Shown piece by piece: positions 1 to 64,000 of a stretch of DNA of 64,000 bases (position 1 is its first letter; each line of letters begins with the position of its first letter). The notes beneath the pieces are model-generated. The model saw only the letters and a list, made by a program, of their open reading frames with translations. It was not told the origin of the DNA and did no database searches. Made by a program: the position numbers and the translations under genes. This DNA comes from Actinotalea solisilvae (GTDB taxonomy: Bacteria; Actinomycetota; Actinomycetes; Actinomycetales; Cellulomonadaceae): NCBI RefSeq assembly GCF_016464425.1, contig NZ_JADDKQ010000010.1, positions 186,001 to 250,000 on the forward strand, read 5' to 3'.

Positions 1-126
1 CGTCGTGGTGGCGGCGACGAGGACCGCGAGCGTCACGACGACCGCCCGGCCCCACGGCGTGCGCACGAGGTCGAGCACCGTCGCCCGCAGCGCGCGCGGG
101 ACGAGCGCGGGCAGCGTCCGCCTCAT
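1..126 (-). CDS. N-terminal part of a membrane protein, cut by the window edge
   Basis: Only the first 42 codons are visible, reading leftward off the window. The start ATG (124-126) is preceded on the minus strand by a strong GAGGAGGAG ribosome binding site. The visible part has a basic, arginine-rich head followed by a hydrophobic run from about residue 27 (AVVVTLAVLVAATTT), so it looks like a cytoplasmic N-terminus entering a first membrane helix or an uncleaved signal anchor. Nothing visible identifies the family. It is divergent from cysK and separated from it by 465 bases. Confidence 0.6.
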   Translation of the reverse strand, partial: MRRTLPALVPRALRATVLDLVRTPWGRAVVVTLAVLVAATTT

Positions 127-223
127 GCGCTCCTCCTCACGACGGTCGTGCGCACCGCGACGGTCGACCGGCGACGGCGCACGCAGGCTAGCGCGCCCGA
201 CCCCCGGCCCACCCGTCGGCCGA

Positions 224-253
224 TTGCTGCCCCGGCGAGCCAGGCGCTAGCGT
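224..253 (+). promoter_or_regulatory. Candidate promoter of the cysK region
   Basis: TTGCTG at 224-229 and TAGCGT at 248-253 are separated by 18 bases, a reasonable sigma70-type pair. The -10 element lies 8 bases before the GTG at 262, which would make a short ORF there leaderless. If used for cysK, it gives a leader of more than 300 bases. The rest of the 127-591 gap shows no other gene. Confidence 0.4.
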
Positions 254-261
254 CTCGGCTC

Positions 262-411
262 GTGCAGCGAGCGTGCGGAGCGACCGACGTCCTCGGACGT
301 GCGCGCGCGCACCGCCCGGTGCGTCCGCGCCCGGCGCGGGCCGCCCGCGCCGACTGCCTCGGCCCGTCCGCCGCCCCTCGCCGGCGGTGCTGTCGCACGT
401 CCTGTCGCTAG
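262..411 (+). CDS. Candidate leaderless cysteine-containing leader ORF upstream of cysK
   Basis: A 49-codon ORF runs from GTG 262 to TAG 409-411. The start is 8 bases after a TAGCGT -10-like element, as expected for a leaderless message. The product is arginine-rich and ends RRRCCRTSCR, so a Cys-Cys pair and a third Cys occur within eight codons of the stop, in the leader of a cysteine-biosynthesis gene. Polycysteine leaderless short ORFs are reported in mycobacteria as cysteine-responsive attenuators; assigning that role here is inference. A shorter version could start at GTG 319. Random occurrence in GC-rich DNA is a real alternative. Confidence 0.3.
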   Translation: MQRACGATDVLGRARAHRPVRPRPARAARADCLGPSAAPRRRCCRTSCR

Positions 412-591
412 AGCGCCGGCCGGCCCTCCCGCGCGCACGCTTCACGCTCGTGCGCCCCTGACGGTCCCGACCTGCGCTCGCCCCGCCCCGGCCGAGACCG
501 GCACCGGCCCCGGCACGACGGAATGCGCCCGCCCCGCGCGCCGTTCCGGAGGTCAGCAGAGACGATCATCACCCCAGAGACGAGGACCCCC

Positions 592-1527
592 ATGGCACGC
601 ATCCACGACGACGTCACGACGCTCATCGGCAACACCCCGCTGGTCCGCCTCAACCGCGTGACCGAGGGCGCCGGCGCGACGGTCGCCGCGAAGCTCGAGT
701 TCTACAACCCGGCCAGCTCGGTCAAGGACCGCATCGGCGTCGCGATCATCGACGCGGCCGAGAAGTCCGGCGAGCTGCCCCCCGGCGGCACCGTCGTCGA
801 GGCCACCAGCGGCAACACGGGCATCGCGCTCGCCATGGTCGGCGCGGCGCGCGGGTACGACGTCGTCCTGACGATGCCCGAGACCATGTCCAAGGAGCGC
901 CGCGCGCTGCTGCGCGCGTTCGGCGCCGAGCTCGTGCTCACCCCGGGTTCGGAGGGCATGAAGGGCGCCGTCGCGCGCGCCGAGCAGATCGCGGCCGAGC
1001 GCCCCGGCGCCGTCCTGGCGCGGCAGTTCGCCAACGAGGCCAACCCCGCGATCCACCGCGCGACGACGGCCGAGGAGATCTGGGCCGACACGGACGGCGC
1101 GGTCGACATCGTCGTCGCGGGCATCGGCACGGGCGGCACCATCACCGGCGTCGGGCAGGTGCTCAAGGAGCGCAAGCCGGGGATCCAGATCATCGCCGTC
1201 GAGCCGGCCGAGTCGCCCATCCTCAACGGGGGCCAGCCCGGTCCCCACAAGATCCAGGGCATCGGCGCGAACTTCGTGCCCGAGATCCTCGACACGTCGG
1301 TCTACGACGAGGTCATCGACGTCGACGCCGAGACGGCCGTGCGCGTGGCGCGCGAGACGGCGAAGCAGGAGGGCCTGCTCGTCGGCATCTCGTCCGGCGC
1401 ATCGATCCACGCCGCCGTCGAGGTCGCCAAGCGCCCGGAGAACGCGGGCAAGCTGATCGTCGTCATCGTGCCGTCGTTCGGTGAGCGCTACCTGTCCTCG
1501 ATCCTCTACTCGGACCTGATGGACTGA
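592..1527 (+). CDS. cysK: Cysteine synthase A (O-acetylserine sulfhydrylase)
   Basis: This pyridoxal-phosphate enzyme replaces the acetyl group of O-acetylserine with sulfide to make cysteine, in the cytoplasm. The 311-residue product has the usual length. The PLP lysine is K45 in ASSVKDR; the substrate loop TSGNTG (about 71-76) and the glycine-rich phosphate cup GIGTGGT (about 181-187) are present. An upstream in-frame ATG at 523 would add 23 residues without family support; the start at 592 gives the family N-terminus MARIHDD. cysE follows one base after the stop, so the two enzymes of the cysteine synthase complex are made together. The leader may carry a Cys-codon attenuator (262-411). 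Confidence is very high. Confidence 0.97.
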
Positions 1528-1528
1528 C

Positions 1529-2113
1529 GTGGAGCATCTATGGCGCTTCCTCGGGGTCCTGCGCGAGGACCTGCACGCCGCCCGGCGGCGTGACCCCGCC
1601 GCGCGCAGCCTCGTCGAGGTCGCCCTCGGCTACCCGGGCGTCCACGCCGTGTGGGCGTACCGGGTGGCCCACCGCATGTGGCGCGAGCCCGGCCTGCGCC
1701 TCGCGGCGCGCCTGCTCTCGCAGGCGGTGCGCGCGGCGACGGGCATCGAGATCCATCCGGGCGCGCAGCTCGGACGGCGGCTGTTCATCGACCACGGCAT
1801 GGGCATCGTCATCGGCGAGACCGCCGTCGTCGGGGACGACGTCGTCCTCTTCCACGGCGCGACCCTCGGCGGCAAGGCCATGCGGCGCGGCAAGCGCCAC
1901 CCCACGCTCGGGGACGACGTCGTCGTGGGCGCGGGTGCGAAGGTGCTCGGGCCGGTGTGGGTGGGCGACGGCGCGCAGATCGGCGCGAACGCCGTCGTCG
2001 TCAAGGACGTCCCGGCCGGCGCGACCGCGGTCGGGGTGCCCGCGGTGGTCCGCACGCGGCCGCTCCCCTCGCCCGCGGCGGACCTCGTCGAGGACCCCGC
2101 GATCTACATCTGA
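1529..2113 (+). CDS. cysE: Serine O-acetyltransferase
   Basis: It acetylates serine with acetyl-CoA to give O-acetylserine, the substrate of the adjacent CysK. The 194-residue product starts at GTG 1529, one base after the cysK stop. It shows the short helical N-terminal domain and then left-handed beta-helix hexapeptide repeats, with the typical segments [33 protein letters not shown] and LFHGATLGG. The C-terminus ends in DPAIYI; terminal isoleucine is the residue that CysE proteins insert into the CysK active site to form the cysteine synthase complex. It is the short actinobacterial form rather than the roughly 270-residue enterobacterial one. Confidence 0.96.
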
Positions 2114-2137
2114 CCGGGCCCGCCCGGCAGGCAGTCC

Positions 2138-2170
2138 CGAGCCCCGGTCCGCCTCGCGGACCGGGGCTCG
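2138..2170 (+). terminator. Hairpin terminator after cysE
   Basis: A perfect 14-bp stem (2138-2151 with 2157-2170) closes a five-base loop 24 bases after the cysE stop. The stem is GC-rich and no clear T-run follows, as is common for intrinsic-type hairpins in high-GC actinomycetes. It isolates cysKE from the GntR operon. Confidence 0.7.
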
Positions 2171-2191
2171 CCACGCACCGCCGTGCTCCCG

Positions 2192-2221
2192 TTGTTCTAG
2201 TTGTCATCTAACAAGTATGCT
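2192..2221 (+). promoter_or_regulatory. Promoter with embedded GntR/YtrA-type operator
   Basis: TTGTTC (2192-2197) and TATGCT (2216-2221) form a -35/-10 pair with 18-base spacing; the -10 is 6 bases before the ATG at 2228, predicting a leaderless mRNA. The inverted repeat TTGT-N6-ACAA (2201-2214) sits entirely in the spacer. YtrA-subfamily GntR repressors bind sites of this form, so autorepression by steric block is the natural reading. Confidence 0.6.
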
Positions 2222-2227
2222 GACGCC

Positions 2228-2581
2228 ATGCTCTTCCGGATCGACCCCTCGGCACCCGAGCCGCTCTTCGCGCAGCTCGCGGGCCAGGTGCGCTCCGCGG
2301 TCGCCGCGGGCGGTCTGCGGCCCGGCGAGCGGCTGCCGAGCGCGCGGGACCTCGCCGCGTCGCTCGACGTCAACATCCACACGGTGCTGCGCGCCTACCA
2401 GGACCTGCGCGACGAGGGCCTCATCGACCTGCGGCGCGGCCGGGGCGCCGTCGTCGCCGCCGGGCCCGCGACCGACTACGCGCCGCTGCACGCCGCGATC
2501 GCCGAGGTCGTCGCGACGGCCCGCCGCCTCGGCGTCTCCCCCGAGACCACGACCGCCCTGCTCAAGGAGGCGCTCCGATGA
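2228..2581 (+). CDS. GntR-family regulator, YtrA-type
   Basis: A 117-residue one-domain regulator. Residues about 10-75 form a winged helix-turn-helix with GntR signatures: PLFAQLAGQVRSAVAAGGL, GERLPSARDLAASLDVN and NTVLRAYQDL-like HTVLRAYQDLRDEGLI. The remaining 40 residues form the short C-terminal helix pair of the YtrA subfamily, with no ligand-binding domain. The ATG at 2228 was preferred over the in-frame TTG at 2201 because the TTG lies inside the operator and promoter. The gene overlaps the next one by ATGA, so it probably represses itself and the coupled membrane-protein gene. The signal is unknown; YtrA relatives often respond to cell-envelope stress. Confidence 0.9.
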   Translation: MLFRIDPSAPEPLFAQLAGQVRSAVAAGGLRPGERLPSARDLAASLDVNIHTVLRAYQDLRDEGLIDLRRGRGAVVAAGPATDYAPLHAAIAEVVATARRLGVSPETTTALLKEALR

Positions 2582-3591
2582 CCGCGCGCACGACGACGTC
2601 CGCCCCGCCCGTCCCGCACCGGGGCGCCACGATCCTCTGGACGGTCGTCGTCCCGGCCCTGGTGACTCTCGCCGGGTCGGCTCTCGCACTGTCCTGGCGC
2701 GACGAGCTGCCGGACCGGGTCGCATCACACTGGGGCCGGGGTGGGGGTGTCGACGGGTACAGCACCCTCTCCACGCTGCTGCTCGGCCTCGGGGGCCTCA
2801 CGCTCGCCTTCTGCGCCTTCATGGCCCTCGTCGGCACGCTCGCCGGACGGGCCTCGATGAGCCGGCGCTTCACGTGCGGCATGGCCGTGTGGTTCGCCGT
2901 CTTCCTCCAGGCCGTCCTGCTCTCGACGCTCGCGCCGCAGCGCGGCCTCACGGACCCGTCGGCCGCGCCGGACGCCGCGGGCGGCCTCGGCGTCGCGCTC
3001 GTCGTCGCCTGCCTCGCGGCCATCGCGGTGGCCTGGGCCGTCCCGGGTGACGAGGCCATCGCCGCGAGCGCGACGCCACCGCCGGGCGCCCTGCGGCTCG
3101 ACCTCGGCGCGTCGGAGCACGCGGTGTGGGTCGGCGAGGTCGGGCAGCGGGGCGTGGTCGTCGGGGTCGTCGGCGCGGCGCTGCTCGCGACCGTCGTCTC
3201 GCTCGCGTCGGGACTGTGGCTCTTCGGCGTCGTGCTCGGGGTGATCCTCGTCGCGGTGATGGCCGCGACCCTGCGCTGGACGGTCACCGTGGACGCGCGC
3301 GGCCTCACGGCGCGCTCGCTGCTCCGCCGGCCGCGCGTGCACGTCCCGTTGGCCGAGGTCGAGGGCGCCGAGGTGGTCGACGTCGACCCGATGCGCGAGT
3401 TCGGCGGCTGGGGGCTGCGCATCGGGCTCGACGGTCGCACGGGCGTCGTGCTCCGCGGCGGCCCGGCCATCCAGGTGCGCCGCAGCGGCGGGCGGGTCGT
3501 GGTCGTCACCGTGGACGACGCCGCGACGGGTGCGGCGCTGCTCAACACGCTCGCCGAGCGGGGTCGCGCGTCGACCGGCTCGTCGGGCTGA
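2578..3591 (+). CDS. DUF1648-type integral membrane protein
   Basis: 337 residues with about five or six membrane segments. The N-terminal half fits the DUF1648 family: a first helix (ILWTVVVPALVTLAGSALAL) is followed by DELPDRVASHWG, the extracytoplasmic motif typical of that domain, then more helices. The C-terminal third (from about residue 220) is soluble, resembling the PH-like tail found after DUF1648 in actinobacterial homologs. The start ATG overlaps the regulator stop (ATGA) with AAGGAGG upstream. DUF1648 proteins are often co-encoded with small GntR or SdpR-type regulators and linked to envelope stress or peptide immunity; the exact role here is unknown. Confidence 0.8.
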   Translation: MTARTTTSAPPVPHRGATILWTVVVPALVTLAGSALALSWRDELPDRVASHWGRGGGVDGYSTLSTLLLGLGGLTLAFCAFMALVGTLAGRASMSRRFTCGMAVWFAVFLQAVLLSTLAPQRGLTDPSAAPDAAGGLGVALVVACLAAIAVAWAVPGDEAIAASATPPPGALRLDLGASEHAVWVGEVGQRGVVVGVVGAALLATVVSLASGLWLFGVVLGVILVAVMAATLRWTVTVDARGLTARSLLRRPRVHVPLAEVEGAEVVDVDPMREFGGWGLRIGLDGRTGVVLRGGPAIQVRRSGGRVVVVTVDDAATGAALLNTLAERGRASTGSSG

Positions 3592-3646
3592 CCCAAGATC
3601 GCCGGCCCGCTACCCTGGCCGCTCGACCACGACGACAGGGGGCCGC

Positions 3647-4366
3647 GTGTCGAACACGCCGGAGGGCATGGACGTCCTCCTCCACCAGCTCATGGGCTTC
3701 GCCGGGGCGCTGCGCGCCTCCGAGGCGGCGCTGCCCGACCAAACCGCGGCCGACGACCCGACCGGCGCGGTCCGGGCGTCCCTCGGGCGCTCGGGCGACG
3801 TCGTCGGCCTCGACGTCGCGGCGGACTGGTCCTCCCGGGTCGACCCGGCCGAGCTCGGGGCGGCCGTCGTCGCCGCTGCGTCCGCCACCGCTGAGGCCCG
3901 CGTGCGCGCGCTCGGCGACGCGTTCGTCGCCCCCACCGACCTCGAGCCCGCCGGGGGCGGGCCGCAGGCCGTCGACCTGCCCGAGCTGCCCGACGGCGTC
4001 GTCGTGCCGCCCCTCGAGGACCTTGCCGAGCGGGCGATCGGTGCGCTGCGCACCGCGGACGCACCGACCCTCGACGCCGACGGGCTCGCCGTCGGCGTGG
4101 GCGCGGACGGCCGCGTGCGCGTCGGACTCGCCTCCGGCGGCCTCGCCACGTGCGAGGTGGACCCCGCCTGGGCGGCGGACCGGACCGGCCAGCAGCTCAC
4201 CATGGCGCTGGACGAGGCGCTGCGCGGCGCCCGCGCGGTGCTCCGCGACCGGGCCGAGGCTACGTCGCGCCGCTCGGCCGAGCTCGACACGCTCCTCGCC
4301 GGGGCGCTCGCACACCTGCGCCTGCCGGCCGGCGGCGCGCCCGACCAGGGAGGCCGTGATGTCTGA
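3647..4366 (+). CDS. YbaB/EbfC-like protein of a WXG100-type module
   Basis: 239 residues from GTG 3647, chosen because AGGGGG lies 6 bases upstream and a TACCCT -10 element (3611-3616) precedes it. The N-terminal part is helical and acidic. The stretch near residues 150-190 (GRVRVGLASGGLATCEVD followed by QQLTMALDEALRGA) has the strand-helix pattern of YbaB/EbfC DNA-binding domains, which in actinomycetes are often encoded beside WXG100/EspC genes. It overlaps the next gene by eight bases. A possible role is as chaperone, regulator or co-secreted partner. The family call is moderate and the function is unknown. Confidence 0.55.
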   Translation: MSNTPEGMDVLLHQLMGFAGALRASEAALPDQTAADDPTGAVRASLGRSGDVVGLDVAADWSSRVDPAELGAAVVAAASATAEARVRALGDAFVAPTDLEPAGGGPQAVDLPELPDGVVVPPLEDLAERAIGALRTADAPTLDADGLAVGVGADGRVRVGLASGGLATCEVDPAWAADRTGQQLTMALDEALRGARAVLRDRAEATSRRSAELDTLLAGALAHLRLPAGGAPDQGGRDV

Positions 4367-4658
4367 CATCTTCGTCGTGACCGAGGCGCTCCGGAAGGAG
4401 GCGACCACCTGGGACGAGCAGGCCGGGATCATCGCCTCCTCGGCGAGCAGCGCCGAGAGCCTCCGGCTCACCAACCTCACCGCCGGCATCTTCTTCCCCA
4501 TCGTCGGCGAGTACGAGTCCACCGTGGACGCCGTCGCGGCCCGGTGCCGCGAGGGCAGCACGCAGATGACCGCGATCGCCTCGACGCTCCGCCGCAACGC
4601 GGACGCGTACGACCGCGGCGACGCGGACGTCTCGCAGCACGTCGCCGACGCGTACTGA
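4359..4658 (+). CDS. EspC/WXG100-like small helical protein (type VII secretion type)
   Basis: 99 residues, starting inside the previous gene. The sequence (VTEALRKEATTWDEQAGIIA to STLRRNADAYDRGDADVSQ) fits the T7SS ESX EspC-type fold: two long helices around a central turn and a TLRRNADAYDRGD segment near the end, similar to the Y-x3-D/E secretion signal of EsxB-type proteins (here YDRGD). No signal peptide or membrane segment is present. Proteins of this type are usually secreted as dimers or serve as N-terminal adaptors for larger substrates; the next gene is the natural partner. Confidence 0.65.
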   Translation: MSDIFVVTEALRKEATTWDEQAGIIASSASSAESLRLTNLTAGIFFPIVGEYESTVDAVAARCREGSTQMTAIASTLRRNADAYDRGDADVSQHVADAY

Positions 4659-4717
4659 CGCAGACCGCGTCGCCGCACCACCAGCACCGCAGCCAGCCAG
4701 ACCACCCCGGGGGGACC

Positions 4718-5449
4718 ATGTTCAGCGAGGCCCAGTACCAGGCAGTGATCGACGAGCTCAACAGCGGGATGGCCCAGCTGTCGGGGCACCTGGGGCGCAT
4801 CAACCCCACGATCCAGGCCGCGACGAACCACTGGTACATCCCCGACTGGGTCGCCGACGCGCTGGTCGCGTGCGGGAACAAGCTCATGGAGGCCGGTCGC
4901 TGGATCGTCGAGAAGATCGGCGAGCTGCTGGAGGGCGCGGCGGCGCCGGTGCTGTTCTTCTGGAAGGCCTACGACTGGCACTCGGGCGTCGGCGGCCCGG
5001 CCTCCCAGGTGGCGGGCAACACGAGCGCGGGGGCCCTGCGCGCGACGTTCGACTGGTCCGGCGACGCCGCGACGGCCTACACCCGTGCCGTGTCGACGCA
5101 GCCCACGGCGGCGGCCGAGATCCAGGCGATCTCGACGACCATGGCGACCTCGCTGGGCATCTGCGCGGCCGCGGGGCTCGCGTTCTACGTCGCGCTCGGC
5201 ATCATCCTCGTCAAGGTCATCGCCGCGACGATCGCCGCGATCGCGGCCTTCGGCTCGGTCGTCTTCTCGCCCGCGGGCGTCGCCATCATCATCGAGGAGG
5301 CCGCGGTGAGCGGCGCGATGATCTGGGCCGCGATCGGCTCGCTCACCGCGCTCCTCGCCGCCCAGGCCAACCAGATCGTCGCGATGAAGGGCGCCGCGAG
5401 CGCGGGCGACGCGTTCCCGCGCGGCGCCTGGCCCGTGGGCACGGTGTGA
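4718..5449 (+). CDS. Hydrophobic WXG-like protein, putative type VII substrate
   Basis: 243 residues, no recognised family. Residues 1-75 are amphipathic helices; a WSG turn (FDWSGDAATAY, about residues 111-121) is the WXG-type motif, followed by a helix of the expected length. From about residue 145 to 215 there are two or three strongly hydrophobic segments rich in Ala and Ile (GLAFYVALGIILVKVIAATIAAI and neighbours). The C-terminus is short and carries no visible toxin domain. The start ATG is 59 bases after the EspC-like stop, with GGGGG just upstream. Context suggests a secreted or membrane-inserting partner of the EspC-like protein. Confidence 0.5.
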   Translation: MFSEAQYQAVIDELNSGMAQLSGHLGRINPTIQAATNHWYIPDWVADALVACGNKLMEAGRWIVEKIGELLEGAAAPVLFFWKAYDWHSGVGGPASQVAGNTSAGALRATFDWSGDAATAYTRAVSTQPTAAAEIQAISTTMATSLGICAAAGLAFYVALGIILVKVIAATIAAIAAFGSVVFSPAGVAIIIEEAAVSGAMIWAAIGSLTALLAAQANQIVAMKGAASAGDAFPRGAWPVGTV

Positions 5450-5853
5450 GCGCGCCGGCAGGACCGGCCGCCGCCGGCGCCTCGCGTCGGCGGGCACGCC
5501 TTGCGTGGACCGTGGTCCTCGGCGTCGCCGTGCTGGGCCTCGTCGGCGTCGCGGTCGTGCTCCTCGCTACCGGTGTCCGGGAGGGGGTGTGGGTCGCGCT
5601 GGCGCTCGCGGGCATCGCGCTGCTCGGAGCTGTCGGCGCGGCGGCGTTCTCGGCGCAGGACCGCCGTCGCCGTCGCGAGCAGCTCGCGGTCGCCTTCGGC
5701 GGGTCGCTCGAGGCCGCCCGCGCGAGCATCGACCAGGACGCCCTGCGCGCCCTGCGCGACACCGAGGGCGAGCTCGTCGCCACCCGCGCGGTCCGGCGGC
5801 AGCTGCCCATGCTGAGCCTCCAGCAGGCCGTCGACCTCGTCCGCTCGCTCTAG
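5446..5853 (+). CDS. Small membrane protein with two helices
   Basis: 135 residues from a GTG that overlaps the previous stop (GTGA). Two transmembrane helices at about residues 19-41 and 47-67 are followed by an arginine-rich loop (RRRRREQ) and a roughly 65-residue cytoplasmic helical tail. No known domain was recognised. Tight coupling to the WXG-like gene suggests a dedicated accessory, for example an immunity or membrane-anchoring factor, but no sequence feature proves this. Confidence 0.6.
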   Translation: MSAPAGPAAAGASRRRARLAWTVVLGVAVLGLVGVAVVLLATGVREGVWVALALAGIALLGAVGAAAFSAQDRRRRREQLAVAFGGSLEAARASIDQDALRALRDTEGELVATRAVRRQLPMLSLQQAVDLVRSL

Positions 5854-7058
5854 TGGGGGCACCCGCGCCCGAGCCGGGTCCCCGGCCGTCGCGGGGCCGG
5901 GTGGGCCGGCAGCTCGCGGACCAGCCGACGACGGCCGGTGTCGTCACGGCGGTCGTGGGGTTCACGAGCGCGTTCGCCGTCGTCCTCGCCGGGCTGCGCG
6001 CGGTGGGCGCCGACGCCGCCCAGGCGTCGTCGGGCCTCCTCGCGGTCACCGTGCTCATGGGGCTCGCGACGGTGCTCCTCGCGTGGCGCACCCGGCTGCC
6101 GATCACGGTCGCGTGGTCGACGCCGGGCGCCGCGCTGCTGGCGACCACCGGCACGGTCGACGGCGGCTGGCCCGCGGCCGTCGGCGCGTTCGCGCTGTGC
6201 GGGGTGCTGCTCGCGGCCGTCGGGCTCGTGACGCCGCTGGCGGACCTCGTGCGCCGGATCCCCGCCCCGCTCGCCTCGGCGATGCTCGCGGGCGTGCTGC
6301 TCGACCTGTGCCTCGCGCCCGTGCGCGGCCTGGCCGACGCACCCGCCCTCGTCGCGCCCGTGGTCGTCGTGTGGGCGGCGCTGCTGCGGCTCGCACCGCG
6401 GTGGGCCGCGCCGGCGGCGCTCCTCGCGGCGGCCGTGCTCGCCCTCACCTCGGACGACGTCCGCGCGCTCGGCCCCGAGTCGTGGGCGCCGAGCCTCGTG
6501 TGGACCACGCCGACCCTCACGCCCGCGGCCGTCGTCTCCGTCGCGATCCCCCTGTTCGTCGTGACGATGGCGTCGCAGAACCTCCCCGGCGTCGCCGTGC
6601 TCGCCGGGTTCGGGTACGCGCCGCCCCTGCGCCCGGTCCTGCTCACGACGGGCCTCGGCACCGTGGTCGGCGCTCCGTTCGGCGGGCACGCGATCAACCT
6701 CGCCGCGATCAGCGCCGCGCTCGCGGCCGGACCCGAGGCCGGCCCGGACCCGCGGCGGCGCTGGCGGGCCGCGGTCACGGCCGGCGCCGGCTACGTCGTC
6801 CTGGGTCTCGGGTCCGCCGGCGTCGCCGCGATCGCCCTGGCCGCACCCGGCGGGCTCATCGAGGCCGCGGCCGGGCTCGCTCTCGTCGCGACCCTCGCCG
6901 GGGCCCTGCGCGCCGCGTCCACGGCCGAGCAGCCCGTCGCCGCGGCCGTGACGTTCCTCGTGACCGCGTCGGGGCTCCAGCTCGCGGGCGTGGGCTCGGC
7001 GTTCTGGGGTCTGGTCGCCGGTCTCGTGCTGCACGGCGTCCTCCGCCGCCGGCCCTGA
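5853..7058 (+). CDS. BenE/YdcO-family transporter (benzoate/H+ symporter-like)
   Basis: 401 residues with about 12 membrane segments. Family hallmarks include the N-terminal [18 protein letters not shown], the [10 protein letters not shown] segment, and the conserved block [17 protein letters not shown] followed by [17 protein letters not shown]. BenE proteins are proton-coupled importers of benzoate and related aromatic acids, but most members are untested, so the substrate is open. The GTG start shares one base with the stop of the previous gene; co-transcription with the WXG-like module is therefore likely. No aromatic-degradation genes are nearby. Confidence 0.88.
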
Positions 7059-7069
7059 CCGCGCCCGGC

Positions 7070-7089
7070 GGCGAGACGACCGTCTCGCC
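7070..7089. promoter_or_regulatory. 20-bp perfect palindrome after benE
   Basis: GGCGAGACG and CGTCTCGCC flank an AC centre, 12 bases after the benE stop and 24 bases before a -35-like TTGCAC. With an effective 8-bp stem and 4-base loop it could be the benE terminator. Because it is symmetrical and immediately upstream of the sulfur-operon promoter, it could also be a repressor operator for that operon. Confidence 0.45.
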
Positions 7090-7112
7090 ATGTGGCACGA
7101 GCGGGCAGTTCC

Positions 7113-7142
7113 TTGCACGCGCAACCACCACGCCCCTACGCT
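7113..7142 (+). promoter_or_regulatory. Candidate promoter of the sulfonate operon
   Basis: TTGCAC (7113-7118) and TACGCT (7137-7142) with an 18-base spacer. A start site near 7149 would give a leader of about 80 bases before the Cys-rich peptide ORF. Confidence 0.45.
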
Positions 7143-7230
7143 CGCCCTGACGGTCTTGCCTGACGGAAGGCCGCGTCTCATCTGGCGATACGCGCGAGGT
7201 GGGGACCCGATCCGGGAGGGAGGCAGCGCC

Positions 7231-7344
7231 ATGCACCCGCAGCACCTGCGGCGTCCGACGGACCACGTCCGCGACGTGATGATGGCGCTCCCGATGCCCT
7301 CCGGCTGTGGCTGCTGTCCCTGCATGCCAAGCGCTGGCGCCTGA
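7231..7344 (+). CDS. Cysteine-rich leader peptide of the sulfonate operon
   Basis: A 37-residue ORF with a strong GGGAGGGAGG ribosome binding site (7213-7222). The peptide contains [11 protein letters not shown] and then GCGCCPC, four cysteines in seven codons near the 3' end, and stops at TGA 7342-7344. Short leader peptides with an N-terminal Arg/His-Val part and clustered Cys codons precede sulfur-assimilation operons in many actinomycetes, where ribosome stalling at Cys codons is thought to sense cysteine supply. The 154 bases before ssuB contain a potential stem (7432-7439 with 7458-7465). The peptide is probably regulatory rather than functional; the mechanism here is inference. Confidence 0.75.
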
Positions 7345-7431
7345 CGAGCCGCCTCCCCCTCGGAGCCGCCTCGCACGGTCCGACGACGTACCTCGGTCGC
7401 CAGCGCTCGCCCCAGCCCGTCCGCCCGCTCT

Positions 7432-7465
7432 GACGAGCGCGCGCCGGAGCGAGCCCACGCTCGTC
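7432..7465 (+). promoter_or_regulatory. Potential attenuator stem before ssuB
   Basis: GACGAGCG (7432-7439) pairs perfectly with CGCTCGTC (7458-7465) across an 18-base loop, 33 bases upstream of the ssuB start and about 90 bases after the leader-peptide stop. It could be the switching stem of a cysteine attenuator; competing structures cannot be resolved by eye. Confidence 0.3.
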
Positions 7466-7498
7466 CGGCTGCCGCCCGTGGACCCCCGAGGACCCCCC

Positions 7499-8353
7499 AT
7501 GGCGATCACCGCCCCCACGACCGTGCGCTCCCACCCCGCCCACCCCGTCTCCGTGCGCGGCGTCGGGCGCACCTTCGCGCCGCGCGACCGCGGCGGCCGC
7601 GCCAAGGCCGTGCTGGCCGACGTCGACCTCGAGATCGCCGCGGGCGAGATCGTGGCCCTCATCGGGGCGTCCGGCTGCGGCAAGTCCACGCTGCTGCGCC
7701 AGGTGAGCGGCCTCGACGCCCCGACGGCGGGCCGGATCCTCATCGACGGCCGGCCCGTGGACGGCGTGGACGACCGGTGCGCCGTCGCCTTCCAGGAGCC
7801 CCGCCTCCTGCCGTGGCGCACCCTCGCGCAGAACGTCCGCATCGGCCTGCCGCGCGGCACGGACCGGTCGACCGGCGACCAGCGCGTCACCGAGCTGCTC
7901 GAGCTCGTCGGTCTCGGCGAGTGCACGGGCTACCGCCCGCGCCAGATCTCGGGCGGCATGGCGCAGCGCACCTCGCTCGCCCGGGCCCTCGCCCGCAACC
8001 CGGGCGTCCTCGTGCTCGACGAGCCGTTCGGTGCGCTCGACGCCCTCACCCGCCTCAAGATGCAGGACCTCCTGCTCGAGGTGCACGCCGCCGAGCCCAC
8101 GACGGTGCTGCTCGTCACGCACGACGTCGACGAGGCCCTCTACCTCGCCGACCGTGTGGTCCTGCTGGGCCGCCCCGAGGGTGCGCCGACGTCGGCCCCG
8201 GCGGGCGTGCGCAGCGTCGTCACGGTCCCGGGCGAGCGCCCGCGGGACCGCGCCGACGCGCGCCTCGCGCTGCTGCGCGCGTCCCTGCTCGAAGGCCTCG
8301 GGGTCGCGACCCACCACGTCGCGCACGACCCGGACACCCACCACTCGATCTGA
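7499..8353 (+). CDS. ssuB: Aliphatic sulfonate ABC transporter, ATP-binding protein
   Basis: 284 residues. Walker A is GASGCGKST, the Q-loop lies in [12 protein letters not shown], the signature is ISGGMAQR and Walker B is [12 protein letters not shown], followed by the switch histidine in [11 protein letters not shown]. The PRLLPWRT segment and overall sequence fit the nitrate/sulfonate/taurine ATPase group (SsuB/TauB). It drives import of organosulfonates through the SsuC permease. The start at 7499 removes a proline-rich upstream extension. It lies directly behind the Cys leader peptide, which supports a sulfur rather than nitrate substrate. Confidence 0.88.
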
Positions 8354-8470
8354 CCCTGCACGACGCCGTCGGGGTGCAGTCCCCGCCGGACGCTCCACCG
8401 CACGACCCCCGCCCCACCCCGCCCCACCAGCCCGGACGGCACCCCGCCGCCCGCTCGCCCAGGAGAACTG

Positions 8471-9526
8471 ATGAGAATCCGCACCGCTTGGTCCGTCACC
8501 GCGACGTCGCTCGCCGCCGCCCTGATGCTCGGCGGGTGCGCGGCCGGCGAGGGCTCCGCGACCGTCGAGGAGGCCCCCGAGCCCGCCGCCACGGCCGCGG
8601 GCGAGGAGGGCTGGAGCGACGACGTCCTCAACATCGACTTCGCGACCTACAACCCGCTGAGCCTCATCATCAAGGACCAGGGCTGGCTCGAGGCCACCCT
8701 CGGCGACGACGTCACGGTGAACTGGGTCCAGTCGGCCGGCTCGAACAAGGCCAACGAGGCGCTGCGCGCCGGCGCGGTCGACGTCGGCTCCACGGCCGGG
8801 TCCGCCGCGCTGCTCGCGAAGGCCAACGGCTCGCCCATCCACACGATCGGCATCTACACCCAGCCCGAGTGGGCCGCGATCGTCGTCCCCGCGGGCTCGG
8901 ACATCACGTCGGTCGAGCAGCTCGCGGGCCGCTCGGTCGCCGCGACCAAGGGCACGGACCCGTACTTCTTCCTCCTGCAGTCGCTGGAGGAGCACGGCGT
9001 CGCGCTCGGCGACGTCGAGGTGCAGAACCTCCAGCACGCCGACGGCAAGGCCGCGCTCGAGTCCGGCGCGGTCGACGCGTGGTCCGGCCTCGACCCGCTC
9101 ATGGCCGCGAGCGAGGCGACCGCGGGCTCGCAGCTCATCTACCGCAACATCGACTTCAACACCTACGGCTTCCTCAACGCGACGCAGGAGTTCATCGAGA
9201 GCAACCCGGACCTCGCGCAGGTCGTCCTCGACGCGTACGAGAAGGCCCGCGCATGGGCGGTCGAGAACCCCGAGGAGACGGCGGCGATCCTCGCCGAGGT
9301 CGCGGCGATCGACCCCGCGGTCGCCGAGAAGGTCATCCTCGAGCGCACGAACCTCGAGGTCGACGTCGTGCCGGGTGACGCCCAGCGCGAGGTGCTCGAG
9401 GTCGTCGGGCCGATCTTCGTGGAGTCGGGCGACGTGACGTCGCAGGACCTCATCGACACCGCGCTCGACGAGCTCTTCGACCCGCAGTTCGCCGAGGCCG
9501 CGGACCCGTCGTCGATCACCGAGTGA
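8471..9526 (+). CDS. ssuA: Sulfonate ABC transporter, substrate-binding lipoprotein
   Basis: 351 residues with a lipoprotein signal peptide: basic start MRIRTAW, hydrophobic core and lipobox LGGC with the modified Cys at 23. The mature part has the SsuA/TauA periplasmic-binding fold, with phrases such as GAVDVGSTAGSAALLAKANGS and LAGRSVAATKGTDPYFFLL typical of sulfonate/nitrate binders. It captures the substrate outside the membrane for SsuBC. AGGAGA lies 6-7 bases before the ATG. A large hairpin follows the stop, which may raise its expression relative to the permease. Confidence 0.88.
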   Translation: MRIRTAWSVTATSLAAALMLGGCAAGEGSATVEEAPEPAATAAGEEGWSDDVLNIDFATYNPLSLIIKDQGWLEATLGDDVTVNWVQSAGSNKANEALRAGAVDVGSTAGSAALLAKANGSPIHTIGIYTQPEWAAIVVPAGSDITSVEQLAGRSVAATKGTDPYFFLLQSLEEHGVALGDVEVQNLQHADGKAALESGAVDAWSGLDPLMAASEATAGSQLIYRNIDFNTYGFLNATQEFIESNPDLAQVVLDAYEKARAWAVENPEETAAILAEVAAIDPAVAEKVILERTNLEVDVVPGDAQREVLEVVGPIFVESGDVTSQDLIDTALDELFDPQFAEAADPSSITE

Positions 9527-9530
9527 CCCC

Positions 9531-9564
9531 GGTGCCGGGCCCCGCAGCGGCGGGGCCCGGCACC
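9531..9564 (+). terminator. 15-bp intra-operon hairpin between ssuA and ssuC
   Basis: Arms 9531-9545 and 9550-9564 pair perfectly around an AGCG loop, five bases after the ssuA stop. In an operon where the binding protein must be in excess of the permease, such a stem can stabilise the upstream mRNA or cause partial termination. Confidence 0.65.
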
Positions 9565-9612
9565 TGCGGCACGTCAGTACGTCCCAGCAGCGCGCAGTCC
9601 GAAGGAGCCGAC

Positions 9613-10557
9613 ATGAGCATTCTCGGGAGCACCGGCACCGGACCGGTCGTCGACCGGCACGGGAATCCGCTGCGCGCGCTCAACCCGTTCGACTCCCGCG
9701 CGGAGGAGCCGTCGGACGACGTCGTGCCGGTGGCGGACGAGCAGGTGCCGGCACCCGCCGACGACGTCGTCGCGCCGCGTTCTTCCCGCTTCTCGGGCCG
9801 CCGCGCGGGTCGGCTCGCGCTCTCCCTCGTCGTGCCGGCGCTGCTGCTCGTCGCGTGGCACGTCGCGACGGCGGTCACGGGCACGTTCGCGCCGTACGAG
9901 CTGCCCTCCCCCGGCTCGGTCGTCACGGCGGCCGTCGAGCTCGCGACCTTCGAGAACGGCCCCAACTTCTTCGAGCACATCCAGATCTCGGTCCAGCGCG
10001 TCCTCATCGGCTTCACGATCGGCTCGCTCGTCGGCCTCGCCGTGGGCGCGCTCGTGGGCCTCTCTCGGCTCGCCGACACGCTCCTCGCGGGCACCATCGG
10101 CGCCGTCCGCGCCGTCCCGTCGCTCGGCTGGGTCCCCCTGCTCGTCCTGTGGATCGGCATCAACGAGGACTCCAAGGTGCTCCTCGTCGCCATCGGCGCG
10201 TTCTTCCCCGTCTACACGACGGTCGCCTCGGCCCTGCGCCACGTCGACCCGCAGCTCGTCGAGGCCGGCCGCGCCTACGGCCTGCGCGGCACGTCGCTGC
10301 TGCTGCGCGTCCAGCTGCCCGCGGCGACGCCCGCCGTCGTCTCGGGCCTGCGCCTCGCGCTCGCCCAGTCGTGGCTCTTCCTCGTCGCGGCCGAGCTCAT
10401 CGCGTCGTCGATGGGCCTCGGCTTCCTGCTCACCGACTCGGCCAACAACGGCCGCGTCGACCGCATCCTGCTGTCGCTCGTCACCCTCGCGGTGCTGGGC
10501 AAGCTGACCGACGCCCTCATCGGCGTCGTCGAGAAGAGGCTCCTGCGCCGGTGGTGA
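9613..10557 (+). CDS. ssuC: Sulfonate ABC transporter permease
   Basis: 314 residues from ATG 9613, with AAGGAG upstream. The first 60 residues are hydrophilic and Pro/Asp-rich; about six membrane helices follow. The EAA loop (EAGRAYGLRGTSLLLRVQLPAATPAVVSGLRLAL) that contacts the ATPase is clear, and the fold matches BPD-type inner-membrane permeases of the SsuC/TauC group. It forms the channel for SsuA-delivered sulfonate. Its stop overlaps the next start (GTGA). Confidence 0.88.
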   Translation: MSILGSTGTGPVVDRHGNPLRALNPFDSRAEEPSDDVVPVADEQVPAPADDVVAPRSSRFSGRRAGRLALSLVVPALLLVAWHVATAVTGTFAPYELPSPGSVVTAAVELATFENGPNFFEHIQISVQRVLIGFTIGSLVGLAVGALVGLSRLADTLLAGTIGAVRAVPSLGWVPLLVLWIGINEDSKVLLVAIGAFFPVYTTVASALRHVDPQLVEAGRAYGLRGTSLLLRVQLPAATPAVVSGLRLALAQSWLFLVAAELIASSMGLGFLLTDSANNGRVDRILLSLVTLAVLGKLTDALIGVVEKRLLRRW

Positions 10558-12665
10558 CCACACCCGACACGTCCCCCCCGTCCGCCGTCGAGGCCGCCCC
10601 CGGCGGTCCCGCCATCACGAACCTGCTCACCGAGCACCGCACGTTCCCGGCCCCCGCCCACCTCGCCGCGAGCGCGAACGTCGGCCCCGCCGAGGCCGCG
10701 CGCCTGCGCGCCGAGGCCGACGCCGACCACGTCGCGTTCTGGGAGCGCGCCGCCGAGCGCCTCGAGTGGGCCGAGCCGTGGCACACCGCGCACACGTGGT
10801 CGCCCGCGGTCCCCCGTGACGACGACCCGGACGAGCTCACGGTCCCCGAGGCGACCTGGTTCGCGGGCGGCCGCCTCAACGTCGCCGTCAACTGCGTCGA
10901 CCGGCACGTCGCGGCCGGCCGCGGCGACAAGGTCGCCCTGCACTTCGAGGGCGAGCCCGGCGACCGCCGCACGGTCACCTACGCCGACCTGCAGCGCGAG
11001 GTCTCGCGGGCCGCCCACGCGCTCACGGCGCTCGGCGTCGGCAAGGGCGATCGCGTCGTCGTCTACCTGCCCGTCCTCGTCGAGACGGTCGTCATCACGC
11101 TCGCCATCGCACGCATCGGCGCGATCCACTCGCTCGTCTTCGGCGGCTTCTCGGCCGAGGCCGTCCGGTTCCGCGTCCAGGACACGGGCGCCACGCTCGT
11201 CGTCACGTCCGACGGCCAGTTCCGCCGCGGCGTCGCCGTCCCCACCAAGGCGTCCGCCGACGCCGCCGTCGCCGGGCTCGACCACGTCGAGCACGTGCTC
11301 GTCGTGCGCCGCACGGGCGACCTCACGCCCGACGTCCCGTGGACGCCAGGGCGGGACGTGTGGTGGCACGACGTCGTCGACACCGCGCCCGACGTGCACG
11401 AGGCCGAGGCGTTCGACGCCGAGACGCCGCTGTTCGTCATGTACACGTCCGGCACCACGGGCAAGCCCAAGGGCCTCGTGCACACCGCGGGCGGCTACCT
11501 CACGCAGGCGGCCTGGACGCACTGGGCGGTCTTCGACGTGCGCGACGACGACGTGCACTGGTGCACCGCGGACCTCGCCTGGGTCACCGCGCACACCTAC
11601 GAGATCTACGGCCCGCTCGCCAACGGCGTCACCCAGGTCATCTACGAGGGCACGCCGAGCACGCCGCACCCGGGCAGGCACTGGGAGATCATCGAGCGCT
11701 ACGGCGTCACGACGTACTACACGGCGCCCACCCTCATCCGGACGTTCATGACGTGGTTCCCCGACGGCCTGCCGGCCACGTGGGACCTGTCGAGCCTGCG
11801 GCTGCTCGGGACGGTCGGCGAGTCCATCAACCCCGAGGCGTGGGTCTGGTTCCACGAGCAGGTCGGCGGCGGCCGCGCGCCGATCGTCGACACGTGGTGG
11901 CAGTCCGAGACCGGCGCCGCGATGGTCGCTCCCCTGCCAGGCGTCACGACGCTCAAGCCGGGCTCGGCGACGCGGCCGCTGCCGGGCATCTCCGCGAAGG
12001 TCGTCGACGATCACGGCGTCGAGGTCGCGCCCGGCCAGGGCGGCTTCCTCGTCGTGGACCGCACGTGGCCGGGCATGGCCCGGACGGTCTGGGGCGACGC
12101 CGAGCGGTTCCGCGACGCCTACTGGGCCCGGTTCGCCGCGCAGGGCTACTACTTCGCCGGCGACGGCGCGCGCTACGACGCCGACGGCGACATCTGGCTG
12201 CTCGGCCGCGTCGACGACGTCATCAACGTCTCGGGCCACCGCCTGTCGACCATCGAGATCGAGAGCGCGCTCGTGTCCCACCCGCTCGTCGGCGAGGCCG
12301 GCGTCGCGGGGGTCGAGGACGCCACCACGGGCCAGGCGATCGCCGCGTTCGTCATCCCCGCGCGCGCCCCGGCCGCGCCCGACGACGCCGCGGCGTGGGT
12401 CGCGCACGCACTCGAGCTCACGCAGACCCTGCGCGCGCACGTCGCGCGCGAGATCGGGCCCATCGCCAAGCCGCGCGACGTCGTCGTCGTGCCCGACCTG
12501 CCCAAGACGCGGTCGGGCAAGATCATGCGGCGCCTGCTCGCCGATCTCGTCACCGGGGGAAGCCTGGGCGACGTCACGTCGTTGCAGGACGCAGGTGCCC
12601 TCACCAGGATCCAGGCCGTGCTCGCCAGCCGTGCCGCCGCCCACCCGAAGGAGACCGTGTCGTGA
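10554..12665 (+). CDS. Acetyl-CoA synthetase-like acyl-CoA ligase
   Basis: 703 residues, GTG start overlapping the ssuC stop. It belongs to the ANL superfamily: ACAS_N region (residues about 20-95), AMP-binding core with MYTSGTTGKPKGLVH, the WWQSETGAAM motif, and the C-terminal domain with acetylation-type lysine in PKTRSGKIMRR. It activates a short carboxylic acid, most likely acetate, to an acyl-CoA through an acyl-adenylate. The N-terminus is some 40 residues longer than standard Acs. Its place between sulfonate import and MetY is unusual: it could supply acetyl-CoA for O-acetylserine or O-acetylhomoserine, or activate the carbon skeleton left after desulfonation. Confidence 0.88.
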   Translation: MTTPDTSPPSAVEAAPGGPAITNLLTEHRTFPAPAHLAASANVGPAEAARLRAEADADHVAFWERAAERLEWAEPWHTAHTWSPAVPRDDDPDELTVPEATWFAGGRLNVAVNCVDRHVAAGRGDKVALHFEGEPGDRRTVTYADLQREVSRAAHALTALGVGKGDRVVVYLPVLVETVVITLAIARIGAIHSLVFGGFSAEAVRFRVQDTGATLVVTSDGQFRRGVAVPTKASADAAVAGLDHVEHVLVVRRTGDLTPDVPWTPGRDVWWHDVVDTAPDVHEAEAFDAETPLFVMYTSGTTGKPKGLVHTAGGYLTQAAWTHWAVFDVRDDDVHWCTADLAWVTAHTYEIYGPLANGVTQVIYEGTPSTPHPGRHWEIIERYGVTTYYTAPTLIRTFMTWFPDGLPATWDLSSLRLLGTVGESINPEAWVWFHEQVGGGRAPIVDTWWQSETGAAMVAPLPGVTTLKPGSATRPLPGISAKVVDDHGVEVAPGQGGFLVVDRTWPGMARTVWGDAERFRDAYWARFAAQGYYFAGDGARYDADGDIWLLGRVDDVINVSGHRLSTIEIESALVSHPLVGEAGVAGVEDATTGQAIAAFVIPARAPAAPDDAAAWVAHALELTQTLRAHVAREIGPIAKPRDVVVVPDLPKTRSGKIMRRLLADLVTGGSLGDVTSLQDAGALTRIQAVLASRAAAHPKETVS

Positions 12666-14023
12666 CCGAGACCACCGGGACGGGCGACCGCCGCTGGGGC
12701 TTCCGCACCCGCGCGCTGCACGCGGGCGGCGTCCCCGACGCGACCACGGGCGCGCGCGCCGTGCCGATCTACCAGACGACCTCGTTCGTGTTCAACGACA
12801 CCGCGGACGCGGCGAACCTCTTCGCGCTGCAGAAGTACGGCAACATCTACTCGCGCATCGGCAACCCGACGGTCGCTGCGCTCGAGGAGCGCATCGCGTC
12901 GCTCGAGGGCGGCATCGGCGCGGTGGCGACCGCGTCGGGCATGTCGGCCGAGTTCATCACCTTCGCGGCGCTCGTCGGTGCGGGCGACCACGTCGTCGCG
13001 GCGGCCTCGCTCTACGGCGGCACCGTGACCCAGCTCGACGTCACGCTGCGCCGCTTCGGCGTCGAGACCACGTTCGTGCCCGGCACCGACCCGGCCGACT
13101 ACGCCGCGGCGATCCGCCCCGAGACCAAGGTCGTCTACGCCGAGGTCGTCGCGAACCCCTCGGGCGAGGTCACCGACATCGCGGGACTGGCCGAGGTCGC
13201 CCACGCGGCCGGTGTGCCGCTCGTCATCGACGCGACGCTCGCGACGCCGTACCTGTGCCGGCCGATCGAGCACGGCGCGGACATCGTCATCCACTCGGTC
13301 ACCAAGTTCCTCGGCGGCCACGGCACCACGCTGGGCGGCGTCGTCGTCGAGAGCGGCCGGTTCGACTGGGGCAACGGGCGCTTCCCCCAGATGACCGAGC
13401 CCGTCGCGTCCTACGGCGGCGTCTCGTGGTGGGAGAACTTCGGCGAGTACGGGTTCCTCACCAAGCTGCGCTCGGAGCAGCTGCGCGACATCGGCCCCGC
13501 GCTCTCGCCGCAGTCCGCGTTCAACCTGCTCCAGGGCGTCGAGACGCTCCCCCAGCGGCTCGACGCGCACCTCGCCAACGCTCGGGCCGTCGCCGCGTGG
13601 CTCGAGGCGGACCCGCGCGTCGGCTACGTCAACTGGGCCGGTCTGCCGAGCCACCCGCACCACGAGCGCGCGGCGCAGTACCTGCCGGCGGGCCCGGGCT
13701 CGGTCTTCGCGTTCGGCGTGCGCGGCACGCCCGACGTGCCGGGGCGCGACGCCGGCCGCCGGTTCATCGAGGCGCTCCAGCTCGCGAGCCACCTCGCGAA
13801 CATCGGCGACTCCCGCACGCTCGTCATCCACCCGGGGTCGACGACGCACCAGCAGCTCTCGGCCGAGCAGCTCGCCGCGGCGGGCGTGCCCGAGGACCTG
13901 GTGCGCATCAGCGTCGGGCTCGAGGACGTCGAGGACATCCTCTGGGACCTCGACCAGGCGCTCACGGCCGCCGTCGGCCCCGCCGACGCCGTCGTCCCCA
14001 CCGCAGCGGAGGTCCTGGCATGA
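12662..14023 (+). CDS. metY: O-acetylhomoserine sulfhydrylase
   Basis: 453 residues, GTG start overlapping the previous stop, with AAGGAG upstream. It is a gamma-family PLP enzyme of Cys/Met metabolism: FRTRALHAGG at the N-terminus, YSRIGNPTVAALEERIASLEGG, and the PLP lysine K215 in HSVTKFLGGHGTTLGG. The long YGGVSWWENFGEYGFLTKLR insertion is typical of MetY rather than MetB or MetZ. It makes homocysteine directly from O-acetylhomoserine and sulfide. Coupling with sulfonate uptake links an organosulfur source to methionine synthesis. Confidence 0.93.
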   Translation: MTETTGTGDRRWGFRTRALHAGGVPDATTGARAVPIYQTTSFVFNDTADAANLFALQKYGNIYSRIGNPTVAALEERIASLEGGIGAVATASGMSAEFITFAALVGAGDHVVAAASLYGGTVTQLDVTLRRFGVETTFVPGTDPADYAAAIRPETKVVYAEVVANPSGEVTDIAGLAEVAHAAGVPLVIDATLATPYLCRPIEHGADIVIHSVTKFLGGHGTTLGGVVVESGRFDWGNGRFPQMTEPVASYGGVSWWENFGEYGFLTKLRSEQLRDIGPALSPQSAFNLLQGVETLPQRLDAHLANARAVAAWLEADPRVGYVNWAGLPSHPHHERAAQYLPAGPGSVFAFGVRGTPDVPGRDAGRRFIEALQLASHLANIGDSRTLVIHPGSTTHQQLSAEQLAAAGVPEDLVRISVGLEDVEDILWDLDQALTAAVGPADAVVPTAAEVLA

Positions 14024-14571
14024 GCTTCATCGCACCCGTGACGACGGTCGGCGCGGGCGACGCGTGCGCCGTGCCGACTCAGGTGCCGACCGGCCGCACC
14101 TGGGTGGGCCCGAGCGCGACCGAGCGGCTCGCGATCCTGCGCCGGACCAAGTCCATCGCGATCGTCGGCGCCTCGGCGAACGCGTCGCGCGCGAGCTACT
14201 TCGTCGCGACCTACCTGCTCTCGTCCTCGCCGTACGACGTGTACTTCGTCAACCCGCGCGCGACCGAGATCCTGGGCCGGCCCGTCTACCCGTCGCTCGA
14301 GGCGCTGCCCGTGGTCCCCGACCTGGTCGACGTGTTCCGCCGGCACGACGACCTGCCGACCGTGCTCGACGAGACGCTGGCCGTCGGCGCGCGCACGCTC
14401 TGGCTGCAGCTGGGCTCGTGGCACGAGGACGTCGCGCGCCGCGGCGAGGAGGCCGGGCTCGAGGTCGTCATGGACCGCTGCGTGAAGATCGAGCACGCCC
14501 GGTTCCACGGGGGCCTGCACCTCGCCGGCTTCGACACGGGCGTCATCAGCTCGAGGCGCGCGCTGGGCTGA
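14020..14571 (+). CDS. CoA-binding (YccU-type) protein
   Basis: 183 residues, ATG overlapping the metY stop (ATGA). The Rossmann-like CoA-binding domain is seen in SIAIVGASANASRASYFVATYLL, YFVNPRATEILGRPVYPSLEALP and VDVFRRHDDLPTVLDETLAVGARTLWLQLGS; the late segment VMDRCVKIEHARFHG is diagnostic of the YccU group. The function is unknown; CoA-binding proteins of this group often follow metY in actinomycetes, suggesting a role in sulfur or acyl-CoA metabolism. The stop codon lies in the first copy of a 21-bp tandem duplication. Confidence 0.85.
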   Translation: MSFIAPVTTVGAGDACAVPTQVPTGRTWVGPSATERLAILRRTKSIAIVGASANASRASYFVATYLLSSSPYDVYFVNPRATEILGRPVYPSLEALPVVPDLVDVFRRHDDLPTVLDETLAVGARTLWLQLGSWHEDVARRGEEAGLEVVMDRCVKIEHARFHGGLHLAGFDTGVISSRRALG

Positions 14572-14600
14572 GCCAAGGACGCGCTGGGCTGAGCCAAGGA
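14559..14600 (+). repeat. 21-bp tandem duplication over the end of the CoA-binding gene
   Basis: The unit GCGCTGGGCTGAGCCAAGGA plus a leading C occurs twice with no gap (14559-14579 and 14580-14600). The first copy encodes the last residues and stop codon; the second is non-coding. It marks the boundary where base composition falls into the Rhs/immunity island. Confidence 0.9.
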
Positions 14601-14617
14601 TGGGGCCGCTCGACTCG

Positions 14618-15346
14618 CTAGGTCACGAAAGTGGCGAGCGTCGCCTCGAGACCGGCAAGTGATGCGACGACCTCTCGGCGAAATCTGACCTCTGCCCCGG
14701 ACACACCCGCAGTCATGCGCACAACTGTTTCGACGCCACGCGCCGCGCCACGAGGAATTTCTGCAAGCGCGCCTTCGAGACGCGGGGGGATGTCTGCAGA
14801 ATCGCGGCAGTTCCACCGCGCCGATGCCGAATAGAGTGCTGCGCGCGATCCGCCCGGCGCGGCGGTGCCCGAGAAATACGATTCAGCCTTGTCGCCAATA
14901 GCACCGCTTGCGACGAATGAAATCTTCAGGCTCACGTCACCCTGTCTCTCATCCGCCTCCTCGGTTCGGACATCGGCAGGTTCCGGCGCGTCGCCTGGCT
15001 CGCGATCGTCGTGGCCGGTCACCTGAAGGCTCGCACCCGCCTCAGTAAGCAAGAGCATCGCGGCAGAATCGAGGATCAGCGGCGCCTCGTAGTCGCTGAC
15101 GACCAGTCGAGCAAAAACCTCGAGAGGCAACGACCGCAGGAGCGGAGACTGTGCGCAGCGCTCCAAAGCGAAAGCCACCGATCCGGGTAGACGAACTGCG
15201 TATTGGAGGTTGTCATCGGAATGGACGAGGGTACCCTCGCGGCCCACTTCGTATGCGACCACTTCGCCGCCTGCGAGTTCGGCCATAGCTTCCGCTGAAC
15301 GCTCGCCGCCCCAGCACATCAGGCCAGCCGAGTATAGCAGGACCAT
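14618..15346 (-). CDS. Putative immunity protein next to an Rhs toxin
   Basis: 242 residues with no recognised family. It is soluble, with no signal peptide or membrane helix; residues about 120-140 are an acidic linker (PGDAPEPADVRTEEADERQGD). Base composition is clearly lower in GC than the rest of the window, like the toxin end beside it. The ATG at 15346 has AGGA upstream and lies only five bases after the Rhs-toxin stop codon, the standard place for a cognate immunity gene. The role is inferred from position only. An in-frame ATG further in (MAELAGGEV) is a less likely start. Confidence 0.5.
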   Translation of the reverse strand: MVLLYSAGLMCWGGERSAEAMAELAGGEVVAYEVGREGTLVHSDDNLQYAVRLPGSVAFALERCAQSPLLRSLPLEVFARLVVSDYEAPLILDSAAMLLLTEAGASLQVTGHDDREPGDAPEPADVRTEEADERQGDVSLKISFVASGAIGDKAESYFSGTAAPGGSRAALYSASARWNCRDSADIPPRLEGALAEIPRGAARGVETVVRMTAGVSGAEVRFRREVVASLAGLEATLATFVT

Positions 15347-15351
15347 GATTC

Positions 15352-17292
15352 CTACTTTCGTCGCCTACGATCCATGAACTCCCAGACACTTCCCATATCA
15401 TCATCGCCGCGCCCCCCCTTCGGGCGCGTGGTGCCGCAACGGGTACAGACCTCCACGTCCACGCGCCTCCCGCCAACGCGCACGTTTGCCTGTCGCTTCA
15501 ACAGCTCGATCGCGTTCAGGACTCGCTGCTTGGTCAGGTTGTGCGCGGCAGCGAAAGCCCCTGGGCTGCCAAAGGAGTGATTGCCACAGGCGTTGTGGAC
15601 CAGCACCGTACCGCCGAGTCGGGAGTCCGCCACATAGTACGTGTGCGTCTCGGCAATGTGCAGGTTGTACACGACCTGACCCGTGACCACTCCGTGATCA
15701 ATGACGTGGTTCACTCGCTGGGGCGTGCCGTCGGGACGCATGAGTGCATCACCACGACGAACATCTGACGCGATCGACCATCCATGACCGGCGATCCAGA
15801 ATGGATGCTCCGCCGTTGCAGTCCATGACCCGGCACTGGTCACTATCGTCACCAAGTGCTTGTTCCCCGAGCCGACAATCGGCGCTAGCACCACCTCGAC
15901 GGATTGCTCGCCGGTGATTGAATCGGTGCTTAGGACCAAGTCTCCCGCAACGACGTCCTCGATTGCCGCCAAAGTGCCGTCACCTAGAACGACCTGGGTA
16001 CCCGGCGCGAAGCTATTGGGCACGGGGCAGGAGCTGGACTGACGCCGAACTGTGCTTCCTACTCGCTGGGCGGTGGTTCTCACAGCTCGGGGCAGGGCCC
16101 TGGCCGCCTGACCCGTCTTGCGCGCGACGTTGACGGCCCGAGCAGCGACACGGACGACGGCTCCTGCGCCAACGAGTTGCGCCGCAGCCGTCACGCCCAT
16201 CTCGACGGCCTTCGCAGTGTTGCTTTGCGCCGCGTAGGCGACGGCAGATATCCCTGCTGCGGCGGCGCCGATGGGGCCGGGAATGAATGAGGCGACCTCT
16301 CCTACGACAGCCACTGCAGAGAGCAGGCCCTCAAAGGAGAACGTGCCGGCGAGATCGGTGCAGTTGACCGGGTCGGCGTTGCAGTAGTCGTAGGCGTTGG
16401 CGGAGCCGCCGGGGACGGGGTCGACGGACAGGAAGCGCCCGGTGGTCGGTGAGTAGAGGCGGACGCCCATGAGGATGACGCCGCCGAGGGCTTCGGCGGA
16501 GCGTTGTGCAGCTCCGAGCCAGCCGTAGCGGGTAGGTGGGCCGGTGGTCGCGCCAGCTCCGGTCAGGGGGAGGGGGTTGCCGAACTCGTCGTTGCGGGTC
16601 AAGCGCAGCGCTTCCGAGGTGGCCTGCGCTGCGCCGTCGGCGATGGGGAGGGTGCCGACGACGTCGCCGTGGAGGTCGACGAGCTGGAGCTCGCGGTCGC
16701 CGGTGGTCGACGTGGTGACGGCGACGTCGCCTTCGACCCCGGAGACGTAGCGGGTGACGTCGGAGGGCAGGGTGACGTCCTCGGCGATCCAGGACGGCTC
16801 GTCGGAGTCGTTCGCGTAGTGCGACACCTTGGTCGCGGAGTTGGCCCAGGCGCCGTTGACCCACTCCTCGATGACGTTGGTCGTCCGCCGGTGCAGCGGA
16901 TCCAGTGCCCAGGTGATGCGCGAAGCGCCCGGCTGGGTCTGCTGCTGGACGAGGTCGTTGACGAAGAACGCGTTGGTGACCGCACCCGCGGCCGCGGGCA
17001 TCGCGGTCGTCCGCCCGAAGGGGTCGTAGACCCACTGCCCGGACCCGTCGGAGGTGGTCGCGACCAACCGGTCCGCACTGTCGTAGGTCGCGGTGGCCGC
17101 GCCCAGGGGCGCAACGGGGCACGCGGCCCCGCCCGCCGCCGGTGCGGTCGCCGCCGCGAACTGCGTGCGGTTGGACCGCGCGGACCCCGCGAACCCATAG
17201 CTGCGCGTGGTGCAGACCTCGCTCATCGCCAGCCGGTCGGTGGCCGAGGTCAGGCGACCCAGGGCGTCGTAGGCGTAGCGAGCGGTGGCGGT
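15352..17292 (-). pseudogene. 3' fragment of an Rhs polymorphic toxin gene (YD repeats, Rhs core, HINT, toxin tip)
   Basis: The open frame runs from 17292 to the stop at 15352 without a start or secretion region. The first in-frame ATG is at 17226 (624 residues) and has no ribosome binding site. Order: YD repeats (YDALGRL, YDSADRL, YDPFGRT), Rhs-associated core (VRLYSPTTGRFLSVDPVPGGS, then NADPVNCTDLAGT), a hydrophobic Ala-rich segment, a HINT-type autoprocessing domain (about 400-545; CPVPNSFAPGT to TVLVHN, with TAEHPFW and ETHTYYV), and a 79-residue C-terminal domain ending MDRRRRK with a CTRC pair. The tip matches no toxin family I know. The fragment abuts the stop codon of the gene upstream, so it is probably a displaced orphan tip. 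Confidence 0.8.
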
Positions 17293-17610
17293 CTAGTCCT
17301 CCGGCCACCAGATCGCTCGCCGGACCGCGACGTGGGCGTCCGGGCCGTGACCGAGGACCGGGCAGCCCTCGGCGCGCAGGCGGTCGATCGCCTCGTGGTG
17401 GAGGTGAGTCGGCGGCCTCCCGGACGCGTTGACGACGCGCCACCACGGCACGTCTGATCCGGCCCGGGACATCACCAGGCCCACCTGGCGCGGGCCGCCC
17501 CGCCCGAGGCGGTCGGCGAGCACCTCGGCGACCGAGCCGTAGGTCACGACGCGGCCGGGCGGGACCTGGTCGACGAGGTCGAGCACGGCCTCGAGGTAGT
17601 CGTCGTCCAT
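17293..17610 (-). CDS. Alkyltransferase-like protein (MGMT family without active Cys)
   Basis: 105 residues, starting at ATG 17610 (MDDDYLEAVLDLVDQVPPGRV). The fold is that of the O6-methylguanine methyltransferase DNA-binding domain: VVTYGSVAEVLADRLG, GGPRQVGLVMSRA. The PCHR reactive motif is replaced by PWWRV (55-59), so no methyl transfer is possible. Alkyltransferase-like proteins with Trp at this place flag alkylated guanine for nucleotide excision repair. It follows the PP2C gene by ten bases on the same strand. Its TAG (17293-17295) is also the first codon read in frame before the Rhs fragment. Confidence 0.85.
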   Translation of the reverse strand: MDDDYLEAVLDLVDQVPPGRVVTYGSVAEVLADRLGRGGPRQVGLVMSRAGSDVPWWRVVNASGRPPTHLHHEAIDRLRAEGCPVLGHGPDAHVAVRRAIWWPED

Positions 17611-17620
17611 GCGAGGTCGG

Positions 17621-18739
17621 TCAGTCCCGGTGCACGAGGATGAGCGCGCGGTCGTCGCCCTCCCCCGCGCGGACGCCCGCGAGGACGGCGTCGGCACCGC
17701 CCGTGCGCGTCGCGATGATGCGCTCGGCCTGGCCCATGAGCCGGTCGATGCCCAGCTCGACGTCGGACCCCGGGGACTCGATGAGCCCGTCGGTGTAGAG
17801 CATCACCGTGTCGCCGGGCTCCATCTGGCCCTCGTGGACGCCGAAGACGGGCGCCATGACGACGCCGAGCGCGGGTCCACCCGGCGCCTCGACGGCCTCA
17901 ATCCGGCCCGACCCGGCGTGCAGGTGCACCGCGGGCGGGTGGCCGGCCGTCGAGACCCAGAACCGGCCCGTGTCGAGTCGGACGGCCAGGTGGATCGCCG
18001 TCGCGAAGCCCTCGGACCAGTTCTGCGCGAGCAGGTAGTCGTTGGCCGCGGGCAGGAACGTCTCGCGCGGCATCGCTCCCAGCAGGCCGCCGAACGCGCC
18101 CGAGAGCAGCAGCGAGCGCACGCCCGCCTCCTGCCCCTTGCCCGAGACGTCGACCAGCACGATCTCGAGCTGGAGCCCGCCCTGGCTGCGCGACGCGACG
18201 ACGAAGTCGCCCGAGAACGCCTCGGCGTAGGCGGAACGGACCAGGCTGTCGACGCGCCAGCGCTCGGGCAGCGGCGGGATGCGGCCGTGCGCGACGAGCC
18301 GGTCGCGCAGGTCGACGAGCATGAGGTCGCTCGCGGCGCCCTGGAGCCCGAGCCGCGCGCGCCCGCGCACGAACACCAGCCCGGACACGACGGCGAGCGC
18401 GAGCACCACGACCTCGCCGGGCGTCGGCTCCACGCGGTCGAGCGCCACGAGCGCGGCCAGCTCCGCGACGACGGCGACGCACAGGACGATCATCGCGGGC
18501 AGCCGCAGGGCGAACACGCCCAGGAGCACGACCACGAGCATCACCGCGGGCGGCACCCACAGCGGCAGCAGCACCATGCCGACCGTCGCGACCACTGACG
18601 CCGCGAGCAGCGCGGACACGAGCACGACCTGGCGTCCCGCGAGCGCCGAGCCGCGCGGCGCCCGGAAGCGCCGCAGCCGGCGCGGCCCGCCCGCCCGCGC
18701 CTGCCGGGTGCGGCGAGGGAGCGGGACGGCGAGGGTCAC
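17621..18739 (-). CDS. PP2C/SpoIIE-type membrane phosphatase
   Basis: 372 residues. A basic head and about four membrane helices (residues 35-125) precede a cytoplasmic PP2C-like SpoIIE domain: AFSGDFVVA, IVLVDVSGKGQEAG, STAGHPPAVHL, VMLYTDGLIE and the terminal GDDRALILV metal-binding motif. Such enzymes dephosphorylate anti-sigma-factor antagonists to control alternative sigma factors; no partner anti-sigma genes are adjacent. The GTG start at 18739 is 6 bases after TAGCCT on the minus strand, suggesting a leaderless transcript. It is probably transcribed with the downstream alkyltransferase-like gene. Confidence 0.9.
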   Translation of the reverse strand: MTLAVPLPRRTRQARAGGPRRLRRFRAPRGSALAGRQVVLVSALLAASVVATVGMVLLPLWVPPAVMLVVVLLGVFALRLPAMIVLCVAVVAELAALVALDRVEPTPGEVVVLALAVVSGLVFVRGRARLGLQGAASDLMLVDLRDRLVAHGRIPPLPERWRVDSLVRSAYAEAFSGDFVVASRSQGGLQLEIVLVDVSGKGQEAGVRSLLLSGAFGGLLGAMPRETFLPAANDYLLAQNWSEGFATAIHLAVRLDTGRFWVSTAGHPPAVHLHAGSGRIEAVEAPGGPALGVVMAPVFGVHEGQMEPGDTVMLYTDGLIESPGSDVELGIDRLMGQAERIIATRTGGADAVLAGVRAGEGDDRALILVHRD

Positions 18740-18810
18740 GGGCCGAGGCTACCGACCCGCGGGGTCAAACGCCGTGACCTCCACGGCCCGGAGACGGCAC
18801 GATGCGAGGC

Positions 18811-20055
18811 ATGACCTCGCTGCCCGACGGCTACCGCCTCGTCGACCTGCCCGAGAACCGCCGCGCCGACGTCCTCGTCCTCGACGGATGGGCGTTCGCC
18901 ACCTCGATGACCGACGAGCAGCTGCTCGGCCTCGAGTCCCCGCTCACGTGGGACCGGACGCGCGGCGTCGAGGCCGAGGACGGCGAGCTCGTCGCGATGC
19001 ACGCCTCCTACCCCTTCTCCACCTTCCCGGTGCCCGGCGCGCGCACGCCCGTCTCGGGCCTCACGTGGGTCGGCGTCCACCCCGGTCACCGCCGCCGCGG
19101 CCTGCTCCGCACCATGATCGACGACCACTTCACGCGCAGCCTCGCGCGCGGCGAGGCCGTCTCCGCCCTCTTCGCCGCCGAGCCCGGCATCTACGGCCGG
19201 TTCGGCTACGGCCTCGCCGCCCAGGACCTGCGCCTGAAGATCCCGCGCGGGGCCAAGCTCCGCGACGTGCCCGGCTGGCAGGACGTCCGCATCCGCGTCG
19301 AGCGCCTCGACCCCGCGCGCCACGGCGACGTCGTGCACCGCCTGCACTCCGCGGTGGACCGCCCCGGCTGGGCCACGCGCGACTCCGAGGAGCTGCGCCG
19401 CACCCGCCTCTCGGACCCCGAGCCCTTCCGCGGCGGCGCCGAGTCCCTGCGGATCGCGGTCGCCGAGCGCGACGGCACGCCCGTGGGCTACGCGATGTTC
19501 CGCCGCAAGGAGGCGTGGGAGGTGCCCGGGCCGCGCGGCACCGTGAGCGTGCGCGAGGTCGTCGCGCCGGACGCCGCCGTCGCCCGCGCCCTGTGGGGCG
19601 TGCTCGTCGACCTCGACCTCATGGCCACGGCCGAGGCGTGGCTGCTCGCGCCCGACGACGCCATCACGCACCTCCTCGTCGACCTGCGCGCGGCCGAGCC
19701 GCGCATCGTCGACAACCTCTGGGTGCGGCTGCTCGACGTGCGCGCGGCCCTCGCGGCGCGGCGCTACGCCGCCCCGGTCGACGTCGTCCTCGAGGTTTCC
19801 GACACGGTGCTGCCGGCCAACGCCGGGCGCTGGCGCCTGCGCGGCGGGCCCGACGCCGCGTCCGTCGAGCCCACGCAGGATGCCGCCGACCTCACGCTCG
19901 ACGTGCGGGAGCTCGGGGCGGCGTACCTCGGCGGCACGGGCCTCGGCGCGCTCGCCGGCGCCGGCCTCGTGGCGGAGCACCGGCCCGGCGCGCTCGCGTC
20001 GACGGCCACGGCGTTCGGCTGGCACGTCGCGCCCGTGTGCAGCTGGGTCTTCTGA
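18811..20055 (+). CDS. Eis-like GNAT N-acetyltransferase
   Basis: 414 residues; an alternative ATG at 18802 adds three. The layout is that of Eis proteins: N-terminal GNAT domain with the acetyl-CoA loop VHPGHRRRGLLRTMIDDH, second GNAT-like domain, and a C-terminal sterol-carrier-like domain (DAADLTLDVRELGAAYLGG). The tyrosine in EPGIYGRFGYGLA and the C-terminal Phe carboxylate (SWVF) used as catalytic acid/base in Eis are present. Eis enzymes acetylate amines, including aminoglycosides; the natural substrate here is unknown. PhzF follows two bases after the stop and is likely co-transcribed. Confidence 0.9.
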   Translation: MTSLPDGYRLVDLPENRRADVLVLDGWAFATSMTDEQLLGLESPLTWDRTRGVEAEDGELVAMHASYPFSTFPVPGARTPVSGLTWVGVHPGHRRRGLLRTMIDDHFTRSLARGEAVSALFAAEPGIYGRFGYGLAAQDLRLKIPRGAKLRDVPGWQDVRIRVERLDPARHGDVVHRLHSAVDRPGWATRDSEELRRTRLSDPEPFRGGAESLRIAVAERDGTPVGYAMFRRKEAWEVPGPRGTVSVREVVAPDAAVARALWGVLVDLDLMATAEAWLLAPDDAITHLLVDLRAAEPRIVDNLWVRLLDVRAALAARRYAAPVDVVLEVSDTVLPANAGRWRLRGGPDAASVEPTQDAADLTLDVRELGAAYLGGTGLGALAGAGLVAEHRPGALASTATAFGWHVAPVCSWVF

Positions 20056-20056
20056 G

Positions 20057-20896
20057 GTGCCCCAGGAGCGCCCCTTCGCGCAGGTCGACGTCTTCGCGTC
20101 GACGCCCTACGGGGGCAACCCGGTCGCCGTCGTGCTCGACGGCGACGGGCTGGGCGAGGCGGACATGCAGCGGTTCGCGCGCTGGACGAACCTCTCGGAG
20201 ACGACGTTCGTCCTGCCGCCCACCACGCCGGACGCCGACTACCGGCTGCGGATCTTCACGCCGGGCGGGGAGCTGCCGTTCGCCGGGCACCCGACCCTCG
20301 GCTCGGCCCACGCGTGGCTCGAGCGCGGCGGGCGGCCGGCGACCGAGGGCGTCGTCGTCCAGGAGTGCGGCGCGGGCCTCGTCCCGCTACGCCGCGACGG
20401 GGAAGCGCTCGCGTTCCGCGCTCCCCCGCTCGTGCGCACCGGACCGCTCGAGGACGCGCTCGTCGCACGCCTCGTGCGCGCGCTCGGCATCGCGGCCGAC
20501 GACGTCGTCGACCACCAGTGGGTCGACAACGGGCCGGGGTGGGCGGCGCTGCGGCTGCGGTCGGCTGCCGACGTGCTCGCCGTGGACCTCGACGACGCGC
20601 AGGCGGCCGACCTCATGGTCGGGCTCGTCGGCGCGCACCCGGAGGGTTCGGAGCACGCGATCGAGGTGCGCGGCTTCTGCCCCCGGATCGGCGTGCACGA
20701 GGACCCGGTCACGGGCAGCCTCAACGCGGGCCTCGCGCAGTGGCTCACGGGAGCCGGGGTGCTGCCGCCCGACTACACGGCCACGCAGGGCACGGCGCTC
20801 GGCCGGTCCGGCGTCGTCCGCGTCACCACCGTCGACGGCGACATCTGGGTCGGCGGCACGAGCACGACGTGCATCCGAGGCACCGTCGCCCTCTGA
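20057..20896 (+). CDS. PhzF-family epimerase/isomerase
   Basis: 279 residues from GTG 20057. The family signature is clear: QVDVFASTPYGGNPVAVVLDGDGL at the N-terminus, the catalytic Glu in NLSETTFVLPP, FTPGGELPFAGHPTLGSAH, and the second-half motif RGFCPRIGVHEDPVTGSLNAGLAQWL. PhzF-like proteins catalyse isomerisation or epimerisation of small metabolites such as trans-2,3-dihydro-3-hydroxyanthranilate, but no phenazine genes are present, so the substrate is unknown. It probably shares a promoter with the Eis-like gene. Confidence 0.9.
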   Translation: MPQERPFAQVDVFASTPYGGNPVAVVLDGDGLGEADMQRFARWTNLSETTFVLPPTTPDADYRLRIFTPGGELPFAGHPTLGSAHAWLERGGRPATEGVVVQECGAGLVPLRRDGEALAFRAPPLVRTGPLEDALVARLVRALGIAADDVVDHQWVDNGPGWAALRLRSAADVLAVDLDDAQAADLMVGLVGAHPEGSEHAIEVRGFCPRIGVHEDPVTGSLNAGLAQWLTGAGVLPPDYTATQGTALGRSGVVRVTTVDGDIWVGGTSTTCIRGTVAL

Positions 20897-20932
20897 CGCC
20901 AGTCGCGTCCCGGCCCTCCCACCACACGGTCG

Positions 20933-21002
20933 CCGAGGTCGCTGGTTCGCGCCGGGGTCGCTAGTTCGAACCAGCGACCTCGGCGGGAACCAGCGACCTC
21001 GG
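20933..21002. repeat. Four-copy 16-bp repeat between convergent phzF-like and rpiB genes
   Basis: The unit CCGAGGTCGCTGGTTC occurs at 20933-20948, as a diverged copy at 20952-20967 (two changes), and then inverted as GAACCAGCGACCTCGG at 20968-20983 and 20987-21002. Direct and inverted copies can fold into large hairpins, so this is probably a bidirectional terminator built from a REP-like repeat. A 15-base match recurs inside a coding region at 49383-49397. Confidence 0.85.
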
Positions 21003-21031
21003 CGGGTGGGCGGGCGCCCGGCCGCGAGCCG

Positions 21032-21487
21032 TCAGGACTGGCGGGACGCCTCGTACGCCGCGAGCTGGTCGATGCGGCGCTGGTGGCGCGGGTCGCCGCT
21101 GAAGGGCTCGGCGAGGAACGCCTCGGCGATCGCCGTCGACTCGTCGACCGAGTGCTGGCGGGCGCCCACCGCGACGACGTTGGCGTCGTTGTGCTGGCGG
21201 CCGAGCGTCGCGGTCTCGGTGCTCCACGCGAGCGCCGCGCGCACGCCGCGCACCTTGTTCGCGGCGATCTGCTCGCCATTGCCGGAGCCGCCGATGACGA
21301 TGCCGAGGCTGCCCGGCTCCGCGACGACGGCCTCGCCCGCCGCGAAGCAGAAGGACGGGTAGTCGTCCTGGGCGTCGTACTCGTAGGCCCCGTGGTCGAC
21401 GACGTCGTGGCCGCCCGCGCGCAGGTGCTCGAGCAGGTGCGCCTTGAGCTCGTACCCGGCGTGGTCGGCGGCGATGTGGATGCGCAT
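21032..21487 (-). CDS. rpiB: Ribose-5-phosphate isomerase B
   Basis: 151 residues of the LacAB_rpiB family. It interconverts ribulose-5-phosphate and ribose-5-phosphate in the pentose phosphate pathway. Signatures: IHIAADHAGYELKAHLLEHL at the N-terminus, DDYPSFCFAAGEAV, GIVIGGSGNGEQIAANKVRGVRAALAW and HNDANVVAVGARQ. In the proton-transfer position it has a Ser-Gly-Asn-Gly segment (GGSGNGE), as in actinobacterial RpiB, which uses Glu instead of Cys. ATG 21487 was preferred over 21496 because it gives the family start MRIHIAADH. It is divergent from the M13 peptidase. Confidence 0.95.
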   Translation of the reverse strand: MRIHIAADHAGYELKAHLLEHLRAGGHDVVDHGAYEYDAQDDYPSFCFAAGEAVVAEPGSLGIVIGGSGNGEQIAANKVRGVRAALAWSTETATLGRQHNDANVVAVGARQHSVDESTAIAEAFLAEPFSGDPRHQRRIDQLAAYEASRQS

Positions 21488-21553
21488 GGGCGCCATCCTG
21501 CCAGCCCACCGGATGCCCCCGGGCACTCCCCTGCTCTCGCCTACCCTGGGGCG

Positions 21554-23593
21554 ATGACGACCCTCCAGGACCCCGCCGGCCTGCGCAGCGGCATCGACCG
21601 CGACGCCCTCGACCCCGCCGTCCGCCCGCAGGACGACCTGTACCGCCACGTCAACGGACGCTGGCTCGACCAGCACGTCATCCCCGCCGACCGCGCGGCC
21701 GACGGCGCGTTCCGCGCCCTGCACGACGAGGCCGAGGAGCAGGTCCGGGCGATCATCGAGGAGCTCGGGGCGCAGGTCGCCGGCGCTGCAGGCGAGGAGG
21801 CCGGCCCGACGTCGGGCGCGGCGCAGCAGGTCGGCGCGCTGTACGCGAGCTTCATGGACACCGAGAAGGTCGAGCGCGACGGGCTCGACCCGATCCGCGG
21901 CGAGCTCGACGCGATCGGCTCCGCGGGCACGCGCGAGCGGCTCACGGGCCTGCTCGGCGAGCTCCAGCGCACGGGCGGCGCAGGCGCCGTCGGCTTCTGG
22001 GTCGACAACGACGCCAAGGACCCCGAGCGCTACGTCGTCTTCCTCATGCAGGGCGGCCTCGGGCTCCCCGACGAGGCGTACTACCGCGAGGAGCAGTACG
22101 CGCCCGTGCTCGAGAAGTACCGGGCCCACGTCGCCCGCATGCTCGGCCTCGCCGGGCAGAGCGAGCAGGACGCGGCCGCGGGCGCCGAGCACGTGCTCGC
22201 GCTCGAGACGGCGCTCGCCGCGGCCCACTGGGACGTGGTGCGCGACCGCGACGCCGACCTCACCTACAACCCCATGACGCTCGCCGACCTCGTCCAGCGC
22301 GCACCCGGCTTCGACTGGGGCTCGTGGGCGGTCGCGATGGGCGTCCCGGAGGGCGCGTTCGACCAGCTCGTGGTGCGTGAGCCGGACTTCGCCGAGGGCT
22401 TCGCGCGCACCTGGACGGGCGAGCCGGTCGAGCGGTGGCAGGCCTGGTTCCGCTACCACCTCATCAGCGCCCGGGCCCCCTACCTGCACGACGCCGTCGT
22501 GCAGGCGAACTTCGACTTCTACGGGACCGTGCTCAGCGGGACCACCGAGGTGCGCGAGCGCTGGAAGCGCGGTGTGTCGCTCGTCGAGGGCGCGCTGGGC
22601 GAGGCCGTGGGCCAGGTGTACGTCGAGCGCCACTTCCCGGCCGCGCACAAGGCCCGGATGCTCGAGCTCGTCGGCCACCTCGTCGCCGCCTACCGCGAGT
22701 CGATCGAAGGTCTCGACTGGATGGGCCCCGAGACGCGCGCCAAGGCGCTCGCCAAGCTCGGGTCCTTCACCCCGAAGATCGGCTACCCCGACCGCTGGAA
22801 GTCCTACGAGGGCCTCGAGCTGCGCGCCGACGACCTCGTCGGCAACGTCCGGCGCTCGCACGCCTACGAGCAGGACCGCGAGCTGCGCAAGATCGGCAAG
22901 CCGGTCGACCGCGACGAGTGGTTCATGACCCCGCAGACGGTCAACGCCTACTACAACCCGGGGATGAACGAGATCGTCTTCCCCGCGGCGATCCTGCGGC
23001 CGCCGTTCTTCGACCCCGAGGCCGAGGACGCGGTGAACTTCGGCGGCATCGGCGCCGTCATCGGCCACGAGATCGGCCACGGCTTCGACGACCAGGGCTC
23101 CAAGTACGACGGCGCCGGCCGCCTCGAGGACTGGTGGACCGAGCAGGACCGCGCGGAGTTCGAGAAGCGCACGGGCGCGCTCGTCGCGCAGTACGAGGCG
23201 CTCGTGCCCGAGCAGCTCGCGGCGGGTGCCGAGGGCGACGGCGCACCCCACGTCAACGGCGCGCTGACGATCGGCGAGAACATCGGCGACCTCGGCGGCC
23301 TGTCGATCGGCCTCAAGGCCTACCGGATCGCGCTCGGGCGCCCGCTCGACGAGGCGCCGGTGATCGACGGGTTCACGGGCGTCCAGCGGGTGCTGCTCGG
23401 TTGGGCGCAGGTGTGGCAGCAGAAGATCCGCGACGAGGAGCTCGTGCGGCGCCTCGCCACGGACCCGCACTCACCGACCGAGTTCCGCTGCAACGCGGTG
23501 CTGCGCAACGTCGACGAGTTCTACACCGCGTACGACGTCGCCCCCGGGGACGCGCTGTACCTGGCGCCCGAGGAGCGCGTGCGCATCTGGTGA
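21554..23593 (+). CDS. M13-family zinc metallopeptidase (PepO-like)
   Basis: 679 residues, a normal length for neprilysin-like bacterial M13 enzymes. There is no signal peptide or membrane anchor, so it is cytoplasmic or exported by another route. The zinc site is HEIGH (505-509) in AVIGHEIGHGFDDQG, the third zinc ligand is in ENIGDLGGLSIG, and the substrate-binding NAYYNP motif and a C-terminal FRCNAVLRN are present. It cleaves small peptides. TACCCT (21542-21547) is 6 bases before the ATG, suggesting a leaderless mRNA. A strong terminator hairpin follows the stop. Confidence 0.94.
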   Translation: MTTLQDPAGLRSGIDRDALDPAVRPQDDLYRHVNGRWLDQHVIPADRAADGAFRALHDEAEEQVRAIIEELGAQVAGAAGEEAGPTSGAAQQVGALYASFMDTEKVERDGLDPIRGELDAIGSAGTRERLTGLLGELQRTGGAGAVGFWVDNDAKDPERYVVFLMQGGLGLPDEAYYREEQYAPVLEKYRAHVARMLGLAGQSEQDAAAGAEHVLALETALAAAHWDVVRDRDADLTYNPMTLADLVQRAPGFDWGSWAVAMGVPEGAFDQLVVREPDFAEGFARTWTGEPVERWQAWFRYHLISARAPYLHDAVVQANFDFYGTVLSGTTEVRERWKRGVSLVEGALGEAVGQVYVERHFPAAHKARMLELVGHLVAAYRESIEGLDWMGPETRAKALAKLGSFTPKIGYPDRWKSYEGLELRADDLVGNVRRSHAYEQDRELRKIGKPVDRDEWFMTPQTVNAYYNPGMNEIVFPAAILRPPFFDPEAEDAVNFGGIGAVIGHEIGHGFDDQGSKYDGAGRLEDWWTEQDRAEFEKRTGALVAQYEALVPEQLAAGAEGDGAPHVNGALTIGENIGDLGGLSIGLKAYRIALGRPLDEAPVIDGFTGVQRVLLGWAQVWQQKIRDEELVRRLATDPHSPTEFRCNAVLRNVDEFYTAYDVAPGDALYLAPEERVRIW

Positions 23594-23598
23594 GTGCG

Positions 23599-23640
23599 TG
23601 ACGGGGCGGGCCGGTCCGAGGGGGCCGGCCCGCCCCGTCA
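23599..23640. terminator. Bidirectional terminator hairpin
   Basis: A perfect 16-bp stem (23599-23614 with 23625-23640) with a ten-base loop lies between the convergent M13 peptidase and the DUF6636-like gene, six bases after the former stop and 17 before the latter. Confidence 0.8.
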
Positions 23641-23657
23641 TGCTCGGGGACGACGGC

Positions 23658-24236
23658 TCAGAAGAACTGCGTCCCGGCGCGCGCGAGGGAGAAGCCCGAC
23701 CCCGTCGGGTTGTGGCGGCAGAACACGCCGTTCCTCGAGCTGAGGCACGTCATCTCGCCGATCGTCGACCCGCCGCCGTAGTCGAGCACCGGCGTGCCCG
23801 CGGGCGCCGCAGCGGGCGCTCCGTCGACGCACGCGAAGGCGGGCTCCGCGCCCGCGGTGACGGTGAGCACGTTGCCGACCGTGCCCGTGCAGCCCTCGGG
23901 CACCGCGGGGGGCGTGAAGCTGAACTCGAGGATGGTGCAGGTCGCCGAGGTGTCGGTCATCTCGCACCAGATGTTGCCGCTCGGGAGCACGAACGCGGGC
24001 AGCGCCTCGGACTCCTCGGGCTCCTCGGGCGCCGACGGCTCGGGCGTCGTCTCGGGCTCGGCCGACGTCTCGACGGGGGCCGGGACCTGCGCGTCGGGCG
24101 TGCCCGTCCCGCCCTGCGACATCGCGAGCAGGACGAAGAACGTCACGACGAGGATGACGTCCACGACGAGGAACGTCGTCAGCCCGGGGCCGAGACCCAG
24201 GCGGGCCACGCCCGCAGCGGGCGAACGGTCCGCCAT
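23658..24236 (-). CDS. Membrane-anchored extracytoplasmic protein, DUF6636-like
   Basis: 192 residues with a good GAGGAGAG ribosome binding site. One transmembrane helix (about residues 20-43) is followed by a Pro/Glu/Ser/Thr-rich linker (about 45-85) and a C-terminal domain of about 105 residues with six cysteines. FVLPSGNIWCEMTDTSATC, then YGGGSTIGEMTCLSSRNGVFCRHNPTGSGFSLARAG fit the DUF6636 pattern of actinobacterial exported proteins. The cysteines probably form disulfides outside the cell. Function is unknown. It lies downstream of the oxidoreductase gene on the same strand after a 151-base gap. Confidence 0.7.
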   Translation of the reverse strand: MADRSPAAGVARLGLGPGLTTFLVVDVILVVTFFVLLAMSQGGTGTPDAQVPAPVETSAEPETTPEPSAPEEPEESEALPAFVLPSGNIWCEMTDTSATCTILEFSFTPPAVPEGCTGTVGNVLTVTAGAEPAFACVDGAPAAAPAGTPVLDYGGGSTIGEMTCLSSRNGVFCRHNPTGSGFSLARAGTQFF

Positions 24237-24387
24237 CGCTCTCCTCGTCGTCTCGTCCGGCAGGTGCTGCGCGTCCCGTGACGTGCGCTGCGGCTCGTCC
24301 GAGACGGTCGGCGCCCGCGGGCGGCCGACACGGCAGCATGGCACGGCCGTCCGGGTGAACGCGAGGCGACCGCCGTCCCGGCGGACG

Positions 24388-25974
24388 TCAGGTGTACGCG
24401 CCCGCGCCCTTGAGGAGGGCCATCGCCGCGGACCGTCCCGGGATGCCGCTGACCCCACCCCCGCGCCGCGCACCGGCGCCGGCGAGCAGCACGCGCGGGT
24501 GCTCGGTCGCGACGCCCCAGCGCTGCTCGGGCGACGTCGCTTCGGCGCCGTCGGGCAGCCACGGCCAGGACAGGTCGCGATGGAAGATGTGGCCGCCCGG
24601 CAGGCCGACGTCGCCCTCGAGGTCGACCGGGGACCGTGCCTCGAGGCACGGGCGCCCCTCGGCGTCGAGCGCGAGGCAGTCCTCGATCGGCTCGCCGAGC
24701 ACCGCGTCGAGCGAGCGCAGCGTCGCCTCGAGCGCGCGGGCCCGCGCGCCCTCGGGGTCCTCGCGGAAGAGGCGCGCGGGCATGTGCAGGCCGAAGAGCG
24801 TGAGCGTGTGGTGCCCGGTGGCACGCAGGCCCTCGCCGAGGATCGTCGGGTCGGTGAGCGTGTGGCAGTAGATCTCCGACGGCGGCGTCGTGGGCATCTC
24901 GCCCGCCGCGGCCTCGCGGTAGGCCCGCTCGAGCTGGTCGTAGCCCTCGTTGACGTGGAACGTCCCCGCGAACGCGGCGGCGGGGTCGACGAGCGGGTCG
25001 CGCAGCCGCGGCAGGCGCGTGAGCAGCATGTTGACCTTGAGCTGCGCGCCTTCGGGCGCGGGGCCGGTCGGCGCGACGCCCAGCAGCCGGTCGAGCTCGG
25101 CGGGTGCGCAGCCCGCGACGGCGTGCGCGGCCGCGGTGCGGTGCTCGACGCCGTCGTCGTCGGACCAGACGACCTCGACGCCGTCCGCGCCCGGGTGCAG
25201 CGCCGTGACGCGGCTGCGCACCGCGAGGTGCGCCCCGGCAGCGCGCGCGGCCCCGGAGAGCGCCGCGACCACGGCGCCCATGCCGCCCACGGGCACGTCC
25301 CAGTCACCCGTGCCGCCGCCGATGACGTGGTAGAGGTAGCAGCGGTTCTGGATGAGCGAGGCGTCGTGCGCGCGCGCGAACGTGCCGATGAGCGCGTCGG
25401 TGAGGACGACGCCGCGCACGAGGTCGTGGCCCACGGACCGCTCGACGAGCTCTCCGAGCGGCGCGTCGACGAGGTCCGCCCACCACGGCCCGAGCGCGGC
25501 GCGCGCCTCGTCCGCCGTCGGCAGCGGGCCCGTGACCGTGGGGAAGAGCGTGCGCGCGAGCTCGCCCGTGCGCTCGCCGAGCGCGCGCCAGCGGTCGACG
25601 TCGTCGGCGGCGCCCACGCGCGCGAAGGAGGCCGCGGTCGCGGCGGCGTCGCCCGTGTCGACGAGCAGCCCGCGGGCCGGGTCGTCCGGCACGGGGGTGT
25701 AGGAGGACACGCGGCGGCGGCGCAGCGTGAGGTCGAGGCCGAGCTCGTCGCGCACGGCGCGCGGCATGAGCGAGACGAGGTAGGAGTAGCGCGACAGGCG
25801 CGCGTCGACGCCCGGGAACGCCTGGGCCGAGACGGTGGCCCCGCCGAGGTGGTCGGCGGCCTCGAGCAGCAGCACGCTGCGACCCGCGCGCGCGAGGTAG
25901 GCGGCGGTGGTGAGGGCGTTGTGCCCTCCCCCCACCACGACGACGTCGTACCGGGCGGCGGGGCTCGTCTGCAC
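24388..25974 (-). CDS. Phytoene-dehydrogenase-like FAD oxidoreductase
   Basis: 528 residues from GTG 25974. The N-terminal Rossmann motif is YDVVVVGGGHNALTTAAYLARAGRSVLLLEA, followed by the carotenoid-desaturase-like GGATVSAQAFPGVDARLSRYSYLVSLM. A middle segment VIGGGTGDWDVPVGGMGAVVAAL and the C-terminal GAGARRGGGVSGIPGRSAAMALL bind FAD. This is the NAD(P)/FAD-dependent oxidoreductase group related to CrtI/PDS that is often not linked to carotenoid clusters; no crt genes are nearby, so the substrate is unknown. The start is chosen as the first plausible codon before the Rossmann fold; its ribosome binding site is weak. Confidence 0.85.
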   Translation of the reverse strand: MQTSPAARYDVVVVGGGHNALTTAAYLARAGRSVLLLEAADHLGGATVSAQAFPGVDARLSRYSYLVSLMPRAVRDELGLDLTLRRRRVSSYTPVPDDPARGLLVDTGDAAATAASFARVGAADDVDRWRALGERTGELARTLFPTVTGPLPTADEARAALGPWWADLVDAPLGELVERSVGHDLVRGVVLTDALIGTFARAHDASLIQNRCYLYHVIGGGTGDWDVPVGGMGAVVAALSGAARAAGAHLAVRSRVTALHPGADGVEVVWSDDDGVEHRTAAAHAVAGCAPAELDRLLGVAPTGPAPEGAQLKVNMLLTRLPRLRDPLVDPAAAFAGTFHVNEGYDQLERAYREAAAGEMPTTPPSEIYCHTLTDPTILGEGLRATGHHTLTLFGLHMPARLFREDPEGARARALEATLRSLDAVLGEPIEDCLALDAEGRPCLEARSPVDLEGDVGLPGGHIFHRDLSWPWLPDGAEATSPEQRWGVATEHPRVLLAGAGARRGGGVSGIPGRSAAMALLKGAGAYT

Positions 25975-26012
25975 CTGCCGACCGTACGACACGGCCGTGT
26001 GCGACCGTGGGA

Positions 26013-26057
26013 GGGCGAGGGGTGGGCGCGCGCTCCAGGGCAGCCCACCCCTCGCCC
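26013..26057 (-). terminator. Terminator after the alpha-amylase gene
   Basis: A perfect 15-bp stem (26013-26027 with 26043-26057) begins 12 bases beyond the amylase stop codon on the minus strand and also lies upstream of the oxidoreductase start. Confidence 0.75.
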
Positions 26058-26069
26058 GATCAGGGACTC

Positions 26070-27947
26070 CTAGCCGCGCCAGGAGTCGGTCAGGGTGAGC
26101 ACGCCGCTCGCGGGCACGGTCGCGGTGCGGTTCGCGCCGCTCTCCCAGACCACCGCCCCCGAGCCGTCGACCCGCACGTACTTGTACTGGACGGTCGTGC
26201 CCGCGGGCAGCGCCACGGAGGCACGCCAGACCGGGTACGTCGCCGACGAGAGCGCGACGCCCGCGGCCGGGCTCCACGCGCCGAGCGACGGGTGGTCGCC
26301 GACGACGCGGATGTTCTGGCCCCAGGTCGTCGTGGCGTTGACGCCGAAGGAGACGGAGGCGACGGCGCCGTCGTCCCCGCCGCCGTTCCCGGTGTCTCCG
26401 CCGCCGGTGCCGCCGCCGGAGCGCGCACCGACGTGGATCGCGAGCGCGTCGTTCGCGCCGACACTCGCGGTGAACGTGCCGTCCGCGGCGACGGTGACGG
26501 TCGCGCCCGAGCAGCCGGTCGCCGTCGGGCCGCCGTTGACGACGTCGCAGTAGGTGCCCGCGGGCAGGTTCGTCGCGAAGGTCCGGCTCAGCGTGCCGCC
26601 CTCCTTGTTGATGACGGCGTAGCCCTGGGCGCCGCGGCCGAAGGCGATCTGGTTGTTGCCGTTGGTCCACCAGCGCACGACGGGCGCGCCGTTCGTCGCG
26701 TTGTGGAAGCCGACCATGTTCCGGATCGGGCGCCAGTCGTGCTGGCACCGCCAGCCGTTCGCGTAGCAGGTCGCGTCACGCACGCTGCCGTCGCCCTCGA
26801 GCGGGGCGCCGGCGTCCTTGTCGGTGAAGGAGTAGCCCGAGTGGACGGCCGGCGAGCCGTACGGCCAGGCGAGCATGAAGACGTTCGCGAGCGTGTACGT
26901 CGAGCCGTAGGTCTGGTTGAGGGACTCGCCGTTGCGCTCGGTGTCGTGGTTGTCGACGAACACGCCGGCGCTGCCGGACGGGAGCATGCCCCACGACTGG
27001 CCGAAGTCCGACAGGTACGCGAGCCGCTCGTTCGTGAACACGCGCTTGAGGTTGCGGGCGTAGTCGAACTCGTGGACGTCGCCGATGCCCGTGTACTCCG
27101 AGTCCTGGACCGGCTCACCGGCCGCGCCGATGACCTCCTGGACCACGTAGACGCTCGGGTCCGTGAGGCGCGAGCGGATGTTCGCGAGGTCCGTCGCCGG
27201 GATGTGCTTGGCGGCGTCGACCCGGAAGCCGCGCACGCCCAGCGAGATGAGGTCGTTGAGGTAGCCCGCGATGCGGCCGCGCACGTAGTCCGAGCCGGTG
27301 CGCAGGTCCGCGAGGTTGACGAGGTTGCAGTGCTGGACCTCCCACCGGTCGCCGTAGTTGGCGATGTCGCGACGGCAGTCGTTGAAGTCCTGGCTCTGGT
27401 AGATGCCGGGGTAGGTGTAGTGCTGGAAGGTCGAGCCGGCGAACCCGGTACCGCCCGCCGACTGGCCGCTCATGTGGTTGATGACGACGTCAGCGATGAC
27501 GTCCACGCCCGCGGCGCGGCACGTCTGCACCATCGAGGCGAACTCGGCGCGGGTGCCGAGCTTGGACTCGATGCGGTACGAGACGGGCTGGTACGACGTC
27601 CACCACTGGCTGCCGCGCACGTGCTCCTGCGGCGGCGAGACCTGCACCCAGCCGTAGCCGGCCGGGCCGAGGACGTTCGTGCACTCGCGCGCGACGGAGT
27701 TCCACGTCCACTGGAAGAGGACGGCGGTGACGTCCTTGGTGCCGGGCGGCTGAGGGGCGGCGGGCGAGGCGGTCGGCACGAGCGTCGCGAGCACCGCGAC
27801 GAGCACGGCGACGACGGTCGAGGCGAGACCGCGGCGCCGGGAGCCGGCGGGGCGAGCGATGCGGGCGATGGTGGTGGGGGCGGCGTCGCCCCGGTGGGTC
27901 CTGCGGGTCGTGCGATGTCCGATGACGAAAGCCAACGGTGTCCCCAT
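26070..27947 (-). CDS. Secreted alpha-amylase (GH13) with C-terminal CBM20
   Basis: 625 residues. A long basic N-region and hydrophobic core (residues about 41-62) followed by SPAAP form a signal peptide, so the enzyme is exported. The GH13 catalytic domain carries [19 protein letters not shown] with nucleophile D244, VVQEVIG with acid/base E271 and FVDNHDTE with D335. An all-beta domain C follows, then a [14 protein letters not shown] linker and a starch-binding CBM20 (about 525-625; [29 protein letters not shown]). It hydrolyses internal alpha-1,4 bonds of starch. Possible LacI-type operator elements lie upstream (28020-28058). MalQ is encoded 5 kb away on the same strand. Confidence 0.95.
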
Positions 27948-28019
27948 TCGGTTCTGGCCGGGCCGGGGCCCGGACGGCCGGTCGCCACGGCTGTGTGACG
28001 ACCTCGAGTGGAGCGCGCT

Positions 28020-28058
28020 GCAACGGACTGCAACAAGTCCGCAACTTCCCTGGAAGTT
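28020..28058 (-). promoter_or_regulatory. Repeat/palindrome cluster upstream of the amylase
   Basis: GCAAC occurs at 28020-28024, 28030-28034 and 28041-28045, about one helical turn apart. GGACT-N6-AGTCC (28025-28040) and the palindrome AACTTCC-CT-GGAAGTT (28043-28058) overlap the array. It lies 75-110 bases before the amylase start. TTGCA-rich operators bound by LacI-family maltose regulators precede amylase genes in streptomycetes; a similar role is inferred. Confidence 0.45.
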
Positions 28059-28076
28059 TGCAGAGTAGACACGCGA

Positions 28077-28172
28077 GGCCCGCCGCGCAACGGCACGGCG
28101 GGCCCCGATCCCCTCGCGAACTGGAGCGTCGCGGCCCCGACACGCGGGCGTGTCGGGCGCGAACGCTCCAGT
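28077..28172 (-). terminator. Two tandem hairpins between the Rv2466c-like and amylase genes
   Basis: Going downstream from the Rv2466c-like stop, the first is a compound palindrome at 28120-28172 (outer arms ACTGGAGCGT/ACGCTCCAGT, inner arms CCCGACACGC/GCGTGTCGGG). The second is GGCCCGCCG/CGGCGGGCC at 28077-28104. Together they should terminate transcription before the amylase promoter. Confidence 0.7.
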
Positions 28173-28187
28173 CTGCGGGTGAGGTGG

Positions 28188-28862
28188 TCAGTCGAAGATC
28201 GGGCCGTCCTTGCGGCTGCGCTTGAGCTCGTAGAAGCCGGGGACGCCGGTGACCAGGACGAAGCCGTCCCAGAGGCGGCCCGCGTCCTCGCCCTTCGGCG
28301 CGGGCGTCATCACCGGGCCGAAGAACGCGGTCCCGTTGATCGCGACCACGGGCGTGCCGACGTCGTCGCCCACGAGGTCGATCGCGCGCTGGTGGGAGGC
28401 GCGCAGCTCCGCGTCGTGCTCGTCCGACGACGCCGCCTCGATGAGCTCGGCGGGCAGACCGACCTCGGCGAGCGCCTCCGCGACGACGGCCAGGCGCTCG
28501 TCCTTGCGGCCGCCCGGGTGCAGGCGCGTGCCGATGGCGTCGTAGAGGGGCTTGACGACGGCGTCGCCGTGGGCGAGGCGGGCCGCGGTGACCACGCGGA
28601 CCGGACCCCACGCGTCGTCCATCGAGCGGCGGTAGTCCGCGGGCAGGTCGCGGCCCTCGTTGAGCACCGCGAGGCTCATGACGTGCCAGCGCACCTCGAC
28701 GTCGCGCACCTGCTCGACCTCGGTCATCCACCGCGACGTCATCCAGGCCCACGGGCAGACGGGGTCGAACCAGAAGTCGGCGGTCGCGCGGGGCGCTGTG
28801 GTGTCGCCCGCCGCGGCGGTCGTCGGCTCCGTGGTGGTCGCGGGCTCGGTCGTCGTCGTCAT
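28188..28862 (-). CDS. DsbA-fold protein of the Rv2466c (mycothiol-dependent nitroreductase) family
   Basis: 224 residues with GGAGGAG before the ATG. After a Thr/Ala-rich N-terminal extension of about 25 residues comes a thioredoxin fold with a DsbA-like helical insertion: [20 protein letters not shown], with Cys36-Pro-Trp-Ala39, and later [37 protein letters not shown], the cis-Pro region typical of this family. Mycobacterial Rv2466c has CPWC and works with mycothiol in redox defence and nitro-prodrug activation. Here the second Cys is Ala, so a monothiol mechanism is expected. It is divergent from pepN. Confidence 0.85.
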
Positions 28863-29082
28863 GCGTCTCCTCCGGGGGCTCGTCGGCTGGCGGGCGGACC
28901 TCGGTCCGCCTCCCGGCAACCCTGCCCAGCCGCAGGTCATTCCGCGACCGCGCGCGAGGCACGGGAATCCGCGGCGTGCCACGTCCCGCCGGATGAGAGG
29001 ATCACCCGCAGCAACCGCGTCCCCCCGACCTACCGGTCCCCGCCCGGCCCACGACGGCCCGAGCCCGCGAAGGAGCACCACC

Positions 29083-31668
<2,586 letters not shown>

Positions 31669-31738
31669 CCCCGGCGGGCAGCCCGCCCCCCACACCCGAA
31701 CCCGTCCGCCCGCCCCTCGGCGCCATCACACGGCCCCC

Positions 31739-31837
31739 GAGCGCGGAGCCACGTGCCCTCGCGCGGAGCCCCGTGCCGCGAGTGCGGAGCGCCGTGCCCG
31801 GACACGCCGGTGAGTCGTGGCACGACGCTCCGCGCTC
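31739..31837. repeat. Three direct and one inverted copy of a 19-bp repeat after pepN
   Basis: The unit GAGCGCGGAGCNNCGTGCC occurs at 31739-31757, 31759-31777 and 31780-31798 (minor changes at the first bases) and inverted at 31819-31837. The third copy and the inverted copy form a 19-bp hairpin. The array lies between convergent pepN and the kinase gene and probably terminates both. The rest of 31669-31884 is G-rich low-complexity DNA without a gene. Confidence 0.85.
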
Positions 31838-31884
31838 GGTGGGGGTGGGGGGTGGGGATGGGCGTGCGGGAGTGGGGCGCGCGG

Positions 31885-32961
31885 TCAGGGCGGGAGGGTG
31901 TCGAGCCAGCGGTCGGCGGCTCCCGGTGACGTGAGGTGGACCCAGTGGGGGCCGCGGAGGAGCGCGAACCGTCGACGGCGCTCGGCGTGCGTGCGCCAGG
32001 CCCAGAGCACGATGTTGTCCTCGGGCCGGCGCCGGAACATGCCGGTCCAGGGCTCGCGGTTGCCGTTCCAGAGCTCGCGCCGCGTCACCGCGCGCACCAC
32101 CGTGCGCCGCACCACGCGACCCATGACGACGCGACGCGGGTAGTCGAGCCAGACCACGACGTCGGCGTCGTCGAGCAGCGGCCCGATCCGGGCCTGGTAG
32201 TTGCCGTCGACGACCCAGCCGTCCGGCGCGGACGCGACGAACGCGCTGACCGCCGCCCGGAACTCCTCGTCGGACGCCGGCTGCCAGCCCGCCCGGTGGA
32301 AGACCGCGTCCAGCTCGAGGTGGGGCAGCCCCAGCCGGCGCGCGACCGCCGCGGCGAACGTCGTCTTCCCCGTGCCGGACGTGCCCAGCACGCGGACCCG
32401 GCGCGGTTGCACCCGCACCCGCTCGCCCGGCTCCGGGACCCAGGTCGCGGCCGCGCGTGGCGTGAGGCGGAGCCACCGCTCGGGGTCCCGCGCGGCGAGC
32501 GCGGCCCACCGGCGCCGGTCGCCGGCGTGGTGCCGCACCGCCCACCCCAGGACGCGCGCCTCGGCGCCACGACGCCAGCCCGCGCGCGGGCGGACGACCC
32601 GCGCGAGCAGGATCCACACGGTCCGCCGCAGCGGCGCGTCGACCCACAGGACGACGTCGGCGTCGGCGTAGCGCAGGCCGACCTCGTGCGCGTCGTCGCC
32701 GTCCACGACCCAGCCGTCGGGCGCCTCCGCGAGCGCGCGCCCGCACGCGGCACGGAACTGCTCGGGCGTGGCGACGCCGCCGCCGGGGCGCCGGACCAGG
32801 GAGTCCACCTCGACCAGGGGCACGCGGAGCAGCTCGGCCGTGCGGCCCGCCAGGTGCGTCTTGCCCGCGCCCTCGGGCCCGACGACGCGGACGCGGCGGG
32901 ACGGGGTCGGCGCGGAGGGCCGGCCGGGCGGGCCCGCCGCGTGCGGCTCGTGCTGCGGCAT
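31885..32961 (-). CDS. Tandem-duplicated P-loop nucleotide kinase-like protein
   Basis: 358 residues made of two homologous halves. Each has a Walker A (GPEGAGKT 28-35; GTSGTGKT 193-200), a conserved acidic-aspartate segment (VEVDSLVRRPG; LELDAVFHRAGW), then EQFRAACGRALAEAPDGWVVDGD versus EEFRAAVSAFVASAPDGWVVDGN, and a Walker-B-like strand (ADVVLWVDAP; ADVVVWLDYP). The fold is that of adenylate-kinase-like/FlaR-type ATPases. The second half keeps GNY and the LWNGNRE motif and looks active; the first half is more diverged. The ATG shares one base with the malQ stop, so it is translated with malQ. The substrate is unknown. Confidence 0.8.
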   Translation of the reverse strand: MPQHEPHAAGPPGRPSAPTPSRRVRVVGPEGAGKTHLAGRTAELLRVPLVEVDSLVRRPGGGVATPEQFRAACGRALAEAPDGWVVDGDDAHEVGLRYADADVVLWVDAPLRRTVWILLARVVRPRAGWRRGAEARVLGWAVRHHAGDRRRWAALAARDPERWLRLTPRAAATWVPEPGERVRVQPRRVRVLGTSGTGKTTFAAAVARRLGLPHLELDAVFHRAGWQPASDEEFRAAVSAFVASAPDGWVVDGNYQARIGPLLDDADVVVWLDYPRRVVMGRVVRRTVVRAVTRRELWNGNREPWTGMFRRRPEDNIVLWAWRTHAERRRRFALLRGPHWVHLTSPGAADRWLDTLPP

Positions 32962-35096
32962 CAGCCGCGCAGGGCCGCCACGAGCGACCTCAGCCGCGGG
33001 TTGTCGAACAGGTCGTCGACCATGACGAGCCGCTGCGCCGAGTCCGCCAGCGGGACCCGCCAGTTCGGGTACTCCTGGTCCGTGCCCGGCTGGTTCTGCG
33101 CACGCCGCTCGCCGACGGCGTCGGCGAGCGACACCCCGACGAGGACGGCCGGGGAGGCCATGACGAGCCGGTGCAGCGCCTCGACGAGCTGGCGCTCGGA
33201 CGCGTCCGGGCCGACGAGCCCGCGCTGTGCCACGACGCCGAGCATCTGGTCGCGCTCGACGCGTGCCGCCTGCCGGACGACCTCGACCGGCTCGCTGAGC
33301 AGCCCGAGGCGGTCGCGCAGGTCCACGTGCTCGAGCGCGAGGTAGCCCGCGGTGGGCGGGAGGTCGTGCGTGGTCACCGTCGCGAGCGCGAGCGTCCGGT
33401 AGTGCTCGGGCGGCATCGGCGCGTCGTGCTCGCGCTCGAACCACAGGACCGACGTGCCCAGCACGCCGCGCTCCGTGAGGTAGTCGCGGACCCACGGCTC
33501 GAAGACGCCGAGGTCCTCGCCGATGACGACCGCGCCGGCCCGGTGCGCCTCGAGGCACAGGATGCCGATGAGGGCCTCGTGGTCGTACCGGACGTAGGCG
33601 CCGTCCTGCGCGCCCTGTCCCTGCGGGATCCACCACAGGCGGAACAGCCCGATGACGTGGTCGATGCGGATCGCGCCCGCGTGCCGCAGCACCGTGCGGA
33701 GCATGTCGCGGTACGGCGCGTAGGCGGCGCGCGCGAGCGCGTCGGGGCGCCACGGCGGCTGCGACCAGTCCTGGCCCTGCTGGTTGTACATGTCCGGCGG
33801 CGCGCCGACCGAGACCCCCTGCGCCAGGACGTCCCGCATCGACCACGCGTCCGCGCCCTCGGGGTGCACGCCGACCGCGAGGTCGTGCATGATCCCGAGC
33901 CGCATGCCGCCCTCGACCGCGGCGCGCTGGGCGGCCGCGAGCTGCTCGTCCGCGACCCACTGGAGCCAGCAGTAGAACGTGATGCGCTCCGCGAGCTCGG
34001 TGCGCAGGGCCTTGACCACGTCGGAGTGGCGGTCGTCGGCGCCCTCGGGCCACTCGCGGCCCGCGAAGTGCTCGCTCATCGCGCACCACAGGGCGAAGTC
34101 CTCGAGGCCCTCGCCCTGCTCGCGACGGAACGCGGCGAACGCGAGCTCGCGCGCGGTCGAGCGCGGCGCGGCGAACACGACGTCGAGTGCGACGCGCTTG
34201 GCCTCCCACGCCGTGTCGCGGTCGATCGGGCCCGGCTCGGTGCTCAGCGGGCGAGCCTCCTCGGCCTGCCACTCGATCAGCGAGCGCTCGGCGACGGGCA
34301 GGTACGCCGTCTCGGGGATGTCCTCCACGCGCAGGTAGAGCGGGTTGACGAAGCGCCGGCTGGTCGGCAGGTAGGGCGAGGGCGACAGCGGCGCCACGGG
34401 CTCGGCCGCGTGCAGGGGGTTGATGAGCAGGAAGTCGGCGCCCGAACGGTGGGCGGACATCCACGCGATCTCGCGCAGGTCGGCGAGGTCGCCCACGCCC
34501 CACGAGCGCTCGGAGCGCACAGAGTAGAGCTGCGCCATGAACCCCCACGCGCGACGCTCGGCCAGCCCGTGGGGCAGCTCGAGGCGCTCGGGCGTGACCA
34601 CCACCGTCGCGCGCGACGTCGTGCCGCCGCTCTGCGCGACGAGGGTGTGCCAGCCGAGCGGCAGGTCCGCCGGGACCTCGACGGTCGCGCGGCCCACCAC
34701 GCGGCCGTCCACGGTGCGCGGCGGGACGTAGTGGTCGACCTGGGCGACGGCGCGGCGCCCGCCCCCGGCCTCGGGGTCCAGCTCGAGCCAGGTCTCGACG
34801 GTGTCGCCGTCCCGGACGTGCACGGGGACCCGACGCGTGGTGCCCCGCCGCAGGACGACGGCCGGCGGCAGCGGCCGGCGCCACTCGTCGTCCTCGGCGT
34901 GCTCGAGGGCGAGGGCGGCGCGCTCGGGCGTCGAGGCGTCGACGCCCAGGGCGGCGAGCACGGCGACGAGGGTCGCCTCGCTCACCGTCCGCTTCTCGCC
35001 GCCGAACCCCCAGAAGTCGGGGACGACGCCGAACCGCTCGGCGAGCGCGAGCAGCGGTGCGGGCAGGTCCCCGGTCGGGTGGTCGGCGTGCGGCAC
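32961..35096 (-). CDS. malQ: 4-alpha-glucanotransferase
   Basis: 711 residues from GTG 35096. It transfers maltodextrin chains between glucans (GH77). An N-terminal beta domain of about 150 residues, typical of actinobacterial MalQ, precedes the catalytic barrel: PHGLAERRAWGFMAQLYSVRS, DFLLINPLHA, the nucleophile region AIRIDHVIGLFRLWWIP, acid/base VIGEDLGV and third acid TTHDLPPTAGYL. It would act on oligosaccharides made by the secreted amylase after uptake. The start is 7 bases after CAGGAT; an AGGA ribosome binding site or a leaderless -10 are both possible. The duplicated kinase gene overlaps its stop. Confidence 0.95.
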   Translation of the reverse strand: MPHADHPTGDLPAPLLALAERFGVVPDFWGFGGEKRTVSEATLVAVLAALGVDASTPERAALALEHAEDDEWRRPLPPAVVLRRGTTRRVPVHVRDGDTVETWLELDPEAGGGRRAVAQVDHYVPPRTVDGRVVGRATVEVPADLPLGWHTLVAQSGGTTSRATVVVTPERLELPHGLAERRAWGFMAQLYSVRSERSWGVGDLADLREIAWMSAHRSGADFLLINPLHAAEPVAPLSPSPYLPTSRRFVNPLYLRVEDIPETAYLPVAERSLIEWQAEEARPLSTEPGPIDRDTAWEAKRVALDVVFAAPRSTARELAFAAFRREQGEGLEDFALWCAMSEHFAGREWPEGADDRHSDVVKALRTELAERITFYCWLQWVADEQLAAAQRAAVEGGMRLGIMHDLAVGVHPEGADAWSMRDVLAQGVSVGAPPDMYNQQGQDWSQPPWRPDALARAAYAPYRDMLRTVLRHAGAIRIDHVIGLFRLWWIPQGQGAQDGAYVRYDHEALIGILCLEAHRAGAVVIGEDLGVFEPWVRDYLTERGVLGTSVLWFEREHDAPMPPEHYRTLALATVTTHDLPPTAGYLALEHVDLRDRLGLLSEPVEVVRQAARVERDQMLGVVAQRGLVGPDASERQLVEALHRLVMASPAVLVGVSLADAVGERRAQNQPGTDQEYPNWRVPLADSAQRLVMVDDLFDNPRLRSLVAALRG

Positions 35097-35208
35097 GGGT
35101 TCGATCCTGCCAGAGCACGCGGCGCCCGCACCCCGCGCGCGCCGAGCGGGGTGCGGCCGGTCGTGGGCCCGGCGCGAGCGGGGCGGCACCGCGCCGTAGC
35201 CTGCGGGG

Positions 35209-37461
35209 ATGACCTCGGCCCCCCCTCCCCTCACGTACCCGTCCGCGCCGCGCACCGACCTCGTCGAGGACGTCGCCGGACGCCCGGTGCGCGACCCGTA
35301 CCGCTGGCTCGAGGACGCGGGCTCGCCCGCCACGACCGCCTGGTCGCGCGCGCAGGACGAGCTCCTCGAGGCCTGGTGGGGCCCGGGCGGCGCGGCCGCG
35401 GCGCCGGACGTCGCCCGGTGGCGCGCGCGCCTCGCCGAGCTCCTCGCGACGGGCTCGGTCGGCACGCCCGTGTGGCGCGGCGACCGGTGGTTCGAGTCAC
35501 GCCGCGCGGGCGACGCCGAGCACGCGGTCGTCGACCTCGTCGCGGCCGACGGCACGCGGCGCACGCTCGTGGACCCGCTCGCGCTCGACCCCGCGGGCAC
35601 GACGACGCTCGACGCGTGGCAGCCGAGCGTCGAGGGCGACCTGCTCGCGTACCAGGTGTCGTCCGGCGGGACGGAGGAGAGCGTGCTGCGCGTGATCGAC
35701 GTCGCCACGGGCGCGCTCGTCGACGGCCCGGTCGACCGCGCCCGGTACTCGCCCGTCGCGTGGCTGCCGGGCGGTCGCGCGTTCGTCTACGTCCGCCGCC
35801 TCGCGCCCGAGCTCGTGCCCGCGGGCGAGGAGCAGTACCACCGGCGCGTGTGGCTGCACCGCATCGGCACGGACCCCGCCGACGACGTCGAGCTGTTCGG
35901 CGCCGGCCTCGACCGCACCACCTACTACGGCGTCACGGTGACCCGCGACGGCCGCTGGCTCGTGGTCTCGGCCTCGGCCGGGACCGCGCCGCGCACCGAC
36001 GTCTGGATCGCGGACCTCGCGGCGAGCCCGGTCGAGGCGCCCGACCTGCGCCCGGTCGTCGTCGGGCTCGACGCGGAGACCGCGGCCTGGGTGGGCCGCG
36101 ACGGTCGGCTCTACCTGCACACCGACCTCGACGCGCCGCGCGGGCGGCTCGCCGTCACGGACCCCGAGCGCCCGGGCGTGGAGCACTGGCGCACCCTCCT
36201 GCCCGAGGACGACGAGGCCGTGCTGCGGGCCGTCGTCCTGCTCGACGAGGGGGACGGCGCCGCGACTGACGACCCGCGCCGCCCCACCGAGCTCGTCGCG
36301 CTCCGGACCCGGCACGCGGTGAGCGAGCTCACGGTGCACGACCCGGCCGACGGCGCGCCGCTGCCCGGCGCGCGCGGCCGCATCGCGCTCCCCGGCGCCG
36401 GCACGGTGACCGGGCTCGCGCGCCGGCCGACGGGCGGGCGCGAGCTCTGGTTCGGCTGGACGGCGACGACGTCGCCGGCCGCGATCCGGCGCTGGGACGC
36501 GCGCACGGGCGGTACCGACCTCTGGGCCGCGCCGCCCGGCGCCCTGCCGGACCTGCCCGACGTCCGCACCACGCAGCTCACCGTGGCGAGCGCCGACGGC
36601 ACGCCCGTGCGCGCGCTCGCGACCGTGCGCGCCGACCTCCTGGCCGACGACGGGACGCCGCGCGCGCCGCTGCCCACCGTCCTCTACGGCTACGGCGGCT
36701 TCCAGGTCTCGCTGGACCCCGCCTACTCGGCGACCGCGCTCGCGTGGGTCGAGGCCGGGGGCGCGTACGTCGTCGCGAACCTGCGCGGCGGCGGCGAGGA
36801 GGGCGAGGAGTGGCACCGCGCGGGCATGCGCGAGCACAAGCAGCACGTGTTCGACGACGCCCACGCCGTCGCCGAGCACCTCGTGGCGTCCGGCTGGACG
36901 GCGTCCGACCGGCTCGCGGTGTGGGGCGGCTCGAACGGCGGCCTGCTCGTCGGCGCGGTCGTCACGCAGCGCCCCGACCTCGTCGCGGCCGCGGTGTGCA
37001 GCGCCCCGCTGCTCGACATGGTGCGCTACCAGCACTTCGGCCTCGGCGTGACGTGGACCGAGGAGTACGGCGACGCGGCCGACCCGACCGAGCTCGGCTG
37101 GCTGCTCGCCTACTCGCCGTACCACCGGGCGGTCGACGCGGCGGGCGACGAGCCCGGGAGCGGGCCCGCCTCCCCCGCCGTCCTCTTCACCGTCTTCGAG
37201 GGCGACACGCGCGTCGACCCGCTGCACGCGCGCAAGACGTGCGCGGCCCTCCAGCACGCGACGTCGGCCGACGTCGGGCGCGCGCCCGTGCTGCTGCGGC
37301 GCGAGACGGGCGTGGGGCACGGCGGCCGCTCCCTCAGCCGGACCCTCGGCCTCGCGTCCGAGCAGCTCGCGTTCGTCGCGCGGCAGACGGGCCTGCGCGA
37401 CGCCGCCCGAGCGACCGCGCGTGCGGCCGCCGGTGCGGTACCGGGCAGCGCGACGAACTAG
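35209..37461 (+). CDS. Prolyl oligopeptidase (S9A family)
   Basis: 750 residues. An N-terminal seven-bladed propeller (about 75-460) gates the C-terminal alpha/beta hydrolase domain. The N-terminal PVRDPYRWLED motif is family-specific. The nucleophile is Ser575 in GGSNGGLLVGA; the acid lies in FEGDTRVDPLHARK (Asp666 or nearby) and the histidine is His704 in GVGHGGRS. It hydrolyses proline-containing short peptides. No signal peptide is seen, so it is cytoplasmic. TAGCCT (35197-35202) is 6 bases before the ATG, indicating a leaderless transcript. mscS follows and may have its own leaderless promoter overlapping this gene's stop. Confidence 0.94.
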   Translation: MTSAPPPLTYPSAPRTDLVEDVAGRPVRDPYRWLEDAGSPATTAWSRAQDELLEAWWGPGGAAAAPDVARWRARLAELLATGSVGTPVWRGDRWFESRRAGDAEHAVVDLVAADGTRRTLVDPLALDPAGTTTLDAWQPSVEGDLLAYQVSSGGTEESVLRVIDVATGALVDGPVDRARYSPVAWLPGGRAFVYVRRLAPELVPAGEEQYHRRVWLHRIGTDPADDVELFGAGLDRTTYYGVTVTRDGRWLVVSASAGTAPRTDVWIADLAASPVEAPDLRPVVVGLDAETAAWVGRDGRLYLHTDLDAPRGRLAVTDPERPGVEHWRTLLPEDDEAVLRAVVLLDEGDGAATDDPRRPTELVALRTRHAVSELTVHDPADGAPLPGARGRIALPGAGTVTGLARRPTGGRELWFGWTATTSPAAIRRWDARTGGTDLWAAPPGALPDLPDVRTTQLTVASADGTPVRALATVRADLLADDGTPRAPLPTVLYGYGGFQVSLDPAYSATALAWVEAGGAYVVANLRGGGEEGEEWHRAGMREHKQHVFDDAHAVAEHLVASGWTASDRLAVWGGSNGGLLVGAVVTQRPDLVAAAVCSAPLLDMVRYQHFGLGVTWTEEYGDAADPTELGWLLAYSPYHRAVDAAGDEPGSGPASPAVLFTVFEGDTRVDPLHARKTCAALQHATSADVGRAPVLLRRETGVGHGGRSLSRTLGLASEQLAFVARQTGLRDAARATARAAAGAVPGSATN

Positions 37462-37472
37462 CCTTGCGGTCC

Positions 37473-38501
37473 ATGCCTTCCCTGCCGTTCCTCCCCTCCC
37501 TGCCCGCGCCCGCCGCTCCGGCTGCGCCCGCCGTCCTGGCCGCCGACGTGACCGAGGCGCCCGCGCGCTGGTTCGACTGGCTGCTCGGCGCGCCGCTGCA
37601 GAGCCTCGTCGCGGTCCTGGTCGGCGTGGTCGTGCTCGCGCTGCTGCGCTGGGCCATCACGCGCGCGGTGCGGTCGGTCGTCGAGGGCGGCGCCCGCGTG
37701 CGCCGCGGCGCCCGGCGCCTGCTCATGAGCACGCGCGTGGGGGCCGCCGTCGCCGAGTCCAGCGCGCTGACGGTGGCCCGGCGCGTCCAGCGCGCGGAGA
37801 CGATGGGCTCGGTGCTGCGCTCGTCGGCCGCGTTCGTCGTCGGCATCGGCGTGCTCACCGCGGTCGCCAACATCAACGACTGGAACCTCGGCCCCGTGAT
37901 CGCGTCCGCGGGGGTGGTCGGCGTCGCGCTCGGCTTCGGCGCGCAGACGCTCGTCAAGGACTTCCTCTCGGGCATCTTCATGCTCGTCGAGGACCAGTAC
38001 GGCGTCGGCGACGTCGTCGACCTGGGTGAGGCGTCCGGCACGGTCGAGGCCGTGGGCCTGCGCGTCACGCAGGTCCGCGACCTCCAGGGCACGCTCTGGT
38101 ACGTGCGCAACGGCGAGGTGCTGCGCGTCGGCAACAAGACGCAGGGCTGGTCGCGCGCGATCGTCGAGGTCCGCGTCGCGCTCGACCAGGACCTCGACCA
38201 CGTCGTCGGCGTGCTGCGCGCGGCCGCGACGAGCGTCGCGGCCGACGAGGCGTTCGCCCCGCTGCTCCTCGACGACCCGGAGGTGACGTCCTTCGAGGAC
38301 CTCACGGGCGAGTCCGTCATGCTCCGCACCCTGGTCAAGACGGTCCCGTCCAAGCAGTGGGAGGTGCAGCGCGAGCTGCGGTCGCGCATCCAGTCCTCGC
38401 TCGCGGCCGAGGGCGTGCCGCTCGCGCTGCCGCGCCGCGAGGTCCTCGTCGAGCGCGAGGTCCCGCGCGCCCCCGCTCAGGACCAGAGCAGCACGGGCTG
38501 A
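37473..38501 (+). CDS. MscS-type small-conductance mechanosensitive channel
   Basis: 342 residues. Three membrane segments are present: about 42-63, 110-128 and the pore helix with the MscS Gly/Ala pattern in VIASAGVVGVALGFGAQTLVKDFLSGIFMLVEDQYGVGDVV. The beta domain (GTVEAVGLRVTQVRDLQGTLWYVRNGEVLRVGNKTQ) and the alpha/beta vestibule follow. It releases solutes upon hypo-osmotic shock. TAGCCT (37459-37464), 8 bases before the ATG and overlapping the previous stop, may be its -10. Its last 25 bases overlap the 3' end of the convergent EIIA gene. Confidence 0.92.
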   Translation: MPSLPFLPSLPAPAAPAAPAVLAADVTEAPARWFDWLLGAPLQSLVAVLVGVVVLALLRWAITRAVRSVVEGGARVRRGARRLLMSTRVGAAVAESSALTVARRVQRAETMGSVLRSSAAFVVGIGVLTAVANINDWNLGPVIASAGVVGVALGFGAQTLVKDFLSGIFMLVEDQYGVGDVVDLGEASGTVEAVGLRVTQVRDLQGTLWYVRNGEVLRVGNKTQGWSRAIVEVRVALDQDLDHVVGVLRAAATSVAADEAFAPLLLDDPEVTSFEDLTGESVMLRTLVKTVPSKQWEVQRELRSRIQSSLAAEGVPLALPRREVLVEREVPRAPAQDQSSTG

Positions 38502-38998
38502 CCCTCGACGACGGCGTCGCCCGCCTCGACGAGGAGCACGACGTCCTCGGGCTGCGCCTGGAGCGCGACGAGCGGGCACAGGGTCGACCGGCCGCCGCCG
38601 CGCACGTCGGCGGGCGACCACGCGAGGACGGGCTGCCCGCGCTCGACGCGGTCGCCGTCGGCCGTGGCCACGTCGAAGCCCTGCCCCTCCAGCTGGGACG
38701 TGTCGAGACCCAGGTGCACGAGGACCGAACGGTCGTGGTCCGCCTGGATCATCAGCGCGTGGGGGTAGACGCCGCTCACCCGGCCGGGGCAGGGCGCCAC
38801 GACGACGACGCGGGCGACGACCGGGAGCCCGCTGCCCGCGGGAGCCGCGGGAGCCGCGGGCTCGTCGGGCAGGATCGCGAGCCCGGGGCCGACGACGGCG
38901 CCCGAGTAGACGGGGTCCGGGACGTCCGCGAGGTCGACGACGGTGCCGGCCATCGGGGCGACGACCTGCAGCGTCGAGCGGTCCAGCCGATCCCTCAT
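38477..38998 (-). CDS. PTS glucose-type EIIA domain protein (Crr-like)
   Basis: 173 residues. The EIIA-Glc fold is seen in LQVVAPMAGTVVDLADVPDPVYSGAVVGPGLAI, with histidines in VYPHALM (His80) and LVHLGLDT (His95, the phosphorylation site). It passes phosphate from HPr to EIIB. A Pro/Ala-rich loop of about 15 residues (45-58) interrupts the usual P-D-G-x-I region. It is the second EIIA of this locus, downstream of the HAD gene after a 25-base gap, probably in the same transcript. The 3' end overlaps mscS tail to tail. Confidence 0.92.
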   Translation of the reverse strand: MRDRLDRSTLQVVAPMAGTVVDLADVPDPVYSGAVVGPGLAILPDEPAAPAAPAGSGLPVVARVVVVAPCPGRVSGVYPHALMIQADHDRSVLVHLGLDTSQLEGQGFDVATADGDRVERGQPVLAWSPADVRGGGRSTLCPLVALQAQPEDVVLLVEAGDAVVEGQPVLLWS

Positions 38999-39023
38999 GC
39001 GTCCCCCCCGGGTCCGCCCCAGC

Positions 39024-39728
39024 CTAGCCGCGGGCTGCGCGCCGCACGGCCCGCGCGAGCACGGTGAGGTCCGCGAGGTGCACGTCGGCGTCCGCGAGCC
39101 CCGCGGCGGTGACGCTCGTCGTCATGCCGACGACGAACCCGACCCCGGCGGCGCGCGCCGACGCGACGCCGGCGACGGCGTCCTCGGCCGCGACCAGCGC
39201 CGTCGGGTCCAGCCCCAGCAGCGCCGCGCCGCGCCGGTACGGCTCGGGGTGCGGCTTGCCCTCCGTGCAGTCCTCCCACGTCACGGCCGGCGGCCGCGGG
39301 GCCGCGAGCGTCGCGAGCGCGCCGTCGGCCCACTCGAGGTGCGCCGAGGTCACGACCGCGACGGGGAGCCCGAGCTCGTCGCACGCGGCGAGGGTCTCGG
39401 CAGCGCCCGGGACCGGGAGGGGGCGCTGCGTGCCGCGCCGCAGCTCGTCCACGACGGCCGCGGTGAGCGCGACCGGGTCCTCGCCCCGCCACGGCCCGTC
39501 GAGCACGGGGAACACCTCCGTCGCGCGCCGCCCCATGAACTCGCGCACGACGGCGTCAGGCACGTCCCAGCCGCGCGCCGCGAAGTAGCGCGCGAACGCC
39601 GCCCGGTGGACGGGCTCGCTGTCGACGAGGGTGCCGTCGAGGTCGAGGAGGAGCCCGGCCCCCGGGCGGGCGAGCCGCTCGGCGAGCGCGTCCTCGACGG
39701 CCTGCTCGGACGCGGGCGTCAGTCCCAC
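39024..39728 (-). CDS. HAD-family phosphatase (beta-phosphoglucomutase-like)
   Basis: 234 residues from a GTG within the end of the EIIA gene (10-base overlap). The HAD motifs are LLLDLDGTLVDSEP (nucleophile Asp29, acid Asp31), VVTSAH, the lysine in GKPHPEPY and VAAEDAVAGVASARAAG. The alpha-helical cap after motif I (EPVHRAAFARYFAARGWD) is that of the subfamily I group of sugar-phosphate phosphatases and phosphomutases. In this PTS cluster it probably dephosphorylates or isomerises a sugar phosphate produced by uptake. Confidence 0.87.
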   Translation of the reverse strand: MGLTPASEQAVEDALAERLARPGAGLLLDLDGTLVDSEPVHRAAFARYFAARGWDVPDAVVREFMGRRATEVFPVLDGPWRGEDPVALTAAVVDELRRGTQRPLPVPGAAETLAACDELGLPVAVVTSAHLEWADGALATLAAPRPPAVTWEDCTEGKPHPEPYRRGAALLGLDPTALVAAEDAVAGVASARAAGVGFVVGMTTSVTAAGLADADVHLADLTVLARAVRRAARG

Positions 39729-40186
39729 TCGAGGAACGGGGTGCCCACGGTCACGCGCTCACCCGGCTCGACGAGACCGCGGACCGCGGAGGTCTCCCCC
39801 TGGACCGCCACGACGGGCACGACCGGCGAGCGTCCCCCGGCCGCGACGGCCGCCGGGTCCCAGCTGACCACGCGGTCCCCGGTGCGCACCTGCGCGCCCT
39901 CGGCGACGTGGAGCGTGAACCCCTCGCCGGCGAGCTGCACGGTGTCGAGCCCGAGGTGCACGAGGACGGCGCGGTGCTCGTCGAGCTGCACGACGAAGGC
40001 GTGCGGGTGCAGCTTGACGATGGTCCCGTCCGCGGGCGCGACGGCGTCCGCGGGGCCGCCGTCGTCGCCCTGCGCGGGGTCGACCGCGAGTCCCGGGCCC
40101 ACGATGGCGTTCGCGAACACCGGGTCCGGCACCTCGGCCATCGCCATGACGGTCCCGGCGACGGGCGCCACGAGCGTCAGCGGCAT
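39719..40186 (-). CDS. PTS glucose-type EIIA domain protein
   Basis: 155 residues. Same family as the EIIA at 38477-38998, with LTLVAPVAGTVMAMAEVPDPVFANAIVGPGLAVDP, HPHAFVVQ (His62) and AVLVHLGLDTVQL (phosphorylated His77). It is more compact than its paralog. Its ATG shares one base with the upstream EIIB stop, so EIIB and EIIA are co-translated, and the HAD gene starts within its end. It delivers phosphate to the EIIB partners encoded just upstream. Confidence 0.94.
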   Translation of the reverse strand: MPLTLVAPVAGTVMAMAEVPDPVFANAIVGPGLAVDPAQGDDGGPADAVAPADGTIVKLHPHAFVVQLDEHRAVLVHLGLDTVQLAGEGFTLHVAEGAQVRTGDRVVSWDPAAVAAGGRSPVVPVVAVQGETSAVRGLVEPGERVTVGTPFLEWD

Positions 40187-40416
40187 CAGCGCAGGTCCTC
40201 GATGTCGGACGCGAGCGTGTCCGCCTCGGGTCCCACGACGACCTGCACGACCCGCCCCGAGCGCACGACGCCGAACGCGCCGGTCGCCTTGAGGGCGGCC
40301 TCGTCCACCAGCGACGGGTCCTCGAGCTCGACCCGCAGGCGGGTGATGCACGGCTCGAGGTCGATGATGTTCGCGTCGCCGCCCAGGGCCGCGAGGATCT
40401 GCTCAGCCTTGCTCAT
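40186..40416 (-). CDS. PTS EIIB domain protein (glucose/GlcNAc type), copy 1
   Basis: 76 residues from ATG 40416, chosen because GGAGGAA lies just upstream; an in-frame ATG at 40434 would spoil that spacing. A free-standing EIIB with the phospho-cysteine Cys23 in IIDLEPCITRLRVEL and the ending VVQVVVGPEADTLASDIEDL. It takes phosphate from EIIA and gives it to sugar in the EIIC channel. This is the streptomycete NagF-like arrangement of separate B and C domains. Confidence 0.94.
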   Translation of the reverse strand: MSKAEQILAALGGDANIIDLEPCITRLRVELEDPSLVDEAALKATGAFGVVRSGRVVQVVVGPEADTLASDIEDLR

Positions 40417-40467
40417 CGGTTCCTCCTCCATCACGACGACGGCCCTGTCGCCGAACGTCCACAGTAG

Positions 40468-40710
40468 TCACATCAGGTCCTCGAGCTCGCTCGCCAGGAC
40501 GTCCACGCTCGGTCCGACGACGACCTGGACGACGCGTCCCGCGACCATGACGCCGTGCGCGCCCGCGGCCCGCAGCGCGGGCACGTCGACGCGGGCCGTG
40601 TCGCGCACCTCCGAGCGCAGCCGCGTGGTGCACGGCTCGATGTCGACGATGTTCTCGACGCCGCCCAGGGCGGCGAGGATCCGGGCGGCCCGGTCGTCGT
40701 ACGTGGTCAC
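40468..40710 (-). CDS. PTS EIIB domain protein, copy 2
   Basis: 80 residues from GTG 40710, with GAGGAG upstream. It is a paralog of the adjacent EIIB: ARILAALGGVENIVDIEPC (phospho-Cys27) TTRLRSEV, ending VVQVVVGPSVDVLASELEDLM. The two copies differ in about 40% of positions, so the duplication is old. Having two EIIB and two EIIA for one visible EIIC suggests a second EIIC elsewhere or alternative phosphorelays. It lies four bases after the regulator gene and 51 before the other EIIB. Confidence 0.93.
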   Translation of the reverse strand: MTTYDDRAARILAALGGVENIVDIEPCTTRLRSEVRDTARVDVPALRAAGAHGVMVAGRVVQVVVGPSVDVLASELEDLM

Positions 40711-40714
40711 CAGC

Positions 40715-41539
40715 TCACTCCTCCCCGCCGTCGGCACGCGCGCTGCCTGCCGTCGCCATCCGCTCCGGGGCGGCCGCCCCGGTCGGGCTCGTGCTCGTGG
40801 CCCCGCCGTCGTCACCGCGCGGCGTGAGCGCCGGCCGCGGGGCCCGCAGGGGCACCCACAGCACGTACCTGTCCGCACGGTAGCTGGACCGGGAGTAGGC
40901 GCACGCCACGTCCCCCGCGAAGGTACGCCGCGCGAGGCGCAGGACGGCGGCGCCGGGCCGCAGCCCGAGCAGCGCGGCGTCCTGGGCGTCGACCTCGGAG
41001 GCGGCGACCGTGTCCTCGCCCCAGTCCGGGTCGAGCCCGCGCCGACGCAGCTCGCCGTAGATGCTCTCGGGCGCCCCGTCGACGAGCAGGCCGGGCACGA
41101 GCGCGGCCGGCACCCAGGACTGCTCGATCGCCATGGGCTCGCCGTCGGCGTGGCGGACGCGGTGCAGGTAGTGCACGGGCTCACCCGGGACGAGGTCGAG
41201 CGCGTCGGCGACGTCGGGCGTGGCGGGCACCTCCTCGACGGTGAGGACCGTGCTCGACGGCACCATGCCGCGGCGCCGCATCTCCTCGCCGAAGGACGCG
41301 AGGCGGACCTCCAGGTCCATCTTCGACGGCGCGACGAACGTGCCCCGGCCCTGCTCGCGCTGCAGCAGCCCCTCGACGACGAGCGCGTCGACGGCCTGGC
41401 GCACGGTCATCCGGGACACGCCGAACCGCTCGCACAGGACGCGCTCGGATGGGATGGCGTCGCCGACGGCGAGCTCGTGGGTCACGAGCGAGCGGAGGTA
41501 GTCGCGGACCCGGACGTACTTGAGGACGGAGTGACGCAC
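40715..41539 (-). CDS. GntR/HutC-family regulator, DasR/NagR-like
   Basis: 274 residues if started at GTG 41539 (VRHSVLKYVRVRDYL), preferred because GGAAGGGCGG lies upstream and the winged helix begins at once; in-frame ATGs at 41647 and 41698 would add a basic low-complexity head. The DNA-binding domain includes LRSLVTHELAVGDAIPSERVLCERFGVSRMTVRQAVDALVVEGLLQREQGRGTF. The UTRA effector domain follows (SFGEEMRRRGMVPSSTVL, YLHRVRHADGEPMAIEQSWVPAALVPGL). A Gly/Ser/Thr-rich tail is extra. HutC-type DasR proteins sense amino-sugar phosphates and repress N-acetylglucosamine PTS genes, which fits the locus and the operator at 41685. Confidence 0.9.
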   Translation of the reverse strand: MRHSVLKYVRVRDYLRSLVTHELAVGDAIPSERVLCERFGVSRMTVRQAVDALVVEGLLQREQGRGTFVAPSKMDLEVRLASFGEEMRRRGMVPSSTVLTVEEVPATPDVADALDLVPGEPVHYLHRVRHADGEPMAIEQSWVPAALVPGLLVDGAPESIYGELRRRGLDPDWGEDTVAASEVDAQDAALLGLRPGAAVLRLARRTFAGDVACAYSRSSYRADRYVLWVPLRAPRPALTPRGDDGGATSTSPTGAAAPERMATAGSARADGGEE

Positions 41540-41684
41540 CGTGGCCGCACCGCCCTTCCGCTCCGTCGCGCCCTGCGCCCGTCCGGGTGCCCGGCGGCGC
41601 CCGGTGCGTCTGCGTCGGTCACGGACGTCGTGGACGTCGTGTCCCATTGACACCGGCGGCGCCATTCCACCATGGTGATGCCCA

Positions 41685-41700
41685 ACTGGTCCAGACATCT
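41685..41700. promoter_or_regulatory. DasR-type operator (dre-like)
   Basis: ACTGGTCCAGACATCT agrees at 13 of 16 positions with the streptomycete DasR consensus ACTGGTCTAGACCACT. It lies between the divergent GntR regulator and EIIC genes, which are the expected targets. An inverted pair AGCACACC (41701-41708) and GGTGTGCT (41764-41771) follows. Confidence 0.75.
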
Positions 41701-41846
41701 AGCACACCCCCAGCGATGCACCAGTTCGGGCCCCGTCGATGCCGCCGCGGCCCGGGCGCCGCCGGTGTGCTGAGTGCGTGGACGCAGCCGGATCACTGAC
41801 GCGCCGGTGCCCGCCGACGCACACCGACATCGAGGAGTGCTCGCGC

Positions 41847-43190
41847 ATGACTGCCACGACAGCCACCGAGGTCCGCGAGAAGCGGCCCATCCCCGGGCTG
41901 GCCCAGCTGCAACGGATCGGCCGCTCCCTCATGCTGCCGATCGCCTCCCTGCCGGCCGCCGCGCTCCTGCTGCGCCTCGGCCAGCCCGACATGCTCGGGG
42001 CCGACGGCCTCGCCGGCGCCTGGGGCGACTGGCTGCTGCCCGTCGCCGACGTCCTCGGCGCCGCCGGCAACGCCCTCTTCGGCAACCTGCCCATGATCTT
42101 CGCGCTCGGCGTCGCCATCGGCTACGCACGCAAGTCCGACGGCTCGACGGGCCTCGCGGCCCTCATCGGCTACCTCGTCTTCAAGGGCGTCTCCGACGCC
42201 CTGTCGCCCTACGTGCTGGGCCGCGCCGGCGAGGGCGAGTCGCAGGAGCTCATCAACTACGGCGTGCTCGGTGGCATCGTCATCGGCCTCGTCGCCGCGC
42301 TCCTCTACCAGCGGTACTACCGGATCAAGCTGCCGGCCTACCTCGCCTTCTTCGGCGGCCGCCGCTTCGTGCCGATCGTCACCGCGTTCGTCGCGATCTT
42401 CGTCGCCGTCATCGGCGCGTTCCTCTACCGCGGGTTCGACGCCGTCCTCACGGGCGTGAGCGACTGGGTCACCGGCTCCGCGGTGCTCGGCGGCTTCGTG
42501 TTCGGCACGCTCAACCGTCTGCTCGTCCCCATCGGCCTGCACCACCTGCTCAACTCCGTGCCGTGGTTCCAGTTCGGCGAGTACACGAACTCGGCCGGCA
42601 CCGTCGTCGCCGGCGACATCCCGCGCTTCCTCGCGGGCGACGAGACCGCGGGCATCTTCCAGGCCGGCTTCTTCCCGATCATGATGTTCGCCCTGCCGGC
42701 CGCGGCCCTCGCGATCGTCCACACGGCCAAGCCGGGCAAGCGCAAGGTCATCGCGGGCATCATGGGCTCGGCCGCGCTCGTCTCGTTCGTCACCGGCGTC
42801 ACCGAGCCGCTCGAGTTCGCGTTCGTCTACGTGGCCTACCCGCTGTACGTCATCCACGCGATCCTCACGGGCACCTCGCTCGCGCTGGTCAACGCGCTCG
42901 ACGTCCGGTCCGGCTTCGGCTTCTCGGCCGGCGTCATCGACTACCTGCTCAACTTCCGGATCGCCGAGCAGCCGCTGCTCCTCATCCTCATCGGCCTGGG
43001 CTACGCGGTCGTCTACTACTTCCTCTTCCGGTTCGTCATCACGAAGTGGAACCTGCGGACGCCGGGCCGCGAGGACGACGACGCCGCGGCGGACCCGAAC
43101 AACGTCCTCGTCGACCAGCCGACCGACGAGCCGGCGGTCGCGACCGCCGGGTCGACGGGCGTCAGGGACGCCCGGGCACCGAAGGTCTAG
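41847..43190 (+). CDS. PTS EIIC permease, N-acetylglucosamine/glucose type
   Basis: 447 residues from ATG 41847 with GAGGAG upstream. It is the membrane channel that takes up sugar during phosphorylation. About ten hydrophobic segments are present; landmark pieces are LQRIGRSLMLPIASLPAAALLLRLGQPDM, GNLPMIFALGVAIGYARKSDGSTGLAALIGYLV, VPIGLHHLLNSVPWFQFGEY and VTGVTEPLEFAFVYVAYPLYVIHAI (the GxxEPLEF sugar site). There are no fused EIIA or EIIB domains. The sequence fits the NagE2-like actinobacterial group, and the DasR-type operator supports N-acetylglucosamine as substrate. A 17-bp hairpin separates it from ptsH. Confidence 0.92.
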   Translation: MTATTATEVREKRPIPGLAQLQRIGRSLMLPIASLPAAALLLRLGQPDMLGADGLAGAWGDWLLPVADVLGAAGNALFGNLPMIFALGVAIGYARKSDGSTGLAALIGYLVFKGVSDALSPYVLGRAGEGESQELINYGVLGGIVIGLVAALLYQRYYRIKLPAYLAFFGGRRFVPIVTAFVAIFVAVIGAFLYRGFDAVLTGVSDWVTGSAVLGGFVFGTLNRLLVPIGLHHLLNSVPWFQFGEYTNSAGTVVAGDIPRFLAGDETAGIFQAGFFPIMMFALPAAALAIVHTAKPGKRKVIAGIMGSAALVSFVTGVTEPLEFAFVYVAYPLYVIHAILTGTSLALVNALDVRSGFGFSAGVIDYLLNFRIAEQPLLLILIGLGYAVVYYFLFRFVITKWNLRTPGREDDDAAADPNNVLVDQPTDEPAVATAGSTGVRDARAPKV

Positions 43191-43198
43191 TCGCTCCC

Positions 43199-43237
43199 GC
43201 CGCTGCTCCGCCGGACCCGGTCCGGCGGAGCAGCGGC
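43199..43237 (+). terminator. 17-bp hairpin between EIIC and HPr genes
   Basis: Arms 43199-43215 and 43221-43237 pair perfectly around CCCGG, eight bases after the EIIC stop. No downstream T-run is seen. It may end the EIIC transcript or set a lower HPr read-through. Confidence 0.75.
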
Positions 43238-43317
43238 ATCTCCAGCCGTCCAGCGTGCGGTCGCACCGGCCGCCGTCCGCCCTCCGAGAGACCCACCACC
43301 CAGAGATCGAGGTCGCC

Positions 43318-43581
43318 GTGCCCGAACGTCGCGTCACCGTCGCCATCGCCGAGGGGCTGCACGCCCGCCCCGCCGCGCTCTTCGTCCAGCTGGCCGGCCA
43401 GCAGCCCGTCCCCGTGACGATCCGCAAGGACGGCGGCGCCCCCGCGTCGGCGTCGAGCATCCTCGCCGTCATGGCGCTCGGCGCGAAGGGCGGCGAGGAC
43501 GTCGTCCTCGAGGCCGACGGCGAGGGTGCCGAGGCCGCGCTCGACGCCCTCGAGCAGTACCTGCTGACCCCCGAGCACTGA
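43318..43581 (+). CDS. ptsH: Phosphocarrier protein HPr
   Basis: 87 residues from GTG 43318. It carries phosphate from enzyme I to the EIIA proteins. The active histidine is His15 in AEGLHARPAALFVQLAG, and the second conserved part is SASSILAVMALGAKGGEDVVLEA. The regulatory Ser region ASSI is present, but low-GC-type HPr kinase control is not expected in actinomycetes. Enzyme I is not in the window. A strong terminator follows. Confidence 0.95.
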   Translation: MPERRVTVAIAEGLHARPAALFVQLAGQQPVPVTIRKDGGAPASASSILAVMALGAKGGEDVVLEADGEGAEAALDALEQYLLTPEH

Positions 43582-43614
43582 GCCTGACCACTGAGCCCCG
43601 GTCACCGCGGCACG

Positions 43615-43647
43615 ACGGCGCCCGTCCCTCCCCGGGGCGGGCGCCGT
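43615..43647 (+). terminator. Terminator after ptsH
   Basis: ACGGCGCCCG (43615-43624) pairs with CGGGCGCCGT (43638-43647), and CCC/GGG inside can extend the stem past a one-base bulge. It lies 33 bases after the ptsH stop and just before the glbO promoter. Confidence 0.7.
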
Positions 43648-43671
43648 CCGCGTGTGCGCGACAATGGTGGG

Positions 43672-44067
43672 GTGACCTTCGCCCCCGTGCCCGACAGCTT
43701 CTACGCCGCCGTCGGCGGGGCCGAGACGTTCCGCCGCCTGGTCGCCGCGTTCTACGCCGAGGTCGCCGAGGACCCCCTGCTGCGCCCGATGTACCCCGAG
43801 GAGGACCTCGGCCCCGCGGCCGAGCGGCTCCAGGGGTTCCTCGAGCAGTACTGGGGCGGCCCCACCACCTACAGCGAGCAGCGCGGACACCCGCGCCTGC
43901 GCCTGCGCCACGCACCGTTCAAGGTCAACCCCGCCGCACGGGACCGGTGGCTCGCGCACATGCGCACCGCCCTCGACTCCCTCGACCTGCCCCCGCTGCA
44001 GCACGCCACCCTCTGGGACTACCTCGAGCGCGCCGCGCACGCGATGGTCAACACGTTCGAGGACTGA
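43672..44067 (+). CDS. glbO: Group II truncated hemoglobin
   Basis: 131 residues from GTG 43672, 6 bases after GACAAT, so probably leaderless. It closely follows mycobacterial Glb[56 protein letters not shown] with the proximal heme histidine in RHAPF, and a C-terminal [12 protein letters not shown]. The Trp at G8 (RDRWLAHM) and CD1 Tyr typical of group II are present. Such proteins bind oxygen and NO and protect respiration or the membrane. The tesB-like gene follows 24 bases later. Confidence 0.94.
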
Positions 44068-44091
44068 ACCAGCCATGACGCGAGGAGACCG

Positions 44092-45003
44092 ATGACCGAC
44101 GCGACCCCGGGCACGACGGCGTCCGCCGCGCCCGCCCCCCGGATGCCGGCCGTCACCCCGGACCCGCTCACCACGGTGCTCGACGTGCTCGAGCTCGAGC
44201 AGACCGACGAGAACACGTTCGTCGGGCAGAGCCTGCCCAAACCGGGCGGCCGCGTGTTCGGCGGCCAGGTGCTCGCCCAGACGCTGCTCGCGGCGTCGCG
44301 CACGCTCGACGGCGACCGCCTCCCCCACTCGGTGCACGGCTACTTCCTGCGCCCGGGCGACGTGCGCGAGCCCATCACGTTCTCCGTCGAGCGCCTGCGC
44401 GACGGCCGCTCCTTCAGCGCTCGGCGCACGCACGCGTTCCAGCGTGGCGTGCCGATCCTGTCGATGACGTCCTCCTTCCAGGTCGACCAGCCCGGCGCCG
44501 AGCACGCCCTGGCGCGGCCGCTCGACGTGCCCGACCCCGAGGACGTCCCCAGCGCGCTCGACGTGCTCGCCGCCGTCGACCACCCCGTGGCGGCGTTCTG
44601 GACGCAGTCGAGCGCCTTCGACCTGCGCCACGTCGAGAGCTCGATCTACCTCGACCCCGCGCCCGAGCGGTCCGACCAGCGCGTGTGGATGCGCGCGCGG
44701 GGGCCCCTGCCCGACGACCAGGTGCTGCACCGCGCGCTGCTGGCGTACGCGTGCGACCAGGTCATGCTCGAGCCGGTGCTGCGCCGGCACGGCGCGAGCT
44801 GGGCGACCCCGGACCTCGCCATCGCGAGCCTCGACCACGCGATGTGGTGGCACCGCCCGGTGCGGGTCGACGAGTGGCTGCTCTACGTCCAGTCGACGCC
44901 GTCGTCCCAGGGCGGGCGCGGCCTCGGCCTCGCCGAGGTCTTCACGCGCGACGGCACACTCGTCGCGTCCATCGCCCAGGAGGGCATGGTGCGGCTCGCC
45001 TGA
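44092..45003 (+). CDS. tesB: Acyl-CoA thioesterase II
   Basis: 303 residues with GAGGAG upstream. It hydrolyses acyl-CoA to free acid and CoA. It has two fused hotdog domains: the first with GGRVFGGQVLAQTLLAASRTLDGDRLPHSVHGYFLRPGD, the second with the catalytic region LASLDHAMWWHRPVRVDEWLLYVQSTPSSQGGRGLGLAEVFTRDGTLVASIAQEGMVRL. The Asp in SLDHAMW and the late Gln/Thr positions match TesB. Likely co-transcribed with glbO, a pairing without an obvious functional reason. Confidence 0.95.
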   Translation: MTDATPGTTASAAPAPRMPAVTPDPLTTVLDVLELEQTDENTFVGQSLPKPGGRVFGGQVLAQTLLAASRTLDGDRLPHSVHGYFLRPGDVREPITFSVERLRDGRSFSARRTHAFQRGVPILSMTSSFQVDQPGAEHALARPLDVPDPEDVPSALDVLAAVDHPVAAFWTQSSAFDLRHVESSIYLDPAPERSDQRVWMRARGPLPDDQVLHRALLAYACDQVMLEPVLRRHGASWATPDLAIASLDHAMWWHRPVRVDEWLLYVQSTPSSQGGRGLGLAEVFTRDGTLVASIAQEGMVRLA

Positions 45004-45055
45004 GGCGCGGCGCGCTCGGCGTGCCGCGTGCGCGGGTCCACCCCACACTGTCCGC

Positions 45056-46027
45056 ATGCCACGACTGCGCCGGGTTCGTCCCACCGACCCGGGCTGGACG
45101 CGCCGGCGCCAGGGGCGCGGGGTGATCTACCTCGACCAGCAGGGGCAGCGGATCACCGACCCCGAGCTCGTCGCGCGCTGCGAGGGGCTCGTCATCCCGC
45201 CCGCCTGGCAGGACGTGTGGATCAGCCCCGCCGAGAACGGCCACATCCAGGCGCTCGGGACGGACGACGCGGGGCGCCGCCAGTACCTCTACCACCCGCA
45301 GTGGCGCGCGCGGCGCGACCGGGCCAAGCACGAGCAGGTGCTGCTCATGGCACGCCGGCTGCCGAACGCCCGCAAGAAGGTGACCCAGGACCTCGCGCGG
45401 CCCGGCATGCCGCGCGAGAAGGCGCTCGCGCTCGCGTTCCGCCTGCTCGACGAGGCCTACTTCCGCGCCGGCGGCGAGACCTACGCCAAGCAGAACGGCT
45501 CGTACGGCCTCGCGACGGTGCTGCGCGAGCACGTGCGGGTCGACGGCGAGACGGTGAGCTTCACCTACCCCGCCAAGTCCGGCCAGGAGCGCCACAGCCA
45601 GGTCGACGACAAGGTCGTCGCGCGGCTCGTGCGCGAGCTGCGCGACCGCGACGACGACAACCCCGAGCTCCTCGCCTGGTACGACGAGGGCTGGAAGGAC
45701 GTCGTGACGGCGGACATCCAGGCGTACGTCAAGGAGCGCCTCGGTCCCGAGGCCCGGCCCAAGGACTTCCGCACGTGGCACGCGACCGTGCTCGCCGCCG
45801 CGGCGCTCGCCGACGCGGGCGATCCGCCGTCGTCCGAGCGGGCGCGCAAGCGCGTCGTCTCGCAGGTCGTCAAGGAGGTCTCCGAGGAGCTGGGCAACAC
45901 GCCGGCCGTGTGCCGCGCGTCCTACATCGACCCGCGCCTCATCGACCTGTGGGAGCGGGGCCGGACCATCGGCCACCGCCGCACGCGCGCGGCCGCCGAG
46001 CGGGCGCTCGTCGACCTGCTCACCTGA
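45056..46027 (+). CDS. DNA topoisomerase IB
   Basis: 323 residues of the poxvirus-like bacterial type IB family. It relaxes supercoils via a 3'-phosphotyrosyl bond. An N-terminal clamp (YLDQQGQRITDPELVARCEGLVIPPAWQDVWISPAENGHIQA) precedes the catalytic core with GLATVLREHV, FTYPAKSGQERH, the KDFRTWHATV histidine-arginine motif and nucleophile Tyr290 in CRASYIDPRLI. CACACT lies 6 bases before the ATG as a weak -10 candidate. It is convergent with the sugar porter gene, only 12 bases away, with no terminator between them. Confidence 0.93.
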   Translation: MPRLRRVRPTDPGWTRRRQGRGVIYLDQQGQRITDPELVARCEGLVIPPAWQDVWISPAENGHIQALGTDDAGRRQYLYHPQWRARRDRAKHEQVLLMARRLPNARKKVTQDLARPGMPREKALALAFRLLDEAYFRAGGETYAKQNGSYGLATVLREHVRVDGETVSFTYPAKSGQERHSQVDDKVVARLVRELRDRDDDNPELLAWYDEGWKDVVTADIQAYVKERLGPEARPKDFRTWHATVLAAAALADAGDPPSSERARKRVVSQVVKEVSEELGNTPAVCRASYIDPRLIDLWERGRTIGHRRTRAAAERALVDLLT

Positions 46028-46039
46028 CCGACGGGTCCG

Positions 46040-47458
46040 TCACTCCATGTCCTCGAGCTCCTTGCCCTTCGTCTCCCGCACGAACCTCAGCACGAAGAAG
46101 AACGAGAGCAGCGCGAACGCCGTGTAGAGCCCGTACGCGAGCGACAGCCCCACGGCGGCGAGCGCCGGGAACGTCGTGGAGATGAGGAAGTTGCCGACCC
46201 ACTGCGCCGCGGCCGCCAGGCCCAGCGCGCTCGCGCGGATCCGGTTGTTGAACATCTCCCCCAGCAGCACCCAGACGACGGGTCCCCAGGACGCGCCGAA
46301 GAAGACGACGAAGAGGTTCGCCGCGACGAGCGCGACGACGCCGGCCGTGCCGTCCAGGACGGGCTCCCCGTCGACCACGCGCGCGGTCGCGAACGTGACC
46401 GCGAGCAGGCCGAGGCTCACGACCATGCCGGCGGAACCCACCAGGAGGAGCACCCGCCGCCCGACCTTGTCGATGATCGAGATGGCGACGAGCGTCACGA
46501 CGATGTTCGTCACCGAGGTGATCACCGTCTGGAGCAGCGCGTCGTCCTCGCTGAAGCCGACGCTGCGCCACAGCGTCGACGAGTAGTAGAAGATGACGTT
46601 GATCCCGACGAACTGCTGGAACAGCGACAGCGCGATGCCCACCCACACGATGGGCAGGAAGCCGAGGACCGGCCCGCGGAGGTCCTTGATCGAGGAGCGC
46701 GCCTCGGTCGAGACCGTCCGCTTGATCTCGCGCAGGCGCTCGTCGATGCCCGTCCGCAGGATCTGCCCGAGGACCGACCGGGCGTCGGCGTCCTCGCCGC
46801 GCGAGACGAGGTACCGCGGCGACTCGGGGATCTGCAGCGCGAGCACCCCGTAGGCGACCGCCGGCACGGCGGCGGACGCGAACATCCAGCGCCACGCCTC
46901 GAAGCCGAGCCACAGGTCCTCGGCCGCGCCGCCCGCGGCCGTCGCGAGGAAGTAGTCGGTGAGGAGCGCGACGAAGATGCCCAGCACGATCGCGAGCTGC
47001 TGCAACGAGCCCAGCCTGCCCCGGATGGACGCGGGCGAGATCTCCGCGATGTAGGCGGGCGCGATGACCGAGGCCGCGCCGATGCCCAGGCCGCCGACCA
47101 GGCGCCACGCGATGAGGTCCCACGGTCCGACGGCGAGGCCCGAGCCGATCGCGCTGACGGTGAACAGGAGCGCGGAGAGCAGCATGACCTTGATCCGGCC
47201 TTGCCGGTCGGCGAGGCGCCCGGCGGCCCACGCGCCCGCCGCACAGCCGAGGAGCGCCGACGACACGGCGAAGCCGGTGAGCCCCGCGCCCATGCCGAAC
47301 TCGTCCCTGATGGCGGTCACCGCCCCGTTGATGACGGCCGTGTCGAACCCGAAGAGGAAGCCGCCCAACGCTGCCACCGTGGCGAGGAGCACGGCCCGCC
47401 CGGTGTCGTACTGCTCCTGCTGACCGGGTGTGCCCGCCGCTGAGTCCGTGGTCGCCAC
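46040..47458 (-). CDS. Sugar porter of the major facilitator superfamily
   Basis: 472 residues from GTG 47458 with GAGGGGG upstream. Twelve membrane helices and the sugar-porter signatures: GGFLFGFDTAVINGA in helix 1, GRLADRQGRIK in loop 2-3, WRLVGGLGIGAASVIAPAYIAEISPASIRG, PESPRYL in the central loop, QQFVGINVIFYYSS in helix 7 and GPVVWVLLGEMFNNRIR. Such XylE/GalP-type proteins import monosaccharides with protons. The specific sugar cannot be told. It is divergent from the SDR gene at 47558. Confidence 0.92.
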   Translation of the reverse strand: MATTDSAAGTPGQQEQYDTGRAVLLATVAALGGFLFGFDTAVINGAVTAIRDEFGMGAGLTGFAVSSALLGCAAGAWAAGRLADRQGRIKVMLLSALLFTVSAIGSGLAVGPWDLIAWRLVGGLGIGAASVIAPAYIAEISPASIRGRLGSLQQLAIVLGIFVALLTDYFLATAAGGAAEDLWLGFEAWRWMFASAAVPAVAYGVLALQIPESPRYLVSRGEDADARSVLGQILRTGIDERLREIKRTVSTEARSSIKDLRGPVLGFLPIVWVGIALSLFQQFVGINVIFYYSSTLWRSVGFSEDDALLQTVITSVTNIVVTLVAISIIDKVGRRVLLLVGSAGMVVSLGLLAVTFATARVVDGEPVLDGTAGVVALVAANLFVVFFGASWGPVVWVLLGEMFNNRIRASALGLAAAAQWVGNFLISTTFPALAAVGLSLAYGLYTAFALLSFFFVLRFVRETKGKELEDME

Positions 47459-47557
47459 TGTCCGCCCCCTCGTGCACGTAGCTGAGTCGACGCTAAGCCC
47501 GCCCGCGGGACCTCACCACCGGGGGCGCGGGACGGGGCCAGCGCCTACGCTCGGGCG

Positions 47558-49051
47558 ATGACGCAGGTGGCCGCCGTGACCGGCGTGACGGGGTACGTCG
47601 GCGGGCGGCTGGTCCCGGAGCTCCTCGACGCGGGCTACCGGGTCCGCGCGGTCGCGCGCAACCCCGGCCGGCTGCAGGGGCGCGACTGGGTCGACCGGGT
47701 CGACGTCGTCGAGGCGGACGCGTCCGATCTCGACGGGCTGCGCGCCGCGCTCGAGGGCGCCGACGTCGCCTACTACCTCATCCACTCGCTCGGCTCGGGC
47801 CGGAAGTTCGAGGCGCGCGACCGCCGGACCGCGCTGACGTTCGCGCAGGCGGCGCGCGAGGCGGGCGTCGGGCGCATCGTGTACCTCGGCGGCCTCTACC
47901 CCGACGGCCAGGACCTCTCGCCGCACCTCGAGTCCCGCAAGGAGGTCGGCGAGATCCTGCTCGCGTCGGGCGTCCCCACGACCGTCCTGCGCGCCGCGGT
48001 GATCCTCGGCTCGGGCTCGGCGTCGTTCGAGATGATGCGCTACCTCACCGAGCGGCTGCCGGCGATGACGACGCCGCGGTGGGTGGACAACCGCATCCAG
48101 CCCATCGCGATCCGGGACGTGCTCCGCTACCTCGTCGGCAGCGCGTCGATGCCGCCGGAGGTGAGCCGGGCGTTCGACATCGGCGGGCCGGAGGTGCTGA
48201 CGTACCGCGAGATGATGCACCGCTACGCCGCGGTCGCCGGCCTGCGGCGCCGCGTCATCGTCGGCGTCGGGGTCCTCACGCCGCGGCTGTCGAGCCTGTG
48301 GGTCTCGCTGGTCACCCCCGTCCCGGCCGGGCTGGCGCGACCGCTCGTGGAGTCGCTCGTGCACGAGGTCGTGTGCGACGAGCACGACATCGCCGAACAC
48401 TTGCCCGACCCGCCCGAGGGGCTGCTGGGCTTCGACGACGCCCTGCGCCTGGCGCTCGCCAAGGTGCAGGACGCCGACGTGGCGACCCGGTGGTCGTCCG
48501 CGTCGGTGCAGGACGCCCCGAGCGACCCCCTCCCGAGCGACCCGGACTGGGCGGGCGGCTCGCTGTACCGCGACGAGCGGCGCACCCGCGTCGACGCGCC
48601 GCCCGACGCCGTCTGGCGCGTGCTCCAGGAGGTCGGCGGGGAGCGCGGCTGGTACTCGTGGCCGCTCGCCTGGCAGGTCCGCGGCCTGCTCGACCGGATC
48701 TCCGGGGGCCCGGGCCTGCGCCGCGGCCGGCGGGACCCGCGGCGCCTCCTCGTCGACGACGCCGTGGACTTCTGGCGCGTCGAGGAGGTCGTCCCGGGGC
48801 GCATGCTGCGCCTGCGCGCGGAGATGCGGCTGCCGGGCCTCGCCTGGCTCGAGCTCGCGGTGCGTCCCGAGCCCGACGGCGGCTCGACGCTGCGCCAGGT
48901 GGCGACGTTCCACCCGCACGGGCTCGCCGGACAGCTCTACTGGTGGTCGGTCGCGCCGTTCCACGGCGTCGTGTTCGGCGGGATGCAGCGGGGCATGGCG
49001 GCCGAGGCGGAGCGGCTGGCGCAGGCGGAGAGCGGCGCGTCCGGCCGCTGA
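47558..49051 (+). CDS. SDR-type NAD(P)-binding protein with C-terminal DUF2867
   Basis: 497 residues. The first ~300 form an atypical short-chain-dehydrogenase Rossmann fold: VAAVTGVTGYVGGRLVPELLDAGYRVRAVARN, DVVEADASDLDGL, YYLIHSLG, RIVYLGGLYPDG. The last ~165 residues (from YRDERRTRVDAPPDAVWRVLQEVGGERGWYSWPLAWQVRGLLDR) are a START-like DUF2867 domain. This two-domain build is common in actinomycetes; the substrate is unknown, possibly lipid or quinone-like. TACGCT (47546-47551) is 6 bases before the ATG, so the mRNA is probably leaderless. Confidence 0.88.
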   Translation: MTQVAAVTGVTGYVGGRLVPELLDAGYRVRAVARNPGRLQGRDWVDRVDVVEADASDLDGLRAALEGADVAYYLIHSLGSGRKFEARDRRTALTFAQAAREAGVGRIVYLGGLYPDGQDLSPHLESRKEVGEILLASGVPTTVLRAAVILGSGSASFEMMRYLTERLPAMTTPRWVDNRIQPIAIRDVLRYLVGSASMPPEVSRAFDIGGPEVLTYREMMHRYAAVAGLRRRVIVGVGVLTPRLSSLWVSLVTPVPAGLARPLVESLVHEVVCDEHDIAEHLPDPPEGLLGFDDALRLALAKVQDADVATRWSSASVQDAPSDPLPSDPDWAGGSLYRDERRTRVDAPPDAVWRVLQEVGGERGWYSWPLAWQVRGLLDRISGGPGLRRGRRDPRRLLVDDAVDFWRVEEVVPGRMLRLRAEMRLPGLAWLELAVRPEPDGGSTLRQVATFHPHGLAGQLYWWSVAPFHGVVFGGMQRGMAAEAERLAQAESGASGR

Positions 49052-49073
49052 CCTCCTGGGCCGGGCGGCGCCC

Positions 49074-50891
49074 TCAGGCGTGCCCGGTCAGGTCGACCGG
49101 TTCGCGCCGGCCCGTCGGCGAGTCGCACACCACGCCGGTGCGCGGGTCGAGCCGCGGGTCCTCGAGCAGGCGGTCGAGCGCCTCGGGCGGCGCGAGCGGG
49201 TCGACGAGCACACGCGCGACCTCGTCGACGAGCGCGTCGAGCGCAGGGTCCGCCGGTGGTGCCACGGGGACGAGGTCGCCGTCCGCCCCGACCTCGGGCG
49301 CGACCATCGCCCCCCACAGGTCCCAGAGCAGGAGCTCGTGGCCCGCGAGGTGCGCGACCTCCGCGAGCACGTAGTTCCGCACGAACCAGCGACCTCGCAG
49401 GGGCAGGTCCGGGCTCACGCCGTAGCCCTCGAGGTCGGCCTCGCTGAGCCGTCCGGCCCGGTGGTCGAGCCAGACGTGCGCCGCCGTGCGGAACGGGCTC
49501 GCGGCGTCGGTGCCGAGGTCGGTGACGTCGACCGCGAAGGCGGCCGGGTCCATCTGGGCGTCCACGCGCACCCAGCGCCGGTCGCCGTCGTGCCAGTACT
49601 CGGCGACCACGTGGTCGAACGCCCAGCCCTCGAGGAGGTAGGGCGCGAAGCCGACCCGGCTGCGCGCGGGGATGCCGTGCTCGCGCGCCGCGGCGACGAC
49701 CAGGAGCGTGACGTCGCGGCAGCAGCCGACGGCGCACGCCGCTGCCTCGCGCGGCCGGTCGAGCGGCGCCGGGTCCAGCCCGCGCAGGTGCTCGAGGATC
49801 ACCGCCGTCCAGCGGCTGTCGATCTCCGCGAGCCGCTCGGGCGTGAAGGTGAGCCCGCTCGCGACGTAGTGCACGACGAGCCCGCGCACCGCCGTCGCGA
49901 GCGCGCCGGGGTCGGCGGGGAGGGTCCGCAGGAGGTCGGCGTGCGGTCCGGGATCGCTGTACGGCGTGTGGCGGCGGTACCGCTCGACCGCGGCCGGCGC
50001 GCTCACGCCGCACCACCGTCGTCGTGCGCGACGCTCGTCCGGCGCGCCGCCGTCGGGCGCGGCGTGTCCGGGCGCGAACGGGAACGCGACGTCGACCGCG
50101 AGCTCGTCGTCGGCGACGGCGACGAAGTCGGCGAAGTAGACCTCGCGCGGCGCGAGGGTGCGCGCGAGGCCGTGGGCGTCGACCCACGACGCGACGGCGT
50201 CGAACGCGAACATGACGTCGGGGGGGCGGACCTGCGCCTTGGTCAGCCGCGCGTACGCCTCGTGGTGCGCCGCCTCGACGCGGACCGTCACCTGCGTCGT
50301 GGGGTCGACCGTGCCCGCGAAGGGGACGCACACCTCCACGAGCCCGGCCGAGTCGGCGGTGGAGACGCCGTGGTAGACGGTCCAGTCGATGTCGCGCGGG
50401 GTCGCTCCGCAGGCCACCACGTGGTCCCGGAGCAGGCCGATCGCCTCGGGGATGTACCGCGGGAGGTCGGGCTGCAGCACGTGCGCGGACGTCGTGGCGA
50501 CCTTCTCGTCCGGCACCGCGCGGGTCCGCACGTCGAACGACGGGCGCGGGCCGCCGTCGAGCTGTGCGAGGAGGTACCGCACGACGCCCTCGCGGTCGCG
50601 GTGGTCGGCCGCGACGCCGCGCCACCACGCGCGCAGGCGCTCGGGGTCGCGGTCCGCGAGGAGCGCGTCGATCGTCGCGAGCGGCATGTCGACCTGGCGC
50701 AGCAGGCCGATGAGGCGTGCCCGCTCGAGCTGCGTCGCGTCGTAGTAGCGGTACCCCGTCGCCACGTCGACCCGCGTGGGCGGCAGCAGGCCCATGGCGT
50801 CGTAGAGCCGCAGGGCCTTGAGGCTCAGCCCCGTCCGCTCGGCCAGGCGGCCGATCGTCAGGAGCCCGTCACGCTCGTGCGTCGTGGTCAT
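49074..50891 (-). CDS. MerR regulator fused to a GyrI-like and a transglutaminase-like domain
   Basis: 605 residues, more than twice a normal MerR protein. Residues 10-80 are a MerR winged helix (LLTIGRLAERTGLSLKALRLYDAMGLLPP, GYRYYDATQLERARLIGLLRQVDMPL). Residues about 120-270 resemble the GyrI/BmrR effector-binding domain. Residues about 330-500 form a transglutaminase core with Cys390 or Cys391 (AVGCCRDVTLLVVAAAREHGIPARSRVGF), His427 (FDHVVAEYW) and Asp444 (RWVRVDAQ). One open frame joins all parts without a shift. It may sense a ligand or process a peptide; the target is unknown. It is 22 bases from the convergent SDR gene. Confidence 0.85.
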   Translation of the reverse strand: MTTTHERDGLLTIGRLAERTGLSLKALRLYDAMGLLPPTRVDVATGYRYYDATQLERARLIGLLRQVDMPLATIDALLADRDPERLRAWWRGVAADHRDREGVVRYLLAQLDGGPRPSFDVRTRAVPDEKVATTSAHVLQPDLPRYIPEAIGLLRDHVVACGATPRDIDWTVYHGVSTADSAGLVEVCVPFAGTVDPTTQVTVRVEAAHHEAYARLTKAQVRPPDVMFAFDAVASWVDAHGLARTLAPREVYFADFVAVADDELAVDVAFPFAPGHAAPDGGAPDERRARRRWCGVSAPAAVERYRRHTPYSDPGPHADLLRTLPADPGALATAVRGLVVHYVASGLTFTPERLAEIDSRWTAVILEHLRGLDPAPLDRPREAAACAVGCCRDVTLLVVAAAREHGIPARSRVGFAPYLLEGWAFDHVVAEYWHDGDRRWVRVDAQMDPAAFAVDVTDLGTDAASPFRTAAHVWLDHRAGRLSEADLEGYGVSPDLPLRGRWFVRNYVLAEVAHLAGHELLLWDLWGAMVAPEVGADGDLVPVAPPADPALDALVDEVARVLVDPLAPPEALDRLLEDPRLDPRTGVVCDSPTGRREPVDLTGHA

Positions 50892-50924
50892 GCGGCCACT
50901 CTCGTGCCTGCCCCAGGGGGAGGG

Positions 50925-51419
50925 TCAAGCGTCCGCGCGCGCCCGGTCGGGCCGCCGCCGCATCGCGACCGGGGCCTCGACGTAGGGCTCCCAGACCGCT
51001 CGCTCCTCGGCCGTGATGCGGCGCGGCCGGGCGGTCGCCGCGTCGATGAGCACGAGCGTCGTCGTGGCCTGGACGAAGACCGCGCGGTCGGCGCCCGTCC
51101 CGCCCGCCGTGAGCTGGTAGCAGACGTCGATGCTCGCCCCGCCGAGGTGGCCGATCCACATCTCGACGGTCACGGGCTCCCGGCGGTACCCGAGGGGCAG
51201 GAGGTACTCGATCTCCTGCCGCGCGACGAGGGTGTGCGTGCCCGCGCCCGGCCCCGCGTCGAGCACCGCGGTCGGCCAGTCCCCCGCGGCCTCGCCGTGG
51301 CGCCAGAACGCCGCGATGCGCGCCTCCTCGAGCAGTCGGAGCACGGCGACGTTGTTGACGTGGCCGTAGGCGTCGAGATCCGCCCAGCGCAGGGGGACGG
51401 GGACGTGCAGTCGGGTCAT
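50925..51419 (-). CDS. 4HBT-type acyl-CoA thioesterase
   Basis: 164 residues of single hotdog fold: VPLRWADLDAYGHVNNVAVLRLLEEARIAAFW holds the catalytic Asp and HVNN motif of the YbgC/FadM group, followed by VARQEIEYLLPLGYRREPVTVEMWIGHLGGASIDVCYQL. It cleaves acyl-CoA thioesters. ATG 51419 follows CAGGAT by 6 bases, which can be read as AGGA ribosome binding site or as leaderless -10. It lies 35 bases after the GTPase operon end and may be its last gene. Confidence 0.9.
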   Translation of the reverse strand: MTRLHVPVPLRWADLDAYGHVNNVAVLRLLEEARIAAFWRHGEAAGDWPTAVLDAGPGAGTHTLVARQEIEYLLPLGYRREPVTVEMWIGHLGGASIDVCYQLTAGGTGADRAVFVQATTTLVLIDAATARPRRITAEERAVWEPYVEAPVAMRRRPDRARADA

Positions 51420-51454
51420 GCGGCCATCCTGCCGGTACGACCGGGCGGGGCCGG

Positions 51455-53158
51455 TCAGCCGACCGCGCGTGCCGCCGCGCGGGCGCACTCGTCGTGCCGC
51501 TCGAGAACCTCGCGCACCGGGGCGACGACGTGCCGGCCTGCGACGTCGGCGACGGCCTCGCGCAGGTGCGCGGTCGCGCGCCGCGCCTGACGGCGCGCCC
51601 CCACGCCCGCCAGCAGCCGCGCGATCCCGGCCAGGATAAGGCCCACCAGCGTGCCGCCGACCGCGGCGAGCGTCGGGACGGGGATGCTCACCTGGCCCTG
51701 GTCCCACGCGGGCGGCTCGATCACGGGCATGCGCAGCGCGTCGAGGCCCCACAGGACGCCGAGCCACACGAGCCCCGCGACGGCGACGAGCAGCAGGAGC
51801 CACTGGAGCACCCCGACGACCGTCCACCACACCGGGCGGCGGTCGCTGATGACCTGCGTCCCCGACACCGCGCGGTCGAGCGCGTCGGGCAGCGCCTGCG
51901 CCTCCGCGCTCCCCTCGGTCCGTCCGCGCGCCTCGAGCACCCAGGCGTCCGGCAGCGACGCGGTCGCCGCGTCCGTGTAGTCGCGGACCGCCGCGCGGAC
52001 GCGCGCCAGCTCGGCCGGGCCCGGTCGCGGCACGGATGTGCGGACGACGTCGGGCATGCTCGGCCGGCGCTCGCCGCGGCCCTGCCCCCCGCCGGTCCCC
52101 TCGCCGAGGTGCAGGCGGCGCAGCGGGTCCGGGCGCAGCCGGCTGAGCCAGCGCGTGGGCGGCCAGCCCGTCGCCTGGCGAGCGCGCAGCAGGCGGGTCC
52201 CCCGCACCGCCTCGGCGACCGCGGGGACCCCCGCCGCGCCCGCGAGCGACGTCACGAGCTCCGACGTGGACGGGGTCCGTCCGCCGCGACCGACCGGGCC
52301 GCAGGCGGCCTGCACCTGGCGCGCGAGGCGCACGACGTCGGCCTCGACCCGGGCCTGCGCGGCGACCCGGCGCGCCGCGGCGTCGTCGAGCGCGGCGCGC
52401 AGCGCGTCGACGCCCTCGCCCGTCCGCGCCGAGACGTCGAGCACGCGCACACCCGCGAGACCGTCCTCGGCCAGGAGCCGCTGCAGGTCGGCGTGGCAGG
52501 CCCGGCGCTCGGCGTCGGTGAGCCGGTCGACCTGGTTGAGCACGACGAGCATGACGTCGCGGTGCTCGACGAGCCCGCGCAGGTACCGCTCGTGGACGAC
52601 GGCGTCCGCGTACTTCTGCGGGTCGAGCACCCAGACCATGAGGTCGACGAGCGCGACGAGGCGCTCGGCCTCGAGGCGGTGCTCGGTGCGGACGGAGTCG
52701 TGGTCGGGCAGGTCGAGCAGGATGAGCCCGCCGGGGGTCCGCGGGCCGCGGCCGAGCCGCACGCGCGGTGCCGCGCCCGACGCCGTCCCGGACGCCGGAC
52801 CCGCCGGTGCGTCGGTCGCGTCGTCCTCGGGCAGCTGGTGCCGACGCCGCACGCCGAGCCAGTCGAGCAGACCCGCGGACCCGTCGCGTCCGCGCACGAC
52901 GGCGAGCGCCTCCGACGTCGTCGGGCGGAGCACGTCCACCTCGGCCAGCGGCTCCCCCGCGAGCGCGTTGAGGAGCGACGACTTGCCCGAGCCCGTGGCG
53001 CCCGCGAGCGCGGCGACCGTGTGGTCGGCCGACAGGCGCAGCCGGTGGCCGGCGCGGTCCTCGAGGCCCTGGGCCGCCTCGACGACCGCCTCGGGCATCA
53101 CGTCGCGGCCCACCCGCACCGCGTGGGCGAGCGCGTCGAGGCGCTCGGCGACGGTCAC
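51455..53158 (-). CDS. Dynamin-like GTPase with C-terminal membrane hairpin (pair 1, second gene)
   Basis: 567 residues, GTG start overlapping the stop of the preceding GTPase gene (GTGA). G1 is AGATGSGKSS (52-61), with LRPTTSEA as G2, LILLDLPDHDSV as G3 and VVLNQVDRLTD as G4. A long helical middle part follows, then two membrane helices (VVGVLQWLLLLVAVAGLVWLGVLW and LAAVGGTLVGLILAGIARLLAGVG) and a basic/helical tail. It is a clear paralog of the gene at 57499-59067, sharing GSGKSSL-NAL, LLDWLGV, WV-DPQKYAD and SARTG blocks. Dynamin-like pairs (DynA/DynB) remodel septal membranes in streptomycetes; a similar role is inferred. Confidence 0.85.
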   Translation of the reverse strand: MTVAERLDALAHAVRVGRDVMPEAVVEAAQGLEDRAGHRLRLSADHTVAALAGATGSGKSSLLNALAGEPLAEVDVLRPTTSEALAVVRGRDGSAGLLDWLGVRRRHQLPEDDATDAPAGPASGTASGAAPRVRLGRGPRTPGGLILLDLPDHDSVRTEHRLEAERLVALVDLMVWVLDPQKYADAVVHERYLRGLVEHRDVMLVVLNQVDRLTDAERRACHADLQRLLAEDGLAGVRVLDVSARTGEGVDALRAALDDAAARRVAAQARVEADVVRLARQVQAACGPVGRGGRTPSTSELVTSLAGAAGVPAVAEAVRGTRLLRARQATGWPPTRWLSRLRPDPLRRLHLGEGTGGGQGRGERRPSMPDVVRTSVPRPGPAELARVRAAVRDYTDAATASLPDAWVLEARGRTEGSAEAQALPDALDRAVSGTQVISDRRPVWWTVVGVLQWLLLLVAVAGLVWLGVLWGLDALRMPVIEPPAWDQGQVSIPVPTLAAVGGTLVGLILAGIARLLAGVGARRQARRATAHLREAVADVAGRHVVAPVREVLERHDECARAAARAVG

Positions 53159-54966
53159 ACCTGCCACAGCCGCCGCCACCATCCGCGCAGGCCGCCGGGC
53201 TCCTCGGCCGGCACCTCGACGACCGGCTCGTCCCACCGGGTGGCGGGCTCCGGCTCGCGCTCGGGCGTCCCGCCCGGCGCGGCGAGCGCGACCTGCTGGG
53301 CGGCGAGCCGGACCGCCTCGCCCGAGCGCGTGCCGAGGTCCAGCGCGTCGAGGCCGGTGGTGAACCGGTGCGCCTCGTCGTCGAGGAGCCGGGTCATCCG
53401 GGCCGCGAGGTCCTCCTGCGCGGTCCGCGTGAGCCGGCGCACCGCGTCGTCGCCGAAGACGGCCTCGAGCAGGCGCTGGGCGAGGACCGCGGTGCCGCCG
53501 GCGACCCCGACCTCCGCGGTGGTGAGGCCGCCCGTCGAGGCGAAGATCGCGACCATGAGCGCCGCGCCGAGCCCGTTGACCCCGAAGGACAGCACCCGCG
53601 CGGTCATGCGCTTGTCGGCACCCTCGGTCGAGACGAGGTCCATCACGCCGGCCTGCCACGCGCGGACCTCGGCGCTGATGCGCTCGCGCAGGTCCGCCGA
53701 CGACCGGCTCAGGCGCAGCCCGTCGACCAGGCGCGAGCCCGCCGGGTCGGCGCGCCACGTCGCGTAGGTGTGGTCCGCCGCGCGGTCCGCGGCGTCCTGG
53801 ACGAGGTCCACGAGGCCGTGCCCGATGGCGTCCGCGACCGGCTCGGGCGCCGGACGCCCGCGCAGGAAGGCGCTCGCGCGGTCGCGCCACGTGCTCACGG
53901 TGCTCTCGATCGCGCGGAACAGCTCGCCGGTGCCGACGAACTCCTGCCACCGGGCGAGCACCTCGCCGCGGAGCATGGTCCCGTCCTGCGTCGCCGTCTC
54001 GACCGCCCGCGCCGCGTCGCGGTATGCGTCCAGGGCGACCTCGCGCAGCCGCGCGACGTGCGCGACCTGCGCGTCGGCCGCGGCGGCGAGCGCCGGTGCA
54101 CGCGCGACGACGTCGTCGACCGCGCCCTGGACCGTGCGGCGCACGACCTCCTGGCGCGCGACGGCGTCCCCCGCCACGCGGCGCAGCCAGCCGGACAGCT
54201 CGACGGTGGCCGCAGGCGGCAGCAGCCCGTCGACGAGGCGGGACTCCGGGACGGTGAACAGGCGCGTGTCCGCGAGGCCGTGCTCGGTGAGCATCGACCC
54301 GAGGTGCGAGCGCACCGCGTCCTCGGCGCCGGGGTCCACCCGGTTGAGCACCATCGCGACGACGGCCCGGCGGCGCGCGGCCGCGGCGAGCAGGTCCCAG
54401 GGCACCGCGTCGGCGTAGCGCGCCGCGGTCGTGACGAACACCCAGAGGTCCGCCGCGCCCAGCAGCTCCTCGCCGAGCTCGCGGTTCTCGACGACCACGG
54501 AGTCGATGTCCGGGGCGTCGAGCAGCGCGACCCCGCGCGGGACGGACGTGTCGGGCGCGAGCCGCAGGGCGCGGCCGACGGCGTCCGGCCCGGTGACGCG
54601 CGGCAGCCGCGGGAGCACGCGGTCCGTGGTGAACCAGGCGGCGTCGTCGGGGTGGTGCACGAGGACCGGCGACCGGGTGGTGGGGCGCAGGACGCCCGCG
54701 GGCGTCACCTGCGCGCCGACGAGGCTGTTGACGAGCGTCGACTTGCCCGCGCCGGTCGACCCGCCCACGACGGCCAGGAGCGGGGCGCCGAGCTGGCGCA
54801 CGCGCGGCACGAGGTAGTCGTCGAGGTGGTCGACCAGCGCGGCCGCGGCGCGCCGGTCCTGCTCGGCGCCCGCGAGGTCCAGCGGCAGGCGCAGGTCGGC
54901 CACCGCGGCCCGCAGGCCGGTCAGCCCGGCGGCGAGGCGCTGGGCACCCTCGTCGGTCCAGGTCAC
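53155..54966 (-). CDS. Dynamin-like GTPase (pair 1, first gene)
   Basis: 603 residues from GTG 54966 with GGAGG upstream. G1 is VVGGSTGAGKSTLVNSLVG (68-76 core), G2 LRPTTRSPVLVHHP, G3 LLDAPDIDSV and G4 VLNRVDPGAED. A helical stalk-like region follows (about 250-430), then a hydrophobic segment ARVLSFGVNGLGAALMVAIFAS and an assembly region ending in a Trp-rich tail (GGLRGWWRRLWQV) that could bind membrane. It is a paralog of 59064-60752, sharing STGAGKST-VNS-VG and AGVLRPTTR-PVLVHHP. It is translationally coupled to the next GTPase, as in its paralogous pair. Confidence 0.85.
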   Translation of the reverse strand: MTWTDEGAQRLAAGLTGLRAAVADLRLPLDLAGAEQDRRAAAALVDHLDDYLVPRVRQLGAPLLAVVGGSTGAGKSTLVNSLVGAQVTPAGVLRPTTRSPVLVHHPDDAAWFTTDRVLPRLPRVTGPDAVGRALRLAPDTSVPRGVALLDAPDIDSVVVENRELGEELLGAADLWVFVTTAARYADAVPWDLLAAAARRRAVVAMVLNRVDPGAEDAVRSHLGSMLTEHGLADTRLFTVPESRLVDGLLPPAATVELSGWLRRVAGDAVARQEVVRRTVQGAVDDVVARAPALAAAADAQVAHVARLREVALDAYRDAARAVETATQDGTMLRGEVLARWQEFVGTGELFRAIESTVSTWRDRASAFLRGRPAPEPVADAIGHGLVDLVQDAADRAADHTYATWRADPAGSRLVDGLRLSRSSADLRERISAEVRAWQAGVMDLVSTEGADKRMTARVLSFGVNGLGAALMVAIFASTGGLTTAEVGVAGGTAVLAQRLLEAVFGDDAVRRLTRTAQEDLAARMTRLLDDEAHRFTTGLDALDLGTRSGEAVRLAAQQVALAAPGGTPEREPEPATRWDEPVVEVPAEEPGGLRGWWRRLWQV

Positions 54967-55070
54967 CGTGCCTCCTTCGTCCGGACGTCCAGCCAGTCTC
55001 GCGCAGGCGCACCGATCATGCCCGTGCTCGGCGGCCCGGCGTCCGGCCGGGCGGCCGCCCGGGGCAGCAC

Positions 55071-55101
55071 GACGGGCCCGGCACGAGGTGCCGGGCCCGT
55101 C
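55071..55101 (-). terminator. Terminator after ettA
   Basis: A perfect 14-bp stem (55071-55084 with 55088-55101) with a GAG loop starts 12 bases beyond the ettA stop on the minus strand. It separates ettA from the downstream GTPase pair, which has its own start region. Confidence 0.75.
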
Positions 55102-55112
55102 GGGGGCGCGTC

Positions 55113-56795
<1,683 letters not shown>

Positions 56796-56842
56796 GTCGG
56801 GTCTGCTCCAGGTGTCTGGGGGGTGCGGTCCAACGTGCAAGC

Positions 56843-57433
56843 CTACGGCGTCGGCGTGGGCACCTCGTCCGGTGCGCCCAGCGACGCCGGGTCGCCGGGC
56901 CCGGGGTCGAGCGCGTCGACCAGGTCGGGCGCGTCGACCGGGTCGGTCCCGTCGACCGGCTCGTCGCCGGCGTCCGCGTCCGACGGCGGCGCGTCGGTGG
57001 CCCACGGGTCCACGGACTCCAGCGCCGCGGCCGCGCCCGACGGCGTCCCGGCGGCGTCGGACGTGCCGACCCGCACCGTGCGCGCGAACCTCGACTGCCC
57101 GCGCGTCAGGTCGTGGCCGAGCGCCGACGCCTCGAGCACGAGCGTCGTGCGCGGACCGCTCTCGCTCTCCCACTCCTCGGTCCGCAGGCGCCCGTGCACG
57201 AGCAGCGGGTCCCCCTTGCGGACCGACGCGGCCACGTTGAAGGCGACGTCGCGGAACGCCTTGACGGTGATCCACTCCGTGCGCCCGTCGGCCCACGCGC
57301 CGGCGCGGGTGTCGAACCGGCGCGGGGTCGTCGCGATCCGGAAGCTCGTGTACGGCACGCCGCCGCCGACGATCTCCTTGGGTGCCGTCGCGACCCAGCC
57401 GACGACGGTCAGCGAGAGTCCCTGCGTGGTCAT
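56843..57433 (-). CDS. ssb: Single-stranded DNA-binding protein (paralog, no acidic tip)
   Basis: 196 residues with AGGAGG before the ATG. Residues 1-110 form the OB fold: LSLTVVGWVATAPKEIVGGGVPYTSFRIATTPRRFDTRAGAWADGRTEWITVKAFRDVAFNVAASVRKGDPLLVHGRLRTEEW. The tail is Asp/Pro-rich but ends VPTPTP and lacks the DDDIPF-type tip used by replication Ssb to recruit partners. It is therefore probably the secondary Ssb (SsbB-like), used in stress, transformation or septum-linked roles rather than replication. It lies between a GTPase gene and ettA. Confidence 0.92.
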   Translation of the reverse strand: MTTQGLSLTVVGWVATAPKEIVGGGVPYTSFRIATTPRRFDTRAGAWADGRTEWITVKAFRDVAFNVAASVRKGDPLLVHGRLRTEEWESESGPRTTLVLEASALGHDLTRGQSRFARTVRVGTSDAAGTPSGAAAALESVDPWATDAPPSDADAGDEPVDGTDPVDAPDLVDALDPGPGDPASLGAPDEVPTPTP

Positions 57434-57498
57434 GGCGTCCTCCTCGTCCCGCGCCGGCCGGTCCGGCGCTGGCAGGACCATGCCGCCGCGGCCGCGGC

Positions 57499-59067
57499 TC
57501 AGGGCGCAGGGACCGCCGGGCCTGGGGACGACGTCGCCCCGCCGTCGCCTGGGGACGACGACCCGACCGCGGGCCCGACGGCTGCCGCCTCGCGCACCGC
57601 GCGGTGCTCGGCGAGCACCGCCGCGGCGGGTGCGACGAGGCGCTCGTCCACCACCGTGCCGAGGGCCGCGAGCGCGGCGTCGCGCGCCCGCGCGGCCCCG
57701 CGCCGCCCGGCCGCGCGGCGCACGCGGCGCCCGAGCAGCTCGAGCAGGACCGCGAGCGCGAGCGCGACGACGGCGAGGAGCGCCCGGACGCCGCCGCCCG
57801 AGGAGCCGCCCGCGACCGCCGCGACGGCGAGCCCCGCGGCGACGAGACCGCCGACCCCGAGCACCGCGGCGAGGACCCGCAGCGCGGTCGCCGCACCCGC
57901 GCGGCGCCCCTCGAGCACGACCCCGCCGAGCGCGTCGTCGACGGCCGCGCTGAGCGCGCGGTGGTCGGGCAGGGCCGCGTCCACGGCCGAGCGCCAGGGG
58001 GCAGGCAGGCCCGCGGCCGCCGCGTCCAGCCAGCGCCCCCGCAGGTCCGCGACGCGGTCGCGCTGCACCGGCTCGGTGAAGCCGCGGGCCGTGCGGCCTG
58101 CGGCGACGCCCTCCTCGACGAGGCGGAGCGCGGGCTCGAGGCCCGCGGCGGTCGCGAGCGTCGTGACCGCGTCGGCGCGGGGCAGCGCGTCCGGCGCGAC
58201 CTCCGCGGCCCCGAGGACCCGCGCCAGCCCCCGGGCGGCGTCGTCGATCTCCGCGGACGCGCGCACCTGGGCGACCGTGTGCCCGGCGACCGTCGACGCC
58301 AGGACGCCGCGCACCACCGGCACGCCGTCGCCCGTGCGGGCGGACGCGCTGTGCACACCGACGCCGCGGAGGCCGTCCTCCTCGAGCAGCCGCGACACGT
58401 CCCGCAGCAGCCCTGCCTGCGCGTGCACCGGCACCGTGTCCATCTGGTTGACCACGACGAGCATCGCGCCCTCGTGGCCCGTGAGGTGACGCAGGTAGCC
58501 GGAGTGCAGCGCGTCGTCGGCGTACTTCTGGGGGTCGACCACCCACACGAGCAGGTCGGCGAGCGGCAGGAGGCGGTCGACCACCTCGCGGTGCGCGGGC
58601 TCGACCGAGTCGTGGTCGGGCAGGTCGAGCAGGATGAGCCCGCGCAGGTCGGCCTGCGACTCGCCGTCGAGCTCGCTCTCGCGCTCCATGCGGCGGTCGC
58701 GCGCGACGCCGAGCCAGTCGAGCAGCGCCGAGGCGTCGTGCGCCCAGACGCACGCGGTGACCTGCGACGTCGTGGGGCGGCTCACGCCGACGTCGGCGAG
58801 CGGCAGCCCCGTGAGCGCGTTGAAGAGGCTCGACTTGCCCGAGCCCGTGCCGCCCACGAGCGCGACGACGGTGTGGTCGGCGCCCAGGGCGAGCCGTTCG
58901 CGCACCGTCGCCAGGGCGCCCCGCACCGCGGACGCCGTCGCGTCCGGCACCCGCGGCCCGGCGACGTCGAGGGCGCGCTCGAGGCGATCGACGCGCGCGA
59001 GCAGACCGGCGGTCCGGCTCCCCGGGGCCGTTCCCGCGGGTGCGGGGGTGGTGTCCGGCTGCGTCAT
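57499..59067 (-). CDS. Dynamin-like GTPase with membrane hairpin (pair 2, second gene)
   Basis: 522 residues; the ATG overlaps the stop of the preceding GTPase gene (ATGA). G1 is LVGGTGSGKSSLFNALTG (72-81 core), G2 SRPTTSQV, G3 LILLDLPDHDSV and G4 VVVNQMDTV. The C-terminal half has two membrane helices (ATALRVLAAVLGVGGLVAAGLAVAAVAG, ALLAVVALALAVLLELLGRR) and a Pro/Ser-rich end. It is a paralog of 51455-53158, with the same LLDWLGV and WVVDPQKYAD blocks. It lies 65 bases before ssb and is probably in one transcript with it. Confidence 0.85.
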   Translation of the reverse strand: MTQPDTTPAPAGTAPGSRTAGLLARVDRLERALDVAGPRVPDATASAVRGALATVRERLALGADHTVVALVGGTGSGKSSLFNALTGLPLADVGVSRPTTSQVTACVWAHDASALLDWLGVARDRRMERESELDGESQADLRGLILLDLPDHDSVEPAHREVVDRLLPLADLLVWVVDPQKYADDALHSGYLRHLTGHEGAMLVVVNQMDTVPVHAQAGLLRDVSRLLEEDGLRGVGVHSASARTGDGVPVVRGVLASTVAGHTVAQVRASAEIDDAARGLARVLGAAEVAPDALPRADAVTTLATAAGLEPALRLVEEGVAAGRTARGFTEPVQRDRVADLRGRWLDAAAAGLPAPWRSAVDAALPDHRALSAAVDDALGGVVLEGRRAGAATALRVLAAVLGVGGLVAAGLAVAAVAGGSSGGGVRALLAVVALALAVLLELLGRRVRRAAGRRGAARARDAALAALGTVVDERLVAPAAAVLAEHRAVREAAAVGPAVGSSSPGDGGATSSPGPAVPAP

Positions 59068-60752
59068 CGCACCGCCTTGAGCACGGCGCCGCGCAGGCGC
59101 AGCCGCGACGCGGCGTCGGAGGCGAGGTCGGCCGACCCCAGGAGCGCCGACGCCGGCGCCGCGCCGGCCACGACCTGCTGCCGGACGGCCTCGGTGAGCT
59201 CCTCGCGCAGCGCGGCGACCAGGGCGCCGGCGGCGCCGCGGCCGGCGTCCGCGCACCGTGCGGCCGCGGGCTCGAGGCCTGCCGCGCCGGCGAGCAGCAC
59301 CCCGGCCGCCGCGGGACCCAGCCGGCGAGCGAGCGCGTCCCGCGCCTCGTCCGCCTGCGGGCTGCCGTCGGCCCGCGCGGCCCACGCGAGCGCCGCGTCG
59401 TGCGGGCTCGCGGTGCCGGTGTCGACGACGTCCGCGTCGGCGTGCGGCACGACGCCGATGACCCCGGACGCGGCGTCGTGGCCCAGGGCGTCGAGCGCGT
59501 CGACGAGGCCCTGGGCGCCGGGCAGGTCCGAGGCCGCGACGGCGCCCCGGACCGCCGCGCGCCCGGCGGTCCGGGCCTGGGCCAGCACGACCTCGAGCGA
59601 GGCGAGGACGTCGTCGGCGAGAGCGGCGAGCTCGGCGTCGCGGTCCGCGCGACGGCGGCGCGGCACGCGGCGCGCGAGCAGCCCGCGGGCCTCCGCGGCG
59701 GACCACCGGCTGCGCACCGGACCCGCCACGACGGCGCCCTGCGCCGCCGCGTCCGCGGCGGCGTCGGCCGTCCGCGAGACCGTCGCCCTGACCAGCCGGC
59801 CGAGCGCGTCGGCGGCGTCGACCTGGGCCTGGACCGCCTCGGCGAGCTCGTCGACCCACGGTCGCAGGGCCGCGAGCGCGCCGCGCTGCGTGCGCGCGAT
59901 GACGGCGCGCGCGCGGTCGGGCCCGGAGACGGTCGCGAGCCAGCGCCGCATCGGGGCGACGGCGGCCGGCGGCAGCGGGCCCTCGTGCGGGCCGAGGTCA
60001 CGCACGAGGAAGAGCGGCACGGCGCCCATGCCGCGGTCCCGCAGCCGTGCCATGAGCTCGGTGCGCACCGTCACGAGGGCGTCCGCGGGCACCCGGTTGA
60101 GCACCATGGCGACGGACGTGCCCCGCCCGGCGGCGTCGTCCAGCACCTGCCACGGCAGCGCGTCGCCGTACCGCGCCGCCGTGGTGACGAACAGCCACAG
60201 GTCGGCCGCCTCGAGCAGCCGGTGGGCGGTGGCGCGGTTGCTCGCGACGAGCGAGTCGAGGTCCGGCGCGTCCACGAGCGCGATCCCGCGCGGCACCGCG
60301 TCGCTGCCGACGACGTCGACCACGTCGCGCAGCGGGTGGTCCGCGAGCAGGTCGGCGTCGGCAGGGTGGTGCACGAGGACCGGCCGGCGCGTCGTGGGCC
60401 GCAGCACGCCCGCCGGGCTCACCTCGGAGCCCACCACGGAGTTGACGATCGTGGACTTGCCCGCGCCCGTCGATCCCGCGACGACGACGACCGCGGGCGC
60501 CGAGAGCTCGCGCAGCCGCGGCAGGAGGTGGTCGTCGAGCTGGTCGAGCAGCGCGACCCGACGCGCCTCGGCCTCGTCGACGCCCGGGAGGGGGAGCGGG
60601 AAGGAGGTCGCGGCGACGTCGCGCCGCAGGTCCTCCACGGCGTCGAGCGTCGACGAGCTCGCGCGCGGGCGGTCCGGGGTGCTCGCCGCACGGAACGAGC
60701 CCGTGCCCCGAGGACCGGTGAGGACGCCCCCGGTGCTCGGTGCCATGGTCAC
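59064..60752 (-). CDS. Dynamin-like GTPase (pair 2, first gene)
   Basis: 562 residues from GTG 60752, chosen because GGAGG sits 8 bases upstream; the ATG two codons later is possible. A disordered N-terminus of about 35 residues precedes the G domain: VVVVAGSTGAGKSTIVNSVVG, GVLRPTTRRPVLVHHP, ALVDAPDLDSLV, VLNRVPADA. A long Ala-rich helical region with few hydrophobic stretches follows; the hydrophobic segment seen in its paralog 53155-54966 is weaker. It opens a probable operon running GTPase, GTPase, ssb, ettA. Confidence 0.85.
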   Translation of the reverse strand: MTMAPSTGGVLTGPRGTGSFRAASTPDRPRASSSTLDAVEDLRRDVAATSFPLPLPGVDEAEARRVALLDQLDDHLLPRLRELSAPAVVVVAGSTGAGKSTIVNSVVGSEVSPAGVLRPTTRRPVLVHHPADADLLADHPLRDVVDVVGSDAVPRGIALVDAPDLDSLVASNRATAHRLLEAADLWLFVTTAARYGDALPWQVLDDAAGRGTSVAMVLNRVPADALVTVRTELMARLRDRGMGAVPLFLVRDLGPHEGPLPPAAVAPMRRWLATVSGPDRARAVIARTQRGALAALRPWVDELAEAVQAQVDAADALGRLVRATVSRTADAAADAAAQGAVVAGPVRSRWSAAEARGLLARRVPRRRRADRDAELAALADDVLASLEVVLAQARTAGRAAVRGAVAASDLPGAQGLVDALDALGHDAASGVIGVVPHADADVVDTGTASPHDAALAWAARADGSPQADEARDALARRLGPAAAGVLLAGAAGLEPAAARCADAGRGAAGALVAALREELTEAVRQQVVAGAAPASALLGSADLASDAASRLRLRGAVLKAVR

Positions 60753-60942
60753 GGGGTCATCCTCCCGTGCGCGCAGGCGGGGACCAAACACGCGCGCCGC
60801 GCGTCGCGGCGCGCGTCCGCCGGGCCCGACCGGTCGCGTCGCGCGCGCCGGACCGGGCCGCGGACCCGGGGGTCTGCCCCCGGACGACCTCGTGGGCGCA
60901 CCCCCTGGGAGCGGCCCTCGGGCGTCCCTAGCGTTGCCGGGC

Positions 60943-62238
60943 ATGAGCCATCCCCCGACCGCCACGGCGCCGGCGACGCCGGGCCCCGGCCCGACCGGCC
61001 GCCCGCAGCCCCCGCTCCCCTCCCCGACGCCCGCGACGTCCCGGTCCCTGGCCCCCGACCTCGCGCGCGGCCTGCTCCTGCTGCTCATCGCCTCCGCGAA
61101 CGTGTGGGGCTACCTGTGGTCGGACGACGGCTACCACGAGGCGGGCGGCCGCCCGGTCGGCGGGTCGGCCACGGACCACCTCGTGGACGCCGTCCTCACC
61201 CTGCTCGTCGACAGCCACACGAAGCCGATGTTCGCGATCCTCTACGGCTTCGGGCTCGCGACGATGGCGGCCCGCCTCGCCGCCCGCGGCGCGACGCCCC
61301 GCACCACCCGACGGGTCCTCACGCGCCGCAGCCTCGCGCTCCTCGTCCTCGGCCTGCTCCACGCGACGCTCCTCTACGGCGGCGACATCCTCGCGCCCTA
61401 CGGGGCGGCCGGGCTGCTGGCCCTCCTCCTGCTGCACCGGTCCCGCGTCGCGCTCGCGTGGTGGTTCGGCGTCGCCTACACGCTGTCGCTCACCGCCGGT
61501 GCGGTCGCGCTGCTCGTCCCGTCCGACGCCGGCGGCGGCGAGGCGTCCGCGCCCGAGGCGACCGGCTACCTCGCCTCGGCGCTCGACCGGCTCGCCACGG
61601 CCGCGACCGTGACCTCGCTCTACACGCTGACGCTCATGTTCGTCCCGCACCTGGTCGTCGGCATCCTGCTCGCGCGCTCGGGCTGGCTCACGCACCCGGC
61701 CGAGCACCGGCGGCGGCTCGGGCAGGTCGCCCTCGGCCTCGGCGCCGTCAGCGTGGCCGGCAGCCTGCCGTACGCCGTCGCCGTCGGGCAGGTGTGGCAC
61801 CCCGGCACGACCGCGCTGGCCGTCGCCGAGCTCGTCCACCACGTCGCCGGCGACCTCATGGGGCTCGCCTACGTCTGCGCCTTCGGCTGGTTCGCCGCGG
61901 CGTGGGTCGGGCGCGGCCGCCGCGGCCCGGTGGCCGCCCTCGCCGCCGTCGGCGAGCGCTCCCTCACCTGCTACCTGCTGCAGTCGCTCCTGTTCGCCCC
62001 GCTGCTCAGCGACTGGGGCCTCGGCCTCGGCGGTCGCCTCTCGACCACCCAGGCCGCGCTCCTCGCGGTTCTGGTGTGGCTCGTCACGGCGGCGGTCGCG
62101 GTCTCCCTGCACCGGGCCGGGCGGCGCGGACCGTTCGAGTCGGCGCTGCGGCGGGTGTCCTACGGCCGCCGTGGGGCCGCGGACGTGGCGGCGCGTGGTC
62201 CCGCGACGTCCCCGGCGCCCCTACGGTCGGGGGCATGA
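60943..62238 (+). CDS. DUF418-family membrane protein
   Basis: 431 residues. A Pro/Thr-rich head of about 35 residues is followed by about ten membrane helices. Family marks are DLARGLLLLLIASANVW near the first helix, DSHTKPMFAILYGFG, LLVLGLLHATLLYGGDILAPYGAAGLLALLLL and, near the end, AALAAVGERSLTCYLLQSLLFAPLLSDWGLGLGG. DUF418 proteins are related to acyltransferase-3-like membrane proteins and their substrate is unknown. TAGCGT (60929-60934) is 8 bases before the ATG. The stop overlaps the histidine-kinase start (ATGA), so it belongs to the same operon as the two-component system. Confidence 0.88.
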   Translation: MSHPPTATAPATPGPGPTGRPQPPLPSPTPATSRSLAPDLARGLLLLLIASANVWGYLWSDDGYHEAGGRPVGGSATDHLVDAVLTLLVDSHTKPMFAILYGFGLATMAARLAARGATPRTTRRVLTRRSLALLVLGLLHATLLYGGDILAPYGAAGLLALLLLHRSRVALAWWFGVAYTLSLTAGAVALLVPSDAGGGEASAPEATGYLASALDRLATAATVTSLYTLTLMFVPHLVVGILLARSGWLTHPAEHRRRLGQVALGLGAVSVAGSLPYAVAVGQVWHPGTTALAVAELVHHVAGDLMGLAYVCAFGWFAAAWVGRGRRGPVAALAAVGERSLTCYLLQSLLFAPLLSDWGLGLGGRLSTTQAALLAVLVWLVTAAVAVSLHRAGRRGPFESALRRVSYGRRGAADVAARGPATSPAPLRSGA

Positions 62239-63581
62239 CGTCCGCCGCCGGCCCGCACGACGACGTGCGCGCCGTCGCACCCGCCCTGCGCGGCGGCCGG
62301 GCGCTGCTGCTCGCACCGGTGTCGGCGGCGACCTGGCGGGCGGTCTCGCACGCGGTCGTCGGCACGGTCGTCCTGCTGCCCGTGGCCGCGGTCGTGCTCA
62401 CCGCGGTCCCGCTGTCGCTCGCCCTCGTGGTGCTCGGGGTGGGGGCGCCGATGCTCGTGCTGGTCCTGCTCGCGAGCGCCCCGGTGGCCGCGCTCGAGCG
62501 GGCGCGCCTGCGGGCGCAGCTCGGCGTCGACATCGCCCCGCCCGAGCTCCCACGGCGCGACCTGGGAGCACGCCGGTGGTGGCGTGGGTGGGGACGCGTC
62601 GCCGCCGACCCCCGCCGCTGGGGTCACCTCCTCCACGTCGTCGTCGGGCTGGGCCTGTCCGTCGCCCAGCTCGGCGCGGTCGCGGCGCTCGGCGGCGGCG
62701 GGCTGGCCCTCCTCGCTCTGCCGGCTTACCGCTCGTGGGCCGACGTCGACCTGCCGGCGGCGCTCCTCGTCGCCGTCGGTCTGGCCGCCGTGTGGCTCGC
62801 CGCGCTCCTCGCCCAGCTGGTCACCCTCGGGCACGTGCGGCTCGCGCGCGGCCTCCTCGGGCGCCCGGCCTCGGCCGCCCTCGCGGACGCCGCGCGGGCC
62901 GCGGCGCTGGAGGCGGACGAGCGCGCGACCCGGGCCGAGGTGCGCGCCGAGCACCTCACGCGGGCCCGCGCGCGCGCCGTGGGCGCCGCGGCCGACGACC
63001 GGCGACGGATCGAGCGCGACCTGCACGACGGCGCCCAGCAGCGCCTCGTCGCGCTCGGCGTCGAGCTCGGCGTCGCGCGCCGGGCGGCCGCGTCGGACCC
63101 CGCCGTCGCCGCGGCGGCGCTCGACCACGCGCACCGCGAGGTCAAGGAGACCCTCGCCGAGCTCCGCGACCTCGTGCGCGGCATCCACCCCGCGGTGCTG
63201 ACCGACCGCGGCCTCGACGCCGCGCTCTCGGCGCTCGCGGCGCGGTGCCCGGTGCCCGTGACCGTCGAGGTGCCCGCGACGGACTCCCTCGACGGCGCCG
63301 GCCCGGCCGCCGAGGCCGCCGCGTACTTCGTCACCGCCGAGGCGCTGACGAACGTCGCCCGGCACTCCGGCGCGCAGCGCGCGGACGTGCGCGCCGAACT
63401 CGTCGGCGACCGGCTGCGGCTCACGGTGAGCGACGACGGCCGCGGCGGGGCCAGGGCCCTGCCCGGGAGCGGGCTCGACGGGCTGCGCGGCCGGGTCGAG
63501 GCGCTGGACGGGACCTTCGCGCTCGACAGCCCCCGCGGGCGTGGGACCCGCCTCACCGTGGAGGTGCCGTGCGCATCGTGA
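62235..63581 (+). CDS. Sensor histidine kinase (HisKA_3, NarL/LiaS-like)
   Basis: 448 residues. Four hydrophobic segments in the first 200 residues form an N-terminal membrane sensor of the intramembrane-sensing type, without a large external loop. The dimerisation domain is DDRRRIERDLHDGAQQRLVALGVELG with phospho-acceptor His264, followed by REVKETLAELRDLVRGIHPAVLTDRGL. The HATPase_c domain has the N box EALTNVARHSGA and G box DDGRGGARALPGSGLDGLRGR. It phosphorylates the response regulator encoded next, with a 13-base overlap. A TACGGT element (62222-62227) may give an internal leaderless start. Confidence 0.93.
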   Translation: MTSAAGPHDDVRAVAPALRGGRALLLAPVSAATWRAVSHAVVGTVVLLPVAAVVLTAVPLSLALVVLGVGAPMLVLVLLASAPVAALERARLRAQLGVDIAPPELPRRDLGARRWWRGWGRVAADPRRWGHLLHVVVGLGLSVAQLGAVAALGGGGLALLALPAYRSWADVDLPAALLVAVGLAAVWLAALLAQLVTLGHVRLARGLLGRPASAALADAARAAALEADERATRAEVRAEHLTRARARAVGAAADDRRRIERDLHDGAQQRLVALGVELGVARRAAASDPAVAAAALDHAHREVKETLAELRDLVRGIHPAVLTDRGLDAALSALAARCPVPVTVEVPATDSLDGAGPAAEAAAYFVTAEALTNVARHSGAQRADVRAELVGDRLRLTVSDDGRGGARALPGSGLDGLRGRVEALDGTFALDSPRGRGTRLTVEVPCAS

Positions 63582-64000
63582 TCGCGGAGGACTCGGTCCT
63601 CCTGCTCGACGGGCTGACGCGCCTCCTCGCCGCCGAGGGGCACGAGGTCACCGGCCACCGCACCGCCGACGCGCTCGTCGCCGGCCTCGGCAGCGGGCAG
63701 GAGCCGCCGGGCCTCGTCGTGACCGACGTCCGGATGCCGCCGTCGCACACCGACGAGGGCCTGCGCGCCGTCGTGCACCTGCGCAGCCTGCACCCGAGGC
63801 TGCCGGTGCTCGTCCTGTCGCAGTACGTCGAGCAGCGGTACGCCTCCGAGCTGTTCGCGGGTGACGTGCGCGGGCTGGGGTACGTGCTCAAGGACCGCGT
63901 CGCCGACGTGGAGGAGTTCCTCGACGTCGTGGCGCGCGTCGCCGCGGGCGGCACGGTCATCGACCCCGAGGTCGTCGCGCAGCTCCTCGCCCGCACGCGC
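63569..64000 (+). CDS. Response regulator, NarL/LuxR type, truncated by the window end
   Basis: The first 144 codons are visible from GTG 63569. The receiver domain has the acidic pair in VIAEDSVLLLDGL, phospho-acceptor Asp53 in VVTDVRMPP, the switch Ser in VLVLSQYVE and Lys in GYVLKDRVAD. The sequence ends in the linker (GGTVIDPEVVAQLLARTR), where a LuxR-type helix-turn-helix normally follows. It overlaps the kinase gene and is its cognate regulator; LiaR/VraR-like envelope-stress regulation is a reasonable guess. Confidence 0.93.
   Translation, partial: MRIVIAEDSVLLLDGLTRLLAAEGHEVTGHRTADALVAGLGSGQEPPGLVVTDVRMPPSHTDEGLRAVVHLRSLHPRLPVLVLSQYVEQRYASELFAGDVRGLGYVLKDRVADVEEFLDVVARVAAGGTVIDPEVVAQLLARTR

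Follow-up and report, generated by a model that had tools for sequence, protein, structure and literature searches.

The data presented here make it probable that the DNA in front of the ssuBAC-acs-metY operon of Actinotalea solisilvae functions as a cysteine-sensing leader-peptide attenuator. Cysteine-sensing attenuation had been put forward in a preliminary description of the window (the whole stretch of DNA analysed, 64,000 nucleotides in length). It draws support from a Cys codon kept at one position before a helix, from co-variation within that helix and from enrichment of the rare codon TGT – features expected of ribosome-mediated attenuation, on which account we favour it. The leader and its candidate 5′ signals are as follows.

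7113-7142, plus strand: likely promoter of the leader, TTGCAC (7113-7118), 18 nt, TACGCT (7137-7142), with conserved TTGC and CTA blocks recognised by eye
7214-7223, plus strand: GGGAGGGAGG, the leader's Shine-Dalgarno site, with 7 nt between it and the ATG; a purine-rich block in relatives
7231-7344, plus strand: leader ORF, 37 codons, ATG to TGA
7306 (TGT), 7312 (TGC), 7315 (TGT) and 7321 (TGC), plus strand: Cys codons of the leader

The earlier account of a 37-codon ORF with an excellent ribosome binding site is borne out by the Shine-Dalgarno site and its 7-nt spacing, and the motif GCGCCPC that it placed near the end of the ORF occupies codons 25-31. An in-frame ATG at 7090 would lengthen the ORF to 84 residues; we prefer the start at 7231 because relatives keep both this ATG (GTG in one) and the purine-rich block, which in alignments precedes a conserved AGCGCC-ATG. 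The Shine-Dalgarno site and this conservation together suggest that the leader is translated. The promoter-like elements and conserved blocks upstream suggest that the 5′ UTR is probably some 80 nt long; a promoter scan returned no site at its threshold. Among ORFs of 8-55 codons led by a Shine-Dalgarno site and carrying at least three Cys within 8 codons, the leader is the only one on either strand of the window. A look for further Cys leaders in the genome at six loci, beside PALP-family genes and the single palindrome site, gave two ORFs with three Cys each, both on the minus strand.

The ORF was said to lie directly upstream of ssuBAC-acs-metY, and indeed ssuB begins 154 nt downstream of it on the same strand. 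The operon is arranged thus.

7488-7501, plus strand: Shine-Dalgarno site GAGGA (7488-7492) and start codon (7499-7501) of ssuB, a possible target of masking
7499-8353, plus strand: ssuB-like ABC ATPase, first gene of the operon (Pfam ABC_tran; below the cut-offs of NCBIfam equivalogs)
8471-9526, plus strand: ssuA-like substrate-binding protein (TIGR01728, 210.2 bits, cut-off 163.5)
9613-10557, plus strand: ssuC-like permease (Pfam BPD_transp_1; best NCBIfam model below its cut-off)
10554-12665, plus strand: acs, acetate-CoA ligase (TIGR02188, 836.3 bits, cut-off 724.95)
12662-14023, plus strand: metY, O-acetylhomoserine sulfhydrylase (TIGR01326, 581.2 bits, cut-off 495.1)
14020-14571, plus strand: CoA-binding protein (PF13380), at the same place in the gene order of the six relatives compared

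SsuB and SsuC are thus assigned at the level of the family, whereas SsuA, Acs and MetY exceed NCBIfam cut-offs. The designation of the operon as one for sulfonates stands in part: the transporter genes match the expected families, but no SsuD (TIGR03565) exceeds the cut-off in the genome, the best match reaching 63.6 bits against 518.2, a cut-off exceeded in only 2 of 14 control genomes. PF01507 (PAPS/APS reductase, CysD) has no match in this genome and is matched in all 14 control genomes; sulfite/nitrite reductases are matched three times. It is possible that the organism depends on sulfur in reduced or organic form. As a separate matter, contigs C6/C41, C3/C29 and C9/C24 of this assembly (G000) give paired matches with identical scores and the same open-frame or match details; such pairs, together with a listed contamination of 8.17%, raise the possibility of duplicated stretches.

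Lack of conservation among relatives had been named in the preliminary description as a finding that would count against attenuation; the ORF, its Cys cluster and its position before ssuB are kept in the window's genus, and exist in diverged form in other genera of the family. When the leader was first used as a query, four genomes of the genus matched clearly and others more weakly. In six relatives, picked because that search had matched them, the leader, ssuB, ssuA, ssuC, acs, metY and the gene for the CoA-binding protein stand in the same order. SsuA is present in 74 of 221 genomes of the family; from these 74, 67 loci were taken and 7 left, and of the 67, 63 had an upstream region that could be read and four did not. 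At least three Cys within 8 codons, near the stop of an ORF before ssuB, were found in the sense direction in 40 of the 63 readable regions and in the antisense direction in 1 of 61. Candidate leaders were assigned in 62 loci; in two (L026 and L138) the best-scoring ORF in the table of 63 regions belongs to another frame and is not the leader.

Much the same emerges from 80 named loci, partly drawn from the same genomes as the unnamed ones, of which 30 of family type and 42 others were used (the remaining 8 lacked ssuB or offered too little sequence upstream of it). A Cys-rich ORF led by a Shine-Dalgarno site lies within 320 nt of ssuB in 19 of the 30 family-type loci, against a background elsewhere in these loci (467 kb) of 0.26 per 10 kb of strand; in other families such an ORF is found near ssuB in 2 of the 42. 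One locus, L099 (WNZI01000008.1), is titled Vibrio cholerae 35D and carries an Arthrobacter-like ssuA locus with 68% identity to the query; it is probably a mislabelled or contaminated assembly.

The nature of the conserved entity is a central issue. Outside the Cys cluster the peptide differs greatly from locus to locus – MCRCCPCCVMQPRTGPC, SCRMRQCAGM and CGCMPRAGA are examples – and the number of Cys varies widely. What is held in common lies largely in the RNA, in a predicted fold built upon the last codons of the leader.

7330-7339 with inner 7341-7344 (stop codon 7342-7344 included), plus strand: 5′ arm of helix P1
7345-7373, plus strand: predicted hairpin P2, directly after the stop codon
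7377-7382 with 7387-7392, plus strand: hairpin P3, one mismatch in the window
7398-7407 with inner 7393-7396, plus strand: 3′ arm of helix P1

The potential stem noted earlier before ssuB can be identified with P1, in which 7330-7339 pairs with 7398-7407. In 43 segments, kept because their 3′ arm showed any of a small set of motifs, this arm starts 15-61 nt after the leader stop; in many folds the P1 loop contains a pair of hairpins, of which P2 lies next to the stop codon and P3 ahead of the 3′ arm. A hairpin at the place of P2 is predicted in many relatives, its sequence not being conserved, and P3 stays paired while its sequence changes from clade to clade.

Further evidence on P1 comes from 39 anchored loci, 35 of them non-redundant, for which possession of the 5′ core was the sole criterion of choice; of the 62 loci, 23 have no such core and were excluded. 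A downstream complement to the 8-nt core, G-U allowed, is present in 29 of the 35 leaders, against a mean of 2.1 and a maximum of 5 in 60 rounds of shuffling. Exchange of 7-nt cores between loci, with Watson-Crick pairing only, gives a partner for GCGCTGG in 7 of 8 of its own loci and in none of 27 others, and for GCACCGG in 17 of 18 of its own and 3 of 17 others; the core GCGCCGG finds its partner in only 2 of 9 of its own loci and 1 of 26 others, its own rising to 5 of 9 when the 8-nt core with G-U is used. Tested one locus at a time, the duplex finds weak support: against 100 shuffles it ranks fifth or better in 18 of 62 loci.

Alignment tells a similar story. Twenty-five of the 43 segments, some trimmed at their ends, were aligned; 199 of 200 cells of P1 pair, a value owed in part to the choice of sequences, and two pairs change on both sides, from A-U to G-C and from C-G to U-A. 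Sliding one arm lowers pairing to 26-50%. In 12 sequences of the genus, P1 and P3 together pair in 88.9% of cells (27-42% in slid controls) and P3 by itself in 87.5%; some inner pairs of P1 are often broken in this genus. The covariation score for the genus does not separate the true register (0.057) from a slide of -1 (0.059), whereas the extent of pairing does (88.9% versus 41.6%).

A covariance model of the genus version, for which 12 of the 14 genus segments were used and L144 and L196 set aside, matched 14 of 44 genomes, once in each and always before ssuB. It matched 14 of the 15 genus genomes that have SsuA and none of the four that lack it; 12 of the 14 matched genomes were already in the model, the new ones being G003 and, weakly, G013 (E 0.086). 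In other genera, where the version of the leader is diverged, the model had no match. Two further leader types (L147, L149, L152, L155, L166, L177 and L178; L151, L153, L154, L158 and L167) stand before ssuB and end in CRCCRP...RAA or CCCCPQPHRPRV; they carry Cys clusters, do not have the common helix core, and their RNA may differ from the common helix.

A branched, conserved fold in front of a sulfur operon might also be read as a metabolite-binding riboswitch that overlaps an ORF by chance. This we consider extremely unlikely: loops and junctions vary in sequence between clades, and the Cys cluster, its fixed distance from the helix and the TGT bias all call for translation. Nor does Rfam recognise the fold, there being no match in the window at gathering thresholds and none in 7050-7560 at E up to 1.

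The helix also bears upon the tail of the peptide, PRAGA or PRTGP. SecM, an arrest peptide, ends in RAGP, and the resemblance invites the thought that the tail might halt the ribosome by nascent-peptide arrest of the same type. At the start of the P1 arm, however, the 35 leaders encode Arg in 21, Cys in 12, Ser in one and Gly in one; Arg is thus replaced in 14 of the 35 with the paired nucleotides unchanged, the GC of the codon being kept, and changes in the tail are compensated downstream. Because the residue varies while the pairing nucleotides stay, the tail is best read as a lookalike of a peptide motif, constrained as an RNA arm and not for its residues. An arrest peptide like SecM was rejected on this ground and on the absence of conserved C-terminal residues; we hold it to be highly improbable.

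Returning to cysteine attenuation, its most telling mark is perhaps the spacing between codon and helix. In 31 of the 35 leaders Cys occupies the fifth codon before P1 (codon -5, its first base 16 nt ahead of the arm), and the next-best Cys position is occupied in 17 of 35; in the window, codon -5 is the Cys codon at 7315. A ribosome with a codon in its A site covers some 12-13 nt further downstream, and P1 could therefore just form ahead of a ribosome waiting at codon -5. At its other extreme the 5′ arm of P1 reaches the stop codon of the leader, so that a ribosome ending the ORF would open the helix and one waiting at Cys need not. The four leaders with no Cys at codon -5 are those of G003, G006, G010 and G013. 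In these genomes (loci L137, L143, L196 and L144) one Cys or none stands between a Met-rich stretch and the kept helix core; the Cys sensor may be weakened or changed there.

Codon choice provides a further mark. In the leaders, TGT accounts for 46 of 125 Cys codons before the P1 arm, and in ssuB of 30 family loci for 3 of 60 (Fisher p 9e-7, a value to be read with caution given that the sequences are related and p-values such as this do not come from independent samples). None of the nine Cys codons in the operon genes of the window is TGT.

Densely placed Cys residues, which in many leaders show CxCC-like spacing, in an ORF that has a good Shine-Dalgarno site and is presumably translated, might alternatively denote a small functional peptide – one that binds metal or takes part in redox chemistry, or the precursor of a natural product – with the RNA fold secondary. 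We regard this as very unlikely. Sequence outside the Cys cluster is not kept between genera and the number of Cys varies widely; the conserved tail appears to be kept as RNA and not as residues; such a peptide would have no need of enriched rare TGT; and the leader peptide has no match in NCBIfam at E up to 1.

The mechanism by which cysteine attenuation would operate can be sketched as follows. Translation would begin from the Shine-Dalgarno site that the leader itself carries. If Cys-tRNA runs short, the ribosome would wait at the Cys codons, and P1, together with P2 and P3, could just form ahead of it; with ample Cys-tRNA it would go on to the stop codon within the 5′ arm and open P1, and the freed 3′ arm could then alter the RNA downstream. 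In the direction that we suppose, the operon would be on with P1 formed and off with P1 opened, the output being either a masked ssuB start or termination by Rho in the spacer before ssuB.

7408-7487, plus strand: C-rich, G-poor spacer, a possible Rho loading region

Specific masking of the ssuB start was considered and found to be unsupported. When folding was constrained by a ribosome placed at Cys or at the stop codon, this start opened less readily in 13 of 14 genus loci, and a control window lying within ssuB did so in just as many (13 of 14); in other genera the start became harder to open in 16 and easier in 8 of 29 loci. A first tally, in which opening was harder in 35 of 53 loci and easier in 10, lost its weight once the control window was used. 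With the ribosome at the stop codon, folding places the freed arm in pairs within the spacer (0.61 on average) and hardly with the ssuB start (0.04). The partner found in the spacer is no better than that in shuffled sequence in the genus (0.46 versus 0.49); in other genera it reaches 0.62 versus 0.48, with 7 of 29 loci at p 0.1 or less.

An intrinsic terminator (a hairpin followed by a T run) was not found in 7060-7560. The stretch 7342-7498 lies at the 98.7th percentile of C minus G within the window, and C minus G is positive in 43 of 43 loci; the C-rich spacer is weakly suggestive of compatibility with Rho. We offer tentatively, and as rather doubtful in its full form, a cis-regulatory RNA in which the last codons of the leader serve both as code and as helix arm, the helix stands at the mRNA entry of the ribosome while Cys is decoded, UGU tunes the length of the wait, and a Rho-dependent switch lies in the C-rich spacer. 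Were this so, the fold would belong to the sensor itself, besides its output.

The locus bears comparison with several known systems. In a trp-type attenuator, regulatory codons are followed by a helix arm that a ribosome reaching the stop codon covers. The order of elements is alike here, but a terminator hairpin with a U run is absent and the freed arm has, in the genus, no partner better than shuffled sequence provides. The locus nonetheless has what would generally be looked for in a cysteine attenuator: a short ORF with a Cys cluster before sulfur genes, translated to judge from its Shine-Dalgarno site and conservation, and a helix seemingly so placed that a ribosome at Cys or at the stop decides whether it forms.

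Closer still are the polycysteine short ORFs of mycobacteria, leaderless examples of which were reportedly described by Canestrari et al. in 2020. In such leaders a structure is reported to mask the ribosome-binding site of the next gene, stalling relieving it. Cysteine-responsive attenuation by polycysteine short ORFs has been shown in mycobacteria (PMC9031893, PMC9094748; cited in PMC13236596). Both systems have clustered Cys codons before sulfur-metabolism genes and a ribosome whose speed depends – or here would depend – on cysteine (PMC9031893, PMC9094748, PMC13236596). In contrast to the leaderless ORFs, the present leader has a Shine-Dalgarno site 7 nt before its ATG and probably the 5′ UTR of about 80 nt; its Cys codons are clustered, mostly without forming a single run; its co-varying helix extends as far as the stop codon; the distance from Cys to helix is fixed; and the operon is ssuBAC-acs-metY.

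Cys leader peptides have also been predicted for cys operons in Mycobacterium and Propionibacterium acnes and for cbs in Bifidobacterium (PMC1262725). Like the present leader, these have runs of Cys near the stop of a short ORF before actinobacterial sulfur genes and no reported terminator, Rho being the suggested output. That study describes no conserved terminator-like hairpins, whereas here a co-varying helix stands at a fixed distance from Cys, before an operon of transporter, acs and metY genes. Among the matches listed from the open-access literature, no description was found of a Cys leader of this kind in Cellulomonadaceae. What the locus adds is that co-variation reveals the sensor codon, the helix and the spacing between the two, a geometry exact enough to be tested; that a tail resembling a conserved peptide motif turns out, as the alignments suggest, to be an RNA arm; and that cysteine attenuation would extend to a transporter-acs-metY operon.

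A final question concerns the promoter. A transcription factor acting there on palindromes could be the main control, the leader being minor or decayed: palindromes resembling TCTCA-N5-TGAGA occur in many Cellulomonas-type loci, GTCTC elements occur in the window's genus, and some members of the genus have few Cys codons. Against this, most anchored leaders are strongly constrained in their pairing and in where Cys stands, and the exact palindrome TCTCA-N5-TGAGA occurs once in the genome, away from the leader promoter. As main control a transcription factor seems to us improbable to a marked degree; it may act together with the leader. Palindromes near the promoter were seen as TCTCA-N5-TGAGA between promoter and leader in L159, L160, L162 and others, and as GGCGAGACGACCGTCTCGCC at 7070-7089 in the window; they are possibly the binding site of a sulfur regulator.
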